NCBI RefSeq assembly: GCF_002749975.1
Contig: NZ_PEIG01000011.1
Coordinates: 1-64,000 of the forward strand
Direction: 5' to 3'
DNA length: 64,000 bases
Source: Gloeocapsopsis sp. IPPAS B-1203
GTDB lineage: Bacteria; Cyanobacteriota; Cyanobacteriia; Cyanobacteriales; Chroococcidiopsidaceae
Positions 1 through 64,000 of this stretch are shown one piece after another; the stretch's first letter is position 1; every line of letters begins with the position of its first letter. The translations under genes were made by a program, and so were the position numbers. The notes beneath the pieces were generated by a model. It saw only the letters and a program-made list of their open reading frames with translations, made no database searches and was not told the origin of the DNA.

Positions 1-163
1 CTGCTATAAATGCGATGATGAAGCAGGTTGTTGCTGCTAAGAGGGTTGGGATCATCAATACTCCAAACCAGCCTACGTATAGCCGATTATCTGTTGATGT
101 TACCCAGTTGCAAAACCGCTCCCACAACGATGCGCTTTCGCGTCTTTGTAGAGTTGTTGTCAT
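1..163 (-). CDS. psbA: Photosystem II D1 protein, 5' end (partial)
   Basis: The reverse strand from the ATG at 163 reads [17 protein letters not shown], then a stretch with [19 protein letters not shown], which is the unmistakable N-terminus of D1 up to the first transmembrane helix. D1 is the photosystem II reaction-centre subunit in the thylakoid membrane that binds the primary donor, pheophytin, QB and the Mn cluster. Only about 54 of roughly 360 residues lie in the window; the gene runs off the left edge. The frame is clean with no stops. It is transcribed away from the small gene at 446. A possible RpaB-type light-response element lies about 80 bases upstream of the start. Confidence 0.95.
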
Positions 164-239
164 ATCTATGATTGCTTTTTGTAACTACAAGAGTTATCCG
201 AAGAATAATCAGACAGATTAACTTTGCCTGTACTCACAC

Positions 240-257
240 TTTACATTACTTTACCTA
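240..257. promoter_or_regulatory. Candidate HLR1 (RpaB-binding) element upstream of psbA
   Basis: TTTACATT, two bases, then TTTACCTA on the + strand. This fits the HLR1 pattern of two 8-base (G/T)TTACA(T/A)(T/A) direct repeats spaced by 2 bases, with one mismatch in the second copy. It sits 77-94 bases upstream of the psbA start. HLR1 sites bound by the response regulator RpaB are known at high-light-responsive cyanobacterial promoters, including psbA. I cannot place the -35/-10 with confidence. Confidence 0.5.
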
Positions 258-445
258 GATTAATCTATATCCAAAGAGTTAATTTGTTAAATATTAGGTA
301 AAACTTCAACTTATATATTGCTGGGACGCCTACTTGTAATCGAGAACTAAGACAACTGTTTCACAATCGAGTTGAGTACAACCCAAAACCTCAGCAAAAC
401 GGCGAATAACACTTTAAATTTAAGTTCAACTGGATACAAGCAAAA

Positions 446-676
446 ATGACATTTGAGAATCAAGGTAAGAAACAACAGCAGGATATAGACTTATTCTTTT
501 TTAGTCTTAGTCCTCAAGTTTTGTTACAAATTGGCACTGGACCAGTCTTATTAGCAATGTTAGGTCTGAGAGCCTATTCAGAATTAATAGAGTCTGTTGG
601 ACAATCTGCAGAGGAAATTTTGCGTGGCGATCGCCTGCCAATACTACCTTTTCCAGAACCGCAAAAAACACCATAA
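446..676 (+). CDS. Small conserved-looking cyanobacterial protein, function unknown
   Basis: A 76-residue protein with a central hydrophobic stretch (about residues 22-43, containing QVLLQIGTGPVLLAMLGL) and a polar, proline-rich tail. I recognise no domain. It lies between the divergent psbA and the co-directional ppc, with about 110 bases before ppc. It contains a HIP1-like GGCGATCGCC site, as neighbouring real genes do. No strong Shine-Dalgarno is visible. It could be a soluble peptide with an amphipathic helix or a peripheral membrane protein; nothing ties it to photosystem II beyond position. Confidence 0.55.
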   Translation: MTFENQGKKQQQDIDLFFFSLSPQVLLQIGTGPVLLAMLGLRAYSELIESVGQSAEEILRGDRLPILPFPEPQKTP

Positions 677-786
677 ATGAGTAAGCGCACAAGTTAATTC
701 CAAAGTTTGTTGCTTGTGCAACTACTTGAGGGGAATTTAACCCATAAAATTATTTATATTCCTGGCTTTAAAATTGAACAGACACT

Positions 787-3700
787 ATGAGTTCGCTCAT
801 CCACCTCTTTTCTGATGAGGCATTGACTGTGCCTTCGGCTTTAGATTTATTTCTCCGGCAACGCCTCCAACTGGTGGAGGACTTGTGGGAGTCTGTTCTG
901 CGACAAGATTGCGGTCAAGATTTGGTTAATCTTTTAAACCAGCTACGCGACCTTTGTTCGCCAGAAGGACAAGCAACAAACGACCAAGCAGCGGAAGTCA
1001 CTAAGTTAATTGCCCAGCTCGACCTAAACGAAGCAATTAGAGCAGCACGCGCTTTTGCATTATATTTTCAGCTGATTAACATTGTCGAGCAGCACTACGA
1101 ACAGCGACTACAACTTGCTCGCTCATCGCAGCACAATAGTAGTAACAGCAAACAAATTCTCAATTCAGTAGATGAGCAGTCGCTAGGACTGGAAAACACA
1201 ATCAATGGACAACCTGGTGCAGAAATGCTCGAAAAAAGCTGGCAAGCAATTCAGCCAGAAGAGCAAAAACATAGTACCTTCCATGCTTTGTTTCCTCATC
1301 TAAAAGAGCAAAATGTTCCACCCCAGCAAATCCAGCGCCTGATTAATCAACTAGATGTCAGGATGGTCTTTACTGCCCATCCAACTGAAATCGTGCGTCC
1401 AACAATTCGCGAAAAACAGCGGCGCATGGCGAAGTTGTTACAAAGGTTAGACCAGTTAGAGGAAAAGCAAGGATTCCTTAATAAAGCAACATCGTGGGAG
1501 GCTACCCAGCTACGCGAACAATTAACTGAGGAAATTCGTCTGTGGTGGAGAACAGATGAATTACATCAATTTAAACCCACAGTGTTAGACGAAGTAGAGT
1601 ATGCATTGCACTACTTTAAGGAAGTCTTATTTAATGAGATTCCGCAACTTCATCAGCGCTTTAAACACGCATTGTCAAGTTCTTTTCCCCGACTCGATGC
1701 ACCAAGCCATAATTTCTGTAAGTTTGGCTCTTGGGTAGGAGCAGATCGCGATGGCAATCCCTCTGTAACTTCTCAAGTGACATGGCAAACAGCATGCTAC
1801 CAGCGTCAAATGGTACTGGAAAAATATATTCAGTCAGTGAAGCATTTGATTGACTTACTAAGTTTATCGCTTCACTGGAGTGATGTCTTGCCAGAATTAC
1901 TCGAATCACTGGAACAAGATCAATCACAAATGAGTGAAGTTTATGAGGCGCTAGCGCTGCGTTACCGACAAGAGCCGTATCGTCTCAAGCTATCTTATTT
2001 GCTCAAGCGTTTAGAAAATACACGCGATCGCAACAGTCGCTTATATAACAGAGATTTACGCCAACGCGAAATTATCGAACCAGAAAGTGATTCACGAGGC
2101 ATATACCGCTATAGCGCTGATTTCTTGGCTGAATTACGTCTCATTCAACGAAATTTAGAAGCAACTGGCTTAAGCTGTCGCGAATTAGAAAACTTGATTT
2201 GTCAAGTGGAAATTTATGATTTTAACTTGGCACATCTCGACATTCGGCAAGAATCATCGCGCCATGCTGATGTATTGCATGAAATTCTACAGTATCTACA
2301 AATCACACCTCGCTCATACAAAGATCTATCAGAAGTAGAACGCGTTGAGTGGTTGGTTTCAGAATTACAAACTCGTCGCCCTTTAATTCCAGCGGAATTA
2401 CCTTTTACGCCTCAGACGACTGAGGTCATTGAAACATTTCGTGTTGTGCGATCGCTTCAGCAAGAGTTTGGTTCGGGCATCTGCCAAACATACATTATCA
2501 GCATGAGTCATGAAGTGAGTGACCTGCTAGAAGTGTTACTTCTCGCCAAAGAAGCAGGCTTGTACGATCCCGCAACAGGCACAAGTACGCTGCAAGTTGT
2601 GCCTTTGTTTGAAACTGTTGAAGATTTACTCAGAGCACCCAAGGTAATGCAACAATTGTTTGAATTGCCTTTATACCGCGCATTACTTGCCGGTGGATAT
2701 CAACAGCCATCAACAGAAGATAACACAACAGCACCACCGCCCCCTCCTTCAACATTGACACTCAATCTTCAAGAGGTGATGTTGGGGTATTCTGACAGTA
2801 ATAAAGATTCTGGATTTTTAAGCAGTAATTGGGAAATTCATAAAGCCCAAAAAGCATTGCAGCAAATTGCAGAAGAGTTTGGTTTGCAGTTGCGGATTTT
2901 CCACGGACGTGGTGGATCGGTTGGTCGTGGAGGTGGACCAGCTTATGAAGCAATTTTGGCACAGCCTGGACATAGCATCAACGGCAGAATTAAGATTACT
3001 GAGCAAGGAGAAGTTTTGGCGTCAAAATATTCTTTGCCAGAACTAGCGGTTTATAATCTAGAAACTATTACAACTGCAGTTGTCCAAGCAAGCTTATTAA
3101 GGACTGGATTCGATAATATTCAACCTTGGAACGAAATTATTGAAGAACTCGCAGCGCGATCGCGCAGTCACTATCGTGCTTTAATCTATGAGCAACCAGA
3201 CTTTATTGACTTTTTCCATCAAGTTACTCCCATAGATGAAATTAGCCAACTCCAGATTAGTTCTCGACCGGCTCGACGCCAAGGTGGAAAGAAAGATCTC
3301 AGTTCTTTACGTGCAATTCCTTGGGTATTTAGCTGGACACAAAGCCGTTTTCTTCTGCCAGCATGGTACGGTGTAGGCACTGCTTTACAAGAGTTTGTCA
3401 ACGAAGAACCAGAAGAACACATCAAGCTGCTGCGCTATTTCTACCTCAAATGGCCTTTCTTTAAAATGGCGATTTCTAAAGTTGAAATGACTTTAGCAAA
3501 AGTAGATATTCAAATGGCAAAGCACTATGTTCAGGAACTCTCACAACCTGAAGACTTAGCCCGCTTTGAAAGACTGTTTGAGCAAATTGCCAACGAATTT
3601 TACCTCACAAGAGACTTAGTTTCAACAATCACTGGTCACAAACGTCTTTTGGATGGCGATCCAATTTTGCAAAAGTCTGTTCAATTACGCAATGGAACAA

Positions 3701-3864
3701 TTGTACCTTTAGGCTTTTTGCAAGTTTCTTTGCTCAAGCGACTGCGTCAATGCACTAACACGACATCAGGGGTCATTCACTCGCGTTACAGTAAAGGTGA
3801 GTTGCTCCGTGGAGCGTTGCTTACAATTAATGGCATTGCTGCTGGCATGCGTAACACTGGTTGA
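787..3864 (+). CDS. ppc: Phosphoenolpyruvate carboxylase
   Basis: This enzyme adds bicarbonate to PEP to give oxaloacetate and phosphate, the main anaplerotic entry to the cyanobacterial TCA and amino-acid network. The 1025-residue length is typical of cyanobacterial PEPC. Visible signatures are [11 protein letters not shown] (catalytic His about residue 198), [29 protein letters not shown], the mobile-loop [14 protein letters not shown] (about 705-718), and the C-terminal [10 protein letters not shown]. An insert of about 40 polar residues near 115-150 follows the N-terminal helices, as in other cyanobacterial enzymes. The stop overlaps the start of the next gene (TGATG), so the two are probably co-transcribed. 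Confidence 0.98.
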
Positions 3865-4439
3865 TGAAAGGATTGCGGCAAGTAAAACGAATTCTATTTT
3901 GTGCCTGTGTAGCATTAACAGTTGGAACTGTTAGTGCTTATGTTGGTAGTCGGATTAGCTTGAAAATTCAGCGTCAAAGATGCCAAGCTCAACCTTGGGG
4001 TTTGGAAACCGTATGTTATGCTTGGGCAGCACCAGGGGCTGTTTGGCAAGGTGGCACTACAGGATTGTACATAGGAACACTTTTAGGTGGAATCCTTGGT
4101 ATCTTAGGAATTGCCAAAATTAGTGAAAAGCAGCTCACTATTAAAAATGATAAAAATGAGTTGACCGAATTAGAGTCATTTGCTAACGAAATAGAATTAA
4201 ATGCTACTCAAAAGGCAGCATTAAAGCGATTTTTAATTCTAGTTATCCTTAAAATAGCTGCATGCGATCGTACTGATTCTGAAACTGAGGGCGTTACGCT
4301 ATCAGTAGAAGAATTGGAACAATTATTTGCGACTGCAGAGCACAAGCAACTACTAAAAAAGCAGTTGACCCAAGAGCAATTAAGTCAGTTATTGGCAGAA
4401 ATTAGCGCTTTTGCCCAAAACAGACAATTAAATCATTAG
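3864..4439 (+). CDS. Membrane protein of unknown function, translationally coupled to ppc
   Basis: About 191 residues. The ATG at 3864 shares a base with the ppc stop codon; a TTG three bases earlier is possible, but the ATG fits coupling better. Two hydrophobic segments are visible (about residues 8-27, and 60-80 with GLYIGTLLGGILGILGI), separated by a short Cys-containing loop. The remaining 110 residues are soluble and helical, with a TerB-like or EF-like acidic pattern that I cannot assign. It ends just before a palindromic hairpin. The close coupling suggests co-expression with PEPC, but I see no functional link. Confidence 0.7.
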   Translation: MKGLRQVKRILFCACVALTVGTVSAYVGSRISLKIQRQRCQAQPWGLETVCYAWAAPGAVWQGGTTGLYIGTLLGGILGILGIAKISEKQLTIKNDKNELTELESFANEIELNATQKAALKRFLILVILKIAACDRTDSETEGVTLSVEELEQLFATAEHKQLLKKQLTQEQLSQLLAEISAFAQNRQLNH

Positions 4440-4490
4440 TAAACTTCTTCTCAAACTACAAATAACTAATCAGAGCTAACTTTCAAATTA

Positions 4491-4522
4491 AGTCGAGTAA
4501 AGAGATTTCCAATTCACTCGAC
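4491..4522 (+). terminator. Hairpin downstream of the ppc operon
   Basis: Perfect 8-base arms AGTCGAGT / ACTCGACT with a 16-base loop, about 50 bases after the stop of the second gene. There is no clean U-run immediately after the stem, so it may be a weak terminator or an mRNA 3'-end stabiliser between convergent genes. Confidence 0.4.
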
Positions 4523-4580
4523 TGGACATTGAGTATTCTTATTTTTAAGATATAGCATCCCAATCGTAATATAAATCAAT

Positions 4581-4967
4581 TTACCCGTCTGCAGATGCTG
4601 TAGAGATTTGTAATTTTTCCCATGTTTTCCAAGTATTACTTTCTGTATCAAAACATCGCCAAGTAGCAAGGGAACTATCTTGATAGCAGATCAGAACACG
4701 CCTACTCGCGGGGTAACTTGAAGAAAAGTATTCCATAAACTGTTCTAAAGGAAAAGTTTTGCGACTCAGACGTTTGGCAACTGCTTGATTGGGACATTCT
4801 ATCAGCAATGCAGTTTTTCCACCAAGTTGAGTTAGAGAAAAAATACACATTCTTAAAATAGCTCTTAACCAACTTTCGGAATAATCGAAATACTCATCTA
4901 CTAGTCTGTTAGTCATTGCTTTTTGTAGAGAGCGGTCTTGTGGATCAGGAACGTAAAAATCAGTCAT
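4581..4967 (-). CDS. Conserved hypothetical protein (128 aa)
   Basis: A soluble alpha/beta-looking protein starting MTDFYVPDPQDRSLQ. It has a predicted helix with two Cys near residues 40-58, a central strand TALLIECPNQAVAKRLSR, then a strand RRVLICYQDSSLATWRCF. I recognise no catalytic motif or domain. It is convergent to the ppc operon and divergent from the gene at 5170, with about 200 bases between the starts for the two promoters. Its composition matches neighbouring genes, so a core cyanobacterial gene is likelier than a transferred one. Confidence 0.6.
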   Translation of the reverse strand: MTDFYVPDPQDRSLQKAMTNRLVDEYFDYSESWLRAILRMCIFSLTQLGGKTALLIECPNQAVAKRLSRKTFPLEQFMEYFSSSYPASRRVLICYQDSSLATWRCFDTESNTWKTWEKLQISTASADG

Positions 4968-5169
4968 GGAAAAACGAGGGTGAAAGTATGCATTTGGCTA
5001 GAGGTTAGATCAAAAGCTTTGATGGTGGCAAGTGTTTGTTTACTCAATTTTGTGAAAAATTCCATTAGAATTTGATTGCTACTGTACTTGCAGGTAACAA
5101 ATTAGGGTTTGCTGATCGCAGCAGTAGTTCATGGCAACGATCGCTCCTGATAAAATGCAACCGTAGAGT

Positions 5170-5484
5170 ATGACAGCAATCACCATGACTTCTCAAAATT
5201 CGATGAATCAAACTACAGGTGCAGATGCAGTTGATGTAGCCATTGCATCGGGAATTGACTTTGATGGAACTCCTATTCCTTCTGCAAAATTAGAACTCTA
5301 TCGCCAAGTTATGGCACTAGAAGCAGGTAGGCAGCGTAGTGGCGTTTCTAATACAATGCGATCGCGAATCGTGCGAATTGGTGCGAAGCATATTTCTCAG
5401 GTAGAACTTAATCAAATGCTAATTGATGCCGATTTTGCTCCGCTTAAAGACAAAGAAATTGCCTTTTACTACGGTGTAAAGTAG
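5170..5484 (+). CDS. Conserved hypothetical protein (104 aa)
   Basis: A small soluble protein. The first 20 residues are Thr/Asn/Gln-rich (MTAITMTSQNSMNQTTG) and look disordered, so an internal ATG (M6 or M12) could be the true start. The rest is mostly helical, with a basic MRSRIVRIGAKH segment and a compact C-terminus KDKEIAFYYGVK. I recognise no family. It has an in-frame HIP1 site (GCGATCGC) and normal codon use, and lies in the same direction as carA about 115 bases downstream. Confidence 0.6.
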   Translation: MTAITMTSQNSMNQTTGADAVDVAIASGIDFDGTPIPSAKLELYRQVMALEAGRQRSGVSNTMRSRIVRIGAKHISQVELNQMLIDADFAPLKDKEIAFYYGVK

Positions 5485-5603
5485 TTATTTAGGCGCTTAA
5501 ATTGAGGAAATGCGATCGCATTCTTACATAGCAATGCTCAGTTGTAGTTGACTCATGGCATAATTACCAGCAATAGCCCGTCAGCCTTGAATATTAATTG
5601 CTT

Positions 5604-6767
5604 ATGTCCCCATTTGACGCTAAACCAGCGCTACTTGTCCTTGCAGATGGAACTGTTTATCGTGGTTTTTCTTTCGGTGCTCCTGGAACCACAATAGGAG
5701 AAGTTGTTTTTAATACAGGGATGACAGGCTATCAAGAAGTCTTAACAGATCCAAGCTACTGCGGTCAAATTGTCATCTTTACTTATCCGGAACTCGGTAA
5801 CACTGGTGTCAATCCAGAAGATGAAGAATCCCATCGACCACAGATTCGAGGTGCTATAGCTCGTAATATCTGTGATAAGCCTAGTAATTGGCGCTCAACT
5901 GATAGCTTGCCAGATTATCTTAAGCAGCATAATATCCCAGGCATATATGGTATCGACACCCGCGCTCTTACTCGCAAAATTAGAGCTTTTGGTGCTATGA
6001 ACGGGGGCATTTCTGCTGAGATTCTGGATGAATCTGAGCTACTTGAGCAAGTTACAGCAGCCCCCAGTATGAAAGGGTTAAATCTTGTACGGGAAGTTAC
6101 AACTGCTAATGTTTACGAATGGTCTGATCCCACTACATCAATTTGGGAATTTAAGCCTGTTACTCAAGAAAATGCTACAGAACCTTTGACAGTAGTAGCG
6201 ATTGATTTTGGTGTCAAGCGAAATATCCTGCGTCGCTTGGCAAGTCACGGCTGTCGAATTGTTGTCGTTCCTGTAAATACTCCATCTGAAGAAATTTTGA
6301 AATACAACCCTGACGGGATTTTTCTATCCAATGGTCCTGGCGATCCCGCAGCAGTTATAGAAGGAATTGAAACAACAAAAGCACTGTTAGCAAGCCAAAA
6401 ACCGATGTTCGGTATTTGTATGGGGCATCAAATCTTAGGTCAAGCTCTCGGTGCAGAAACATTTAAACTTAAGTTTGGGCATCGCGGTCTTAATCAACCT
6501 GCTGGTCTTAAACAACGTGTAGAAATTACCAGTCAAAACCATAGTTTTGCGATCGACGCCAATTCATTACCTGCTGCGGATATCGAAGTCACGCATCTCA
6601 ACTTAAATGATTCTACCGTTGCTGGATTGCGACACAAGTCACTGCCTTTATTTTCAGTGCAGTATCACCCAGAAGCAAGTCCAGGTCCTCACGATGCTGA
6701 CTATCTATTTGAGCAGTTTGTCAAATTGATGCGCGAGGCGAAGCAGGAACGAGTGACTAGTGGCTAG
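5604..6767 (+). CDS. carA: Carbamoyl-phosphate synthase small (glutaminase) subunit
   Basis: This subunit releases ammonia from glutamine and channels it to CarB for carbamoyl phosphate, feeding arginine and pyrimidine synthesis. I chose the ATG at 5604 over the upstream TTG. The N-terminal half has the CarA signature ([15 protein letters not shown], then [19 protein letters not shown]). The C-terminal half is a class I amidotransferase with oxyanion SNGPGDP, nucleophile Cys272 in FGICMGHQ, and His355/Glu357 in [10 protein letters not shown]. Length (387 residues) is normal. carB is not next door, which is usual in cyanobacteria. It is followed by a repeat-rich spacer. Confidence 0.97.
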
Positions 6768-6774
6768 AGTGGGC

Positions 6775-6960
6775 GAGTAGGCGAGTGGGAGTGTGGGTAA
6801 TATAGTTTTGAGTTTTGGAAAGCGAAGAAAGGTGCCGGAGGCATTTATTAAAAGAATTTTGAACTTTGAGTTTTCATAACTCAACACTTCACGACTCTTT
6901 TAGTTTCCCGCCTACCCGCCTACACCACGACCCTCTGCCCTTCTGCTCTCCTACTCTCAA
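6775..6960. repeat. Low-complexity intergenic repeat with inverted arms
   Basis: The spacer holds GAGT/TTTTGAG-type heptad repeats and imperfect inverted arms (GTAGGCGAGTGGGAGTG on the left, CCCGCCTACCCGCCTACAC on the right). Similar words recur at about 10.66-10.74, 42.28-42.48, 57.83-57.90 and, inside a gene, at 62.02-62.10 kb. Confidence 0.6.
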
Positions 6961-7056
6961 TTTCTCCCTCATGGTAGTAGACAAGATCTCAAAAAAGATT
7001 TTATACTTGATCCTCAACTTTAAACATTTTAATTAAGGTTTAGATAGGAGGGTATT

Positions 7057-7419
7057 ATTGCTGAGCCACTAAATATTACGGTTAGTTTGAGAGGAACTCG
7101 CGAAGTGCGGGATAACTATCAATTATTCCGGTTCACGGGTCTATTAGATGCTTTTTCTGAGCCTACCTTTCGTAAAGTCATTGGTAAATGTATCGATGAA
7201 GGACCAAAAAACATCATTTTGGACCTCTCACAGATTGACTTCGTCGATAGTTCAGGTCTAGGCGCTCTAGTGCAACTGGCAAAACAGGCACAAAACGCCG
7301 AGGGCACTTCACAGATTGTTACCAATGCCCGCGTGACTCAAACAGTTAAGCTGGTTCGTCTAGAGCAATTTCTCTCCCTGCGACCTTCAGTGGAAGTAGC
7401 TCTAGGAAATATTAAATAG
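7057..7419 (+). CDS. STAS-domain anti-sigma factor antagonist, apparent AUU start
   Basis: A SpoIIAA/RsbV-like single STAS domain. The conserved phospho-acceptor loop is DLSQIDFVDSSGLGALVQL, the DSSG serine being the usual target of an anti-sigma kinase, so the likely role is partner-switching control of a sigma factor or another output. The frame opens after TAG 7045-7047 and contains no ATG or GTG before the conserved domain. A strong Shine-Dalgarno AGGAGGG (7046-7052) sits 4 bases before ATT 7057, giving IAEPLNITVSLRGTREVRD. The only other candidate, TTG 7087, has no ribosome site and would cut the first strand. About 120 residues. A terminator follows. Confidence 0.85.
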   Translation: MAEPLNITVSLRGTREVRDNYQLFRFTGLLDAFSEPTFRKVIGKCIDEGPKNIILDLSQIDFVDSSGLGALVQLAKQAQNAEGTSQIVTNARVTQTVKLVRLEQFLSLRPSVEVALGNIK

Positions 7420-7748
7420 TCATGACCTGGCAACAGAAAAGCTAACGCATAGCTATCCGGTTGTATTATCTGGGTAGCTTAATTTTTTAATATGACAGCT
7501 AATGACTACAAGGTTAGTTGAGTAAATTTTAAAAGCAAATAAGCAGTATGTAGCTTAACGACTGTGAAAGCTCTTAATACTTATTATTGAAGGCGATCGC
7601 TAGTAATAATTGCTCGCCTGAGTCTTGTAGAGGTTGGGGATCGAGGATAATAAAAGATTATTTAACATGAACTTGGCTGTGTTGCCAAACTGCTTGTCAC
7701 TTAATTTTTGTCTGATTGCTGATTCAGGTATCAAGGATAATCTAAATT
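7420..7748. other. Intergenic region between STAS gene and Mini-RNase III
   Basis: It holds the terminator at 7451-7488, one HIP1 octamer near 7595, and presumably the promoter of the next operon. I see no RNA gene or further ORF in it. Confidence 0.5.
7451..7488 (+). terminator. Rho-independent terminator after the STAS gene
   Basis: Ten-base stem AGCTATCCGG / CTGGGTAGCT (two G-U pairs), 9-base loop, followed by TAATTTTTT. It lies 30 bases after the stop codon of the STAS gene. Confidence 0.8.
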
Positions 7749-8225
7749 GTGAACCCAAAGGAGGAAGAGCTACTTGATGGCTCATCTATAATAGAAAGTA
7801 AATTAAATGTTAAATTAGGTCAACTGCTACCAGCCTTGGCGAACGAGTTATCGCAATTACAAGCAATTTCTCCTCAGGCTTTGGCGTATTTAGGAGATGC
7901 AGTTTATGAGCTTTATATTAGGAGTTATTACCTACTGCCACCCAAGCGCTCCCAAGCTTATCATCGTTTAGTAGTGGCACAAGTAAGAGCAGAAGCACAG
8001 GCATTACATTTGCGATCGCTGACTCCTTACCTGACTAGCACTGAATTAGATATAGTCCGTCGCGGTCGAAATGCTGCAACTAAACCTCCTAAGCGAGTGA
8101 ATCCGGAAATTTATCAACAGGCATCTAGTTTAGAAACTTTAGTCGGCTATCTGTATCTCACTAACTGTCAACGTCTCACTCAGTTATTACACAAACTGGA
8201 CTTTGAGCAGCAGAGCAATGAGTAA
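7749..8225 (+). CDS. mrnC: Mini-ribonuclease III (23S rRNA maturation)
   Basis: A 158-residue RNase III catalytic domain without a dsRNA-binding domain, the Mini-III architecture that trims 23S rRNA precursor ends. The signature is LAYLGDAVYELYIRSYYL near residues 45-62 (the acidic Asp-x-x-x-Glu site), with a second acidic cluster SLETLVGYLYL near the C-terminus. The GTG start at 7749 is preceded by AAGGA. It lies about 100 bases before an rRNA 2'-O-methyltransferase gene in the same direction, and both act on 23S rRNA, which supports a ribosome-maturation operon. Confidence 0.9.
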   Translation: MNPKEEELLDGSSIIESKLNVKLGQLLPALANELSQLQAISPQALAYLGDAVYELYIRSYYLLPPKRSQAYHRLVVAQVRAEAQALHLRSLTPYLTSTELDIVRRGRNAATKPPKRVNPEIYQQASSLETLVGYLYLTNCQRLTQLLHKLDFEQQSNE

Positions 8226-8323
8226 TGGAAGTTATCTCTCTATACTGAAATTGATTAAGACTGTCGGTTAAATTCAAATAATAGAGATGCCCAACAGAAC
8301 TTAACATTTTAACTATTACATAA

Positions 8324-9265
8324 ATGGCTAACAAACCACAGAAATTTAGATCTACGGGCGGAGCAAAGCGAAATAAGCCAGTAAAAATCAGGGGTAATGC
8401 AACCTCAAAACCTTTGCTCAAATCTCCAAAGCAGGTTGACGTTACACCGACAAGACCTGCTATTCGTAACGTTGATACAGAAGAGTCAACTTCAAAAGAA
8501 GACAACGACTTAATCTATGGACGTCATCCTGTCTTAGCTGCCCTAGAAAATCAAAGACAGCTTAACCGCATTTGGATTACCTCACGCCTGCGCTACGATT
8601 CCCGTTTTCATTCGTTAGTGACGCAAGCCAAAGAAAACGGTACGGTTATTGATGAAGTTGACTCTAGACGATTGGATCAAATTACTCATCATGCAAATCA
8701 TCAAGGAGTTGCTGCTCAAATTGCGCCTTATGCGTATAGCGATTTAAGCGAACTAATCGATAAAGCTAAAGCTAAAACTGAGGCACCTGTGGTCGTAGCA
8801 GTAGAAGGTATTACTGATCCCCACAATTTAGGAGCGATTATTCGGACGGCTGAGGCGATCGGGGCGCAGGGACTCGTCATACCTCAAAGACGAGCAGCAG
8901 GAATTACCTCTAGCGTTATGAAAGCAGCTGCTGGTGCTTTGGAAAACTTTCCTGTTGCTAGAGTCGTTAATTTCAGTCGGGCTTTAGAAGAACTTAAACA
9001 GGCTGGATTTTGGATTTATGGTACAGCCGCAACAGCAAGCCAACCACTTCATACAGTGCAATTTTCAGGGTCTATTGTTTTAGTTATTGGTGCTGAAGGA
9101 GAAGGTTTGAGTTTGTTGACACAACGCTGCTGTGATGTGTTGGTGTCGATTCCACTTTTGGGTAATACCCCAAGCTTGAATGCCTCAGTGGCAGCTGGAA
9201 TGGCTCTGTATGAAATTTACCGCCAACGATGGTTAAATATGCTTCATTTAGAAAAATTAAAATAA
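8324..9265 (+). CDS. rlmB: 23S rRNA (guanosine-2'-O-)-methyltransferase, TrmH/SpoU family
   Basis: A SPOUT-class methyltransferase of 313 residues. After a basic, disordered N-terminal tail (about 60 residues, Lys/Arg/Thr-rich) comes the substrate-binding domain ([13 protein letters not shown]). The knotted catalytic domain follows with motif 1 [20 protein letters not shown], motif 2 [12 protein letters not shown] and motif 3 [22 protein letters not shown]. It most likely makes Gm2251 in 23S rRNA, as RlmB does; a tRNA TrmH role is less likely because the N-terminal substrate-binding domain is present. Downstream of Mini-RNase III. Confidence 0.92.
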
Positions 9266-9372
9266 GATAATTTGAAAAAAGAAGCGTAACAGAGTATAAC
9301 AAAGTGTGAAGTACTTAGAAGCAGTAGCAGACCGCGTCACATCTGTAACCAATTGACAAAACAGCAAAAACC

Positions 9373-9675
9373 ATGAAGACATTTTGGAATAGTTTTAAAG
9401 AAGTTTTAACTAATCTCTTTCATAGCTTAGGCTGGGCTTGGTGGGTAGAAATTGTTACACAGAATCCGCGCTGCACGTATTACTTTGGTCCTTTCTTGAG
9501 TGTTAAGGAAGCAAATGCTGCCAAAGCTGGGTATCTAGAGGATTTAGAACAAGAAGGCGCACAAGGGATCGTTGTAGCAGTCAAGCGCTGCAAACCTAAG
9601 AATTTGACAGTTGCTGATGACTTAGGAGATATGATTCAGCCTAAAGCCACACCAATTTTTAGCGGTCAGATGTAA
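9373..9675 (+). CDS. DUF1816 domain protein
   Basis: A 100-residue cyanobacterial protein whose core (WWVEIVTQNPRCTYYFGPF, then VKEANAAKAGYLEDLEQEGA) matches the DUF1816 pattern: a short alpha/beta fold with aromatic and Gly-Pro-Phe motifs. The function of the family is not known to me beyond its restriction to cyanobacteria. The start ATG 9373 is clear, and the protein has a short basic tail with KRCKPKNLT. It is about 100 bases after the rlmB gene and convergent with the next hydrolase. Confidence 0.8.
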   Translation: MKTFWNSFKEVLTNLFHSLGWAWWVEIVTQNPRCTYYFGPFLSVKEANAAKAGYLEDLEQEGAQGIVVAVKRCKPKNLTVADDLGDMIQPKATPIFSGQM

Positions 9676-9760
9676 AAAAGAGGGGAGAAATAGCAATTAG
9701 CTCACACACACTCCTACTCTACAAGGCTCCTGTACTCCCACACCAACCACGAGTTCCTAA

Positions 9761-10606
9761 TCACTCCTTGACAACTTCAGGGTGTTGAATAATCCATTGG
9801 TCAACATCACTCAACACCTGTTGAGGAATTTCCCACGGGAAAAGATGAGCTGTGTTTGGGTAGCAGTGCCATTGGCAATATTTTAAATGTCGCGCAGTTT
9901 CAAGGCTCGATTCAGCAGTGATATGAAAATCGCTTGCTCCGGCTAGCACTAAGCTGGGACACTCAATTTTGTGCAAGTCTGATAAGCGATCATAACCAGA
10001 TTGTAAAGCAGTATTTAATGCTCGTTGCGCAGCAGCAGAAGTTTGGAGGTATGCAGCGATCGCATCAGTAGCTAGATAGCGATAGGCAGTAGAAGAATGT
10101 TGTTGAATGAGGTAGCGGTAGAGCGATCGCTTACCAAATGTTTCAATATTCCACTGCCAACTTGGTTGTAACCAGTTTAAAACAGATGCGACACCAGTGT
10201 ACACATTATCTTGCCAGCTAATCGATGGATGATTTCCTCTGGGACGCGCTGCAGTTGCGACGAGAATTAACCCGCTAACTTGTTCGGGCAATTTGAGTGC
10301 GAGTTCCATTGCTAGAATTCCTCCCAAAGACCAGCCGAGAACTAAGCAGCGCTGAATATCAAAGCGGTTTATTAGTGCTTCCAAGTCTAGTAAGTGATCG
10401 GTCATCGAAAAATTTTGTTGCGTACGACTGCTGCCGTATCCGCGTAAATCTGGGGCAACTGTACGGAAACGCTGAGATAAATGGTTGGTAAAAACAGACA
10501 GACTACGCCCTGAACCTGGATGACCATGTAAGCAGAGAATGGGGAAGCCGTTTCCTTGAATATGAACGTTGAGATTGATAGGTTGAACAGCTTGAGGTAA
10601 AGACAC
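9761..10606 (-). CDS. Alpha/beta-fold hydrolase
   Basis: A 281-residue soluble single-domain hydrolase. The oxyanion-side loop is LCLHGHPGSGRS, the nucleophile elbow is GWSLGG (Ser about residue 93), the acid lies in LAGASDFHI, and the catalytic His is in NTAHLFPWE near the C-terminus. No signal peptide. The substrate cannot be read from sequence; relatives include esterases, haloperoxidase-like enzymes and BioH/MenH-like enzymes. It is divergent from gatA with a repeat-containing spacer between. Confidence 0.88.
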   Translation of the reverse strand: MSLPQAVQPINLNVHIQGNGFPILCLHGHPGSGRSLSVFTNHLSQRFRTVAPDLRGYGSSRTQQNFSMTDHLLDLEALINRFDIQRCLVLGWSLGGILAMELALKLPEQVSGLILVATAARPRGNHPSISWQDNVYTGVASVLNWLQPSWQWNIETFGKRSLYRYLIQQHSSTAYRYLATDAIAAYLQTSAAAQRALNTALQSGYDRLSDLHKIECPSLVLAGASDFHITAESSLETARHLKYCQWHCYPNTAHLFPWEIPQQVLSDVDQWIIQHPEVVKE

Positions 10607-10654
10607 TAGAGAAAAATGAGTGGCAATATATTTAATATAGGTGGGAAGTGGTAA

Positions 10655-10755
10655 TAGGTAATAGAGAGTTATGAATGTTGAGTGTTGAGTTTCAGAAAGT
10701 TAAGAAAATTCTTTGATTCAAAACTCAAAACTTTTTATGTAAGTCCTGAATTAAA
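10655..10755. repeat. Heptad-type intergenic repeat with a partial MITE-like end
   Basis: Contains GTTGAGTGTTGAGTTTC and TTCAAAACTCAAAACTTTTT, the dispersed TTTTGAG heptad family, followed by GTAAGTCCTG (10740-10749), which equals one arm of the candidate MITE at 47583-47690. Confidence 0.45.
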
Positions 10756-10791
10756 CTAAATAATCTGGATCGCAAGTTAAAGGAGCAAAAA

Positions 10792-12249
10792 ATGGCATCC
10801 ATCCGCGAGTTGCACCAACAACTAGTGAGCAAAGAGCGCTCTGCGGTTGAAATTACTCAAGAAGCCTTGCAGCGCATTGCAGCCTTAGAGCCGAAATTAC
10901 ACAGCTTCTTATCGGTGACAGCAGATACGGCGTTAGCACAGGCACAAGCAGTAGATGCCAAAATCGCTGCGGGGGAAGAAATCGGGGTACTCGCAGGAAT
11001 TCCGATTGGGATTAAGGACAATATGTGTACCAAAGGAATTCGGACAACGTGTGCTTCTAAAATACTGGAAAACTTTGTACCGCCGTATGAATCCACTGTG
11101 ACACAAAAGTTAGCAGACGCAGGTACTGTCATGGTAGGCAAAACCAATTTAGATGAATTTGCTATGGGCAGTTCTACCGAGAACTCAGCATTTCAATCTA
11201 CTGCAAATCCTTGGGATCTTGAACGAGTTCCTGGTGGTTCTTCTGGTGGTTCTGCAGCGGCGGTAGCAGCACAAGAATGTGTCGTTTCCATAGGTTCTGA
11301 TACTGGAGGTTCAATTCGTCAACCAGCATCGTTTTGCGGCGTTGTTGGCATGAAACCGACTTACGGTTTAGTGTCGCGTTATGGTTTAGTGGCGTTTGCT
11401 TCATCTTTAGATCAAATTGGACCATTTGGACGCACAGTAGAAGACGCTGCAATTTTACTCGGCGCGATCGCAGGCTACGATCCCAAAGATTCCACAAGTC
11501 TCAAAGTTGAAATTCCAGACTACACGCAAGCTTTAAAACCTGATGTCAAAAATCTCCGCATTGGCATTATCAAAGAAACCTTCGGCGCAGGATTAGATCC
11601 AGCGGTGGAACAAGCTGTCACAAAAGCGATTGAACAACTTAAGGATTTAGGAGCAGAAATTCAAGAAATTTCCTGCCCTCGCTTTCGCTATGGATTGCCT
11701 ACTTACTACATTATTGCGCCCTCGGAAGCTTCAGCAAACTTGGCACGTTACGACGGTGTAAAGTACGGCTTGCGCACCTCAGATGCCGAAAATCTCCTCT
11801 CGATGTATAACCGCACTCGTGCTGCTGGGTTTGGCACTGAAGTCAAACGGCGAATTATGGTGGGAACTTACACGCTGTCAGCAGGCTATTACGATGCGTA
11901 TTATTTAAAGGCGCAAAAAGTCCGCACCCTGATTAAGCAAGACTTTGAAAATGCGTTTGCCAATGTTGATGTTTTAGTGTGTCCAACTGTACCTACAACG
12001 GCATTTAAGGCGGGAGAAAAGACGGACGATCCCCTAAGTATGTACTTGACTGATTTGATGACAATTACCGTCAATCTCGCGGGTTTGCCAGGAATGAGTA
12101 TTCCTTGTGGTTTTGATGACAAAGGTTTACCAATTGGATTGCAGTTGATTGGAAACGCACTGCGCGAAGACCTGCTATTTCAAGTTGCTTATGCTTATGA
12201 GCAAGCTACCGAGTGGCACAAACATACTCCCAAATTGTTGAAAACATAG
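10792..12249 (+). CDS. gatA: Asp-tRNA(Asn)/Glu-tRNA(Gln) amidotransferase subunit A
   Basis: The amidase subunit of GatCAB, which hydrolyses glutamine and passes ammonia to mischarged Glu-tRNA(Gln) or Asp-tRNA(Asn), the only route to Gln-tRNA in cyanobacteria. The amidase-signature triad is visible: Lys75 in PIGIKDNMC, Ser150 in [13 protein letters not shown] and Ser174 in [15 protein letters not shown]. Length (485 residues) is normal. The start at ATG 10792 has AAAGGAG about 10 bases upstream. gatB and gatC are not adjacent, as is usual in cyanobacteria. Confidence 0.98.
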
Positions 12250-12340
12250 CGATCTCCACAGTCAGTGTCAGTATAGTGATGCACAGCAATAAGTTTTTTA
12301 TCATAACTTTGTGCATCCGTACGCAAGTAGAAGGGTATCC

Positions 12341-13222
12341 ATGCTCAACAAATTATCTTTGAGGTGGCTGCTGAGTGCTGGGTTAGTTGCTGCACTCTTT
12401 TATATCGGGTTAAGCGTCTATCTATTTTTTCAGCAAACCCGCTTTATTTTTTTTCCTTCACCCGTTATTCAAACGACACCAGAGTTTTTTAACCTCCGCT
12501 ATCAAGAAGTATGGCTACCTGTTACCACAACCACAAAGCAAGTAGAACGCATTCATGGCTGGTGGATTCCTGCGACTCAATCCAATGGCAAAGTACTACT
12601 ATATTTGCACGGCAACGGAATTAACATTGGTGCAAATGTTGCTCATGCCCATCGATTTCACCAGATGGGTTTTTCAGTCTTACTAATTGATTATCGTGGC
12701 TACGGGCGCAGTGAGGGGGCTTTCCCTTCTGAAGTGAGTGTTTACCAAGATGCTGCGGTGGCATGGGATTATCTTGTAAACCAGCGACAAATTGATCCGA
12801 GTCAGATTTTTATTTATGGGCATTCTTTAGGTGGTGCGATCGCCATTCACCTAGCACTACAACAACCTAATGCGGCAGGATTAATTATCGAAAGCTCGTT
12901 TACTTCAATCCGTGCCATGATCGATTTTCAGCGTGCCTACCGTATATTTCCTGTTGATTTAATTTTACGTCAGCGCTTCGACTCAATTAGTAGAATCAAT
13001 GCACTACAAGTCCCTGTTTTATTTCTTCACGGTACTGCCGATTGGCAAGTTCCTGCGCAAATGAGCGAACAACTCTACGCTGCTGCACCTGAACCAAAGC
13101 AGTTGGTTTTGATTCCTGGTGCGGGACATAATAATGTCGCAGAAGTTGCAGGTTCTAAATATTTTCAAGTGGTACAAAACTTTGTTCGACAAGTCGCAAC
13201 TCAACAAGTGGCGGAATACTAG
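12341..13222 (+). CDS. Membrane-anchored alpha/beta hydrolase (S33/BEM46-like)
   Basis: About 293 residues from ATG 12341, chosen over the upstream GTG at 12311 because AGAAGGG lies just before it. A single N-terminal transmembrane helix (about residues 7-28) is followed by a hydrolase domain with LYLHGNGINIG, RGYGRSEG, nucleophile elbow YGHSLGGA, acid in HGTADWQVP and His in GAGHNN. This layout matches the BEM46/YfhR type of uncharacterised serine hydrolases facing the periplasm or cytoplasm. Substrate unknown. It is followed 18 bases later by a Uma2 gene. Confidence 0.88.
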   Translation: MLNKLSLRWLLSAGLVAALFYIGLSVYLFFQQTRFIFFPSPVIQTTPEFFNLRYQEVWLPVTTTTKQVERIHGWWIPATQSNGKVLLYLHGNGINIGANVAHAHRFHQMGFSVLLIDYRGYGRSEGAFPSEVSVYQDAAVAWDYLVNQRQIDPSQIFIYGHSLGGAIAIHLALQQPNAAGLIIESSFTSIRAMIDFQRAYRIFPVDLILRQRFDSISRINALQVPVLFLHGTADWQVPAQMSEQLYAAAPEPKQLVLIPGAGHNNVAEVAGSKYFQVVQNFVRQVATQQVAEY

Positions 13223-13240
13223 AACACATGGAGTTAAAAG

Positions 13241-13888
13241 ATGCAATTACAACTAAATCAGTTAGAGGTTAAGCCAGGGCAAAGAGTACTACTACGAAAC
13301 ATCAGCTGGAACGAATTTGAGCAGATTTTAGATGAGTTAGGAAATTCCCGTGCTTCCCGACTTGCCTACTATAAAGGACTGTTGGAAATTATGGTACCGC
13401 TGGCAGAACACGAAGATGGCAAGATTCTCATCAGTAACCTAGTCGAGATTTTGTTAGAAGAACTCAATATTGAATTTAGAAATCTTGGCTCTACTACCTT
13501 TAAACGTAAAGATATGGCAAGTGGTGTAGAACCTGATGCTTGCTTTTATATCCAGCATGAAGCGGCAATTAGAGGTAAAGATAAAATTGATGTTAACGTT
13601 GATCCACCACCTGATTTAGCAATTGAAATTGATATTACAAGTGCTTCCGAAATTAAAAAAAGTAGCTATGAAGCTTTAGGTGTTCCTGAGTTGTGGATTT
13701 ATGATGGGCGATCGCTACAAATATATGTATTGCAACATCAGTATGTCGCAACACATCAAAGTCAGATTTTTCCTAACTTACCGATTGTAGAAGTCATTCC
13801 CCAATATGTTGCCCAGAGTAAGGTGCAGGGAAGAAACGCAGCGATCAAGGCTTTTCGGGTTTGGATACAACAGTTGTCATTTTTGTGA
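13241..13888 (+). CDS. Uma2 family (DUF820) PD-(D/E)XK protein
   Basis: A 215-residue Uma2/DUF820 protein, a restriction-endonuclease-like fold greatly expanded in cyanobacteria. The motif core is visible as GVEPDACFYI (Asp) and PPDLAIEIDIT (Glu-x-Asp), followed by a helix and LGVPELWIYDG. Family members are annotated as putative endonucleases, but their biological role is unsettled; many are numerous, dispersed and sometimes linked to mobile DNA. ATG 13241 has a GGAGTTAAAAG leader. The next gene starts 14 bases after its stop. Confidence 0.9.
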   Translation: MQLQLNQLEVKPGQRVLLRNISWNEFEQILDELGNSRASRLAYYKGLLEIMVPLAEHEDGKILISNLVEILLEELNIEFRNLGSTTFKRKDMASGVEPDACFYIQHEAAIRGKDKIDVNVDPPPDLAIEIDITSASEIKKSSYEALGVPELWIYDGRSLQIYVLQHQYVATHQSQIFPNLPIVEVIPQYVAQSKVQGRNAAIKAFRVWIQQLSFL

Positions 13889-13902
13889 GGCGATCGCTCA
13901 TC

Positions 13903-14634
13903 ATGTCACGCCAACAAATTATTGCCATGGGTGGCGGTGGTTTCTCGATGGAACCAGAGAACTTGCTACTAGATCAATACATCCTCGATTTAGTCAATAA
14001 AGAAAAACCAAAAGTTTGCTTCGTCCCTACCGCGAGTGGTGATGCAGAAGATTACATCACAAGGTTTTATGCTTCCTACTCAACACTACCATCCACACCT
14101 TCACATCTATCACTATTTAAGCCGCCACATGCTGATCTAAGAACTTTAGTACTAGAGCAAGATGTTATTTATGTAGGAGGTGGAAATACAAAGAACCTGC
14201 TGGCGCTTTGGAAGGAGTGGGAACTGGACAAAATTCTTAAAGAAGCATGGGAAAATGGTGTCATTCTTGCTGGTTTAAGTGCAGGTTCGATCTGCTGGTT
14301 TGAGCAAGGAGTCACCGATTCGCTTCCTGGAGAATTAACAGTGTTACCTTGTCTTGGGTTGCTTCAGGGTAGCAATTGTCCGCATTATGACGGAGAATTA
14401 GAAAGAAGACCTGCTTACCATCGTTTACTATCAGCAGGATACATCAGTGATGGATATGCCGCAGATGATGGTGTGGCACTGCATTTTGTTGAGAATAGAC
14501 TAGAAAAAATCGTCAGCTCTCGTCCAAATGCAAAAGCTTATAGACTACAAAAGATGGCAGCTGAAATTCAAGAAACTCTCTTAGAAACAGTATACTTGGG
14601 TGCTGAATCAGCCAAAAATCAGAAGGCTACATAA
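13903..14634 (+). CDS. Peptidase S51 family protein (dipeptidase E-like)
   Basis: A 243-residue protein from ATG 13903; the TTG-initiated upstream extension overlaps the Uma2 gene and is not conserved-looking. The S51 pattern is complete: QIIAMGGGGFSMEP, DVIYVGGGNTKNLLALW, and the nucleophile elbow LSAGSICWFEQ (Ser about residue 127), plus a PHYDGELERRPAYHRLL segment. It is related to PepE and cyanophycinase but has the shorter PepE-like length; probable role is hydrolysis of Asp-X or beta-aspartyl peptides, possibly after cyanophycin breakdown. Codes in the same direction as the Uma2 gene. Confidence 0.9.
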   Translation: MSRQQIIAMGGGGFSMEPENLLLDQYILDLVNKEKPKVCFVPTASGDAEDYITRFYASYSTLPSTPSHLSLFKPPHADLRTLVLEQDVIYVGGGNTKNLLALWKEWELDKILKEAWENGVILAGLSAGSICWFEQGVTDSLPGELTVLPCLGLLQGSNCPHYDGELERRPAYHRLLSAGYISDGYAADDGVALHFVENRLEKIVSSRPNAKAYRLQKMAAEIQETLLETVYLGAESAKNQKAT

Positions 14635-14635
14635 T

Positions 14636-14857
14636 ATGCCCAAGAAAATTAGAGAAATACAACAATATTGTTAAAAGCAGGGTTTACATACAAACCTGCA
14701 AAAGGTAGCCATACTAAGTAGATACATCCACAATTATCTCAATCAATAATTATAGTGGGTAAAGATGGCGATGATGCAAAAAAAATATTTAGAAAAACAA
14801 GTTTATCAAACAATTAATCAATTAAAACAAATAAATGAAAAGGAGATAGAAGAATGA
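14636..14857 (+). pseudogene. hicA: Degenerate hicA toxin gene
   Basis: Reading through three lesions gives a HicA-like protein: MPKKIREIQQ, then LLKAGFTYKPAKGSHTK, then IHPQLSQSIIIVGKDGDDA, then YLEKQVYQTINQLKQ. The lesions are a one-base loss near 14668 (frame hits TAA at 14672), a TAG at 14719-14721 where Trp is expected, and an extra A in an eight-A tract at 14778-14785. The remnant ends TGA at 14857, overlapping the hicB ATG as in intact hicAB operons. The toxin (a dsRBD-fold mRNA nuclease) cannot be made. Confidence 0.85.
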
Positions 14858-15075
14858 AATACACTATTATTCAATGGTCAGACGAGGATCAATGCTTTAT
14901 TGTCATCCTACCTGAATTTAATAATATTATGCAGCCAGTAACCCACGGAAACACCTACGAAAAAGCTTTAAAAAATGCTCAAGAAGTTTTAGAATTTTTA
15001 GTAAAATCAGCAGTAGAAGATGGTGAAATTTTGCCAGAACCTTTAATTGTAGGAAAGTCGTTTCAAGTGGCTTAA
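14854..15075 (+). CDS. hicB: HicB-type antitoxin, orphaned
   Basis: A 73-residue HicB-like protein (MKYTIIQWSDEDQCFIVILP, then THGNTYEKALKNAQEVLEFL), the partial RNase H-fold antitoxin domain without a long C-terminal DNA-binding region. It starts with a strong ribosome site (AAGGAGATAGAAG) located in the tail of the dead hicA, and the ATGA overlap is preserved. It is intact and could still act in trans on another HicA or be an evolutionary leftover. dnaE begins 34 bases downstream. Confidence 0.85.
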   Translation: MKYTIIQWSDEDQCFIVILPEFNNIMQPVTHGNTYEKALKNAQEVLEFLVKSAVEDGEILPEPLIVGKSFQVA

Positions 15076-15109
15076 ATCTTAGTTATTTAATTCTCTTATT
15101 ATAAAGTTT

Positions 15110-18100
15110 ATGTCTTTTGTAGGTCTACACATTCATAGTGATTACAGCTTGCTTGACGGTGCAAGTCAAATACCAGAACTGATTGATCGAGCAAATGAGT
15201 TGGGTATGAAAGCGATCGCACTGACCGATCACGGTGTCATGTATGGTGCAATCGAACTGATTAAAATTTGCCGAAACAAAAACGTTAAGCCAATTATTGG
15301 CAATGAAATGTATGTTATTAATGGAGATATTGAGGAGAAAAAACGTCGCCCTCGTTATCACCAAGTTGTTTTAGCAAAAAACACAAAGGGTTACAAAAAT
15401 CTTGTTAAATTAACAACAATCTCTCACCTTAAAGGTATTCAAGGTAAAGGAATTTTCTCGCGCCCTTGTGTGAATAAAGAGCTATTAAAAGAATATCATG
15501 AAGGACTAATTGTTACTAGTGCTTGTTTAGGTGGAGAAGTACCGCAAGCGATTTTGCGAGGAAGATTAGATATTGCACGGAAAGTAGCACAAGAATATAA
15601 GGATATATTTGGTAATGATTATTATTTAGAAATTCAAGACCACGGTTCTCAAGAAGACCGAATTGTTAATATTGAAATTATTAAAATTGCTCGGGAATTA
15701 GATATTAAGTTTATTGCTACAAACGATTCGCATTATATTTCTTGCTTCGACGTAGAAGCACACGACGCTTTGTTGTGCATTCAAACAGGAAAACTCATTG
15801 CAGAAGATAAACGGATGCGATACAGCGGAACAGAGTATCTCAAATCTGCGGAAGAGATGAGTCAGCTGTTTCGCGATCATTTACCTGATGATGTGATTCA
15901 AGAAGCGATCGCCACCACGTTGGAAATTGCTGATAAAGTTGAACCTTACCATATCATGGGCGAACCGCGAATTCCTAATTATCCAGTTCCCGCAGGACAC
16001 ACCGCCGATACTTTTCTAGAAGAAGTCGTCTGGGAGGGAATGCTAGAACGCTTCAGAAAGCGATCGCGCAGTGAAATTGATCCAACATATAAAGAAAGGT
16101 TGGATTATGAACTAAAGATGATCCAACAAATGGGTTTTTCTACGTACTTTTTAGTTGTGTGGGACTATATTAAATACGCTAGAGATCACCAAATTCCTGT
16201 AGGTCCTGGACGGGGTTCTGCAGCCGGTTCTTTAGTCGCTTATGCTTTAAAAATTACAAATATTGACCCTGTTCATCACGGATTGTTATTTGAACGATTT
16301 TTGAATCCTGAGCGTAAATCAATGCCTGATATTGATACAGATTTCTGTATCGAAAGACGCGATGAAGTTATTGAATATGTAACAGAAAAATACGGCACAG
16401 ATCGAGTTGCCCAAATTATTACTTTCAACCGTCTTACTTCTAAAGCTGTTTTAAAAGACGTGGCACGGGTATTAGATATTCCCTATGGTGAAGCTGACCG
16501 GATGGCAAAGCTAATTCCTGTAGTGCGCGGTAAGCCAACTAAGCTTGCCGTGATGATTTCTGATGCAACTCCAGCACCAGAGTTTAAAGAGAAATATCAA
16601 AATGATCCTAAAGTCCGTCACTGGGTTGATATGGCAATTCGGATTGAAGGAACTAACAAAACCTTTGGCGTTCATGCTGCAGGAGTTGTTATTTCTTCAG
16701 AACCTTTAGATGAGATTGTTCCATTGCAAAAAAATAATGATGGTTCAGTTATCACCCAGTATTTTATGGAAGATTTGGAATCACTGGGATTGCTGAAGAT
16801 GGACTTTTTGGGATTGAAAAATTTAACTCTTATTCAGAAAACAATCGAGTTAATCAAACAAAACCAGAATATCGAGATTGATCCCGACTATCTACCCTTA
16901 GAAGAAAGAAAAGTTCAAAAAATCTTAGCTAAGGGCGAAGTCAAAAAAATGCCCCAGGAAGTAGAGAAAACTTATAAAGTTCTTGAAGAAGGTGAACTTG
17001 AAGGCATTTTTCAACTTGAGTCTTCAGGAATGCGGCAAATTGTTCGCGATTTAAAGCCTTCGTGTATTGAAGATATTTCTTCAATTTTGGCATTATACCG
17101 TCCTGGACCTCTCGATGCTGGGCTTATTCCCAAGTTTATTAACCGCAAGCACGGTCGCGAAGAATTAGACTACATTCATCCACTATTAGAGCCAATATTA
17201 AATGAAACTTATGCAGTCTTAGTCTATCAAGAGCAAATCATGAAAATGGCTCAAGATTTAGCCGGATATTCTTTAGGACAAGCAGATCTTTTACGGCGGG
17301 CTATGGGTAAAAAGAAAGTTTCCGAGATGCAAAAACATCGAGAAGCTTTTGTTGATGGTGCAGCTAAAAATGGCGTTAGAAAGCAAGTAGCGGAAGAATT
17401 GTTTGACCAGATGGTCAAGTTCGCGGAGTATTGTTTTAACAAATCCCATTCGACTGCTTACGGTTATGTCACTTATCAAACAGCATATTTAAAAGCAAAT
17501 TACCCTGTAGAATACATGGCAGCACTGCTGACAGCGAACAGCGGTGATACGGATAAGCTCCAAAAATATCTTTCTACGTGTCTGAATATGAATATTCAGA
17601 TTGAACCACCAGATATTAACCGCTCTGGGGTGGATTTTACACCTGTAGCTGGTAAGATTTTGTTTGGCTTATCAGCTGTCAGAAATGTTGGACAAGGCGC
17701 GATCGCATGGATTTTAGAAGCCCGTAATGAGGGCGGTGAATTTCAATCTCTTGCCGATTTATGCGATCGCGTCGATCTGCGTGCTGTGAATCGCCGTACC
17801 TTAGAAGCTTTAATTCATTGCGGTGCTTTTGATAAACTCGAAGCTAATCGCAACCAACTGATTCAAGACCTTGAGTTAGTGATCGATTGGGCGCAATCGC
17901 GTGCGAAAGATCGTGCGAGTGGTCAAGTTAATTTATTTGATTGGAGTGGGACAACTAATAATGACGATAACACTAGTTATGACTTAGCACCCAAAGCCCC
18001 TTCTGTTGCAGACTACCCACCTATGGAAAAACTGCGATGGGAAAAAGAATTACTTGGTTTTTACGTTTCCGATCATCCGTTGAAGTCTCTTCGTTCTCGG

Positions 18101-18664
18101 GCACAAATTTTATCGCCGATAAATCTATCGCAATTGGGCGATCAAAAAGATAGTACTTTGGTGTGTGCCGTGGTCATGGTGACTAATATTAAACCAGTAG
18201 TCACTAAAAAAGGCGATCGCATGGCGATTTTACAAATAGAAGATTTAACTGGACAAACTGAAGCCGTTGTATTTCCAAAAGCTTACGAACGTATTGGCAT
18301 ATCCCTCGTTGCTGATGCCAGAATGGTCGTTTGGGGTAAAGTAGATCGCCGTGATGACCAACTTCAGTTGATTGTAGAAGATGCTGAATCAATTGAAACT
18401 GTGCAGCTAGTTATGGTGGAACTCGATCCTCAGCAAGCGGCAACTCTTGATTATCAACACCGCTTGAAAACTATTTTACAAGAACAGTTGGGTGAGAAAG
18501 ATAAGGCAAAGATTCCTGTGCTGGCGCTAGTAAAATTAGGCGATCGCAATCAATTAGTCCGCTTCGGGCGTCAGTTTTGGGTACAAAATGGTCAAGCAAC
18601 GGTAGAAATGCTTAAAACTGCCAGCTTTTCTGCTTACACTCAACCAATTGCTAGTCAATTCTAA
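15110..18664 (+). CDS. dnaE: DNA polymerase III alpha subunit, undivided and without intein
   Basis: The replicative polymerase catalytic subunit, 1184 residues. It has an N-terminal PHP domain ([23 protein letters not shown]), then the PolC-type palm with [17 protein letters not shown] (about 366) and the metal-binding MPDIDTDFC (about 405), and [12 protein letters not shown] (about 565). A helix-hairpin-helix region ([10 protein letters not shown]) and a C-terminal OB fold ([19 protein letters not shown]) follow. At Tyr774/Cys775 ([16 protein letters not shown]) many cyanobacteria carry the split DnaE intein; here the extein reads straight through. Start ATG 15110 fits the PHP domain. Confidence 0.98.
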
Positions 18665-19383
18665 TGCTGCCTTCTTTTGTAATTCAATTTTGTTTTCTTT
18701 GGAGTTGCCACGTGTAGAACAAAGAGAGTACGGGAAAATTATGATCTGTTGCAGCTATTTTGGAGACTGATATGGTAATGTTCGATATGCTTGGGACAGG
18801 GAAGATGCTTCAAGCTGTTGGTCTTAATGACTTTTAATAATGAACCTTAAATTCGCCTAAATAACTCCTGAAAAATATAAATATTTTATTAAGCTATTTT
18901 CTTTTTAAGATATATTTATTACATCTAATTAAAGTGGCTTAAGTAATTTTACTAGTATAACGTAAATAAAATGTGATGATACTAGGCGTTGACCTCCAAA
19001 AGCATAAAGATTTAATAAAGATTTGCGTGATACGACCAGGCATTTCCACATATTCTATGAAGATTTGGTAAAGATTTCTGTGATAGTAAGTAGGACACTT
19101 CTGTGCTGGGGAGTATCCGCGTAAAAATACTACGTATGTCCTATCGGGTTATGTGAAATTCAGCCGAGCTAGTTTAGCTGAGAGTTGCATAAAAACACTA
19201 TTAGGCGTTGCAGATTCATAAATTAATTCACGATGAGACATTAGCTCTTAACACCTGAAATATTCTTACTTTTCTTAAAAGTGTAAGTATGGCTTACTTA
19301 CTTCTGTGTACTGCCCCAATTCAACATTGCTGCGTTATTAGCGTCCGGCAGTACCAGCTATGTCAAATAATTAAGGATTTCTA
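18665..19383. other. Long intergenic region before the lectin-module gene cluster
   Basis: 719 bases, AT-rich, with no convincing gene. It holds an imperfect direct repeat at 19007-19032 and 19060-19085, listed separately, and a 21-codon ORF at 18772-18837 with a weak ribosome site that I do not accept as a gene. The promoter for the cluster at 19384 is presumably here. Confidence 0.5.
19007..19085. repeat. Imperfect 26-base direct repeat (possible regulator site)
   Basis: Two copies begin AAGATTT and end TAAAGATTTNNGTGATA (19007-19032 and 19060-19085), 53 bases apart start to start, about 300 bases upstream of the first lectin-module gene. The paired AGATTT words and about five-turn spacing could suit a response regulator or activator. 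No known box is recognised. Confidence 0.4.
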
Positions 19384-22191
19384 ATGTTAAACCTTGATTT
19401 TTCTTTCGCGATTCCTGACACAGTTGTAGATAAAGATGGTCAAGGCACCGGATTCACATCGGTAGAGCCTAACAGCAGTGGGGATCATTATCAACCGAGT
19501 CAAATTGATCTCGACACAACCGCTAAAAAACTGACTCTAACTGCAACAAAGGGTAGTAGTGCCTGGACAAACAACTCACTAAAAAACGCACTACAGCGCG
19601 GAATTGATGACACTAAACCGTTTACAATTAGCACGCGGTTACAAGGATCGCCCACTAAATTTGCAACTGCTTTTCAGCAAGGTGGCGTTTTTTTTGGTTC
19701 GGATCAAGATAATTATGTCAAGCTTGTTGTCATCAATACTGGTGGCGCGAATGGCTTGAGACTTCAGTTTTTCAAAGAAGAAAACGGAGTAGGCTCAAGT
19801 ATTGGAGAAATTTCTAATCTCAATTGGAGAAATATCAATACGCTGGACCTTTATCTCACAGGCGATCCTGAGACAAAAACGTTTAAGGCAGCTTACCGCG
19901 TTAACTCAAATACAGCACCAGCTACTGTCGTCAATCAGTCTGCCACAATTAAGGCAAATACACCCTTTTTTATTGCCAATTCTGGTAACACTACTGCTGG
20001 TATCTTAGCTTCTACAACGAATGCACCCAATGTTGCAGTTGCGTTTGATCAGTTTGGCATTGCTCAAGAAATTAAAGTCAACTTTCAACCCAACAACGCG
20101 AATCTACCATCAGGTTTTGTCACAGACAATGGCGCAGGATTCAATAACGTTCGTGGCTATGGTTGGGTTAGAAATGGAACAAGTACACCTTTAAACATTG
20201 GGCAATTTGCCCGCGATCGCGATCGCCTAGGTGTGGATCAACGCATTGATACTTTACTGCATATGCAGTATCCCAATACTCCTGCGGCAGCTTGGGAAAT
20301 GGCAGTTCCGAATGGACTGTACAGCGTGAGTGTCAGCGTTGGTGATGGACCAAACCCCAATGGAGTCTATGACAGCAAGCACTCAATTCGCGTTGAAGGT
20401 GTGACCGCAATTGACAAATTCCAAAGCACTGCGCTGCAAGAATATAAGCTAGAAACCGTTAAAGTGAATGTCAACGATGGTAGGTTGACAATTGATGCGA
20501 TCGGTGGAACTAACACCAAAATCAACTTCATCGAAATCTTTAACATCACCCCAGGAAAACACCCTAACATTACAGGATTTGCAGTTGATCGTGATACACA
20601 GGGTAGAGCATATCTCAATACATCGATTAATGTAGATGTAGCGCTGGCACGTGCAGGCATAGGTGTTGAAGCTAACAGCTTAAATGCATCAACTGTAAAA
20701 CTGTATCGGACAAAAGATGGTCAACAAGTTCCTGGACTTGTAGGAACAAGTGGCGGCAATGATGTTATTGTCTACCAACCTAGTCAGAATTTAGCCCCTA
20801 ACACTAACTACACCTTCATCGTTACAAACAACGTCAAAGACGAATCGGGTACAAGCTTCAACACGAGTAGTTTCACGTTTAATACAGGAAACACGACTAC
20901 CAATCCGACTGATAACCGAGTTAATTTCACCCAACAGTCTGTATACCAAGGTGCACCACTAGCAAGTTTAACTGTTGGTCCTGATGGCAAATTATATGCT
21001 GCTGGACTCGATGGCAAAATCCGCCGTTGGAACATCAATACAGGTTCGGGTCAATTATCAAATTTGCAAACTTTTGCACCAGCAAAGCTAGATGGTCGTG
21101 CAATTATTGGTATTGCCTTCGACCCCAACAACCCCAATAATCTTTGGATTTCGCATAACGATCCACTTTTTCCTCAACCAGCAAAAGACTTTACAGGTGC
21201 CATCTCCAAGCTGGTTCTTAATTCCAATACAAACTCTTTTAATGCCAATATCCAAGACTATGTCGTTGGTTTACCACGCTCAGCCAAAGATCATCTCAGC
21301 AATAGCCTCGCGTTTGGTTCAGACGGTAAACTTTACATGACCCAGGGTAGCAATAGTGCGTTGGGTGCGCCAGATACAGCTTGGGCAAATCGACCTGAGC
21401 GATTGTTAACTGCTGCGGTTTTGCAAATTGATCCTTACAGAAATGCCCCTATTGGTGGCTTTAATGTCCAAACCGAAAACTACGGCGGTAAACAAGGAAA
21501 CTATAATCCTTTTGCCATTAATGCCCCAGTCAAAATTTATGCTACTGGTATCCGGAATGCTTACGACTTAGTTTGGCATAGTAACGGTAGCTTATACGTA
21601 CCGACAAACGGCAGTGGTGCTAATGGTAATACTCCAGATGATCCCAGAACTTCAAGAAATGAAGCATTACAAAAAGTTGCTGCTCAAAATGACTACTTAT
21701 ATAGAGTAGTAGAAAGCGGTTACTACGGTCATCCGAATCCCAAACGTGGGGAGTACATTCTCAATGGCGGTAATCCGACAAATGGTGTCGATCCAGCTGA
21801 AGTAGTGAGAATCGTTGATCCTGTTACTAATGCTGTATATGCAGGTTATCCGGTTGGTGTTCAGCCAGATCCTAACTTCTCAGGCTTTGCTTACGATTTT
21901 GGACGCAATAAATCACCCAATGGCGCCATTGAATACAAGAGCAATACTTTCGGAGGCGCTTTGAAAAACAAGCTGCTTGTTACACAGTACAGCGGCGGCA
22001 ATGACATATTGGCACTAGAACCAGGTGCTAACGGCAACGTTCCTAGAGGAAATGTCACCCGCATTGTTTCTGGGTTAAACGATCCTTTGGATTTAGTGGA
22101 AGACACAAGAACAAATGCTGGCAATTTGTACGTTGCAGAACTCATTCAGGGCGGTGCTGCAGGTCAGATTTCACTGTTGAAAGTAAGTTAA
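19384..22191 (+). CDS. Modular extracellular-type protein: lectin-like, malectin-like, Ig-like, quinoprotein propeller
   Basis: 935 residues with no N-terminal signal peptide. Residues 1-220 form the shared lectin/LamG-like module (LDFSFAIPDTVVDKDGQGTG, then GGVFFGSDQDNYVKLVV, then LDLYLTGDPETKTFKAAYRV). Residues about 225-390 are a carbohydrate-binding malectin-like region ending INFIEIFNITPG. Residues about 395-505 are an SbsA-type Ig-like domain. Residues about 515-935 are a six-bladed propeller of the soluble PQQ sugar dehydrogenase type (DHLSNSLAFGSDGKLYMTQG and ATGIRNAYDLVWHSNGSLY). It could bind or oxidise extracellular sugars. Absence of a Sec signal, with an exporter downstream, suggests type I secretion (inference). 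Confidence 0.85.
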   Translation: MLNLDFSFAIPDTVVDKDGQGTGFTSVEPNSSGDHYQPSQIDLDTTAKKLTLTATKGSSAWTNNSLKNALQRGIDDTKPFTISTRLQGSPTKFATAFQQGGVFFGSDQDNYVKLVVINTGGANGLRLQFFKEENGVGSSIGEISNLNWRNINTLDLYLTGDPETKTFKAAYRVNSNTAPATVVNQSATIKANTPFFIANSGNTTAGILASTTNAPNVAVAFDQFGIAQEIKVNFQPNNANLPSGFVTDNGAGFNNVRGYGWVRNGTSTPLNIGQFARDRDRLGVDQRIDTLLHMQYPNTPAAAWEMAVPNGLYSVSVSVGDGPNPNGVYDSKHSIRVEGVTAIDKFQSTALQEYKLETVKVNVNDGRLTIDAIGGTNTKINFIEIFNITPGKHPNITGFAVDRDTQGRAYLNTSINVDVALARAGIGVEANSLNASTVKLYRTKDGQQVPGLVGTSGGNDVIVYQPSQNLAPNTNYTFIVTNNVKDESGTSFNTSSFTFNTGNTTTNPTDNRVNFTQQSVYQGAPLASLTVGPDGKLYAAGLDGKIRRWNINTGSGQLSNLQTFAPAKLDGRAIIGIAFDPNNPNNLWISHNDPLFPQPAKDFTGAISKLVLNSNTNSFNANIQDYVVGLPRSAKDHLSNSLAFGSDGKLYMTQGSNSALGAPDTAWANRPERLLTAAVLQIDPYRNAPIGGFNVQTENYGGKQGNYNPFAINAPVKIYATGIRNAYDLVWHSNGSLYVPTNGSGANGNTPDDPRTSRNEALQKVAAQNDYLYRVVESGYYGHPNPKRGEYILNGGNPTNGVDPAEVVRIVDPVTNAVYAGYPVGVQPDPNFSGFAYDFGRNKSPNGAIEYKSNTFGGALKNKLLVTQYSGGNDILALEPGANGNVPRGNVTRIVSGLNDPLDLVEDTRTNAGNLYVAELIQGGAAGQISLLKVS

Positions 22192-22222
22192 CACAACAAG
22201 CGATCGTTAAAGGAGAATCTTC

Positions 22223-22369
22223 ATGCCTGCTGATTTAAGCTTAGACTTTTCAGCAGCAACCCCAGGAACAGTAGCAGATAAAAACGGATGCTGAATTTGC
22301 AATTTAGAACCAAACAAGATCTTTGCCTCAGTTTCCGCTCTTGAGGTTTTGAGTGCATCTAGTGAGTAA
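22223..22369 (+). pseudogene. Collapsed copy of a lectin/malectin-module gene
   Basis: An ATG at 22223 with AAAGGAG upstream begins MPADLSLDFSAATPGTVADK, nearly identical at DNA level to the start of the gene at 22456. After AAAAACGGA the sequence jumps to TGCTGAATTTGCAATTT, which matches the extreme 3' end of that same gene (its QFKAEQDFASISAIEV end) and runs to TAA 22367. The first frame stops after NGC at the junction. About 2.1 kb between the two ends is missing, leaving only both tips of a former paralogue. Confidence 0.85.
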
Positions 22370-22455
22370 AGTGACGAGTGATACAATTTATGCCACCTGT
22401 GAATTGACTTTTTATGAAGTTATCAGGCGGGATAAGTGACCAGAGGAGTGTTTTC

Positions 22456-24612
22456 GTGCCGACATATTTAAGCTTGGATTTTTCAACAGCAACACCAGGA
22501 ACAGTAGCAGATAAAAACGGATTAGGAACAGGATTCAGCTCAGTCCAAGCAAACAGTACAGGCGATGCCTATGACCTAAGTTTGATCAATGTCGATACAG
22601 CCAGCAGCAGCTTAGTACTAACCGCAACTCAAGGCAGCAACGCCGCAGCAAATAACCTGAAAAATGCACTGCAAGTAGCAGTAGATACAATCACCCAACC
22701 ATTTCGTATTAGTACGCGGCTCAAAGGACCAGTCACCAACCTCAATGCAGCATACAAGCAAGGTGGCATCTTTGTGGGATCAGACCAAGATAACTATGCC
22801 AAGCTAGTTGTCGTCAACGATGGCAAACAATTGAAGTTGCAGTTCTACAAAGAACAAAATGGCATTGGAGCAAGTATTGGTGAAATCACAGGCTTGAATT
22901 GGGCAGGCATCGATACTCTAGACTTATATCTGACGGGCGACCCGCAATCCAAAACTCTCAACGCTGCCTATCGAGTGAACTCGAACACAGGATTACCAAC
23001 TGCACTCCAACAAGTACAAATTGGTGCGGGAGCAGCGTCATTTTTTGCCAACAGTGCAACGTCCCGTGCCGGAATCTTAGCGTTCACGGGTCAATCGAAA
23101 AAAGTGGATGTAACGTTTGATTATTTTGGAGTCAATTCTCTTGCTAGTGCCAACCCTGACTTTAATCAAATTAATTGGAGTAATGTTAAACCATCACCAC
23201 TTGGTCGTACTGAGTCTTCAGGTATCGTAGCTAACAATAAGTTATATTTATTTGGTGGATATATTGATAATACTTATACTCCAACTAAGCAATCGCACGC
23301 TTACGATCCTGCAACAAATATATGGCAAAGAATAGCAAATTTGCCAACTGCGATTAGTCATGCTGGAATTGCAGTTGCAGGAAACAATATTTATCTAGCT
23401 GGTGGCTATCCAGGAAAAGAACCACGAGGACAGACCTTTGCCACAAATGAAGTATGGCGGTATAACACTGTCCAAAACAAATGGTTTGCAATGCCATCTT
23501 TGCCTGCAGCTAGAGGTTCTGGTGAGTTATCGGTTCTCAATGGCAAACTGCACTTCTTTGGCGGTGTGAATGCCAACAGAATTGATCAAGGCACTCACTG
23601 GGTTTTACCACTCAATGGTGGTCAATGGACTAACTTAGCTCCATTACCTAATCCTCGTAGCCACATGGCAGATGCCGTTGTTGGTGGAAAGCTTTATGCT
23701 ATTGGCGGTCAAGTTGGTTCAGAACATGAAGGTGCTCAAGCTACCGTGAATGTTTATCATCCGGCAACGAATACTTGGAAGTCAGCAAAAAGCTTACCTC
23801 AAGCGCTATCGCATGTTTCTGCTTCCACGTTTGTAATGGATGGCAAAATTATTGTCGCAGGAGGAATGCTTGCTGATGGTACTGATATCAGCGAAGTAAA
23901 AGCTTACGATCCACTGGCTGATTCGTGGTCTGTGTTATCGCCTATTCCTGGACCGAGATCTTCAGGAGTTGCTGGGCGAATTGGCAACAATATATTCTTT
24001 GCTACTGGTGCTTCTCCAGGGTTCTCTGCAACGACGTTTAAAGGAGTGCCTGTTAAAAACCAAGCTATTAATAGTAATGCACAAGCACTGTATCGCATAA
24101 ATGTAGGTAGCAATACATCATACACCGATAGTCAAGGCAACATCTGGTCAGGCGATACGGGACTATTTAACCCTCAAGGCGCGATCGCACTCAATGGTGG
24201 TCCGGTTAATCCTACTCCGGCAATTGCTAATACATTTGATGACACGCTTTATCAAAGTTTTCGCGGCAAGGTGGGGGATAACAATACCCCTATCTCATCG
24301 CGGGTGTTGTCGTTAGATTTACCCATTGCTACACCCCAAAGTGTGGATATTAAGTTGCATTTTGCTGAATTGTACTATGGTGCACCAGGACGAGCAGCGG
24401 GGGGTGCAGGCAAACGTGTTTTTGATGTGATTGCGGAGGGTCAAACAATACTGAATGATTTTGACATTTTTGCGGCGAGTGGTGACGCACTCAAAGCAGT
24501 TGTCGTGCCGATTAATGGCATTCAAGTGAATGATGGAACGCTGAATTTGCAATTTAAAGCTGAACAAGACTTTGCCTCAATTTCCGCTATTGAGGTTCTT
24601 GCAGCAACCTAA
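22456..24612 (+). CDS. Modular protein: lectin-like, Kelch propeller, malectin
   Basis: About 718 residues from GTG 22456, chosen because AGAGGAG precedes it and the remnant at 22223 aligns there; an upstream ATG (22414) would add 14 residues. The first ~220 residues are the same lectin-like module as the previous gene (LSLDFSTATPGTVADKNGLG, GGIFVGSDQDNYAKLVVVND). Residues about 240-530 are Kelch repeats, with recurring NNKLYLFGGY, NNIYLAGGYPG, NGKLHFFGGV, GGKLYAIGGQ and DGKIIVAGGM. The last ~170 residues are a malectin domain (YRINVGSNTSYTD, LHFAELYYGAP, GKRVFDVIAEGQ). No signal peptide. Probably surface or matrix glycan binding. Confidence 0.85.
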   Translation: MPTYLSLDFSTATPGTVADKNGLGTGFSSVQANSTGDAYDLSLINVDTASSSLVLTATQGSNAAANNLKNALQVAVDTITQPFRISTRLKGPVTNLNAAYKQGGIFVGSDQDNYAKLVVVNDGKQLKLQFYKEQNGIGASIGEITGLNWAGIDTLDLYLTGDPQSKTLNAAYRVNSNTGLPTALQQVQIGAGAASFFANSATSRAGILAFTGQSKKVDVTFDYFGVNSLASANPDFNQINWSNVKPSPLGRTESSGIVANNKLYLFGGYIDNTYTPTKQSHAYDPATNIWQRIANLPTAISHAGIAVAGNNIYLAGGYPGKEPRGQTFATNEVWRYNTVQNKWFAMPSLPAARGSGELSVLNGKLHFFGGVNANRIDQGTHWVLPLNGGQWTNLAPLPNPRSHMADAVVGGKLYAIGGQVGSEHEGAQATVNVYHPATNTWKSAKSLPQALSHVSASTFVMDGKIIVAGGMLADGTDISEVKAYDPLADSWSVLSPIPGPRSSGVAGRIGNNIFFATGASPGFSATTFKGVPVKNQAINSNAQALYRINVGSNTSYTDSQGNIWSGDTGLFNPQGAIALNGGPVNPTPAIANTFDDTLYQSFRGKVGDNNTPISSRVLSLDLPIATPQSVDIKLHFAELYYGAPGRAAGGAGKRVFDVIAEGQTILNDFDIFAASGDALKAVVVPINGIQVNDGTLNLQFKAEQDFASISAIEVLAAT

Positions 24613-24656
24613 GTTAGAGCTTTCTTTTCGTTGTCACCTCTATAGTTGAGTATGTA

Positions 24657-27167
24657 ATGGCGACTGATCTTCTTAATCCTTCTACTGAATCAACCACTGA
24701 CTTAAATACCAGTCAAAACACTGGTTACACCAGTCTGCAAGCAAGTACAGCAGATCCGTACGGCTTTAACAGCTTAAATCAAAGCACTGTTAGCAGTAGT
24801 AGCCTGCAAGTTCTTACCCCAGATGCCAATATTGTCTCTAATCGAATGGTATTTGGTACTGTTGGTGGGGAAGTGCGATCGCCAAAAACACTAACACTGA
24901 GTAATACAGGCAGTAACCCACTAACAATTACACTCAACCTTGGTGATTCACAAGAAAAAAGTAACGCTGTTAGACTGCCAGATCATCAACGGGCTGGTGA
25001 TTTTCAAATTCTTGATGCTCCCACAGGACAACCATTTACACTTGGAGCGAACGAAACCCGTAATATTCAGGTGCAGTTTGCTCCGCAGCGAATGGCGCGG
25101 CTGAGTACTACCCCAATTACTCATACTTTTAATGGGGAGAACTATGCATCGCTGACAATTAATACCAGTGGTCAACCAGTAAAAACAGTTAATCTTGCAG
25201 GACTCAATGCAGCTAACTACGAAGGTAATAGAGAACCTTCACTCGCAGAAATCACTCGGATTTTTGGCTGGACAACGAATGTAGGCAGTGAAAACTTGAT
25301 CTTAGGTGGTCAAAAAAGTTTAGTTGGAGATGAAGTTTTCTCTCCTTACTGGGTACGTGCTGACAACACTAAACCTGTTCAATTGTGGCCTATAGCTATT
25401 TACAGTGGTCCTACAGATGGTCCTCACGATCCCATTCGATTTGAAGCAAAACCTGGTAGCGGCGGTAGAAGTGGTTTAATTTATCAACACGCAGGTCGTC
25501 TGCAAGCTGATAATGTACTCGGAAGTAACGATCTTAGCGGTGGCGAAAATCAGAAGTTACTCCCCAGTGTTTTAGCTGGCGGAGTGAACACAACTCCTAG
25601 CATTAATAATGTTAGCTTTACTCCAAATAGCCCCTTTGCTCTGAATCGCAGCTTGAATGCAGGAAGTACTCAAGGTGCTTGGACAGATTACACGCAAAAC
25701 CTTCCCGATCAGACACATAACTGGCGAATTTATCCAGTGCGTGATGCTCAAGGTACGCTTATTCCGCATACTTGGTTAGCTGCTTCCGATCCTGGCAATA
25801 GCCTGACTGGTACAGGGAAAAACTTTGACTACAATGATGATGTTTATTTGATGGTTAACGCTAAACCCGAAAACCCAGCGCTAGATCCATCAGTCGGTCG
25901 TAGATTCCCTGGTTCGCCAGACTTGCAGTTTTACTTTGGTAAAACTTATGAGAATGTCTTTCCGAACGGTTTAAAAGACAAAAATGGCAAGAATATTGGC
26001 TTTACAAGTACGCAACTGAATAGAAATGACACTTTTACGTCGATTGCTTCCTACAATCCAAACCTGATTAACCTTGATACAAATGGTTCAGGTACGCTGA
26101 AAATTACAACAACCAGTGGTAGTAATGGTGGTAAAGATAATACACTGATGAACGGTTTGCGAACTGTCTTTGATGGTAGAGCTAGCAAATCAGTCATCAG
26201 TTCTAGACTGCTGGGACCATTTAACAACATTCAAGCAGGATTTCAACAAGCAGGCATTATGTTAGGTCCCGATCAAGACAACTATATTAAGGTAGTTGCG
26301 ATCGCCAGTAACAATAATCAACTAGGTATTCAGTTTTATCAAGAAAACAATGGAGTAGGACAAACAATAGGTACAGCAGCGATTCCTAACCGTGGAAGTG
26401 TGCAGTCTTTAGAACTAAAGTTGTTTACCGATCCCCGAAATGGAACAGTCCGCGCGGGCTATAGTGTTGGCAATAACAATAATGTCGTTCTCTTGCCTGG
26501 CGTAGTATCGCTCAAAGGTGGTCAAATTGGTAGTTATTTTGCTGCTCAAAGCAAAGCTGGATTAATTACTACTAATAAAGGATCAGTGCCATTTACGGCA
26601 ACTTTTGATAACTTCTTGATTTCATCAAACGAAACAACAGCATCACGACAAGTTTTACATCGGATCAATGTTGGTAGTAGTTCAACATACACAAGTCCTA
26701 GTGGTTTTGTATGGAATCCAGATACAAACTTGTTCAGTCCATCAAATGCTGTACCTGAAAGTACACTAGGCACACCTAACATCAAAAATACACAAATTGA
26801 CCCAGTGTATCGCTCCTACCGAGCCAAAATTGGTAATGGTTCTATTCCACTATCATCTCGCGTGCTATCTTTTGCACTACCTGTTCAACCAGGTAAAGTT
26901 GATTTGCGATTGCACTTCTCTGAAAATTATTGGGGTGCACCAAATCGCGGTCCTGGTGGTGTCGGTAAGCGCGTGTTTGATGTCATTGTCGAGAATCAGA
27001 CTGTATTGCACAACTTTGATATTACACCAGCATCTGGTGGTGCTTTGACTGCTGTAAAAATACCTATTGAAGGAATACAAGTTAATGACGGACAGTTAAA
27101 TATTCAACTCAAAGCAAAATCTGACTTTGGTGCTATTTCTGCAATCGAAGTTTTTCGCTCAGCTTAA
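24657..27167 (+). CDS. Modular protein: anchor-D-like, unknown middle domain, lectin-like, malectin
   Basis: 836 residues, 44 bases after the preceding gene, no signal peptide. Residues about 55-150 resemble a choice-of-anchor D/ASPM-SPD2-Hydin beta-sandwich (KTLTLSNTGSNPLTITL, NIQVQFAPQRMA). Residues about 165-425 form a domain I do not recognise, with IFGWTTNVGSENLILGG and NDDVYLMVNAKPENP. Residues about 440-655 are the shared lectin-like module (KDKNGKNIGFTSTQLN, GIMLGPDQDNYIKVVAI) and 680-836 a malectin domain (HRINVGSSSTYTS, LHFSENYWGAPNRG). Order lectin-malectin matches the upstream gene without its Kelch part, pointing to module shuffling by duplication. Confidence 0.82.
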   Translation: MATDLLNPSTESTTDLNTSQNTGYTSLQASTADPYGFNSLNQSTVSSSSLQVLTPDANIVSNRMVFGTVGGEVRSPKTLTLSNTGSNPLTITLNLGDSQEKSNAVRLPDHQRAGDFQILDAPTGQPFTLGANETRNIQVQFAPQRMARLSTTPITHTFNGENYASLTINTSGQPVKTVNLAGLNAANYEGNREPSLAEITRIFGWTTNVGSENLILGGQKSLVGDEVFSPYWVRADNTKPVQLWPIAIYSGPTDGPHDPIRFEAKPGSGGRSGLIYQHAGRLQADNVLGSNDLSGGENQKLLPSVLAGGVNTTPSINNVSFTPNSPFALNRSLNAGSTQGAWTDYTQNLPDQTHNWRIYPVRDAQGTLIPHTWLAASDPGNSLTGTGKNFDYNDDVYLMVNAKPENPALDPSVGRRFPGSPDLQFYFGKTYENVFPNGLKDKNGKNIGFTSTQLNRNDTFTSIASYNPNLINLDTNGSGTLKITTTSGSNGGKDNTLMNGLRTVFDGRASKSVISSRLLGPFNNIQAGFQQAGIMLGPDQDNYIKVVAIASNNNQLGIQFYQENNGVGQTIGTAAIPNRGSVQSLELKLFTDPRNGTVRAGYSVGNNNNVVLLPGVVSLKGGQIGSYFAAQSKAGLITTNKGSVPFTATFDNFLISSNETTASRQVLHRINVGSSSTYTSPSGFVWNPDTNLFSPSNAVPESTLGTPNIKNTQIDPVYRSYRAKIGNGSIPLSSRVLSFALPVQPGKVDLRLHFSENYWGAPNRGPGGVGKRVFDVIVENQTVLHNFDITPASGGALTAVKIPIEGIQVNDGQLNIQLKAKSDFGAISAIEVFRSA

Positions 27168-27243
27168 TTTCACTAGGGCAGAGAGAGGAGCGAGGAGCGA
27201 GGGATAAGGGACAATATCACATCTTTGTTGAGTTGAAAGCATA

Positions 27244-27274
27244 AATCCCCCTTCAGATTTTCCAAGGGGGAATT
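27244..27274. terminator. Bidirectional terminator between convergent genes
   Basis: A stem of AATCCCCCTT / AAGGGGGAATT with a 10-base loop lies between the lectin-module operon (stop 27167) and the converging exporter gene (stop 27293). The A/T flanks give a short U-run on both strands. Confidence 0.7.
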
Positions 27275-27292
27275 TGTGCTTGTGATTTGGGC

Positions 27293-29830
27293 TCAGATGT
27301 TTTGTTGACGTTGGTATAAAGACCAGTACAAGCCTTTTTTCTGCATCAATTCAGTATGTGTTCCTTGTTCCATTAAAACGCCTTTTTCCAACACCAAGAT
27401 CAAATCAGCTTTTTTAAGCGGTTCAAAGCGGTGAGCAATCATAAAGATCGTCCGGTTTTTTGCCAAACTTTGAATATTGTGTAAAACTTGCTGTTCAGTT
27501 TCACTATCTAGCGCAGTAGTCGCTTCATCTAAAATCATCAGTGGGGCTTGCGATAAAAATAACCGTGCTAAAGCAATTCGTTGGCGTTGTCCTCCAGAGA
27601 GTCCTGTACCGCGTTCGCCAATGGAAGTTTCGTATCCTTGTGATAGTTCACTGACAAAATCGTGTGCAACTGCCATCCGTGCTGCTTTGACGACTTCTTC
27701 CGCAGTAATATCAGGATTCCCTAAAGTAATATTCTCCAAAATCGTTCCGTTAAACAAAAAGTCTTCTTGGAGAACGACACTAATTTGTTGACGTAAAGAA
27801 GCAATATCGGCACTTTTGATATCAAAGCCATCAATGAGGATGCGACCAGATTCAGGAAGATACAGTCGCTGTAATAATTTAGAAAGTGTACTTTTGCCTG
27901 AACCACTGCGCCCGACAATACCAACAAACATTCCTGGCTGGACATGAAATGAAATCCCGCGCAAAATTGGTTCTTGATTAGGGCGGTAACGGAAAAATAC
28001 CTGGTCAAAAGTGACTTGCCCTTGCAGCGCTGGTAAGACTAAGCCAGAACCTGGTTCAGCTTCTGGGGCGACATTCAAAACATCTCCCAAGCGATCCACT
28101 GAAAGCAAAACTTGCTGTAAATTTTGCCACAGTTGCACCAAGCGCAATAACGGACCTGTGACTCTGGCAGATAGCATCTGAAATGCGACTAATTGACCTA
28201 CAGTAAGTTGCTGATTTATGGCTAATTTTGCCCCAAACCACAGAATGAGGAGGTAAGAAAAACTTGTGAGGAAAGTTCCAATATTACTGGTAATTTTGGA
28301 AGCAGTTGAGGCTTTGAAGTTAGTCCGAATATAACGGGCAAAAAGTCCTTCCCAACGTTCGCGAGAAGTTCGTTCTGCGCCATGTGCTTTTACTGAATGA
28401 ATTCCTGTAATCGTTTCGACTAAAAAAGATTGGCTATCAGCACTTTGGTTGAAGGCTTCATCAAGCCACTTCCGTAAAAGTGGAGTAGATAGTAAGATCA
28501 ATAAAGCAAACAGCGGAATCACTGCCAGTGCTACCCAGGTGAGGGGAACGCTGTAGTAAAACATCAGTGCCAAGTACATTACTACAAATAAGCTATCAAG
28601 AATCACTGTTAAAGTTGTACCAGTGAGAAACTCGCGAATATTTTGTAATTCTTGCACTCGTGCTGCGGTATCTCCCACGCGTCGCGACTCAAAATACGCT
28701 AGTGGTAAGCGCATCAAATGACGAAAGACTTGAGCTGATAAACTTAAATCCAGTCTGCGTGCGGTGTGAGTAAAAATAAAAATCCGCAAAATACCTAGAA
28801 TTGCCTCAAATAGTGCGATCGCTAATAGGGCGATCGCCATCACATCTAAGGTAGATAGACTTTCTTGCACCAAAACTTTATCAATAATCACCTGAGTGAT
28901 GACTGGGGTGGCTAAGCCAAATAGTTGTAGTGTAAATGAAGCTAAAAGGACTTCTCCTAATAACTTGCGATAGCGCCACACTGCAGGCAAAAACCAACTC
29001 AGGTTGAACTTATCGCGTTTTTGAATCAGTTCAATTTGCCAGAGTTGTCCATTCCATGAAGTTTCTACTATTTCTCGTGGAATGCTTTCACACGTTTGAT
29101 TAGGATTAAGTGGATTAGCAACGATCAGGCGATCGCCTTTAATGCCATAAACTACAACCCATGACTCTTGTTGCCAATGCAACAGTGTGGGAAAAGATAG
29201 TTTGCGTAAGTCACTCCAACTGACTTGAATTTTTTGTAATTGTAGTCCTACTTTTTCTGCTGCTTCAGCAACATATTTAGGGCTTTGTCCTCGTACTTGT
29301 CGTTGTACCCATTCCAACTGTGCAGGGTTTTGCAGGTGTCGTGTCACCATTGTTAAACAAGCAGCAGCAGTATTTAAACTCGAAATGAAAGGATAACCTA
29401 ATATTGGTTGTGGCTGAGGTTCTTGTTGAGGTTGATAGCGCGATCGCTCTTCTGCCCAAAATTGCTGTACCTGTGGAGATGAAACTGTCGTCCAGAAATC
29501 TGCCTTCCAGTGTAATACAACAACATCTCGACTTGATGCTCTCGCTTTCCATACTCCTGAAAGTTCTAATAAATCACCTACCCAGTCTCCTCGTTGCAGA
29601 ATCACCGACTCTCCATGTTCGGGAACTAGGCGCACCTTGCCAGAAAGAATTAGAATTTGACTTCCAGAGCCTCTAGTGTTGTTTTCGCCATCAGTAGACC
29701 ATATAATCTCACCAAGAATGTAACTACGCGTTTCGGCTTGGTGTTGAAACTGAACCTGTTCTTCAGAGCTTAAACACGATAAGGGAGCTTTATCCCACAT
29801 CAAGTTTTTAATCTCATCTGTCGTAATCAT
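27293..29830 (-). CDS. Type I secretion ABC exporter with cNMP-binding and inactive C39-like domains
   Basis: 845 residues. The N-terminal ~130 form a cyclic-nucleotide-binding-type domain (GEIIWSTDGE, ILILSGKVRLVPEHGESVILQRGDWVG). Residues about 145-265 are a peptidase C39-like domain whose catalytic Cys position is Thr154 (NTAAACLTMV) and whose His position is Ser223 (LHWQQESWVVV), so it should dock substrates without cleaving, as in HlyB. A six-helix ABC membrane domain follows (about 280-560). The ATPase has GRSGSGKST, LSGGQRQR and LMILDEATTALD. Likely exports leaderless large proteins; the neighbouring modular proteins are the obvious candidates (inference). Membrane-fusion and outer-membrane partners are absent here. 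Confidence 0.93.
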   Translation of the reverse strand: MITTDEIKNLMWDKAPLSCLSSEEQVQFQHQAETRSYILGEIIWSTDGENNTRGSGSQILILSGKVRLVPEHGESVILQRGDWVGDLLELSGVWKARASSRDVVVLHWKADFWTTVSSPQVQQFWAEERSRYQPQQEPQPQPILGYPFISSLNTAAACLTMVTRHLQNPAQLEWVQRQVRGQSPKYVAEAAEKVGLQLQKIQVSWSDLRKLSFPTLLHWQQESWVVVYGIKGDRLIVANPLNPNQTCESIPREIVETSWNGQLWQIELIQKRDKFNLSWFLPAVWRYRKLLGEVLLASFTLQLFGLATPVITQVIIDKVLVQESLSTLDVMAIALLAIALFEAILGILRIFIFTHTARRLDLSLSAQVFRHLMRLPLAYFESRRVGDTAARVQELQNIREFLTGTTLTVILDSLFVVMYLALMFYYSVPLTWVALAVIPLFALLILLSTPLLRKWLDEAFNQSADSQSFLVETITGIHSVKAHGAERTSRERWEGLFARYIRTNFKASTASKITSNIGTFLTSFSYLLILWFGAKLAINQQLTVGQLVAFQMLSARVTGPLLRLVQLWQNLQQVLLSVDRLGDVLNVAPEAEPGSGLVLPALQGQVTFDQVFFRYRPNQEPILRGISFHVQPGMFVGIVGRSGSGKSTLSKLLQRLYLPESGRILIDGFDIKSADIASLRQQISVVLQEDFLFNGTILENITLGNPDITAEEVVKAARMAVAHDFVSELSQGYETSIGERGTGLSGGQRQRIALARLFLSQAPLMILDEATTALDSETEQQVLHNIQSLAKNRTIFMIAHRFEPLKKADLILVLEKGVLMEQGTHTELMQKKGLYWSLYQRQQNI

Positions 29831-30080
29831 AGAAACCTCACGAGAGCTTGCGAACCCTCCGATCTCAGTCGAGAAAGGACACTTTGATACAATTAACTTT
29901 GGCAGACTATATTGAACAGATTATGGAGCTACTGAATCACAAGTCTTTGCTTTTTAAATGAATTCCAACTCTGACGGCAAATCAATTATTCATATTTTTT
30001 AACTGAATTTACAAATTATTTTTAGCTATTAAAAACACTGCAAAATACATATACAAAGTATTACTTTTGCTGTATTCTCA

Positions 30081-30839
30081 TTATGAATTCACTTGAAGCT
30101 TAATATTAAGCTTTTGCATCTTTTCACCTAGCCATTGCTCAAAAAGCTGGTTTTCTAGTTCTTGCTTAACTGCTCCTTCTAAAGTAGCAGGAATAAATTG
30201 CTCTACTCGGAATAAACAATACCAGTCATCAATTTCTATTGGACCGACAACTTCGCCAGGATTCACTAATTCAATTAAAGCCCGCAGTGCATCAGGTAAT
30301 TGACCCCGACTAATCGGTCCCATCATACCATTAACAATGCGATCGTCAGTGACTGAGTATTCTTGAGCAAGCTGCTCAAACCTAGCCCCTTCTAAAATTT
30401 GGCTTTTTAACTCTTCTGCTAACTCTTGCTCCTTTACCACAATTCGAGAAAGCACTACACGATCCAAAAAAATCTTTTGCTCAATAAAATACTCTTGAAT
30501 TTTTGATTCGGTAATATTATTTCTCAATTTTTCTAACTTGAAGTTAAACACAACTTGTTGGTGGAATGTTGGATAATCTAAACCATTGTTGATTAACCAC
30601 TCTTGAAAATTGTTTGGGTCTGTTAGTTGTTGCTGTAAGCGAAAATCAATTATTGCTTGCTCGATAACTCCAGGATTAATTTCAAGGTCTTTTCGTGTTT
30701 GTAATTCTGTTTCTAAAATTCTTTGTTTAAGAATTTCTATAATGAAAGGTTGAAGTTTTCCAGATGTTTGCAGATATTTAAGTGCTTGTGAAAGATTGAT
30801 TGGTTGTTCGTCAACTATTAAAAATGATGTAGATTCCAT
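30081..30839 (-). CDS. Parvulin-type peptidyl-prolyl isomerase (SurA/PpiC-like)
   Basis: 252 residues with no signal peptide. The helical N-terminal portion is SurA-N-like (residues about 10-120), followed by a PPIC rotamase domain (residues about 130-230: ILEGARFEQLAQEYSVTDD, MGPISRGQLPDALRALI, GPIEIDDWYCLFRVE). Cytoplasmic SurA-like proteins of this sort are often found beside cyanobacterial type I exporters with C39-like domains and may help keep long substrates export-competent; that role is inference. It is transcribed in the same direction as the exporter, about 250 bases upstream of it, and probably forms a unit with it. Confidence 0.88.
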   Translation of the reverse strand: MESTSFLIVDEQPINLSQALKYLQTSGKLQPFIIEILKQRILETELQTRKDLEINPGVIEQAIIDFRLQQQLTDPNNFQEWLINNGLDYPTFHQQVVFNFKLEKLRNNITESKIQEYFIEQKIFLDRVVLSRIVVKEQELAEELKSQILEGARFEQLAQEYSVTDDRIVNGMMGPISRGQLPDALRALIELVNPGEVVGPIEIDDWYCLFRVEQFIPATLEGAVKQELENQLFEQWLGEKMQKLNIKLQVNS

Positions 30840-31770
30840 GTTTTGCTTGTATTAAATAGCGTCTCAATATTTTCTGTATAGGGTTGAGTTATTACTCTTA
30901 GTAAAATGGAGAAAATAGCATAAACTATGTGCTTTTGTGTATATTAATCTAGTTTCTCATACATATAGAGTTGTCTCTAATTTTTGAAATAAATTTTACA
31001 TTGTTATCAATAGACTGAATCTTTCCTCATTTTGTTGCTGTTTACTTTATATGTACTTGAGTTATATGTGTACCCGTCTTGTTAATAGAATTCAGTGTAA
31101 CAATGAATTTATTAGGATCATGAAGATTTTATTGCTAAGTAACCTATTCAAGCATCGCTAAAAAGTTACAGATATTCAGATAAAGATCCCAAAGTATATT
31201 TTATAACTTAGCTATTTAAATAGGGTAGGTAAATATAAATTTTTTAAGAACATTCATTGGTTTATGTGAAGCAAGTAGTTGCGTGTAGTAGATAAAGGAG
31301 GCGTAATTGCTTGAGTACATTAACACCACCTAGCAAGTTACCTTCGATTGTCCTTATTAATCTAAGTATAATTACTGAAGTTATATTACTTTTATTACTC
31401 GTCTGTATTACCCAAATGAGAAACCTGATAGAATCCACCCTCTGCTAAACTCGTCATATTTACTTCTATTTACTATATAAAATCGACTCTAATATAAGAA
31501 GAATTCATTACTTGTTGAGCAATGATTATTTTTTCACATCAATCTTGTTCGCGAATATAGCAAGACGAGTATTGTATCATTAAGAACTACCCAAAGTTAA
31601 AAGCTAGAATAAGCAGTATTTGCTATTGACCAATGACAAGTTTATATAACTCTAATAGTAACCTGCAATTTACTCTTGCCAAAATACCATTAACCAGGCA
31701 TTTTGAAGTATATCAAATGTAAAAAACAAGAATATAAAAGTAGATTCATAAGTTCGTAGGTATTATACAG
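30840..31770. other. Long AT-rich intergenic region
   Basis: 931 bases between the PPIase and the membrane glycosyltransferase genes. It contains one candidate small ORF (31311-31448) with a strong ribosome site. Otherwise it is very AT-rich with no recognised RNA, repeat or hairpin. Confidence 0.5.
31311..31448 (+). CDS. Candidate small membrane protein (45 aa, TTG start)
   Basis: An exceptionally good ribosome site, AAAGGAGG at 31294-31301, stands 9 bases before TTG 31311. The frame gives a 45-residue protein with a polar start (MSTLTPPSK) and a single hydrophobic helix (about residues 12-34, IVLINLSIITEVILLLLLV). No family is recognised. It could be a genuine small membrane protein, a leader peptide, or the remains of a longer gene. 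It does not match any small photosystem, cytochrome b6f or NDH subunit I know. Confidence 0.35.
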   Translation: MSTLTPPSKLPSIVLINLSIITEVILLLLLVCITQMRNLIESTLC

Positions 31771-33543
31771 CTACAAACAGTAGTAAATCCGATACTTGTA
31801 GCCATTCATTTTATCTCTCGTTTTAGGATCAATGTGACAGCCTTCTATTTTAGGTTCTGCTGTGGGGAAAAAATTAATAACCCATAAAGTCAGAGGTTTT
31901 GGTAGCTGTGCTATGTTTTTTTTTAAAGTGTTGATAGGTTGAGAATTAGAGTCTAAGTGTGCTAAAAGAAAGGAAGGAAGATGTTCAGAAGATTTGTGAG
32001 TCAGACGGTAACGATGTTTAAGCTCTAGTGCTAATCCCATCATTTCACCAATTTGCTCATGGGTAAAGTAGGTTGTTACAATCAGAGTAGAAGGCTGCGA
32101 TATTTCATTGATAATTGGTGCTAATAAATCGGGGCGATCTGGTTTCTGGTAGGCAAAGTTAGATATAACAGTAAGACTACCTAACAAACCTAAAAATAAA
32201 AGTAAAATAACAGGTGTTTTACCTTTAAGATTTAAAGAATAAACTAATTTCTTTTGACGAGTTCTCTCGACTGATGCCTGAAAATCTAAATAGTCATAAG
32301 CGTTCCAAGAAGTAGCCAGTGCTACTGCCGTTAAAAGTAGTACTGTAGGAAAGTAAAAAAATTGATAACGAGCTGCAATTGTTAAGTCAGCATTAAAGCC
32401 AAAAGTAATAGTAAATAAAAGTGCGATCGCTACCCAAAGATATCTGAGTAAAACTTGAAATTCTAACTGTATTTTGGGATTTTTGTTCTGAAGTTTTATT
32501 CCTTTTATAATAATAGGTATTAGCCAAACAGTAAATCCAATTAGTATACTACCGGATAACAGCATCAGCTGTACATTAACACCTTCAATAGGTAATAAAA
32601 CGAACATAGTAATAAGCCAGGCTATAAATTGTGAAAGGCTTTTGAGTAAGTTTAAAGAATTATCATCAAAAATCCATTGTGTCACTTTGTTCTCAGGCAC
32701 ACTCCGCCATATTGGGAGCCAAACCACGCTGGTTATAAAAGCACTTATCACTACAGCATAAATGCGATACCAATATACTAACTGGTTTCTCAATGGCAAT
32801 CGAGAGTATTTATTTTCAGTTTTGAATTGTAGCCATTTATAAATATCTGTAAGCCAAAAACTAATAAGAACAAGTACTACAGCAATTATATTGAAAATGA
32901 AAAAATAGTGAATAGCAATTCCCAAAGCATTAATAAAAATCCAAAAGAATGCTAGACCAATAGATAAATATTTGTAGTTTTGAACGTTACGAATAGCTAT
33001 AACTAAACAACATAAAGATGTAATAACAAGTAAGATGGCTAAGGTGTAGTGTCGGGCTTCTTGTGCTTGATAAATACCGTAAGGTGAAACTGCCATCATA
33101 GCAGCTACAATCTGTGCTACTAGTAGCGAACGAAAGGCTGCATAAGCTAAGCCAAATATTGCTACAATCGCTGCAACTCCAAAAAGCGCACTGAGCGATC
33201 GTGCTGCCCAAAATGAAGCTAAACCATCCACAGTAGGAAATAATTTCATCCACAGATGTGTCAGGACGAAATATATTGGTGGGTGAGTACTCTCTGTCAT
33301 CAAATGCTGAATTACATCACTAATGCCAGCATCAGGATTAGGTTGTAGTGGTTGTAACAGAGTTTCTAAGCGAATGATTTTGTCAATTGGTACTGTGCGA
33401 AAACTATTTCCCAGACTAAAAACTACAGTCGCAAATTCATCATTCCAAGGAGGTTTTGCTGCTAGGTTAGCAAAGCGCAAAACACTACCAATGGCTATCC
33501 ATATTAAGAGAGTTAATACGTGTAATCTTGGATGAGGTTGCAT
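31771..33543 (-). CDS. GT39/ArnT-like membrane glycosyltransferase
   Basis: About 590 residues from ATG 33543 (a TTG just upstream would add one residue). Roughly ten or more hydrophobic segments span residues 10-480. The first loop has the acidic PWNDEFATV motif and, further on, THPPIYFVLTHLWMKLF, both typical of the PMT/ArnT superfamily that transfers sugars from polyprenyl-phosphate carriers. The C-terminal ~110 residues are soluble, probably periplasmic (TLIVTTYFTHEQIGEM). The acceptor cannot be inferred; cell-surface glycan or lipid decoration is likely. It stands alone, flanked by long spacers. Confidence 0.82.
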   Translation of the reverse strand: MQPHPRLHVLTLLIWIAIGSVLRFANLAAKPPWNDEFATVVFSLGNSFRTVPIDKIIRLETLLQPLQPNPDAGISDVIQHLMTESTHPPIYFVLTHLWMKLFPTVDGLASFWAARSLSALFGVAAIVAIFGLAYAAFRSLLVAQIVAAMMAVSPYGIYQAQEARHYTLAILLVITSLCCLVIAIRNVQNYKYLSIGLAFFWIFINALGIAIHYFFIFNIIAVVLVLISFWLTDIYKWLQFKTENKYSRLPLRNQLVYWYRIYAVVISAFITSVVWLPIWRSVPENKVTQWIFDDNSLNLLKSLSQFIAWLITMFVLLPIEGVNVQLMLLSGSILIGFTVWLIPIIIKGIKLQNKNPKIQLEFQVLLRYLWVAIALLFTITFGFNADLTIAARYQFFYFPTVLLLTAVALATSWNAYDYLDFQASVERTRQKKLVYSLNLKGKTPVILLLFLGLLGSLTVISNFAYQKPDRPDLLAPIINEISQPSTLIVTTYFTHEQIGEMMGLALELKHRYRLTHKSSEHLPSFLLAHLDSNSQPINTLKKNIAQLPKPLTLWVINFFPTAEPKIEGCHIDPKTRDKMNGYKYRIYYCL

Positions 33544-33783
33544 CAAAATTCAACTATTGAGGTAATTTCAATCCAAAAATATTGATTCTTTAGGTTTGTT
33601 GAGAGATTTTTTTCACTATTGCTGATATCTGTCAACTAAGTACATATCAATAGAATTGTTGAATGAAAGTATTCAGGAGTAATAATACAGCAAACTTCTT
33701 GCAATTGGTAATAGGATTGCAGTTAACTCGCTTGCGATCAAGTACAATACATATCCTACTCATCTTGAATGTGTTTAACCTAC

Positions 33784-34911
33784 TTAACTCAGCATTCCTA
33801 ATAATTCTAGAGCTTTGACAACAGCAGCAGTACGTGTTTGAACTTCTAGCTTTTCATAAATATGCTCAAAGTGTTTTTCAATAGTTTTATCACTGCGACT
33901 GAGAATTGAAGCAATTTCTTTTGTACTTTTATCTTTTGTTGCCCAGAACAAAACTTCTGCTTCGCGCTTCGTTAGTCCGATTGTAGTCAACAACTGTGGA
34001 GAAAAAGAACTAAGTCGCTGTTCTTCCAGCAATAGGATGTATTGTTGATGTTGGCGATCGCACATTAGGCGGATCATTAAGCGGTTATTTTCTTGTTCGA
34101 TCTGCAATGACAGGCAAGGCAAAGTAAGATCTTCATTACCAGCTATCAAAGATAATTGGTAGTTTACCCATCTCTGCAACGTTTCTGGTAAAGAATTCTT
34201 CTGGTGTGTAAGTTGAAAGTATTGTGTTAGCAACTCCCAAGCACGTTGTGTCTTCAATTGAATTTTTCCGTCACTCGCTAGAATAATGACACCCAATTGT
34301 TCCATCGTGTGGTTCAATCGGATTGACTCTTGCTGAATTTTAGTAAGTGTTTGAGCATTGAGATATGCCTGAAAAAGGTGAGGGCGTAATAAGTTGAGAA
34401 CAAAGCGATCGCGTTCAGAAAAACTGCGTTCAGGACGCGATAGGGCAATTACAATATCATCTGTATTTTTTTTACGCAGAGCATTATTAACTTCAGATGA
34501 AACTGGCAGAACTAAACTCATTTGGTCTTCCATACCAATTTGATGCATCATTCCTTGATACAACCCTTCTAAACGATGCAATTGCTGTTCGCTAATAAAA
34601 TCTGAAATTTTATGCGCTTTACCATCGTTAGTTGCTATGTAATAACGCGCAAATGGATGTTCAAGAAAACGGCTGTGGGCAATCTGATCTGCTTCTTGAG
34701 AAGTAATCGCAGGGCGATGCGACATTGCGCTTAATGTAGTTAAAACTTTGTGTTGGTGAAAATTTGTTGGACACCAATTGAGAAAATCAGAGGAAACTAC
34801 AGTAGATAAGGCTAAAAGCGCACGCGTTGGAAATGCTTCAAGATTGCAAGCACAGTAAAGTTCTTGAAGACACTTAAGAATACCTCGCAGATCTTGCTGT
34901 GTTAATGCCAT
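33784..34911 (-). CDS. LuxR-family transcriptional regulator
   Basis: 375 residues. The first ~300 residues resemble a GAF/PAS-like sensing region but show no receiver motif, so this is not a phospho-receiver regulator. The C-terminal ~65 residues are a LuxR/GerE helix-turn-helix: LTKREAEVLFWATKDKSTKE, IASILSRSDKTIEKHFEHIY, then KLEVQTRTAAVVKALEL. It is divergent from the secreted-protein gene at 35205 with about 290 bases between starts, so it may control that gene or itself. Signal unknown. Confidence 0.88.
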   Translation of the reverse strand: MALTQQDLRGILKCLQELYCACNLEAFPTRALLALSTVVSSDFLNWCPTNFHQHKVLTTLSAMSHRPAITSQEADQIAHSRFLEHPFARYYIATNDGKAHKISDFISEQQLHRLEGLYQGMMHQIGMEDQMSLVLPVSSEVNNALRKKNTDDIVIALSRPERSFSERDRFVLNLLRPHLFQAYLNAQTLTKIQQESIRLNHTMEQLGVIILASDGKIQLKTQRAWELLTQYFQLTHQKNSLPETLQRWVNYQLSLIAGNEDLTLPCLSLQIEQENNRLMIRLMCDRQHQQYILLLEEQRLSSFSPQLLTTIGLTKREAEVLFWATKDKSTKEIASILSRSDKTIEKHFEHIYEKLEVQTRTAAVVKALELLGMLS

Positions 34912-35204
34912 TTTTCCCCTCCTGAGTGGCTAAAGAATAGCTTCACTAAGTAAGGAGATATTTCCGAATTTATGTATCAGTTTCTTAATAATTTAGTACG
35001 GGAATTTCCTGATTGGATTCTATTTTTTACTTTGTTATGACATTAATAAATCTCTTACCTAAAGTAGGTGTTTATAACTAAAATGCATATTTTCCCAAAT
35101 TGGTAATCAGGAGTTGAGTTTTTGAGATCGCCTGTTGTGTTCCATTACCGCCAGAGTATCTTCATGCAAACATACTCGATTGATTTAATAAACGGAGATA
35201 TCTT

Positions 35205-35753
35205 ATGTTGAACTTAAAACGTTTAATTGCTCTAACAACATTCGGACTACTTGTTTTACCTAGCAATGCTATGGCTAACACTCCCGACGTTCGCGCTACG
35301 ACGATCCTTGCTATTAATTGTGCTGAAACCCCTCTAGGACCGATAGCAACAGCAGAAAATAGGCTGCGCGTGTCAGGTCCTGCCTATGCCTTTAGATCTT
35401 CTAGTACAGGAGTAGCAAACTTAAACTGCCATTTACCGATCAACAACAGAACGGTATTTAATAACTTGAACAATAACAGTATCAGCGCGTACAGAGTGTA
35501 CTATCAAGACCCCGATGGCGCAGGGACTGCTGCCGAAATTAGGACGGAACTCCGTTATATTACTACAAATGGGAACGTGGTTACAGTGTGTCCAGCATCG
35601 AGTTCCAACACTTCTAACGCAACCTTATTCACAACGAGGGTCGTTCCCTGCAATCATCAGCTCGGTGCGAATAGATTATACTACTTTCAAGTAACCATGT
35701 CTCGGTCTAACACGAACCAAACACCTTTTTTCATCGGCATTGACTTTCCCTAA
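35205..35753 (+). CDS. Secreted protein of unknown function
   Basis: 182 residues with a clear Sec signal peptide (MLNLKRLIALTTFGLLVLP, probable cleavage after AMA at residue 24). The mature protein is beta-rich, Asn/Thr/Ser-rich and has four cysteines, which would suit two disulfides in the periplasm or outside the cell. I see no known domain. ATG 35205 has ACGGAGA upstream. It is divergent from the LuxR-type regulator and convergent with a DUF6464-like gene; a small palindromic element lies just downstream. Confidence 0.75.
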   Translation: MLNLKRLIALTTFGLLVLPSNAMANTPDVRATTILAINCAETPLGPIATAENRLRVSGPAYAFRSSSTGVANLNCHLPINNRTVFNNLNNNSISAYRVYYQDPDGAGTAAEIRTELRYITTNGNVVTVCPASSSNTSNATLFTTRVVPCNHQLGANRLYYFQVTMSRSNTNQTPFFIGIDFP

Positions 35754-35863
35754 AGATAGCATTAGACAACTTGCATAGAATGCGAGTGCTCAACAAACGA
35801 AGTCAAGATAGTGCGTGAAATTACTAGTAGACTTATATCTTAAGTATGCAAAAGCACGCTTTG

Positions 35864-35912
35864 TTTCGGTAGCCCCGACTTCAGTCGGAAGGCGTCTGTG
35901 ATTCACGCTTTT
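35864..35912. repeat. Dispersed palindromic element related to IS200/IS605-type ends
   Basis: Contains TAGCCCCGACTTCAGTCGG (hairpin CCGACT-TC-AGTCGG), then GCGTCTGTGATTCACG, within outer arms GCAAAAGCACGC / GCGTGAATCA...; the same words occur in reverse orientation in the insertion at 50949-51114. Its right end supplies the stop codon of the converging gene at 35903 and may act as terminator for the secreted-protein gene. Confidence 0.6.
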
Positions 35913-36268
35913 TGCTCATAGTGGCGACATCCCTGACAAGGACCTTCAGGATTGACTGCGCAGCGAATATAGCGAGATCTCGCATTAAATCTACAACTAA
36001 TATCACCAATAAGATATCCTACTCCCTCTAGGTAATAGCTATCTGGAGGCAAGGAAATGGGCGATCGCCTAGCCCTCACCCTTGTTGGCATCATCATTGC
36101 CCGTCTCAACTCGGCTTGCATTCTTTTTTGAGTACGACGGACGATCAATACTGAAAGCAGGGGCGGAATAAAACCTAAAGCAATGATCCAGAGTAACGCT
36201 AACACTTTGTACCTCGAAAACGCTCTCCAAATTCTATTTTGGTTGCTCCGTAAGGTAATGCACAACAC
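35903..36268 (-). CDS. DUF6464-like small membrane protein
   Basis: 121 residues. One hydrophobic N-terminal helix (about 22-44, VLALLWIIALGFIPPLLSVL) is followed by a basic linker and a Cys-containing C-terminal domain: YYLEGVGYLIGDISCRFNAR, then RYIRCAVNPEGPCQGCRHYE. Four Cys in a C-x-C-like arrangement with a final CRHYE suggests metal binding. I recall this pattern in the cyanobacterial DUF6464 family, function unknown. The last two codons and the stop lie in a dispersed palindromic element, so the native C-terminus may have been changed. Confidence 0.65.
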   Translation of the reverse strand: MLCITLRSNQNRIWRAFSRYKVLALLWIIALGFIPPLLSVLIVRRTQKRMQAELRRAMMMPTRVRARRSPISLPPDSYYLEGVGYLIGDISCRFNARSRYIRCAVNPEGPCQGCRHYEQKA

Positions 36269-36292
36269 ATTTCTTATTGTGCAGGTACAAGC

Positions 36293-37822
36293 CTAATTTT
36301 TGCGAGTATAGCGATGCTTCACTCCAATAGGAAAATATTCAGGATTGCCCATCGCAGCTAACATGACTTGTGGTGTTTGGTATTCTGCTGGGACATAGTT
36401 AGCAAACTCGCTATTGAGACGAAGTAGTTGTGTATGAATTGAGGTTGCGATCGCTTGTCTTTTGTCTTCACTATCGTCGATTTTTGGTGCTAACTCCACA
36501 ACAACCGATAAGTAGCGATCGCGATCTGCATTTTCTTTCACCTCCAACACAAACTTACCTGTTATCCATTCTCGAATTTCGGGTTGTTCTAGTCCTACTG
36601 TGACATTCTCAGGGTAAATGTTTGCACCAAAGTAAGATACCGTAAAGTCAGAACGTCCAAAAACATAGACAAACGGTAGCGAACAGTTTCCTCTGACTCC
36701 GTATTGTTGTAAAGTCTCCACTGGATTGAATCCCGCAGCAGCTAAAAAATCTAGCATCGTGTTGTATGGAATTAACCCACCAGTATCGGCAATATGATAG
36801 CGGATTAGTGGAATACCGTTATTGCCAGAAAATAATAACGTGCCATCTTGAACTTCAAAAAAGCGATCGCACGGATCGTATTGTACAAGTGTCGGCAGAC
36901 GCGATTCACCAAATAACTCGCGGGCGATCGCCGGATGTTCTGCTAAAAAACGGCGAATACAAATACTTAAGGGAGTTTCATTGCCTAAAACGCCTGCATC
37001 TGCTGTGCCATATAGCGTTGCGGTGTCATAGCAAAGGTTTTTTACTTGGATACGTTCTCCAACTAAACTACGCCATTCTTCACTGAACACCTCACCTGCA
37101 AATACTAGCTTTGTCTGATATTGTTGCCAGTCTATATTACGGCTAATTCCTGTATCGATAACATCTTTAATAAAAGGCGGATATCCTAATAAAACAACTT
37201 GGTCAAAAGCCTCACCCAACTCTTGAACAACGCGGAAAATTTCTTCTTTATTGTTCCCTGGAGTCACAACGGTAATTTGATAACCTTTTTGTGCTACATA
37301 ACGGCAACAATTTGTAGTATACATTCCACCTACCCAAGTTCCCAACGTAAAACAAACGACGGCTAGAGTCCGGCGAGTGTCTGCAAAAAAGCTATCGTAG
37401 AAGATTTGTTCAAAACGAGTAGCAATCTGCAACTCATCCGCCATAAACCGCGCCCAAAATGTTGGTTTACCAGTTGAACCAGAGGAGACGGCAATCATGT
37501 CACACGTTTCAAGTTGTCCATTCCGGCACAAATCTGCTAAGGAATGCTGTCGCAGATAGTTTTCTTTAGTCTGTAGTGGTAGCGTTTGGTAATCTGCCAA
37601 AGTTTGAATTGATGCCGGATTAATTTTGTGCGTGCCTAAAAATGCTTTGTAGGCTGGTACGTTTGCCGCAACTTCTTGAAATAAGGCCGTGGCAATTGCC
37701 TCTGGAGATGTATTTTGATGCCGTTTGAGCCGTGTTTCTAGTGGTGTGGTTAGAAACTCTTGAAATGCTTGTAAAGCTTGCTGACTTTTGCCTACACTTT
37801 TGCCATTATTTGATAAAAACAT
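36293..37822 (-). CDS. PaaK-like AMP-forming CoA ligase / adenylating enzyme
   Basis: 509 residues of the ANL superfamily, phenylacetate-CoA ligase (CoF synthetase) branch. The P-loop-like SSGSTGKPTFWARF lies near residue 115, the A5-like LCYDTATLYGTADAG near 265, and NGIPLIRYHIADTGG near 345 matches the Y(R/K)TxD motif. The C-terminal lid (GRSDFTVSYFGANIYPENV) is present. Such enzymes activate an aryl or carboxylic acid as acyl-AMP and often load it on CoA; the substrate is unclear. It lies 24 bases after the DUF6464-like gene, in the same direction. Convergent neighbours give no pathway. Confidence 0.85.
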   Translation of the reverse strand: MFLSNNGKSVGKSQQALQAFQEFLTTPLETRLKRHQNTSPEAIATALFQEVAANVPAYKAFLGTHKINPASIQTLADYQTLPLQTKENYLRQHSLADLCRNGQLETCDMIAVSSGSTGKPTFWARFMADELQIATRFEQIFYDSFFADTRRTLAVVCFTLGTWVGGMYTTNCCRYVAQKGYQITVVTPGNNKEEIFRVVQELGEAFDQVVLLGYPPFIKDVIDTGISRNIDWQQYQTKLVFAGEVFSEEWRSLVGERIQVKNLCYDTATLYGTADAGVLGNETPLSICIRRFLAEHPAIARELFGESRLPTLVQYDPCDRFFEVQDGTLLFSGNNGIPLIRYHIADTGGLIPYNTMLDFLAAAGFNPVETLQQYGVRGNCSLPFVYVFGRSDFTVSYFGANIYPENVTVGLEQPEIREWITGKFVLEVKENADRDRYLSVVVELAPKIDDSEDKRQAIATSIHTQLLRLNSEFANYVPAEYQTPQVMLAAMGNPEYFPIGVKHRYTRKN

Positions 37823-38035
37823 CTTATACTAGTTGATTCTAACTTAACGTTGAGGAAATTCAATGCTGCACATATGATGCTAAATCTTGCTAAGAGTAAG
37901 CTTTTCTCAGCATCAGAAAAGCAACAAAGATATCTTTTACTGGTGAAACCTCAAGATTAATTGTATTAAAAATAACTAATATCTTCTTACTAAGTATTGC
38001 TATTACTGCCAAATAGAGTTAATTTATGCTCTAAT

Positions 38036-39703
38036 ATGATGTCTCTATACTGCAATCACGGACACAAAAACCGAAACGGCAGCCGCTTTTGTACCGAATG
38101 TGGCGAGATGCTGTGGCTATCGGCAGGAGAAGTTTTAGAAAAGCGCTATCGCCTCGTGCGTCAGTTAGCATCTGGTGGCTTTGGTCGTACATACTTAGCA
38201 GAAAATCTGCATCGATTTAATGAATGCTGTGTACTTAAAGAATTTGCCCCACAGGTACACGGCGATCGCGAACTTGAAAAAGCAAAAGAATTATTTGAGC
38301 GCGAGGCTGGGGCACTGTATAACTTAACTCATCCGCAACTACCGCGTTTTTTAGAGTTTTTTCAGGCAGAGACAAAAGACGGTGTCAATTGCTTGTTTTT
38401 GGCGCAAGACTATATTGAAGGGGAAACTTACTACGACTTACTGCGATCGCGCGGTTCTTTCTCAGAAAGCGAAGTGCGAGAGTTTTTGTGTAAATTGTTA
38501 CCTGTTTTATCTTACGTTCATACGCAAGGAGTGATCCATCGTGACATTGCCCCAGATAATATTATTCTGCGAAATGTCGATCAAATGCCTGTGTTAATTG
38601 ACTTTGGCGGAGTCAAGCAAGTAGCAGCAACCGTGGTTTCAAAATTTACTGGGTTGGGAATGCCAACTTTGTTAGGCAAACAAGGTTATGCCCCAGAAGA
38701 ACAAATGCGACAAGGAAAAGTTTACCCTAGTAGCGATTTGTATGCACTTGCAGTAACAGCATTAGTGTTGTTAACAGGCAAAGAACCACAGGAGTTATAC
38801 GATAGCTACAACGGTACGTGGCAGTGGCGTAAAGAAATAAAAGTCAGTTCCCAGCTAGAAGCAGTATTACAAAAAATGTTGGCTTACAAGCCAGGCGATC
38901 GCTTCTCCCAAGCCCAAGAAGTATTGCCAGCCCTACAAGCATCAGGGCCACAGAAAACACCAGCATTGAATATTTCCCAGCTACGAACAATTAATGTCTT
39001 AGGCCGCAAACCTGACACAACAAATAATAGCCAATTACAACACCAGCAAACTCAAGTTATTACTCCACCAACCAACAATCATATTACTAATTGGCATTTT
39101 GGTTGGCTACGTTCTTTAATCGTCAAAGCAACTACGGTGGGATTAGTTGCAGTAGCAGGAACAAGTGCGTGGGTACTTGCCAATTCTGTTATGCGTACGC
39201 CATTGTTAACTCCCACAGCACAAGAATCACCAACAAACACTGCTGATTTAGCAACCAGGCTGCAAGAAATCGTCAGTCGTCGCCAAGCTTTACAAATTAG
39301 AGAAGCTTTCTTTGTTGGCTTAGTAGATGATTCTTTTCATCGCCAACACCCTGAATTAAATGGTCGTAGCTTAAAATCCGATCCTAAAGATGCAGCATTA
39401 CGTAGTAATTGGTTTGCGATTGCTGAGCAGATGTTAGATAAATTAGAGCAAGCAGAACTTAGTCTCGATGTTCGGCGTCGCTTAGGCAGTTACACTCAAC
39501 AAAATTTTGTAGCTTGGCAACAGCAGGCAGATCAAAGGCAACTAGGTAACTATACATCTGATAGATTAACAAAAGAAACTAACCAAAAGTTTTATCGACT
39601 CTTTCCTGAAGAGCGCGGAAAGCAACTTAAACTCAATACATCAGGTCAAATATGGTATGCGATCGCCGCTGATCAAGTGAATCAACTTAAAAAGGCTAGA
39701 TAA
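38036..39703 (+). CDS. Membrane Ser/Thr protein kinase with N-terminal zinc ribbon
   Basis: About 555 residues from ATG 38036 (or 38039); the earlier start at 37997 lacks support. A four-Cys zinc ribbon (YCNHGHKNRNGSRFCTECGE) precedes a Hanks-type kinase domain (about 35-300): Gly loop LASGGFGRTYLAE, Lys in CVLKEFAPQ, catalytic IHRDIAPDNI and DFG as VLIDFGGVKQ. A single transmembrane helix (about 360-382) leads to an extracytoplasmic helical domain of ~170 residues. It sits in tandem with a related, frameshifted kinase. Ligand of the outer domain unknown. Confidence 0.93.
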   Translation: MMSLYCNHGHKNRNGSRFCTECGEMLWLSAGEVLEKRYRLVRQLASGGFGRTYLAENLHRFNECCVLKEFAPQVHGDRELEKAKELFEREAGALYNLTHPQLPRFLEFFQAETKDGVNCLFLAQDYIEGETYYDLLRSRGSFSESEVREFLCKLLPVLSYVHTQGVIHRDIAPDNIILRNVDQMPVLIDFGGVKQVAATVVSKFTGLGMPTLLGKQGYAPEEQMRQGKVYPSSDLYALAVTALVLLTGKEPQELYDSYNGTWQWRKEIKVSSQLEAVLQKMLAYKPGDRFSQAQEVLPALQASGPQKTPALNISQLRTINVLGRKPDTTNNSQLQHQQTQVITPPTNNHITNWHFGWLRSLIVKATTVGLVAVAGTSAWVLANSVMRTPLLTPTAQESPTNTADLATRLQEIVSRRQALQIREAFFVGLVDDSFHRQHPELNGRSLKSDPKDAALRSNWFAIAEQMLDKLEQAELSLDVRRRLGSYTQQNFVAWQQQADQRQLGNYTSDRLTKETNQKFYRLFPEERGKQLKLNTSGQIWYAIAADQVNQLKKAR

Positions 39704-39794
39704 AAACTAGATTGAAAGTAGTGTAGGCGTCTCGCCTCCGCAAGCCCAAAAAAACTTAATGGTGTGGTTTAACTTTTGCAGTGTGTAGTTATTC

Positions 39795-41743
39795 ATGTAT
39801 TGCTCTCAAGGACACGAAAATCCAGATCGTAGTTGCTATTGTCTTCAATGTGGCGAAAAGCTAGCGGGAGCAAACAACACTCAGCCAGGAATAATTTTAG
39901 GCGATCGCTATCGTATCATCCGCAAATTGGGACAGGGTAGCTTTGGGCGCACTTATTTAGCGGAAGATATCAATCGCTTCAACGAACTATGTGTTTTAAA
40001 AGAATTTGCACCTCAAGTGAAGGTACATATGCTTTACAAAAAGGACAGCAACTATTTCAACGCGAAGCTGGAGTCCTTTACAAATTAAAACATCCGCAGA
40101 TTCCCAAGTTTCGAGAACTCTTTCAAGCACACTTAGATGACAAGCAACATTTATTGCTAGTACAAGACTATGTAGAAGGTCCTAGCTATCGCAAACTATT
40201 GAATACTCGCAAACAACAAGGTTTAGACTTCAGTGAAGCTGAAGTGACCCAGTTATTACTCCAAATATTGCCAGTTTTAGACTATATTCACTCCTTAGGA
40301 GTCATTCATCGCGATATTTCGCCAGATAATATTATTTTGCGTGATGTAGATAATCTACCTGTACTCATAGACTTTGGAAGTGTCAAGCAGGTAGCAGCAA
40401 CGATTGTTTCTCAGTTTAGCCCTACCGATCCTGATGCAACGCTGTTGCCAGCAACTCATTTAGGCAAAATAGGGTATGTACCCCAAGAACAAATTTTAGG
40501 TGGTTCTCCTCAAATCGATTTGTATGCTTTAGCAGCAACCGCACTGATATTACTCACAGGGAAGGAATCACAAGACTTAATCGATCCTCAAACTCGGCAG
40601 TGGAATTGGCGGCAGGAAATTAATTTAAGTCCTAATTTAGGCAAAATATTAGATAAAATGCTCATGCCCAGAGCAAGCGATCGCTACCAATCTGCACGCC
40701 AAGTTTTGCAGGTACTAAATCGTTATACTTACAAGCAACCCGCACCACAAATACCAACGACAATAGTCACACCTCCGACACCGAAGATTACACCAGAATG
40801 GCAATTACAGCCTGCAAGTGTCAGCTACGCTCGTAGTCATGCCTTCGGTTTAGGAATTGTCGTGGTAGGATTGCTGTTGTTCGCAGCAACTGGATTAAGT
40901 TGGTGGGGAGCAATTTGGTTACAGTCTCGCGATCGCATAACGATACCATCAACACCTGATATTCCAGTAGCAACGCCAACACCACAGTACTCTGCAGCAG
41001 AACAAAATCGCAAAAATCAATTGCGCGATCGTCGCCAACAACTCGGAGTTAATGACAGTTTCTACAATGCTTTAGTTAATCAGTTATTTTGGGAAAAACA
41101 CCCCGAACAACAAGGTAAAACACTTAGTCCTGGTTCTGCTGATGAACAATTGCGTAGTGAGTGGGATAGTCTAGCCGCAGAAACTCTTAACAAACTGCAA
41201 GCATTAAGTCCAGAAGCAAGGCAGCAACTTGGAAAATATCGTACTGCAGATCGCGAACAGTGGAAAGTCGCTATTAACAAGCTTAATCTTAGTAGTCGTG
41301 CATTATACGATCTTGCAGATGCTACCTTTTTTCAATTATTTCCACAACATAAAGGCAAAAATTTTATTAATCAGCCGATGGGTCAAGTATGGCAAGGTGT
41401 CGCAGATGATAAACTACAGCGCCTTGTTGCAGGTAGTGGTTATGAAAAAGTTGCATTTGTGCAAGGAAATACACTTCAACAAGTTCGGGGAAATTTACAA
41501 CCAGGTGAGGGAAAAGCTTATATTGCTCGCTTGACAAAAGATCAACTCATGCAACTTCATCTTGAAGCAAATCCCCAGGTGCTAATTTCTGCATACTCTC
41601 CGACAGGTAGCACAATGCTACTGGAAGATACAAGCGATCGCACTTGGTCGGGTAAACTACCAGAAACTGGTTATTACGAGTTTGTTATTGTCTCAACTGC
41701 ATCAGCACCAGTCGATTATTTACTTCAAATCATTGCTGATTAG
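39795..41743 (+). pseudogene. Second zinc-ribbon Ser/Thr kinase, broken by a one-base frameshift
   Basis: The 5' frame gives the zinc ribbon (YCSQGHENPDRSCYCLQCGE), the Gly loop and CVLKEFAPQV. At about 40019 the frame must shift by one base (CCTCAAGTGAAGG) to continue as EGTYALQKGQQLFQREAG into the catalytic loop IHRDISPDNI and VLIDFGSVKQ. A lost G is the simplest explanation. The rest is intact: transmembrane helix (about 350-375), outer helical region, and a C-terminal domain resembling the pre-peptidase PPC type. No slippery heptamer is present, so it is either a true pseudogene or a sequencing error. Paralogous to the kinase directly upstream. Confidence 0.8.
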
Positions 41744-41823
41744 CACAAAAAAGAAAGCAGGCGGGTATGTGGGTAGGCGGGAAAAACAGCATTTTCGTCT
41801 CTCCCACACTCCTCACCTGTACA

Positions 41824-42156
41824 CTACTCTTTACCAGTTACTTTGCTAACTGCTTCTTTTGCGCCTTCTACTGCTTTCTGAACAGCACCTTCACCAGTAC
41901 CTTTGACATTTTCTTCATAAACTTTTTCAGGATTCTCTGCTGCTTGTACTTGCGCTTCGTAAGCTTGTTCTCTGGCGCTGACATCTTCTTGAGTGCCCTG
42001 CGTCATTGTTTCCTGCTGCAGCATGGACTTATTAGCTGCCATGCTGGGTTGAGTTGCAAAAATCAACAGACAAGACACGCTCATAAGACTCACTAAACCT
42101 AGAATAACTAGGCTTTGACGAAATGCTTGCTTCAAAACAGCAAAAATCTGTTGCAT
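41824..42156 (-). CDS. Secreted or membrane-anchored helical protein, low-temperature-induced-like
   Basis: 110 residues with an N-terminal hydrophobic segment (residues 15-35, LVILGLVSLMSVSCLLIF) and a probable cleavage site after QPSMAA, followed by a short hydrophilic helix rich in Ala, Glu and Gln (SAREQAYEAQVQAAENPEK and EGAVQKAVEGAKEAVSKV). The repeated amphipathic Ala/Lys pattern recalls small low-temperature or LEA-like stress proteins of cyanobacteria. It converges on the frameshifted kinase and is upstream of a repeat-rich spacer. Confidence 0.65.
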   Translation of the reverse strand: MQQIFAVLKQAFRQSLVILGLVSLMSVSCLLIFATQPSMAANKSMLQQETMTQGTQEDVSAREQAYEAQVQAAENPEKVYEENVKGTGEGAVQKAVEGAKEAVSKVTGKE

Positions 42157-42279
42157 ATAAATATTTCCTCACTTTTTTGTGATGTTAGTGTAAAAATTAC
42201 TGATACACCCTGTAAAAATCAAGCTAAATTGCATCCTACGTGGCAGAGTTGCACAGTGCCTTCTACCTGGAGGGAGAGT

Positions 42280-42480
42280 TATGAGTGTTGAGTGTTGAGT
42301 TTTGAGTTACTCGTAAAGAAAATTCAAAATGTGCTAAGGCACCGCTACGCTAACGCGCATTCAAAACTTAAGATAATTGCCTTTGGCACCTTTCTTCGCA
42401 AAAACTCGCGCATTCAAAACTAAAACCTCTTTATGATTTAACTCAAAACTCATAACTCATAACTCAAAACTAATCACTCT
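42280..42480. repeat. Intergenic heptad repeat array
   Basis: Repeated GTTGAGT/TTTTGAG words on the left, then AACTCAAAACTCATAACTCATAACT on the right, so the two halves are inverted relative to each other. Between them are copies of CGCGCATTCAAAACT. This fills most of the 331-base spacer upstream of the small stress-protein gene; no RNA gene is evident. Confidence 0.55.
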
Positions 42481-42487
42481 CCCCTAC

Positions 42488-43690
42488 TTAAGCTTCATCC
42501 AAAGCAGCAATACCAGGAAGTTCTTTGCCTTCAAGTAACTCTAAGCTTGCGCCACCACCAGTTGAAATGTGACTCATTTGCTCAGCAACACCAACTTTCT
42601 CGACGGCTGCTACCGAGTCACCACCACCAATAATGCTAGTAACACCTTGTTTGGTGAGATCGGCAAGCGTTCGTGCGATCGCTTCGGTTCCTACAGCAAA
42701 CTTATCAAACTCAAATACGCCCATTGGTCCATTCCAAATTACTGATTTGCATTCAGCAAGCGCATCTTGGAACATCTTGACAGAATCAGGACCAACATCT
42801 AACCCCATGCCGTCTTCAGGGATATTTTCAACGCTAACAGTTTCTGCGTTGGCATCTGCCGCAAATTTATCAGCAACGACGACATCAGTAGGTAACAACA
42901 TTTGCACGCCGCGTTCTTTTGCTTTAGCTTCTAATGATTTAGCCAGTTCTAGCTTGTCGTCTTCCACCAACGATTTACCCACATTCAACCCACGGGCTTT
43001 GTAGAATGTAAAAATCATCCCGCCACCCAAGATTAGCTTGTCGCACTTGTCCAACAATGTCTCAATCACACCAATTTTGCTAGAAACTTTAGATCCACCA
43101 ATAATGGCTGCTAAAGGACGTTGCGGATTTTCAATCGCGCTTTGAAGATACTGTAATTCTTTTTCAATCAAGTATCCAGCAACAGAAGGGCTGAGGTAGT
43201 GTGTCACGCCTTCGGTGGAAGCATGGGCGCGGTGGGCTGTACCAAACGCATCATTGACGTACACATCTGCATTGGCTGCTAACTGTTTGGCAAATTCAGG
43301 GTCATTTTTCTCTTCTTCTTTGTGGAAGCGGACGTTTTCTAGCAATAGCACTTGACCATTTTGCATCCCTGAGACTTTGTTCGCCACTTCGTCTCCGATA
43401 CAGTCATCGCATTTTATCACTTCTTGACCGAGTAATTCCGAAAGGCGTTTAGCAACAGGAGTCAGACGCAGCTTGTCATCCACCCCTTTGGGACGTCCAA
43501 AGTGGCTAGCTAAAATGACCTTAGCGCCTTTTTGCGTCAAATCCTGAATTGTAGGCAGTGCGGCACGAATCCGAGTATCATCAGTGATGTTCCCTTGGTC
43601 ATCCAATGGGACATTAAAGTCTACCCGCACTAATGCACGCTTACCAGATAAGTCTGAAGCCGATAAATTTGCTAAAGTTTTTTTGGACAT
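42488..43690 (-). CDS. pgk: Phosphoglycerate kinase
   Basis: Interconverts 1,3-bisphosphoglycerate plus ADP with 3-phosphoglycerate plus ATP; in cyanobacteria it works in glycolysis and, in reverse, in the Calvin cycle. 400 residues of normal length. Visible are RVDFNVPLD (residues 22-30), SHFGRPKG, the hinge-side [18 protein letters not shown], and the nucleotide-binding NGPMGVFE and [11 protein letters not shown], plus [13 protein letters not shown] near the C-terminus. It is divergent from the usp gene, about 80 bases apart. Confidence 0.98.
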
Positions 43691-43770
43691 AATTGATAAG
43701 TTCCTCCTGACTGGATTCTTAATTAATTATTAAGCGCCGTCCACATTTTACCGGAGTCGGGGTATCAAAG

Positions 43771-44190
43771 ATGCCTGCAATGTTTAAGACTGTTTTATTT
43801 CCAATCGATCAAAGTCGAGATGCTAGAGAAGCGGCTGAAGTTGTTGCTGACGTCGTGAAAAAGTATGATAGTCGCTTGGTGCTGCTATCAGTAGTAGAAT
43901 CTGCGGACTCAGAAGATGAGCCTGGTGCTGACATGATGGCGTCCCCTGATGCTGTAGCCCAACTGCTCAAAAATGCGCAATCACTGTTTACAGAGCAAGG
44001 TATTTCAGCAGATACAATCGAACGCGAGGGTAAGCCTGCGTTTGTCATTTGCGATGTAGCAGACGAGATTGAGGCAAATTTAATTATTATGGGCTGCCGT
44101 GGATTGGGATTAACCGAAGAAGGTGCGACAGATAGTGTTACTAATCGAGTTATCAATCTTTCTCCCTGTCCAGTGTTGATCGTTCCTTAA
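43771..44190 (+). CDS. Universal stress protein (UspA family)
   Basis: 139 residues forming one Usp domain. The N-terminal strand MFKTVLFPIDQSRDAREA (ATG 43780 is an alternative start) and the ATP-binding motif near the C-terminus (IIMGCRGLGLTEE, then DSVTNRVINLSPCPVLIVP) follow the G-x2-G-x9-G(S/T) plan, so it probably binds ATP. An acidic insert (SADSEDEPGADMMASP) lies between helices 1 and 2. It may respond to starvation or energy stress. Divergent from pgk. Confidence 0.92.
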   Translation: MPAMFKTVLFPIDQSRDAREAAEVVADVVKKYDSRLVLLSVVESADSEDEPGADMMASPDAVAQLLKNAQSLFTEQGISADTIEREGKPAFVICDVADEIEANLIIMGCRGLGLTEEGATDSVTNRVINLSPCPVLIVP

Positions 44191-44191
44191 A

Positions 44192-44645
44192 AGCGATTAG
44201 CGATTAGCAATTAGTGGTTAGCGCTTTATTTATTTGGGACGGAGTTTATTTTGAAAGACTTTAGACAGTTAAAAATATGGGAGAAAGCACACGCTCTAAC
44301 GCTAGCAGTTTACCAAGCGACGCGAGTATTTCCTAAAGAGGAATTGTACGGATTGACAAGCCAAATGCGTCGTGCTTGCGTTTCAATTCCTGCTAATATT
44401 GCGGAAGGATGTGGTAGGAAAGGAGAAGCAGAATTAGCTCGCTTCTTGCAAATCTCTATGGGTTCAGCTAGTGAGCTAGAGTACTACCTGTTTCTGTCTA
44501 GGGATCTTCACTTACTGACAAGCCAAGAATACGAAAACTTAGCAAAAGCTCTAAGTGAGCTAAAGCGAATGTTAAATTCATTCATCCAAAAGCTTATTGT
44601 CTAGTGTTTGCTAATTGCTAACAGCTAACCGCTAACCGCTAAAAA
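44192..44645. repeat. Inverted heptad repeats flanking the four-helix-bundle gene
   Basis: Left arm 44192-44222 is AGCGATTAGCGATTAGCAAT plus TAGTGGTTAGCG. Right arm 44608-44643 contains GCTAATTGCTAACAGCTAAC and CGCTAACCGCTAAA. The right arm's complement reads TTAGCGGTTAGCGGTTAGC, the same (GN)TTAGC words in opposite orientation. Confidence 0.6.
44251..44604 (+). CDS. Four-helix bundle protein (S23 / 23S rRNA intervening-sequence type)
   Basis: 117 residues starting at TTG 44251 (GGACGGAG upstream). The family motifs are plain: FRQLKIWEKAHALTLAVYQ, FPKEELYGLTSQMRRACVSI, PANIAEGCGRKGEAELARFL and LEYYLFLSRDLHLLT. These proteins form four-helix bundles related to the Avd accessory of diversity-generating retroelements and to ORFs in 23S rRNA intervening sequences; function is unclear. 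No reverse transcriptase is near. Inverted repeats of TTAGC-type words bracket it, suggesting that it arrived as a unit. Confidence 0.88.
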   Translation: MKDFRQLKIWEKAHALTLAVYQATRVFPKEELYGLTSQMRRACVSIPANIAEGCGRKGEAELARFLQISMGSASELEYYLFLSRDLHLLTSQEYENLAKALSELKRMLNSFIQKLIV

Positions 44646-45505
44646 TGACAACTCCCTCGATCCAATGGTACCCAGGTCACATTGCTAAAGCTGAAAAGGC
44701 ACTCAAAGAACAGCTAAAGCTTGTTGATGTTGTGCTGGAAGTACGTGATGCGCGAATTCCTTTAGCGACACATCATCCGCAAGTCAAAGAGTGGGTGGGG
44801 AATAAAACGCGGGTTTTGGTATTGAACCGCATTGATATGATTCAACCACAAGCACAGCGAATGTGGACGCAGTGGTTCAGAGAACAGGGAGAAGAACCGT
44901 ATTTTACAAATGCGCAAAAAGGTGATGGTGTCATTGCCATTGCTAAAGCAGCACAAGCTGCAGGAGTAGCAGTGAATCAACGACGACGCGATCGCGGTAT
45001 GTTACCACGCCCTGTACGGGCTGTTGTCATTGGTTTTCCGAATGTTGGGAAATCAGCACTGATTAATCGGCTATTGAAGCGTAAAGTTGTCGAAAGTGCG
45101 GCGCGTGCTGGTGTGACGCGACAGTTACGCTGGGTGCGCATTTCGGATCAACTAGAATTACTAGATGCACCTGGGGTGATTCCAGCGAAGTTGAATAACC
45201 AACAAGCCGCTTTTAAGTTAGCGATTTGCGATGATATTGGTGATGCATCATATGATAATCAACGTGTCGCAGCTACTTTAGTTGACTTGCTCAAGTCTTT
45301 GACTGTCACCGCACCAGAATTATTTCCCGAAGATCCTCTACAGCGCTACAAACTCGATCCTACTTTGTTTACTGGTGAAGCTTATATCTATACCTTGGCA
45401 CATCAACGCTATCAAGGTGATGTTGAGCGCACGGCACGATCACTCTTGACAGATTTCCGTAAAGGTGCATTAGGAGCAATTTCTTTAGAGTTGCCACCAG
45501 ATTAG
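44645..45505 (+). CDS. rbgA: Ribosome biogenesis GTPase YlqF/RbgA
   Basis: A 286-residue circularly permuted GTPase needed for late 50S assembly. The permuted order is seen: G4 (VLNRIDMI) at about residue 60, then G5-like and then G1 (GFPNVGKSALINRLL, residues ~130-144) and G3 (DAPGVIPA). An N-terminal YPGHIAKAEKALKEQL motif and the RQLRWVRI segment complete the RbgA signature. ATG 44645 follows an inverted repeat directly, which may have replaced its former upstream region. Length is normal. Confidence 0.95.
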   Translation: MTTPSIQWYPGHIAKAEKALKEQLKLVDVVLEVRDARIPLATHHPQVKEWVGNKTRVLVLNRIDMIQPQAQRMWTQWFREQGEEPYFTNAQKGDGVIAIAKAAQAAGVAVNQRRRDRGMLPRPVRAVVIGFPNVGKSALINRLLKRKVVESAARAGVTRQLRWVRISDQLELLDAPGVIPAKLNNQQAAFKLAICDDIGDASYDNQRVAATLVDLLKSLTVTAPELFPEDPLQRYKLDPTLFTGEAYIYTLAHQRYQGDVERTARSLLTDFRKGALGAISLELPPD

Positions 45506-45617
45506 AACTTTTGGCTTTATTGCTGATAACTCTAAAAATCAATCAGCGGTTCGACTATCTCAACAATATTACATGCTGAGTTCCTTATACCAGATCTGTT
45601 TTATTACACAGCACAAC

Positions 45618-45944
45618 CTACGAGAGTGATTCTCGCAAAATTGCTAACTTTTCTGGCAAAACTTGGTAATAGATCCACGTCCCACGTCGCTCTCGTTTTA
45701 GCAAACCTGCTTCATACATTAGCTTGAGATGGTGACTCACGGTTGGTTGCGAAAGTCCTAACGGTTCTGCTAATTCACAAGCACAAACCTCTCTAGATGG
45801 CTGCGCTGCGATTAAGCTCAGCATTTGCAGCCGCACAGGCTCGCTCAACACACGAAAAATCGCCGCTAGATGAGTCGCCTCATCTACTGTAAGACGACCG
45901 GAAAGCAAGGGTGTGCAGCAAGATGTAACTTTAGGTAACTTCAT
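45618..45944 (-). CDS. arsR: ArsR/SmtB-family metalloregulator
   Basis: About 108 residues from ATG 45944. A winged helix-turn-helix (PLGLSQPTVSHHLKLMYEAG) follows EVCACELAEP, the ELCVCDL-like Cys-x-Cys site of As(III)-sensing ArsR proteins. An extra CC pair near the N-terminus (TSCCTPLLS) is another possible ligand. It is divergent from an ArsI-type gene with palindromic ATATCGATAT elements between, so it very likely represses that gene until trivalent arsenic or a similar metal binds. Confidence 0.92.
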   Translation of the reverse strand: MKLPKVTSCCTPLLSGRLTVDEATHLAAIFRVLSEPVRLQMLSLIAAQPSREVCACELAEPLGLSQPTVSHHLKLMYEAGLLKRERRGTWIYYQVLPEKLAILRESLS

Positions 45945-45954
45945 ATTTTTTATA

Positions 45955-46020
45955 TTGACACATATCGATATAAGGTACAAAATATTGATAGACTTAAATA
46001 TTGATAAGTATCGATATAAA
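45955..46020. promoter_or_regulatory. ArsR operator region, divergent arsR/arsI promoters
   Basis: Two copies of TATCGATATA (45963-45972 and 46009-46018) and two of AATATTGATA (45981-45990 and 45997-46006) fill the gap between the divergent genes. The perfect palindrome ATATCGATAT and TTGACACATATCGATATAAG suit an ArsR/SmtB 12-2-12 operator and overlapping -35/-10 elements. Confidence 0.7.
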
Positions 46021-46032
46021 GAGGATCAAACT

Positions 46033-46446
46033 ATGTCTCGCGTTCAATTGGCACTTAATGTTCGTGATATTGATTCTGCTGTTGATTTCTACAGCAAACT
46101 TTTTGCCACTGAGCCAGCAAAACGCCGCCCAGGTTATGCTAACTTTGCGATCGCAGAACCTCCCTTGAAACTGGTACTGATCGAAAACCCTAAAGCAGCA
46201 GGTAAGTTGAATCATCTGGGAATTGAAGTAGAGTCATCTGAACAAGTCAGACAAGCTAGCGATCGCCTTCAAAAAAGTGACCTATCTGTGACACCTGAAC
46301 CCCAGACTACTTGTTGCTACGCTTTGCAAGATAAAGTTTGGGTGAAAGATCCAGATGGTGCTAACTGGGAAGTCTATGTAGTTTTGGAAGATTCGGCAAC
46401 TTTTGGTGTGTCTCAGAAAACTGAAGCTCCAGTTTGTTGCTCCTAG
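46033..46446 (+). CDS. arsI: ArsI/CadI-type arsenic-carbon lyase
   Basis: About 137 residues from ATG 46033. A vicinal-oxygen-chelate fold dioxygenase: the N-terminal strand MSRVQLALNVRDIDSAVDFY, metal His in KLNHLGIEVES, the arsenical-binding TTCCYALQDKVW (adjacent cysteines) and the Glu in NWEVYVV. ArsI cleaves the C-As bond of methyl-As(III) and aromatic arsenicals, using Fe(II). The older name CadI reflects cadmium induction. A terminal PVCCS tail adds two more cysteines. Under probable ArsR control; the usual export partner arsB/acr3 is not present here. Confidence 0.9.
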   Translation: MSRVQLALNVRDIDSAVDFYSKLFATEPAKRRPGYANFAIAEPPLKLVLIENPKAAGKLNHLGIEVESSEQVRQASDRLQKSDLSVTPEPQTTCCYALQDKVWVKDPDGANWEVYVVLEDSATFGVSQKTEAPVCCS

Positions 46447-46874
46447 ACTGCTTACGTAGTTTTGAGCGCGTCTTTGGATAGAATTGAGTACCACCGCTAA
46501 GCTTCAAATCAATGTTTCCAGGCAAAAAATAAGCTGTATTATACGATATGCATTGTAGAAACCTGTCTTCACAGGTTTTTTCTGTGTAACTGCATTTTTA
46601 ATCGCTTAGGCTTGAGTAAGGTTTAGCTTCCACTTATAGAAGTTTCCAATCCCTTCACTGCGGTTTATCCATCTAAATATCGCAGTTTCGCTGTAGCTTG
46701 CAAATATCAGTAAAGTTAATCGTAAATATAAAATGTCCCTACTTTGCCACTTTTTTGTCCCGCTTTTGTTACTTTCACTGAACTAATCTATCCAAAGCAT
46801 AAAGAACTTCCATAGAAGATAAAGAACCCAGAAGTTCCTAAGTAGCAAGTAGTAAACGAAAAGAGGCAATTTTG
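46447..46874. other. Intergenic region between arsI and the gamma-carbonic anhydrase
   Basis: 428 bases. It holds the arsI terminator (46560-46582) and an ACTGCG/CGCAGT hairpin around 46660-46690; the anhydrase promoter is presumably in the last ~200 bases. No gene seen. Confidence 0.5.
46560..46582 (+). terminator. Rho-independent terminator after arsI
   Basis: Perfect 7-base stem AACCTGT / ACAGGTT with loop CTTC, followed by TTTTTCT. It lies about 115 bases after the arsI stop. Confidence 0.85.
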
Positions 46875-47561
46875 ATGAATAACATTGTTTTCATGAAAAG
46901 CAATTGCGCCAGTAACAATAACGCACATATTCATGCTAATGTCCGCGCATCGTTCAACGAACAAGAAACACTTCCAGAGATTCATTCCACTGCATACATC
47001 CATCCCTTAGCCGCTGTGATTGGTAATGTTTATCTTGGTAAGCGAGTAATGGTAGCGCCAGCAGCATCTGTACGGGGCGACGAAGGACAACCAATTTGGG
47101 TAGGTGATGATGTTAATGTGCAAGATTGTGTAGTTCTCCATGCGTTAGAAACTCATGTAAATGGCGAGTTGGTACGCGAGGCTGTTGTTGAAGTTGAAGG
47201 CGCATATTATGGAGTATATATTAGCGATCGCGTTTCGTTAGCGCATCAATGCCAAGTACATGGTCCTGCTAGCATTGGCTTTGATACTTTTGTTGGGATG
47301 CAGGCTTTAGTTTTCCGCGCGACTGTTGGTAATAATTGTGTCATTGAACCTAAAGCATTGGTTATGGGTGTTACCATTTCTGATGGCAGATATGTTCCTG
47401 CTGGCGCTTTAATTACTACCCAAGAAGCTGCTGATAATTTGCCATATATTAGTAACGAGTATCCGCTGAAAAGTTTAAATAATGCTGTAGTTCATGTAAA
47501 TACGCAGCTAGCGAGAGGCTACCAAGAACAAAAAACATTAGTCAGTCTGAGAGCAGCTTAA
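46875..47561 (+). CDS. Gamma-class carbonic anhydrase, Cam-like
   Basis: About 228 residues from ATG 46875 (an adjacent TTG is disregarded). A left-handed beta-helix protein. The three zinc/iron ligands are His89 (CVVLHALE), His124 and His129 (LAHQCQVHGP), with spacing as in Methanosarcina Cam. The Cam-type acidic features RGDEGQPIWVG and HALE are also kept. No RbcS-like repeats follow, unlike CcmM, so it is not a carboxysome scaffold. No signal peptide. It interconverts CO2 and bicarbonate if active. Followed by a truncated relative, then pxcA and a bestrophin. Confidence 0.9.
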   Translation: MNNIVFMKSNCASNNNAHIHANVRASFNEQETLPEIHSTAYIHPLAAVIGNVYLGKRVMVAPAASVRGDEGQPIWVGDDVNVQDCVVLHALETHVNGELVREAVVEVEGAYYGVYISDRVSLAHQCQVHGPASIGFDTFVGMQALVFRATVGNNCVIEPKALVMGVTISDGRYVPAGALITTQEAADNLPYISNEYPLKSLNNAVVHVNTQLARGYQEQKTLVSLRAA

Positions 47562-47582
47562 AATTTAGCATTTGTTATAAAT

Positions 47583-47690
47583 CAGGACTTACGCAGTACA
47601 AGTACTAGAGACAAAGAGTGCAGTGATTGATAGCAAAAAACACAACTCAATCATAGCTTGGTAATTAATTTAACTTGAGCGTAAGTCTTG
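47583..47690. mobile_element. Candidate 108-bp MITE
   Basis: Terminal inverted repeats CAGGACTTACGC (47583-47594) and GCGTAAGTCTTG (47679-47690), with one mismatch. There is no ORF inside. It sits between the gamma-carbonic anhydrase gene and its truncated relative. A similar half-end is GTAAGTCCTG at 10740, and related words AACTTACGCA (47987) and ACGTAAGT (48054) lie downstream. Confidence 0.6.
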
Positions 47691-47724
47691 TTTCACCAAT
47701 CATTTACTGAAGGTAAGCAAAAAT

Positions 47725-47934
47725 ATGAGACCACATAAACTTAAACTAATCACAACAAACAACAATCATTTAGTTAAATCTCAATCACTTGCTGGAGTAA
47801 GTATTTCTGATAGACAGTATATTCCTGCTGGTGCAATTATTACAACTCAAGCCGCTGCTAATAAATTATCTACTCATCGGATCGCTTCAAAAACTTCTTC
47901 AATTCGTTTGCAGTTACTATCTACCGTTTCATAG
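47725..47934 (+). pseudogene. Truncated gamma-carbonic anhydrase relative
   Basis: A 69-residue ORF whose middle (LAGVSISDRQYIPAGAIITT, then QAAANKLS) matches the last turns of the neighbouring gamma-carbonic anhydrase (VMGVTISDGRYVPAGALITT, then QEAADNLP). All three metal-ligand His residues lie upstream of this region and are missing, so it cannot be an active enzyme. The ends show no similarity. It has a plausible ribosome site (GAAGG) and may be expressed, but the simplest reading is a remnant of a tandem duplication, separated from the intact gene by a candidate MITE. Confidence 0.7.
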
Positions 47935-48214
47935 TTGTTAGTATTAAGTTAGAAAAGAATACAAAGTTTTATAGGTTTTTAAAACTTACGCACTACGAAT
48001 AAAACTGAGGCTTTGAAAACCTAAAGCAGAAGAATGAGCAACATCTATCTTCTGACGTAAGTGACAACTAACCACATCACAGAGTTGAAAATTACGTACT
48101 ATCCATCTTATTCATTGTTGAGTTAACTCATTTAAGTAACTACTGCTACAAGGTTACTGCGATCGCCCATATTTACCTAAGTTCCACTGATATCTAATTA
48201 GTAGGAGATACCTC

Positions 48215-49477
48215 ATGACGTCAATATTTCCTCACAATCAAACTTACTTTCTCAGTTTCAAAGGATATTTGTATAAAATCAACCAAAGAATTTCAAATAC
48301 ACCAGAACGAGCGTTAGAACAAGCTTATAAGTCTGTGTTAAAAATTAAGGAACTAGAAGATGAGTATTTTGGTGGAAGAAAAATTTCAGTTGAATCTAGT
48401 AAACAGAGTGTTTATATTAGCTCTTTTGTAAGAACTAATCTAGATAAACACCTAAATATTGCCAAGTTACGACTTACAGAATTTAACGCAAGTTCATTTA
48501 TTCTTGGTAATTTAACTCAAAATCATGTATTTAAGTTAAAGATCATTGACGAGGTATTAGCAAAGTACGCACCCAAACAAGATATATCTTCAGCTTTGGT
48601 AGACACAACTAAAGTAGGGAATCTTGTGAAAAATGGTAGCGATCGCGCCTACTCATCTACTATCAATGTTCATACTGAAGGCGTTAGTGATAAAACAGGA
48701 GCCGTACCCAGATCAATTGGCAGAACTATCAATCGTATTAAAAAAGACTTCAACCCTCAAGCTGAAGCAGAAGTACTGCAACAATTCCGTAGTTCGCGAA
48801 CTAAAACACTCATTGCTGTTAAATTTCTAATTCTTTTAATAGCTATCCCTCTAGTCACACAACAAGTCTCTAAACATTTTTTAATTAGCCCAATCGTTGA
48901 ACGTGTTAGAGGCGAACAAACTCAGTTTCTCAACTACGAAATGAAAGAAGAAGCCATGCGCGAACTGCAAAGCTTTGAAGACGGTTTAAGATTTAATAAT
49001 CTAATTACGGCAACCCCAACACTTTCACCAGCAGTGATTGAAGAAAAAGTCAAAGAAAAAGCAACTGAAATTGCGCAAGAATATCATCATAAAAGTCATA
49101 GTGCAATTAGTAATGTATTTGCTGATTTAATTGCTGTTGCTGCTTTCATATTTGTCTTACTAATAAGCAAGAAGCAAATTATTGTTCTCAAGTCTTTTAT
49201 GGATGAAATTGTTTATGGTCTTAGTGATAGTGCTAAAGCTTTTATCATTATTTTGTTCACAGATATCTTTGTCGGTTTTCACTCACCTCATGGCTGGGAA
49301 GTTGTGTTAGAAGGAATTGCTAATCACTTGGGTATTGCAGCAAATAGAAGCATCATGTTCCTTTTTATTGCCACATTTCCAGTTATTTTAGACACTATTT
49401 TCAAATACTGGATTTTTAGATATCTCAGTAGAATTTCTCCTTCAGCAGTAGCAACTCTAAGAAACATGAATGAATAA
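48215..49477 (+). CDS. pxcA: Proton extrusion protein PxcA (CemA family)
   Basis: 420 residues. The C-terminal CemA domain is clear (ILFTDIFVGFHSPHGWEVVL, then GIAANRSIMFLFIATFPVIL and DTIFKYWIFRYLSRISPSA), with four probable transmembrane segments between about residues 205 and 400. The long N-terminal cytoplasmic part is polar and helical. PxcA mediates light-induced Na+-dependent proton extrusion in cyanobacteria and affects CO2 and nitrate uptake. ATG 48215 has GTAGGAG upstream. Flanked by a carbonic anhydrase and a bestrophin in the same direction, 107 bases before the latter. Confidence 0.93.
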   Translation: MTSIFPHNQTYFLSFKGYLYKINQRISNTPERALEQAYKSVLKIKELEDEYFGGRKISVESSKQSVYISSFVRTNLDKHLNIAKLRLTEFNASSFILGNLTQNHVFKLKIIDEVLAKYAPKQDISSALVDTTKVGNLVKNGSDRAYSSTINVHTEGVSDKTGAVPRSIGRTINRIKKDFNPQAEAEVLQQFRSSRTKTLIAVKFLILLIAIPLVTQQVSKHFLISPIVERVRGEQTQFLNYEMKEEAMRELQSFEDGLRFNNLITATPTLSPAVIEEKVKEKATEIAQEYHHKSHSAISNVFADLIAVAAFIFVLLISKKQIIVLKSFMDEIVYGLSDSAKAFIIILFTDIFVGFHSPHGWEVVLEGIANHLGIAANRSIMFLFIATFPVILDTIFKYWIFRYLSRISPSAVATLRNMNE

Positions 49478-49584
49478 CACCTTGTGTTCTAGCCTAACGC
49501 CTGCGGCTAACGGCAAACTCTATAGAGAATACAATGCGGTTGATTCAATGAGTTCTCTTTTTAAGAATATACTGGAGGTCAAAC

Positions 49585-50667
49585 ATGAAATTGCCAATCA
49601 ACAAAAAAGTTCGTTCGCGCAGACACGCTTGGCAACAAAAGGCTGTTACACACAGAAAATCAGTATTTCGTTTTCAGAATTCTCCTCATCATAAAAATGT
49701 TTCTTCAAGATCGTTCAAAGAGAAATTTCATATTTACACTGGCGAGCAACTAAATTGGTATCAAGTAATAATTCGTCTTGCAAGTTCAGTTATTCCTGGA
49801 ATTTTACCGTGGGTACTTCTATGTGGAGGATATGGCTTTCTCATTGCGCTCATCAATCATTTTGGTTATCTATCAGTTTTCCGTGACAATAAAGTGGTTC
49901 CTAATGTTGTTTTGATTTTAAATATTGTACTGAGCTTGTTATTAGTTTTTCGGACAAATACAGCACATGAGCGCTTTTGGGAAGGGCGTAAACTGTGGGG
50001 AGCAATGGTGAATACTGTGCGTAACTTAGCACGAGGTATTTGGATAGTTGTTGAAGAAAGAGAACCTGGCGATCGCGAAGATAAAGCAGCTGCATTACGC
50101 TTAGTTGTTGCCTTCTCAGTTGCTATGAAGTTACACCTACGTAGAGATCCCGTTAATCCTGAGTTAGTGCCATTAATGACACCCTTACAATATCACAAGC
50201 TTGAATTCATCAATCATCCTCCACTAGAAATTGCTTTTTGGATCGGAGATTATCTTCAACACCAATACGAACGCCAATTTGTAAATGTTTTTCAACTCAC
50301 AGCTTTACATGAGTTACTTGATGACATGGTAGATATTTTAGGAGGTTGCGAACGGATTTTAAAAACTCCTGTTCCTCTAATTTATACTATTGTTCTCAAA
50401 ACTTTGTTGATATTATATTTCCTTTTATTACCTATAGAAATTGTTGCTGGACTAACTTGGTGGACGAGTCCAATTCTAGCTTTTATCAGCTTTATTTTAC
50501 TCGGAATTGATGAAATTGGTGCAGAAATTGAAGAGCCTTTTGGGCACGATCCTAATGACTTACCATTAGATTTTATTTGTAATACAATGCTGCGAAATGT
50601 TGATGACTTGATTACTCTTTCTCCCATTCGTCGTCAAACTTACGAAAAGCTGAGAAGAGTTGCTTAA
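49585..50667 (+). CDS. Bestrophin-family anion channel
   Basis: 360 residues. The family signature is full: a first helix pair (ILPWVLLCGGYGFLIALIN), the neck region LLLVFRTNTAHERFWEGRKL WG-type motif, and a second pair (LKTLLILYFLLLPIEIVAGL, ISFILLGIDEIGAEIEEPFG HDPNDLPLD). Bacterial bestrophins form pentameric channels; chloroplast and algal relatives carry chloride or bicarbonate, the latter into the thylakoid lumen for carbon concentration. ATG 49585 has TGGAGG upstream. Adjacent pxcA and carbonic anhydrase make bicarbonate a tempting substrate (inference). Confidence 0.93.
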   Translation: MKLPINKKVRSRRHAWQQKAVTHRKSVFRFQNSPHHKNVSSRSFKEKFHIYTGEQLNWYQVIIRLASSVIPGILPWVLLCGGYGFLIALINHFGYLSVFRDNKVVPNVVLILNIVLSLLLVFRTNTAHERFWEGRKLWGAMVNTVRNLARGIWIVVEEREPGDREDKAAALRLVVAFSVAMKLHLRRDPVNPELVPLMTPLQYHKLEFINHPPLEIAFWIGDYLQHQYERQFVNVFQLTALHELLDDMVDILGGCERILKTPVPLIYTIVLKTLLILYFLLLPIEIVAGLTWWTSPILAFISFILLGIDEIGAEIEEPFGHDPNDLPLDFICNTMLRNVDDLITLSPIRRQTYEKLRRVA

Positions 50668-50705
50668 CCTCTACTCTCTAAGATTTAAAAAAATATTATG
50701 GAGAA

Positions 50706-51246
50706 GTGAAAACAATGAATATACTACAAAGCAAAATGAAGATTGGTGCTACTAGCGTAGTAACTTTTACACAAATTGATTTATATTTTATGGCTATATC
50801 AAAATTTAATATGCTTCAACAAATACGCCAGTGGTTAAATTGTACTGCAATTCAAAATCCCAGCTTAGCACGTCGTTTATGTCAGCTTATTCTTGCACAT
50901 TGTCCTTTTGAGTGCAACGTACAAGTTTTTAGGCGGACTTTTTACATTAGATCTCCTGCATGAATCACAGATGCCCTATGACTAAAGTCGGGGCTATCCA
51001 AGCCAAGTGTACCTTCATACACTAAAATAAGATTTTTATGGGTAAGTCCACGGAGGTGGACTTTGTTTATTCAGCTAGTGAATTTATACGAGATCGCATT
51101 CACGCAGGAGGTCTATTCCATCTTTTTGTAAGTTGAATCCCTTGTATCAAAAACTCATGGCGTTACGCTTTCGAGCGTTATCTTATCTAGCTGATGACTG
51201 TGGTGAAGATGTTACTCAATATTGTATAAATTTAAGCAGTCGGTAG
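50706..51246 (+). pseudogene. Mo-dependent nitrogenase C-terminal-domain protein, split by an insertion
   Basis: The 5' part (50706-50948) gives ISKFNMLQQIRQWLNCTAI and RRLCQLILAHCPFECNVQVF up to TFYI. The 3' part (51118-51246) continues as PSFCKLNPLYQKLMALRFRA, then LSYLADDCGEDVTQYC, the typical end of Mo-nitro_C proteins. Joining codon 81 (ATT 50946-50948) to CCA 51118 gives one 123-residue frame with no other lesion. The interruption is a 166-base element plus a repeated ATT. The domain's function is not settled; it occurs widely in cyanobacteria, fused to nothing. The 3' end overlaps the converging kinase gene by 15 bases. Confidence 0.85.
50949..51114. mobile_element. 166-bp MITE-like insertion
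   Basis: Ends are inverted: left AGATCTCCTGCATGAATC, right (complement) AGACCTCCTGCGTGAATG. A 3-base ATT flanks both sides, a probable target duplication. Inside are two hairpins, GACTAAAGTC with GGGGCTA and AAGTCCACGGAGGTGGACTT, words seen at the ends of cyanobacterial IS200/IS605-type elements. No transposase. Confidence 0.8.
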
Positions 51247-52560
51247 ATACACTTGAAAACAGCTACCTATACCTAAAGTACTACTCACAGTAATTTTTCC
51301 ACTATGTTGATGTGCAATTGTTTGAGCGATCGCAAGCCCTAATCCCAGTCCTTTTGTTTGAGGCGATCGCGCTTTATCAACTCTCCAAAATCGTTGAAAT
51401 ACAAAGGGTAAGTACTCTGGAGCAATTCCTACACCATTATCTTCTACACGCACAACAACACATCGCTTTTGTTGCACCATAGAAATAATCACGCTTCCTC
51501 CTGTTATTGTGTACTTAAGGGCATTGTCTACTAAATTGGCAAACAATCGCTTCAGTTGTGCAGGCTCACTATTCACTAAAATGCTGGGGATAAGTTGCAG
51601 CTTAAGTACAATTCCTTTTTCTTGGGCGTAAGGTTTAAAGAGTTCTACAACATTGTATAAAATCTCATTCAAATAAAGGTATTTCCAACCTGCTGGTGGT
51701 GCTACTACTGCATCGGTACGCGCTAAAAAAAGCAAGTCCTCAGACAAACTCACAAGTTGATCAGTAGCACTAGCGATCGCAACTAGTTTCTTCGCATCAC
51801 TTGGATGAACTCGTTCGGGATGGCTTTGCATCACTTCAATCGCAGTGCTAATTGCAGTCAAAGGATTCCGTAGTTCGTGGGAAGCGTCTGCAGTAAACTC
51901 TTTAAGTCTTTGAAAGCTTTTCTCAATTGGTTCTAAAGTTTGTTGAGTCAGTAAGACAGCACCAATCGCCATGAAAATCAATGCAATTGCGTTACCAATT
52001 CCCAACCCAATAACTAATCTGGCGATCGCACTTTCTATTTCTTTGGTAGATTCATTCGCACGGATATAACCTTCCAACTCTAATCTTTGCAGACTATCAG
52101 CAAGCACAGAACTTTGACTATCTGAGTAAACAGCAATGGTTAACGTCCGAATTTGTCCTTGTTGTTGAATATTTTGATTCGTTCGTTTCAGAGGTAAAGT
52201 AGAAAATATCTTACCTTTTCGTGCCAGAATCTTACCATTTGCATCGAACCATTCTAAACTCTGATCTCGTTTAAATAGTTCGCGCCACGGTAAATCTTGG
52301 TTAACGCTCTGAAGACCTTCAGTTTTGACGGCGTTTAAACTAGGGACAGCAGCTTGGGCTAAAGTCAGTAGCTGATTGTTTAAGTGCTGCTCGTGACTGC
52401 GAGTAAAAAATACGTATACTGCTATACTTGACATTCCTAGTACTGTTGCCATCACTGTTAAATACGTTAGTAAAAAACGACAGCGCAGGCGTTGAAACAT
52501 TTGCTTAGGGGTTCGATTTGAGTCTGTAGCCCAACCCGTAAACTGTTTCAATAAAGTCAT
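51232..52560 (-). CDS. Two-component sensor histidine kinase
   Basis: 442 residues from ATG 52560, which has GGAGTAGGAG upstream; it overlaps the response-regulator gene by 56 bases. Two transmembrane helices (about 29-50 and 185-208) bracket a periplasmic sensor of ~130 residues. The HisKA box is ADASHELRNPLTAIS, and the ATPase domain has NLVDNALKYT, VEDNGVGIAP and GLGLGLAIAQ. It pairs with the OmpR-type regulator upstream. Architecture resembles the RppB/NrsS and Hik-type kinases, but the signal cannot be read. Its 3' end overlaps the split Mo-nitro_C gene. Confidence 0.93.
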   Translation of the reverse strand: MTLLKQFTGWATDSNRTPKQMFQRLRCRFLLTYLTVMATVLGMSSIAVYVFFTRSHEQHLNNQLLTLAQAAVPSLNAVKTEGLQSVNQDLPWRELFKRDQSLEWFDANGKILARKGKIFSTLPLKRTNQNIQQQGQIRTLTIAVYSDSQSSVLADSLQRLELEGYIRANESTKEIESAIARLVIGLGIGNAIALIFMAIGAVLLTQQTLEPIEKSFQRLKEFTADASHELRNPLTAISTAIEVMQSHPERVHPSDAKKLVAIASATDQLVSLSEDLLFLARTDAVVAPPAGWKYLYLNEILYNVVELFKPYAQEKGIVLKLQLIPSILVNSEPAQLKRLFANLVDNALKYTITGGSVIISMVQQKRCVVVRVEDNGVGIAPEYLPFVFQRFWRVDKARSPQTKGLGLGLAIAQTIAHQHSGKITVSSTLGIGSCFQVYLPTA

Positions 52561-53182
52561 CAGGCGCTCCTACTCCTTTCAATTTCTGCCGTAGACGCTT
52601 AATATGAGCCTTAATTGTGTCTTCTCCTGGTGGTTCTTCAAAAGACCAAAGATTCTCTAAAATGGCATTTCGGTTAAGCACACTGCTACCTTGACGCAAG
52701 AAAAGCTCTAAAAGGCGGTACTCTTTTGGGGTAATTTGCAATGGTTGCTGATGATAAGTGACTTCACAAGTATTCGAGTTTAGACACAAACCTCCCCATT
52801 CTAAAGCAGGAGGCAAAGTTGAATTGCCTCGCCGGATTAAAGCACGAATCCGTGCCATTAATTCTTGTAGTTTGTAAGGTTTGATCACATAATCATCAGC
52901 ACCTGCATCTAGACCTTTAACTTGATCGCTTGTTGTATCTCGTGCTGTTAACATCAAAATTGGCATTGAATAGCCCTGTAGACGTAGTTTTTGGCACAAG
53001 CTAATGCCATCGATTTTAGGTAGCATGAGATCGAGTACAAGGAGATTGTAGGTAAAAGATTTAACAAACTCCCAGCCACTTTGACCGTCAGCTGCAATAT
53101 CAACAACATAGTGTTGGTCACTTAAAGCTTCCGCAAGCGAATCTGCAATGCGTTCATCATCTTCAACTAATAAAATTCTCAT
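52505..53182 (-). CDS. OmpR-family response regulator
   Basis: 225 residues. The receiver domain has MRILLVEDDERIADSLAEAL with paired acids, the phospho-acceptor Asp about residue 51 in LLVLDLMLPKIDG, Thr in MLTARDTTSDQ and Lys in DDYVIKPYKLQEL. The C-terminal winged helix ends GEDTIKAHIKRLRQKLKGVG, then FIETVYGLGYRLK. It precedes and overlaps its kinase, so the two are co-translated. Resembles the RppA/NrsR group, but I do not assign a signal or a target. Confidence 0.95.
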   Translation of the reverse strand: MRILLVEDDERIADSLAEALSDQHYVVDIAADGQSGWEFVKSFTYNLLVLDLMLPKIDGISLCQKLRLQGYSMPILMLTARDTTSDQVKGLDAGADDYVIKPYKLQELMARIRALIRRGNSTLPPALEWGGLCLNSNTCEVTYHQQPLQITPKEYRLLELFLRQGSSVLNRNAILENLWSFEEPPGEDTIKAHIKRLRQKLKGVGAPDDFIETVYGLGYRLKSNP

Positions 53183-53562
53183 GGTAGGTAGTTACCTTGA
53201 GTCTCTGCTTTCATATCAAATAGCAATATACTTAATGATCTTGTAATAGCAACTGCATTGAGTGGTAAACGTAGAGTAATACAGTTTGTTTATATATAAA
53301 TAAAATCCGGTCTCATTCCTCAACAAGACCGAAATTCTTGAAAATGTTACCCTAATTTAATAGAACCTGTTTCCAAAGTCAATGTAACGGTTGTTAGGTA
53401 ATTGGTTATATGTTGCCTAACAATACATTCACTCATACATTAAGCTATACTGATTTTATGAAAAATAGATGAAAATTACATGAGAAGGTTCTTATGTTTG
53501 CCAGAAATATGCTGTTTTGATAAGTTTTGGGAGCGTTATTTCATTAGGTATGGCGTAAGTTT
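53183..53562. other. Intergenic region upstream of the response regulator
   Basis: 380 bases. It holds one short hairpin (CGGTCT 53308-53313 / AGACCG 53326-53331). A + strand frame from 53480 runs into the next gene's antisense and is not credible. No RNA gene seen. Confidence 0.4.
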
Positions 53563-54753
53563 TTACAAAGAAAAACCCATTCCTTCTAATCCTTGGCGCA
53601 GTCGCTCTGCTTCCGGAGAACTTTGCATTTCATGCAATGCTATTGCCTGTTTAAAAGCAGCCAAACTGTCATTTAATTTGCCAGATTTGAGCAGGACAAC
53701 GCCCAAATTTTGATAGGCTTCAGCATAATTAGAATTAAGTGCGATCGCTTGACGGTAATTTGCGATCGCTTCATTGAGCAATCCCATCGCTTTTAAAGTC
53801 ATCCCTAGGTTGTAATAACCAGCAGCAAACTTAGGATCGATTTGTAAAGCAATTTCATATGCCATTTTTGCTCCATTAAGATCGCCAGTTGCTTGTCTTA
53901 AGTTACCCAAATTGTTGTAAGCACCGAGTTTGAGTAATGGATAGATTGATAATCCAATTGCTGCTTGATAATGTGCGATCGCTTTTGGTATCTGTTGTAA
54001 TTTGCTATAAGCAATTCCTAGATGGTAGTGTAATTCGTATAATATTTGCGCATTAAGACCGCTGCGCTTGAGTCCCTTCTCTAGTAATTCAATGCCTCGT
54101 TGCCAAGAACCAGTTTCAACGTACAAGGCACCAAGCTTGCTGCACACATACGGATCGTTAGGGTGACAGTTATAAAATCCTTCCATTGCGGTTTGGGCTT
54201 GGGCAAACTTATCTTTTTGGGCGATCGCACTACGTTGATAGCCTTGATGGAGAATTGCGACATTGGGTAAATAACCAATCTGCCATTGCGGTTCTTGACT
54301 CATAATGCGAGTCACACTATCATCAACCAAAGCATGATACGGTCGAGAAAAGCAAAGGTTGGGGTGACGTCGAAATAAACGTGAAACTTGTGAGTAAGGT
54401 GATTGTGCAGCACCTACTTCTTGTCTCAATAAATTAACAAGCAGAAAGCGATCGTGTTGTATGGCTTGCTTGAGCAAGGGAACGATATCTGGAACTAGCA
54501 CTTCATCAGCATCTAACACCAGTACCCAGTTACTACGCACATACTTTAAAGCCTCATTCCGTGCTTTAGCAAAATCATAACACCACTCAAAAGGATAAAC
54601 TTCAGCACCAAGTTTCCTGGCAACATCAGGTGTGCGATCGCTTGAACCGGTATCTAGCACAATCATTTCATCAACAACACCCTGAACACTACCTAGACAC
54701 TGAGGCAATGTTTGTTCTTCATTTTTTACAATCATGCACAAGCTGAGTTGCAT
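53563..54753 (-). CDS. Family 2 glycosyltransferase fused to TPR repeats
   Basis: About 396 residues from ATG 54753. The first ~200 are a GT-A glycosyltransferase: LSLCMIVKNEEQTLPQCLGS, VDEMIVLDTGSSDRT, NWVLVLDADEVL (DxD-like DAD). The C-terminal ~190 are five to six TPRs with repeated PKFAAGYYNLGMTLKAMGLL and SNYAEAYQNLGVVLLKSGKL. No membrane segments, so it is cytoplasmic or peripheral. GT2-TPR proteins of this sort commonly glycosylate proteins or surface polymers; target unknown. It stands alone in its strand. Confidence 0.9.
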   Translation of the reverse strand: MQLSLCMIVKNEEQTLPQCLGSVQGVVDEMIVLDTGSSDRTPDVARKLGAEVYPFEWCYDFAKARNEALKYVRSNWVLVLDADEVLVPDIVPLLKQAIQHDRFLLVNLLRQEVGAAQSPYSQVSRLFRRHPNLCFSRPYHALVDDSVTRIMSQEPQWQIGYLPNVAILHQGYQRSAIAQKDKFAQAQTAMEGFYNCHPNDPYVCSKLGALYVETGSWQRGIELLEKGLKRSGLNAQILYELHYHLGIAYSKLQQIPKAIAHYQAAIGLSIYPLLKLGAYNNLGNLRQATGDLNGAKMAYEIALQIDPKFAAGYYNLGMTLKAMGLLNEAIANYRQAIALNSNYAEAYQNLGVVLLKSGKLNDSLAAFKQAIALHEMQSSPEAERLRQGLEGMGFSL

Positions 54754-54874
54754 TTTTCCCACATACTGATAGCAAGCTGTGGCAATATTAGCTTATCTCA
54801 TAGTCAGTAGTGACCAACCACTAACCACTAACCCGTTATAAGTATCAAGGCACATTGGTCATTCAACCTTATGC

Positions 54875-54913
54875 AAAAAGACTCCCTAATCAGTTAATAG
54901 CTGAATGGGAGTC
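54875..54913 (-). terminator. Terminator for the fasciclin-domain gene
   Basis: On the minus strand GACTCCC...CTATTAACTG...GGGAGTC forms a long stem (outer arms GACTCCC/GGGAGTC, inner CAG/CTG) followed by TTTTTGC. It lies about 110 bases after the fasciclin stop codon. Confidence 0.75.
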
Positions 54914-55021
54914 AGTTATGTAGCTGTTAACACAAATAAAAAGTAACCGATGTTAAACACAATGTCTCATTAATGCTATAGGTGCTTTATCAGATACGAT
55001 CGTGCTATCGGTACTCTAAGA

Positions 55022-55720
55022 TCAAAGATTGGGTGGTAACAATACTCTGTCAATTGCATGAATGATACCATTGCTAGCTTGAATATCTGGCTGAACAACT
55101 GTTGCGTCATTCACTGTGACTTGATTACCAGAAGTTTTAACATTAATCGCTTCACCCTCAACGGTTGGAACTTCCCCAGGTTGCAGTTCGGTAGACTGAA
55201 CTCTTGCCGGAACAACGTGATAAGTTAAGATTTGGACTAAAAGTTGTTTGTTCTCTGGTCTTAGTAGTTCTTGTAGTGCATCTTGCGGTAATGCAGCAAA
55301 TGCTTCATCCGTAGGAGCAAAAACAGTGAATGGTCCTGTTCCTGATAAAGTTTCAGTTAAACCTGCTGCTTGTAAAGCTGCAGTCAATGTCTTAAAAGAG
55401 CTGTTTGCTGCAGCCAAAGCTACTATATTATTTGCTGCGTCAGGAGAAGTTCCTGTTGGTGGTGTAGTTGGTGTTGGTGTTACTGGTGCTGGTGCTGTTG
55501 GTGGTGTTGTGGGTGGTGCTGGAGCAACAGGAGGTGTGGTTCCTGGAGTCGTGCCAGGAGTTTGATTGTAGGGAGGCTCGTTGAAAATACTTGGTCTAGG
55601 ATTGAGAACTCCTTGACTTTGTGCAACTATGGGAAAGCCTGCTGCAATACTGACGCCTACAACCCCTAACCAACCGGCTAATCTTTTAAGGGGAATACTT
55701 TGGTTGTGCATTTTTGTCAT
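55022..55720 (-). CDS. Secreted fasciclin (FAS1) domain protein
   Basis: About 232 residues from ATG 55720. Signal peptide (LAGWLGVVGVSIAAGFPIVA) then a Pro/Thr linker of ~45 residues (TPGTTPGTTPPVAPAPPTT) and one FAS1 domain: NSSFKTLTAALQAAGL, TVFAPTDEAFAALP, QILTYHVVPARV and NGIIHAIDRVLLPP, the H1 and H2 boxes of the family. FAS1 domains mediate adhesion and matrix interactions. It is likely periplasmic or surface-exposed through the flexible linker. A terminator follows at 54880. Confidence 0.92.
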   Translation of the reverse strand: MTKMHNQSIPLKRLAGWLGVVGVSIAAGFPIVAQSQGVLNPRPSIFNEPPYNQTPGTTPGTTPPVAPAPPTTPPTAPAPVTPTPTTPPTGTSPDAANNIVALAAANSSFKTLTAALQAAGLTETLSGTGPFTVFAPTDEAFAALPQDALQELLRPENKQLLVQILTYHVVPARVQSTELQPGEVPTVEGEAINVKTSGNQVTVNDATVVQPDIQASNGIIHAIDRVLLPPNL

Positions 55721-56428
55721 GAGTCTTATTATCAATTTTTAAGTTTTATATCATTAAAATCCAAATTTACAAAGTTTTTTCCATACCACCGCGCAAATCT
55801 AACTTAAGAAATAGCTCACTTCTCGAATGATGAGAACCTACCTAAATATAGATATGCAGTAAGTTTCAAGAACAATCTCCATCATTAAACTTATTGCAAA
55901 AGTACTTAAACTGTCATGTTGAGCCTTGCGAAACATCTCGCGAGATTCTGCGCTACATTACATTCCGCTGGGAATGACATTTATAATTTTTCGGCTTTTG
56001 CAAGAACTCTATTATGTGCAACATCTTGATCCTTGATATTTAGTACTAACGTCATACGCATATAGTAGCTATACAAGCTTGATATATAATTTTGCTTTTC
56101 TTCAAAGCTAATCTAGAGTTCAATTATGACAGTAAGTAACAGTTCAATTCAACCAAGATGCATAGTGAGGAACATTTGATTTCTTTGTAAACTCTACACA
56201 GAAAATTTATTGTTACTTTATCAGTATTTAACCTAGGCTTTAAAATCTTTCGCTTGCTTTAAAAATACTAAGAAATAGTTTGTTCCAACTTCTCTAATTA
56301 CGAAATCTCTGCTCGCTAAAATTCTAACACTTTAGATTCTTACTTACGATAGAGGCTATCGGCTTGTTGCAATTGATACTCTAATTATGAAAGGAAAAGA
56401 GCTGGTAAGAGTTAGGAGGAAATAAAAC
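55721..56428. other. Long intergenic region with a palindromic dispersed element
   Basis: 708 bases between the fasciclin and GlsB genes. The element at 55894-56003 is listed separately. The rest is AT-rich with no gene; it must contain the promoter of the GlsB-like gene and of the fasciclin gene. Confidence 0.5.
55894..56003. repeat. REP-like palindromic dispersed element
   Basis: Outer arms TTGCAAAAG (55894) / CTTTTGCAA (56003). Inside is TGTCATGTTGAGCCTTGCGA, then AACATCTCGCGAGATTC, then ATTCCGCTGGGAATGACA, an element type with TGTCAT/ATGACA ends and a central CTCGCGAG palindrome seen in many bacterial genomes. No coding capacity. Confidence 0.6.
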
Positions 56429-56704
56429 ATGGAATTTCTAGCATGGATCGTTTTAGGTCTTATAGCTGGTGCGATCGCAAAAGCAATTTATCCTGGACAT
56501 CAAGGTGGCGGGATTCTAGCAACAATTGTCTTAGGTATTTTGGGTGCATTAATTGGTGGTTGGCTAGGTAGTGCCCTTTTTCCAGGGGCAGGGGCGGCAG
56601 GTGCAGCTGCAGGCGCGTTGACTATACCCAGTATTATTTTTGCAGTCCTAGGCGCAATTATTCTTCTCTTCATTTGGGGCTTAATTACTCGTCGTACTGC
56701 ATAA
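56429..56704 (+). CDS. GlsB/YeaQ/YmgE family stress-response membrane protein
   Basis: 91 residues, nearly all hydrophobic, with three transmembrane helices. The first, MEFLAWIVLGLIAGAIAKAI, is the family signature, followed by YPGHQGGGI, LGILGALIGGWLGSALF and a C-terminal FAVLGAIILLFIWGLI. Ala/Gly-rich GAGAAGAAAGAL marks the middle loop. Transglycosylase-associated proteins of this type are induced by general or salt stress; the biochemical role is unknown. AGGAGGA precedes ATG 56429. A terminator follows. Confidence 0.92.
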   Translation: MEFLAWIVLGLIAGAIAKAIYPGHQGGGILATIVLGILGALIGGWLGSALFPGAGAAGAAAGALTIPSIIFAVLGAIILLFIWGLITRRTA

Positions 56705-57012
56705 GTAGAATAGAAACACGGTATAAGTCTTACACTTCATTAGCGCAATGTTTTTTTGCTCCTCTAGCGTATAGCTGGAGGAGTTTCAATATATATTCAT
56801 GTTTTTTCTAAAATCTGCATAAATTCCCTTAGTAAAAATTAGTTGAAATCTACCTTACTCTCAGGTGATTAAATCAAGAAAATAAGAATCAAAAGTAAGA
56901 ATTATGACTATTTATCAAGTTAAAAGGTAACAAAGACACTACTTTTCTACTGAGTGACTACCTATAATGTTAAGTGTTTTGTGTATGCAGGGAAAGCCGA
57001 AGCGGAGGAAAA
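56705..57012. other. Intergenic region before the GST gene
   Basis: 308 bases holding the terminator at 56759-56786 and an AT-rich stretch. I see nothing else apart from the ribosome site GCGGAGGAA at the right edge. Confidence 0.4.
56759..56786 (+). terminator. Hairpin terminator after the GlsB-like gene
   Basis: Ten-base stem CTCCTCTAGC / GCTGGAGGAG (one G-U), 5-base loop, then TTTC. A T-run (TTTTTTT at 56751) precedes it. Located about 55 bases after the stop. Confidence 0.65.
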
Positions 57013-57804
57013 ATGCTGGAATTGTACCAATTTGAACTATCGCAATACTCAGAAAAAGTTCGTTTGATTTTAGATTTCAAAGGGTTGGCATATCGCAAAA
57101 TCGAAGTTACCCCTGGAGTTGGGCAGTTAGAGCTTTTTCGCTTGACAGGTCAAAGGCAAGTACCCGTATTAAAGGATGGCAGTCAATATATTGCTGACTC
57201 TACAGAAATTGCCAAATATCTGGAACGTAAATATCCGGATCGCCCAATCATTCCTTCAGACCCGAAACAACGTGCTGTGTGCTTACTGATTGAAGAATGG
57301 GCAGACGAATCAATTGGGATGAAAAGCCGCAAAGCCTTGTTTGGCGCATTGAGTCAAAGTGAGAACTACCGAAAGTCATTGTTACCTATGGCTACACCTG
57401 ACCTAGTGAAAACACTGATAGGAGTTGTACCTAATGATGTTTTAAAAGTCCTTGGTTTTGGTGTTGGATATGGACCAGATGTTGTTAAATCAGCTGAGGA
57501 AGACTTGAAACAAGATTTGGAAGTTCTTTGTTTACTGCTAGCTGAAAATTCTTATTTAGTTGGAGATCAACCAACACTTGCAGACTTAGCTGTTGCTGGT
57601 TTGTCTATGTTACTAAGATTTCCTGATGGATCTTACCTAGAATTACCCGCAACTTTGAAAGGAAAAGGAATTCCTGGTCTAGGCGATAATATTGCTTATC
57701 AGTCATTTTTTGACTGGCGCGATCGCTTATATAAGCAATACCGTAAACCTTTAACAGCAGTGAGTACAGTAGGCTCTACACCAACCTCAATTCAAATCGA
57801 TTAA
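57013..57804 (+). CDS. Glutathione S-transferase family protein
   Basis: About 263 residues from ATG 57013, which has GCGGAGGAA upstream; the earlier frame start at 56974 adds an implausible Cys-rich leader. The thioredoxin-like N-terminal domain is plain (LELYQFELSQYSEKVRLILD, RQVPVLKDGSQYIADSTEIA), with a cis-Pro in VPVL and Glu/Ser for glutathione. The helical C-terminal domain has GDQPTLADLAVAGLSMLLRF. Class and substrate unknown. A heptad repeat (57840-57890) separates it from the next gene. Confidence 0.9.
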   Translation: MLELYQFELSQYSEKVRLILDFKGLAYRKIEVTPGVGQLELFRLTGQRQVPVLKDGSQYIADSTEIAKYLERKYPDRPIIPSDPKQRAVCLLIEEWADESIGMKSRKALFGALSQSENYRKSLLPMATPDLVKTLIGVVPNDVLKVLGFGVGYGPDVVKSAEEDLKQDLEVLCLLLAENSYLVGDQPTLADLAVAGLSMLLRFPDGSYLELPATLKGKGIPGLGDNIAYQSFFDWRDRLYKQYRKPLTAVSTVGSTPTSIQID

Positions 57805-57829
57805 CTGAAGAAGGGATCAAAGATTGCAG

Positions 57830-57905
57830 ATCAGAGGTCAGGGCAAACCGAGGAGTAAGAAGCGAGACAATTCAAAACTCAAAACTCGAACAACCTCTGA
57901 CCTTT
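57830..57905. repeat. Short heptad-type repeat
   Basis: AATTCAAAACTCAAAACTCG with GAACAACCTCTGACC flanking, the dispersed AACTCAAAACT family found at several spacers in the window. Confidence 0.45.
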
Positions 57906-57967
57906 TTAAACAAATTGCTAGTCAGAAAGAAAAATCCAGCGTAAGATAAGGCTGCATAAGGATCGCA

Positions 57968-59692
57968 GTGAATGCTATGAATTCGGCACAGCCATTAGGG
58001 TCAGTCACACACGGATCGCTCAGCCAGGGGTTAGAAGTGAGATTGCATCCAGATGTTTCTGTAGAAGATATGCGGGTAGGAAAATTCCTGATCGTTGAAG
58101 GCGTGCGATCGCGTTTCTTCTGTATGCTAACCGATGTTGCTCTCTCAACTTCTAGCAACCGAATTGTTGCCAATCCTCCTAGCCCTAATGATGATTTCTT
58201 AAGAGATGTGCTAGCCGGAAGTGGAACTTATGGCACGATTAACCTGACTCCAATGTTGATGTTTACACCAGAGGAAGAAGGCTCAAAGAGGGACTTGCAT
58301 CTTAATGGTAGTAATGGCAGTTCTTTAGCTTCATTTCAGCCACAGAGTAGCAGTAATATGGAACTTCTACCTGTGAAGACGATTCCAAGTCACTTTAGTC
58401 AAGTTCATGAAGCTTCTGAACGTGATTTTCGGGCAGTATTTGGTTGGGAAGACGATCCGCACCGTCGTAACTTTGCGATCGGTCAACCATTAGACATGGA
58501 CGTGCCAATTTGTCTTGATTTGGATCGTTTTGTAGAACGAAGTAACGGCGTATTTGGTAAATCTGGTACTGGTAAATCATTTTTAACTCGCTTGCTGTTA
58601 TCAGGAATTATCCGCAAACGTGCCGCAGTTAACTTAATCTTTGATATGCACTCTGAATATGGTTGGGAAGCTGTATCAGAAGGAAAACAATTTAGTACAG
58701 TAAAAGGCTTGCGTCAGTTATTTCCTGGACAAGTGCAAATGTATACTCTTGATCCAGAGTCAACCAAACGCCGTGGAGTTCGCGACGCCCAAGAACTCTA
58801 TCTGAGTTATGACCAGATAGAAATTGAGGATATTCGCTTAGTTGGACAAGAATTAAATTTGTCGGAAGCAAGTTTAGATAACGCTAACATTCTTTTCAGT
58901 GAATTTGGTAAATCCTGGATTCTTCAGTTGTTAAATATGACCAATGAGGAAATTCAGATGTTTTGTGATGAAAAGCGGGGTCACAAGGGTTCCCTTCTAG
59001 CGTTACAGCGTAAACTGATGCGCTTGGAAAACCTCAAATATATGCGTTCTGCTTGTCCGCACAATTATGTCGAGCAAATTCTTCAGTCTCTTGAAGCGGG
59101 TAAACACGTTGTTGTCGAGTTTGGTTCGCAATCAGATATGCTTTCTTATATGCTGGTGACAAATATGATTACACGTCGCATCCACCGCGCATACGTTCGT
59201 AAAGCAGAGAAGTTTTTACAATCCAAAAATGCCAGCGATCGCCCAACTCAATTAGTCATTACCATCGAAGAAGCGCACCGCTTTCTCGATCCTAGTGTTG
59301 TCGGACAAACAATTTTCGGCACAATTGCCCGAGAGATGCGCAAATACTTTGTTACTTTACTTGTTGTAGACCAGCGCCCTTCGGGAATTGATAACGAAGT
59401 GATGTCCCAAATAGGAACTAGAATTACAGCATTACTCAACGACGAAAAAGATATTGATGCTATCTTTACTGGTGTTTCTGGAGGACAAAGTTTAAGGTCA
59501 GTTTTGGCGAAGTTAGATTCTAAGCAACAAGCGTTGATCCTCGGTCATGCGGTACCTATGCCTGTTGTTGTGCGTACTCGCCCATATGATACTCAATTCT
59601 ATACAGAAATTGGGGATGTTGCTTGGGAAGAGAAATCTGATTCAGAAGTCTTTGCAGCGGCTGAATTGGCAAAAGCAGACTTGGGCTTTTAA
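57968..59692 (+). CDS. HerA/VirB4-like ATPase (DUF87)
   Basis: 574 residues from GTG 57968 or ATG 57977. An N-terminal HAS-barrel-like region (DVSVEDMRVGKFLIVEGVRS) precedes a RecA-type ATPase with Walker A FGKSGTGKSFLTRLL (about 195-209), Walker B LVITIEEAHRF (about 430) and arginine-finger region VVDQRPSGID. It matches cyanobacterial HerA-like hexameric ATPases. Bacterial HerA may process DNA ends with the nuclease NurA, but no NurA is next to it. Conserved location converging with a sensor kinase, 15 bases apart. Exact role not known. Confidence 0.85.
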   Translation: MNAMNSAQPLGSVTHGSLSQGLEVRLHPDVSVEDMRVGKFLIVEGVRSRFFCMLTDVALSTSSNRIVANPPSPNDDFLRDVLAGSGTYGTINLTPMLMFTPEEEGSKRDLHLNGSNGSSLASFQPQSSSNMELLPVKTIPSHFSQVHEASERDFRAVFGWEDDPHRRNFAIGQPLDMDVPICLDLDRFVERSNGVFGKSGTGKSFLTRLLLSGIIRKRAAVNLIFDMHSEYGWEAVSEGKQFSTVKGLRQLFPGQVQMYTLDPESTKRRGVRDAQELYLSYDQIEIEDIRLVGQELNLSEASLDNANILFSEFGKSWILQLLNMTNEEIQMFCDEKRGHKGSLLALQRKLMRLENLKYMRSACPHNYVEQILQSLEAGKHVVVEFGSQSDMLSYMLVTNMITRRIHRAYVRKAEKFLQSKNASDRPTQLVITIEEAHRFLDPSVVGQTIFGTIAREMRKYFVTLLVVDQRPSGIDNEVMSQIGTRITALLNDEKDIDAIFTGVSGGQSLRSVLAKLDSKQQALILGHAVPMPVVVRTRPYDTQFYTEIGDVAWEEKSDSEVFAAAELAKADLGF

Positions 59693-59707
59693 TACCATAG
59701 AAGAGTC

Positions 59708-62700
59708 CTACTCGTTTCGATTGATTAAGTTAGCGATCGCCTGCACCAACTTTTCTGGTTCTACAGGCTTGGCAAGATGATCCTGAAAACCTGCAGCGAG
59801 TGCTTGTTGTTGATCGTACTCGCCAGCGTAGGCGGTAAGGGCAATTGCAGGAATTCTAGAACGCTGTCTTACTTGTCGCATCAGCATATAGCCATCAACA
59901 TCTGGCATGCCAATATCGCTAATTAAGATATTAGGTAAAAATGAATCAAGGGTTAGTAATGCGTCTGCTGCTGATGCAGCAATGCGGACTTTGGCTCCAT
60001 ACTGTTCTAAGATTGCTAGCACCAATTCTTGCATATCAACTTCATCATCTACAACAAGAATACGAACGCCTTGTAAATGTAAAACACATGAAGAGTGATT
60101 TTTCTTTTGCTCGTTGTCTTGTGAGTCATTTTGTGGTAGTGGGAATTGCACAGTAAAAGTTGCGCCTTGTCCTTCACCAAGACTTTCAGCTTTGACATAA
60201 CCGCCATGTAACTCAGTGATTTGGCGAACGATCGCCAGTCCTAACCCAAGTCCTCCAAATTTACGAGTGGTTGTGCCATCCTCTTGACGGAAGTATTCAA
60301 ATACATAAGGTAAAAAATTGTTATGAATTCCCTTACCAGTATCCTTGACTTGAATCTGTGCAATGCTTTCAAGTTGTTGCAAATGAACTTCAATACGTCC
60401 ACCTGTTGGAGTGAACTTAACAGCATTCGATAATAAATTCCATACAACTTGTTGCAGGCGATTACTGTCACCAGAAACTAAGACTTCTGAGGCAAAGACT
60501 TTTTGAATTTGGATGTTTTTGGCTGCTGCGGCTAACCGGACAGTTTCCAACGCCGCCTCAATGACATTGATTAAATCTACATGAGTAACATTAAGAACCA
60601 TTTTACCGCGTAAAATCCGCGAGACATCGAGTAAGTCTTCAATCAGTTGCGTTTGTAACTTAGCATTACGTTCAATTGTTGCTAAAGCTTTAGCAGTAGT
60701 TTGTTCGTCAAATTTACGTGATTGCAAGAGATTTACCCAGCCGAGGATGGGATTGAGGGGCGATCGCAACTCGTGTGATAGGACTGCCAAAAATTCATCT
60801 TTAACTCGGTTTGCGGTTTCGGCTGATTCTCGTGCAGCTTTTTCACTCGCTAGTAGATATTCGCGTTCTTGTTCAATTTGTTTACGTTCGGTAATATCTT
60901 GGGCAACTCCAGCAATGCGATATGGCTGTCCATTATCGTCGCGAATCACAAAACCGCGATCGCTGACCCAACAAATCGAACCATCAGGTCGCACTACACG
61001 ATATTCTTGCTCAAAATAACCGTTTTGCAGACATCGTACCCCTGCAGTTTTTACCTCTTCTCGGTCTTCCGGATGAATTGTTTCAATCCACAAACGATGA
61101 TCTTGATACAAACTTTCGCGGGATCGTCCCCACATTCGTTCATAGGCAGGGCTGATGTAGAGATGGCGATTTTCCTGCAGGTTCCATAGCCAAAACACAT
61201 CATGAATTGTCTCTGCCATTTGGCGAAATCGCGCTTCGCTTTCTTGTAGTGCTGCTTCAGCCTGTTTGCGATCTGTAATCTCAGTGGTAAACATAGAAAC
61301 GCCGTTGGCAGAAGGATAAACTCGATTCTCGAACCAACGCTGCCATTTTGGATAGAAAAATTCAAATTGAACCGATATTTGCTCAGTTACTGCACGTTGT
61401 AGTTCGGTATTAAACTGCGTATCTATCAAATCAGGAAAGACATCCCAAAGCGTTTTCCCCATAAAGTCTTCTCGACGCATTCCAGAAGTTTCCATGGTGC
61501 GGCGATTGACATAGGTATAGTACCAGTCGCGATCAAACGTCATAAAGACATCGTTAATACTTGCTAAAACCGTCTCTAAATTCTCGCTAGCAGTTTCTGC
61601 CGCAACACGCAACTCATACTCGCGCTGAGCTGTCTGTTGGCGTAACTGTGCCATACTGAGATTAGCTTCAACTCGTGCTAATAGTTCGCGAGCCGAAAAT
61701 GGTTTAATAAGATAGTCATCAGCACCTGCTGCCAAACCTTTAATGCGTGACTCTTCACCAGCTTGTGCAGATAGCAGAATAATTGGTATTTCTCTTGTTT
61801 GCGAATTGGCACGTAAAGCCTGTAATAACTCAAGCCCGTCCATGTGGGGCATCATGAGATCGGTCAACACCAAATCTGGCGAGTTTTGTTCGATAGTATG
61901 AAGGGCAGCAATTCCATCAGCAACCGTCTCTACTGTATATCGCTGATTCAGCAATCGCTTGACATATTCACGCATATCTGCATTATCATCGGCTAAGAGA
62001 ATCCGTGCAGTTGGAGAGTTTTGAGTTTTGAATGTTGAGTTTTGAAGTGAAGATTCAGAACTTAACTCAGAATTCAAAACTGAGAACTCAGAACTCTCAT
62101 TTGGTAGCCAGCGTAAGGCTTCTTCTACATACGCAGATGCTGCTAATGTTATTGATGTGTTGTGAGGACTAATGCGATCTTGAGGGAGATGGACGTACCC
62201 AGTCGGGATGAACACTGTGAAACAACTACCTTGACCTACTGTGCTGTTGACTGTAACTGTTCCACCGTGTAACTTCACTAATTCTTGCACAAGCGATAGA
62301 CCAATGCCAGAGCCTTCGTAACTGCGCCCCTGCGCTTCTTTCACGCGATGAAACCGTTCAAATAGATGTGGAATTTCTGCTGCTGGAATGCCAATACCTG
62401 TGTCTTGTACTGCTAGCTCAATATAGTTTTGAGTTGAATTTTTCCTCATTTTTAGGGAAATTTCAATTTTCCCGCTAAAAGTAAATTTGAACGCATTGGA
62501 GAGTAAATTTAAAACAATCTTTTCCCACATCTGTTGATCGACATATACAAGTTCAGGAAGTGGGGGACAATCAACCACTAAACGCATTCCGGTGCGTTCT
62601 ACCGCAGCACGAAAAGTACTTGCCAATTCGGCAGTAAGTGTAGCAAGATCTGTGGGTTCGTATGTAGCTTGTGTGCGTCCAGCTTCAATGCGAGAAAAAT

Positions 62701-63355
62701 CAAGCAGGGTATTGACTAGCTTAAGCAAGCGTAGTGCGTTGCGATGCGCCATGTCTGCTTGTTGGTATTTGTCTTGAGATAATCCTGCAGATTCAGCCAG
62801 GATTTCTTCCAATGAACCCAACATTAGTGTCAGCGGTGTGCGGAATTCATGGCTAATATTGCTAAAAAACTCTGTACGAGCATGTTCTAGTTCTTGTCGT
62901 GCCTTTTCATCTAATTTCTCTTGGGTAATGTCACGCACTTCGACAATTGTTCCCACAATTCCACTACCTTCGCGGATTGGACTTGCAGTGTAAGCAACAG
63001 GATAGAAGCTGCCATCTTTACGAACAAAGACTTCTTCGCCTTGTTCTTGATTGTTTTGCGGAAATGCACGATCTATCGGACATTCTTCGAGTGGATAATG
63101 ACTACCATCAGGACGCGTATGGTGGATAATGTCATGCAAAGCCCGTCCTCTTACTTCATCAAGGCTGAAGCCTGTCAGCTTCTCTGCTGCAGGATTCATA
63201 TAGACACATTGCTGGCAATGATCCATGATGAAGATCGCTAATGTAGCATTATTACAGACAACTTCTAGATAACTTTTGTAGTAATCTGCGTTAAGCATCT
63301 CCATTTGTGACAGAGGGTTAGCTTCGTCAGGGAGGAATTCACTTTCCAATGCCAT
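59708..63355 (-). CDS. Hybrid histidine kinase with three PAS, two kinase and two receiver domains
   Basis: About 1215 residues from ATG 63355. Domain order: PAS (~30-150), HisKA FFSNISHEFRTPLTLMLGSL, ATPase, receiver (~450-565, LVLTDLMMPHMDGLELLQAL), two PAS (~600-830, with YISPAYERMWGRSRESL and PAC-type HPEDREEV), HisKA FLAVLSHELRSPLNPILGW, ATPase (VWNLLSNAVKFTPTGG), receiver (ILISDIGMPDVDGYML). No transmembrane helices, so a cytoplasmic sensor with two phospho-relays in tandem. The linker at about residues 418-447 is encoded by a heptad repeat. Converges with the HerA-like gene. Confidence 0.93.
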   Translation of the reverse strand: MALESEFLPDEANPLSQMEMLNADYYKSYLEVVCNNATLAIFIMDHCQQCVYMNPAAEKLTGFSLDEVRGRALHDIIHHTRPDGSHYPLEECPIDRAFPQNNQEQGEEVFVRKDGSFYPVAYTASPIREGSGIVGTIVEVRDITQEKLDEKARQELEHARTEFFSNISHEFRTPLTLMLGSLEEILAESAGLSQDKYQQADMAHRNALRLLKLVNTLLDFSRIEAGRTQATYEPTDLATLTAELASTFRAAVERTGMRLVVDCPPLPELVYVDQQMWEKIVLNLLSNAFKFTFSGKIEISLKMRKNSTQNYIELAVQDTGIGIPAAEIPHLFERFHRVKEAQGRSYEGSGIGLSLVQELVKLHGGTVTVNSTVGQGSCFTVFIPTGYVHLPQDRISPHNTSITLAASAYVEEALRWLPNESSEFSVLNSELSSESSLQNSTFKTQNSPTARILLADDNADMREYVKRLLNQRYTVETVADGIAALHTIEQNSPDLVLTDLMMPHMDGLELLQALRANSQTREIPIILLSAQAGEESRIKGLAAGADDYLIKPFSARELLARVEANLSMAQLRQQTAQREYELRVAAETASENLETVLASINDVFMTFDRDWYYTYVNRRTMETSGMRREDFMGKTLWDVFPDLIDTQFNTELQRAVTEQISVQFEFFYPKWQRWFENRVYPSANGVSMFTTEITDRKQAEAALQESEARFRQMAETIHDVFWLWNLQENRHLYISPAYERMWGRSRESLYQDHRLWIETIHPEDREEVKTAGVRCLQNGYFEQEYRVVRPDGSICWVSDRGFVIRDDNGQPYRIAGVAQDITERKQIEQEREYLLASEKAARESAETANRVKDEFLAVLSHELRSPLNPILGWVNLLQSRKFDEQTTAKALATIERNAKLQTQLIEDLLDVSRILRGKMVLNVTHVDLINVIEAALETVRLAAAAKNIQIQKVFASEVLVSGDSNRLQQVVWNLLSNAVKFTPTGGRIEVHLQQLESIAQIQVKDTGKGIHNNFLPYVFEYFRQEDGTTTRKFGGLGLGLAIVRQITELHGGYVKAESLGEGQGATFTVQFPLPQNDSQDNEQKKNHSSCVLHLQGVRILVVDDEVDMQELVLAILEQYGAKVRIAASAADALLTLDSFLPNILISDIGMPDVDGYMLMRQVRQRSRIPAIALTAYAGEYDQQQALAAGFQDHLAKPVEPEKLVQAIANLINRNE
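62016..62100 (-). repeat. Heptad repeat inside the hybrid-kinase gene
   Basis: On the coding strand the DNA reads GAGTTCTCAGTTTTGAATTC, then TTCAAAACTCAACATTCAAA, the dispersed intergenic repeat. In frame it encodes a Ser/Asn-rich linker (EFSVLNSELSSESSLQNSTF) between the first ATPase and the first receiver domain. Confidence 0.8.
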
Positions 63356-63647
63356 ATTTCTTCTCAACCGTTTCTGCTGTTAAAAAGCTCCTGCGAAGCT
63401 GTCAAATTTCAGCTAAAGTCATTCTGAGTCAGAATGGTTAAGCGGTATTCTGCTCAAGCGTTGAACGTTAGCATCCTTTCCCACCACTGCCCAATGTTCT
63501 TAAGTTAGCGTTGTTGATTTGGCGTGTCTTAAGTACAGTGTGACAAACGGCATATCTCATTATCTGTCAGTAGATAGAAGTATTTTTCTGCCCTAAGACA
63601 GACTTTAAACGTAGTAATCGGCGAGTAACAATTACCTATTACATCAT

Positions 63648-64000
63648 TCAAACCTTTGACTTTAAAATTTGTTGTCGCAAAGTCAACCATGCTGCGATTG
63701 CTTGTGGTTGCGATGCCACACCACGTTGCATCAGAATGATACCATCTCGAAAATCAATAATTCCATATTGTTGGCTATTGGTAAGTTGATCGATTGTCGT
63801 GATGCTAGTTTGTAATAGTTGTCGTTCTTCGTTAAATGCGGCTTGATATTGCTGTAATTGCCATAAATCTGCGATCGCATACTCTACTTCAATAACTTCT
63901 CGTGCATCGTTACGCAACTGCAACATAGGCCAACGTAAAATTTCACGACGACTCGAAAGATGCGGTACTATATAAGTCGTTGCAGACACGCCAGCATCTG
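63648..64000 (-). CDS. C-terminal part of a DUF2079-like membrane protein (partial)
   Basis: The frame continues past the right edge (DAGVSATTYIVPHLSSRREI, then LRWPMLQLRND). A residue run of VSATTYIVPHLSSR with a following Pro is typical of DUF2079 integral-membrane proteins, which resemble glycosyltransferase-type GT-C folds. The visible ~115 residues are the soluble C-terminal part, with DFRDGIILMQRGVAS near the end. The membrane region must lie beyond the window. Function unknown. A 290-base spacer precedes the hybrid kinase. Confidence 0.65.
   Translation of the reverse strand, partial: DAGVSATTYIVPHLSSRREILRWPMLQLRNDAREVIEVEYAIADLWQLQQYQAAFNEERQLLQTSITTIDQLTNSQQYGIIDFRDGIILMQRGVASQPQAIAAWLTLRQQILKSKV

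Follow-up and report, generated by a model that had tools for sequence, protein, structure and literature searches.

A tripartite type I secretion system probably exports three large proteins, here called A, B and C, that lack RTX repeats and are encoded side by side in the cyanobacterium Gloeocapsopsis sp. IPPAS B-1203. We infer that a neighbouring exporter carries them, that a parvulin assists and that they bind sugars at the cell surface, from the arrangement, domains and relatives of the genes. The window analysed is the whole 64,000 nucleotide stretch at the start of contig NZ_PEIG01000011.1, in which the locus is laid out as follows.

19384..22191, forward strand: protein A, an ORF of 935 aa with an N-terminal concanavalin-like module (1-227), a middle region (230-390), a Big_5 Ig-like domain and a C-terminal quinoprotein-type beta-propeller (GSDH)
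22223..22369, forward strand: relic of a second B-type gene, read from sequence, with the module start and a malectin-type end, the middle missing
22414..24612, forward strand: protein B, 732 aa from the first ATG (alternative GTG start at 22456), with the module (19-242), a Kelch propeller and a C-terminal malectin domain
24657..27167, forward strand: protein C, an ORF of 836 aa with a Ser/Thr/Asn-rich N-terminus, an anchor-D/ASH-like domain, a conserved unnamed domain (about 150-425), the module (426-657) and a C-terminal malectin domain
27293..29830, reverse strand: HlyB-type type I secretion ABC transporter, 845 aa, with an N-terminal cyclic-nucleotide-binding-like domain and a C39 domain without its catalytic Cys
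30081..30839, reverse strand: parvulin-type peptidyl-prolyl isomerase, 252 aa, without a leader, paired with the exporter

The exporter and parvulin genes converge on those for A, B and C. Starting protein B at the GTG gives 718 aa; among the six full-length copies of B from other genomes, four are close to this (715-721 aa) and two are longer (732 and 740 aa). One genome (G441) carries two B copies and another (G453) a shortened one. Promoter-like sites are fewer than in shuffled sequences and terminator-like sites slightly more.

The module common to the three proteins is about 225 residues long and a search of the host genome found these three copies only. Identity between the copies is 58% for A-B, 34% for A-C and 37% for B-C, with BLAST E values of 4.6e-78, 9.9e-32 and 1.3e-39 respectively. 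The sequence-only reading of this DNA had described three leaderless proteins with a shared lectin-like module, and the ORFs, the matches between modules and the upstream starts all bear this out; only its start at residue 440 in protein C needed moving to near 426. Structure prediction, which it had proposed as a check, yields a jelly-roll beta-sandwich of the concanavalin-like lectin/glucanase fold (pLDDT 88.8) with GH43 proteins as the Foldseek matches (best E 1.2e-9, TM 0.67). Searching solved structures with the module sequence gave no credible match, leaving the predicted fold alone informative. DUF1349 (PF07081) scores 17.8, 17.0 and 13.2 bits in A, B and C, under the Pfam cut-off of 32.4, and 28.7 bits in L025, a fused relative described below.

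Most of the partner domains named in the earlier reading could be recovered. In protein A both Big_5 and GSDH pass the Pfam cut-offs, the latter with 27.8 bits against 25, protein B has Kelch and malectin domains, and malectin (PF11721) scores 62.7 bits in B and 63.0 in C against a cut-off of 23; the anchor-D/ASH matches of protein C lie below the Pfam cut-offs. The conserved domain of C (150-430) contains an NYDYND-type motif and gave a mediocre model (pLDDT 67.4) with no fold match at E 0.001, and a PHROGs search with protein C returned nothing. Compared on its own with solved structures the propeller of A found only a WD-repeat protein, whereas a 10-sequence profile of A and its relatives then aligned with soluble quinoprotein glucose dehydrogenase (1c9u, 5min). 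The KDH and G-x-RN stretches, which we take to have catalytic and cofactor roles, are kept, though overall similarity is low. PqqB had no match in the host genome at E 0.001, in a search whose sensitivity is unproven since none of 14 control genomes passed the cut-off. Sugar oxidation, as had been proposed, is therefore doubtful, and PQQ scavenging could still supply protein A. The glycan-binding role proposed alongside it is suggested by the predicted fold and the malectin domains.

The exporter passes the HlyB model TIGR01846 (788.9 bits against a cut-off of 725.55) and its C39 domain carries Thr, Ser and Asn in place of the catalytic Cys, His and Asp, confirming the inactive C39 domain noticed earlier in a type I exporter. 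In an alignment of 42 distinct exporters judged by eye the catalytic Cys is absent from all 42, with His kept in five and Asp in two. A profile search matched the N-terminal domain to cyclic-nucleotide-binding chains, and the order of this domain, C39, membrane and ATPase parts is that described for HetC, the peptidase-containing ABC exporter of Nostoc (PMC10986499). We regard it as highly improbable that the exporter is a regulated, HetC-type peptide exporter with three unrelated neighbours, as the active cysteine protease of HetC, whose catalytic residues are required for function according to the same paper, is lost here and the exporter passes the HlyB model.

As in HlyA-type secretion (HlyB-HlyD-TolC), the host genome also holds an HlyD and an outer-membrane channel, and the neighbours of the exporter are leaderless; unlike it the candidate cargo is free of RTX repeats, HlyD is unlinked, and the exporter has an added nucleotide-binding-like domain and a paired parvulin. 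The best HlyD candidate lies on contig C17 (278.4 bits against a cut-off of 208.65) and among ten exporter-linked HlyDs of other genomes it is 61-67% identical to five and 37-43% to four, with a partial match to one. Two OEP (TolC-type) channel proteins, likewise unlinked to the exporter, are candidates for serving it.

By a hydropathy measure all 27 readable starts of the candidate cargo in the host's family are leaderless, and none of the in-frame upstream starts of A, B and C gives a leader. The 13 codons before C look hydrophobic and were rejected as a leader because they contain no ATG, GTG or TTG; the open frame there was also discarded since its length differs in other genomes. Across 408 ORFs of the loci 63% are as low as the candidate cargo on this measure, and the leaderless state alone is therefore ordinary. 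Cysteine is absent from all 20 proteins measured, while relatives outside the host's family have 0-17 each, a low count being common to some of these. The three proteins have pIs of 6.2, 6.5 and 7.8. RTX proteins carry an uncleaved C-terminal secretion signal of about 60 residues (PMC3034196). A, B and C contain no GGxGxD repeats and share no C-terminal extension, and a common C-terminal signal is not apparent from their sequences: B and C have a malectin end in common and A ends with its propeller.

Outside the host's family, A and C have relatives in which both are joined in a single long chain, and several of these carry Sec leaders. In L025, which has a Sec-type leader, A 388-934 is matched at 58% and then C 50-660 at 52%. 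Sec-type leaders were found at four of the five cyanobacterial loci outside the family, the fifth beginning at a contig end, and the exporter is absent from the two such genomes searched. Long proteins of Gloeobacterales, Phycisphaerae, Actinomycetota and Acidobacteriota MAGs likewise order propeller and anchor-D domains as in A then C, but as a single chain with a Sec-type leader or, in Phycisphaerae, another N-terminus; the flanks fetched around the fused proteins of other lineages held no full exporter of the present type. The earlier reading held that its secretion link would fail if homologues generally had Sec signals or no nearby exporter, and this is the picture outside the family (four of five loci; two genomes) and not inside it. 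The candidate cargo seems to have changed from the Sec route to type I secretion.

Within the host's family the module occurs in 8 of 19 genomes, exactly the eight with a close exporter, while one genome has a divergent exporter only (G515) and 10 have neither (Fisher's test, in which G515 counts as having an exporter, gives p 1.2e-4). In each of the eight, no large gene lies closer to the exporter than that for protein C. Both patterns argue against A, B and C leaving by another leaderless route, through outer-membrane vesicles or another HlyB-type exporter, with the neighbouring exporter serving other cargo, an alternative we consider rather unlikely. It draws on the unlinked HlyD, on the presence on host contigs C20 and C3 of other HlyB-type exporters accompanied by HlyD and parvulin-like genes, and on a C-type copy that genome G538 carries on a contig stretch lacking the exporter (L032/L151); the C20 set, however, adjoins an RTX protein of its own. 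An HlyB-like match at the edge of L032 was rejected as a linked exporter: it is an ATPase fragment of 210 residues, truncated where the locus ends, and its neighbours look by eye like glycosyltransferase genes. The exporter of the present type in that genome lies on another contig. A short HlyB-like match at L034 (270 aa, E 2e-20) was not counted either.

The eight module genomes belong to three genera within a single family, and the synteny in g1 and g143 extends to dnaE and other genes, so the module and exporter counts are not independent. This conserved flank, the B relic and broken copies, and the relatives elsewhere in two genomes lacking such an exporter would all fit inherited synteny, in which cytoplasmic or non-functional proteins lie beside the exporter by chance. 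We judge this quite unlikely, since the core of C, exporter and parvulin persists in g147 though C is only 49-52% identical there, the Sec-led fused relatives place these domains outside the cytoplasm, and the 20 proteins lack cysteine. Export by the neighbouring exporter thus draws support from family co-occurrence, leaderless proteins with Sec-bearing relatives and the missing cysteine, set against the Sec leaders or other N-termini outside the family.

In a sample of 388 genomes from the host's order, 100 carry the N-terminal part of the exporter. Of 40 exporter loci fetched, 36 have a parvulin within 6 kb and 10 an HlyD, and 23 hold leaderless candidate cargo, six module loci among them, with the cargo groups chosen by eye. 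The 34 loci without the module divide evenly, 17 with other leaderless candidates and 17 with none, which lends weaker support to the link between exporter and cargo.

In the mechanism we propose, the exporter at 27293-29830 together with the unlinked candidate HlyD on C17 and a TolC-type channel would move A, B and C unfolded and in one step from the cytoplasm to the cell surface or matrix. Substrate would be bound by the inactive C39 domain, and the parvulin, itself leaderless, may keep the long beta-rich chains export-competent. Outside the cell the concanavalin-like and malectin domains would bind polysaccharide, with the propellers serving as enzyme or scaffold. In the open-licence literature searched we found no description of such leaderless proteins combined with this exporter.

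The route by which large cyanobacterial proteins reach the outer matrix is poorly known. Some exoproteins have no recognisable leader, HesF of Anabaena among them, and the likeness of HesF to A, B and C is drawn from its description in PMC4390845 and not from sequence. More tentatively, and with the balance slightly against it, this lineage may have re-routed an extracellular glycan-binding system from the large, mostly Sec-exported propeller/anchor-D/lectin protein of other bacteria to separate leaderless proteins on a parvulin-assisted, possibly nucleotide-regulated type I exporter, with the parvulin-exporter pair an order-wide machine for varied non-RTX cargo (calpain-like proteases, subtilase proteases, PPC proteins and lectin proteins). 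With these domains Sec-led in one lineage but leaderless and next to an exporter in a second, nature offers a matched experiment, through which one could test directly how a protein free of RTX repeats qualifies as a substrate for type I export. The parvulin-exporter pair, for its part, can be used to predict leaderless cargo from genomes.

The open reading frames found on contig C11 of the 5.9 Mb Gloeocapsopsis sp. IPPAS B-1203 assembly (closest named relative found, Gloeocapsopsis crepidinum LEGE 06123, locus L024) match the description of three large modular proteins, here A, B and C, given in the sequence-only reading. They hold all three copies found in this genome of a common ~225-residue domain, the module (A 1-227, B 19-242, C 426-657), and an exporter and a parvulin converge on them.

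19384-22191, + strand: protein A, Big_5 and GSDH domains (Pfam)
22414-24612, + strand: protein B, Kelch and malectin domains (Pfam)
24657-27167, + strand: protein C, malectin domain (Pfam)
27293-29830, - strand: HlyB-type ABC exporter
30081-30839, - strand: parvulin

The anchor-D part of C fell under the cut-offs of the Pfam/NCBIfam scan; a relative, L025, passes choice_anch_D at 69 bits, with ASH and HYDIN-type Ig both above cut-off. Residues ~150-425 of C, with no Pfam hit in C and no fold match, form a domain that carries an NYDYND-type motif and is kept in four phyla. Between A and B lies the relic of a second B-type gene (22223-22369), consisting of the first module residues and a malectin-type end without the middle; elsewhere there are two B genes in genome G441 and a shortened one in G453, and the 73% complete genome G542 holds several broken module-gene copies (L153, L162, L163, L164).

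The module, modelled from a 25-sequence alignment, is confidently predicted to be all-beta (pLDDT 88.8) and its best Foldseek matches are GH43 beta-xylosidases (best E 1.2e-9, TM 0.67); because of this model and these matches the lectin-like fold proposed earlier is likely, with sugar binding putative. From a weak Pfam GH43_C2 hit, the matched GH43 region would be the C-terminal domain. Foldseek also matches the module to 3o12 and 3mep, both small proteins of the DUF1349 family. The module is rare, being present in 2 of 386 genomes sampled across the phylum, and a contig scan, an under-count as it was pattern-based and left out near-own records, gave at least 16 loci: Gloeocapsopsis 1, Gloeobacterales 4, Aphanocapsa lilacina 1, Phycisphaerae 5, Actinomycetota 2, Acidobacteria 1, and 2 in MAGs later traced to genomes of the family Chroococcidiopsidaceae.

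A, B and C were compared by BLAST with 12 long relatives. In L025 (1537 aa), residues 388-934 of A match 276-808 at 58% and residues 50-660 of C match 929-1536 at 52%; L027 is similarly arranged, and the A part precedes the C part in a single chain in L030, L031, L034, L035, L037 and L038; in L037 these are followed by malectin and by a brief stretch matching Kelch (B 253-319). L029 is A alone and L028 module plus C, each with a Sec-type leader. In a 43-module tree the C modules form one group (100/100) with those at the C-terminal end of the Gloeobacterales chains; the A/B modules fall near the N-terminal ones, the base being open. Given these single-chain and Sec-led relatives and the tree, A and C plausibly work together, outside the cytoplasm. 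A sugar-oxidising role, also proposed, is doubtful: the profile of the propeller in A and its relatives matches that of soluble quinoprotein glucose dehydrogenase (E 4.4e-12), retaining the KDH and G-x-RN stretches that have catalytic and cofactor roles in that enzyme, but PqqB was not found in this genome by a search in which no control genome passed the cut-off. For A to be active, an outside supply of PQQ or a different cofactor would therefore be needed, and its propeller may instead serve in binding.

As a leader measure we used the highest mean hydropathy over 11 residues within the first 50, which is crude (14% of the 408 ORFs in the loci score 2.3 or more and 63% score 1.4 or less). 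A, B and C score 1.09, 1.25 and 0.01. In seven further genomes of the family, every one of the 24 module ORFs whose start could be read scores at most 1.35; some of these are shortened or broken genes. By this measure the leaderless claim holds within the family. Outside it, four of five cyanobacterial loci (L025, L026, L028, L029) score 2.73-2.89, with N-termini that look like Sec leaders, the fifth, L027, beginning at a contig end, and by eye L035, L037 and L038 are Sec-type too. The evidence is this contrast and not the low score by itself. In Phycisphaerae L030, L031, L033 and L034 carry an LExRxLL-like N-terminal stretch, not a Sec-type leader, so not every relative outside the family uses Sec.

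The proposed co-occurrence with the exporter was seen in the family but not in the genomes behind the Sec-type L025 and L026, the two searched, where no such exporter was found at E 1e-5. The module occurs in 8 of 19 family genomes. The exporter, searched by its N-terminal nucleotide-binding-like and C39 domains, is present in 9 of these 19: the 8 module genomes (71-100% identity) and G515 (54%). Fisher's test gives p = 1.2e-4 with G515 counted and 1.3e-5 for the close exporter, values that overstate independence since the positive genomes are related (three of seven genera). C adjoins the exporter in all 8. In genera g1 and g143 synteny extends to dnaE and further genes; in g147 (G538, G542) C (49-52% identity), exporter, parvulin and a more distant membrane-protein gene are kept in stretches without dnaE and A. 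A short B-related Kelch protein (46%) is retained in G542; the G538 contig stops ~1 kb past C, and A lies on another contig, its placement relative to C not judgeable. In the fetched 10 kb flanks of a second C-type copy in G538 (L032/L151) there is no such exporter, and therefore some cargo would reach the exporter in trans. Near the parvulin a 591-aa membrane-type protein (31771-33546, - strand), without Pfam or NCBIfam hit, keeps its position in five other family loci and was not seen in the G453 stretch.

The exporter passes the HlyB model and its closest solved structure is E. coli HlyB. Its N-terminal domain is cyclic-nucleotide-binding-like (profile E 3.8e-15 against a cGMP-dependent kinase), and the C39 Cys is missing in it and in all 42 distinct exporters aligned. 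Nostoc HetC shares this type of N-terminal domain, its protease is active, and in vitro it binds ppGpp (PMC10986499). No HlyD lies in the window. On contig C17 of this genome there is a HlyD that passes TIGR01843. Among ten HlyDs from the neighbourhood of this exporter in genomes other than this one, five share 61-67% identity with it and four 37-43%, and that of L102 shares 61% across 179 residues. The HlyDs of contigs C3 and C20 reach 23-33% against the same set, the C12 HlyD being left out. OEP channels are present. Contig C20 (L159, 6678-15696) carries a second HlyB-HlyD-parvulin set, next to an RTX-type protein of 709 aa and a smaller protein (197 aa) whose repeats look similar by eye. 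On contig C3 (L160, 6370-13176) is the genome's third exporter of HlyB-like type, with 1009 aa; it scores under the TIGR01846 cut-off, keeps the C39 Cys, and is accompanied by a HlyD and two parvulin-like proteins.

A, B and C contain no cysteine, against 20.7 expected for the three together from 16 other window proteins, and a further 17 proteins measured in the family have none either. In Synechocystis, large exoproteins without leaders that are regarded as type I cargo are described as having Ca-binding motifs, pI <5, abundant glycine and little cysteine (PMC11424642); like these, A, B and C are leaderless and, with none at all, poor in cysteine, but they have pI 6.15, 6.52 and 7.78 and lack Ca repeats. 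Their glycine content is 10-11%.

The 40 exporter loci compared come from 40 of the 100 genomes with this exporter, and several are truncated at contig ends. A parvulin lies within 6 kb in 36 of them and a HlyD nearby in 10; 23 hold a leaderless protein (module, calpain, PPC, subtilase, GH26-like or glycine-zipper group). Without the six module loci the figures are 30, 10 and 17 of 34, and the last falls to 12 of 34 once the glycine-zipper proteins, which are not clearly extracellular, are excluded as well. The cargo groups were picked by eye, with nine candidates Pfam-scanned and no independent control, and the wider pairing of parvulin and exporter beside leaderless cargo candidates is suggestive. 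The glycine-zipper-type proteins adjoining the exporter in L095, L098 and L101 are very basic (pI 10.4-11.1) and without cysteine. The parvulin would likely act as a cytosolic export helper, and we consider it probable that A, B and C are glycan-binding matrix proteins exported by a type I system.
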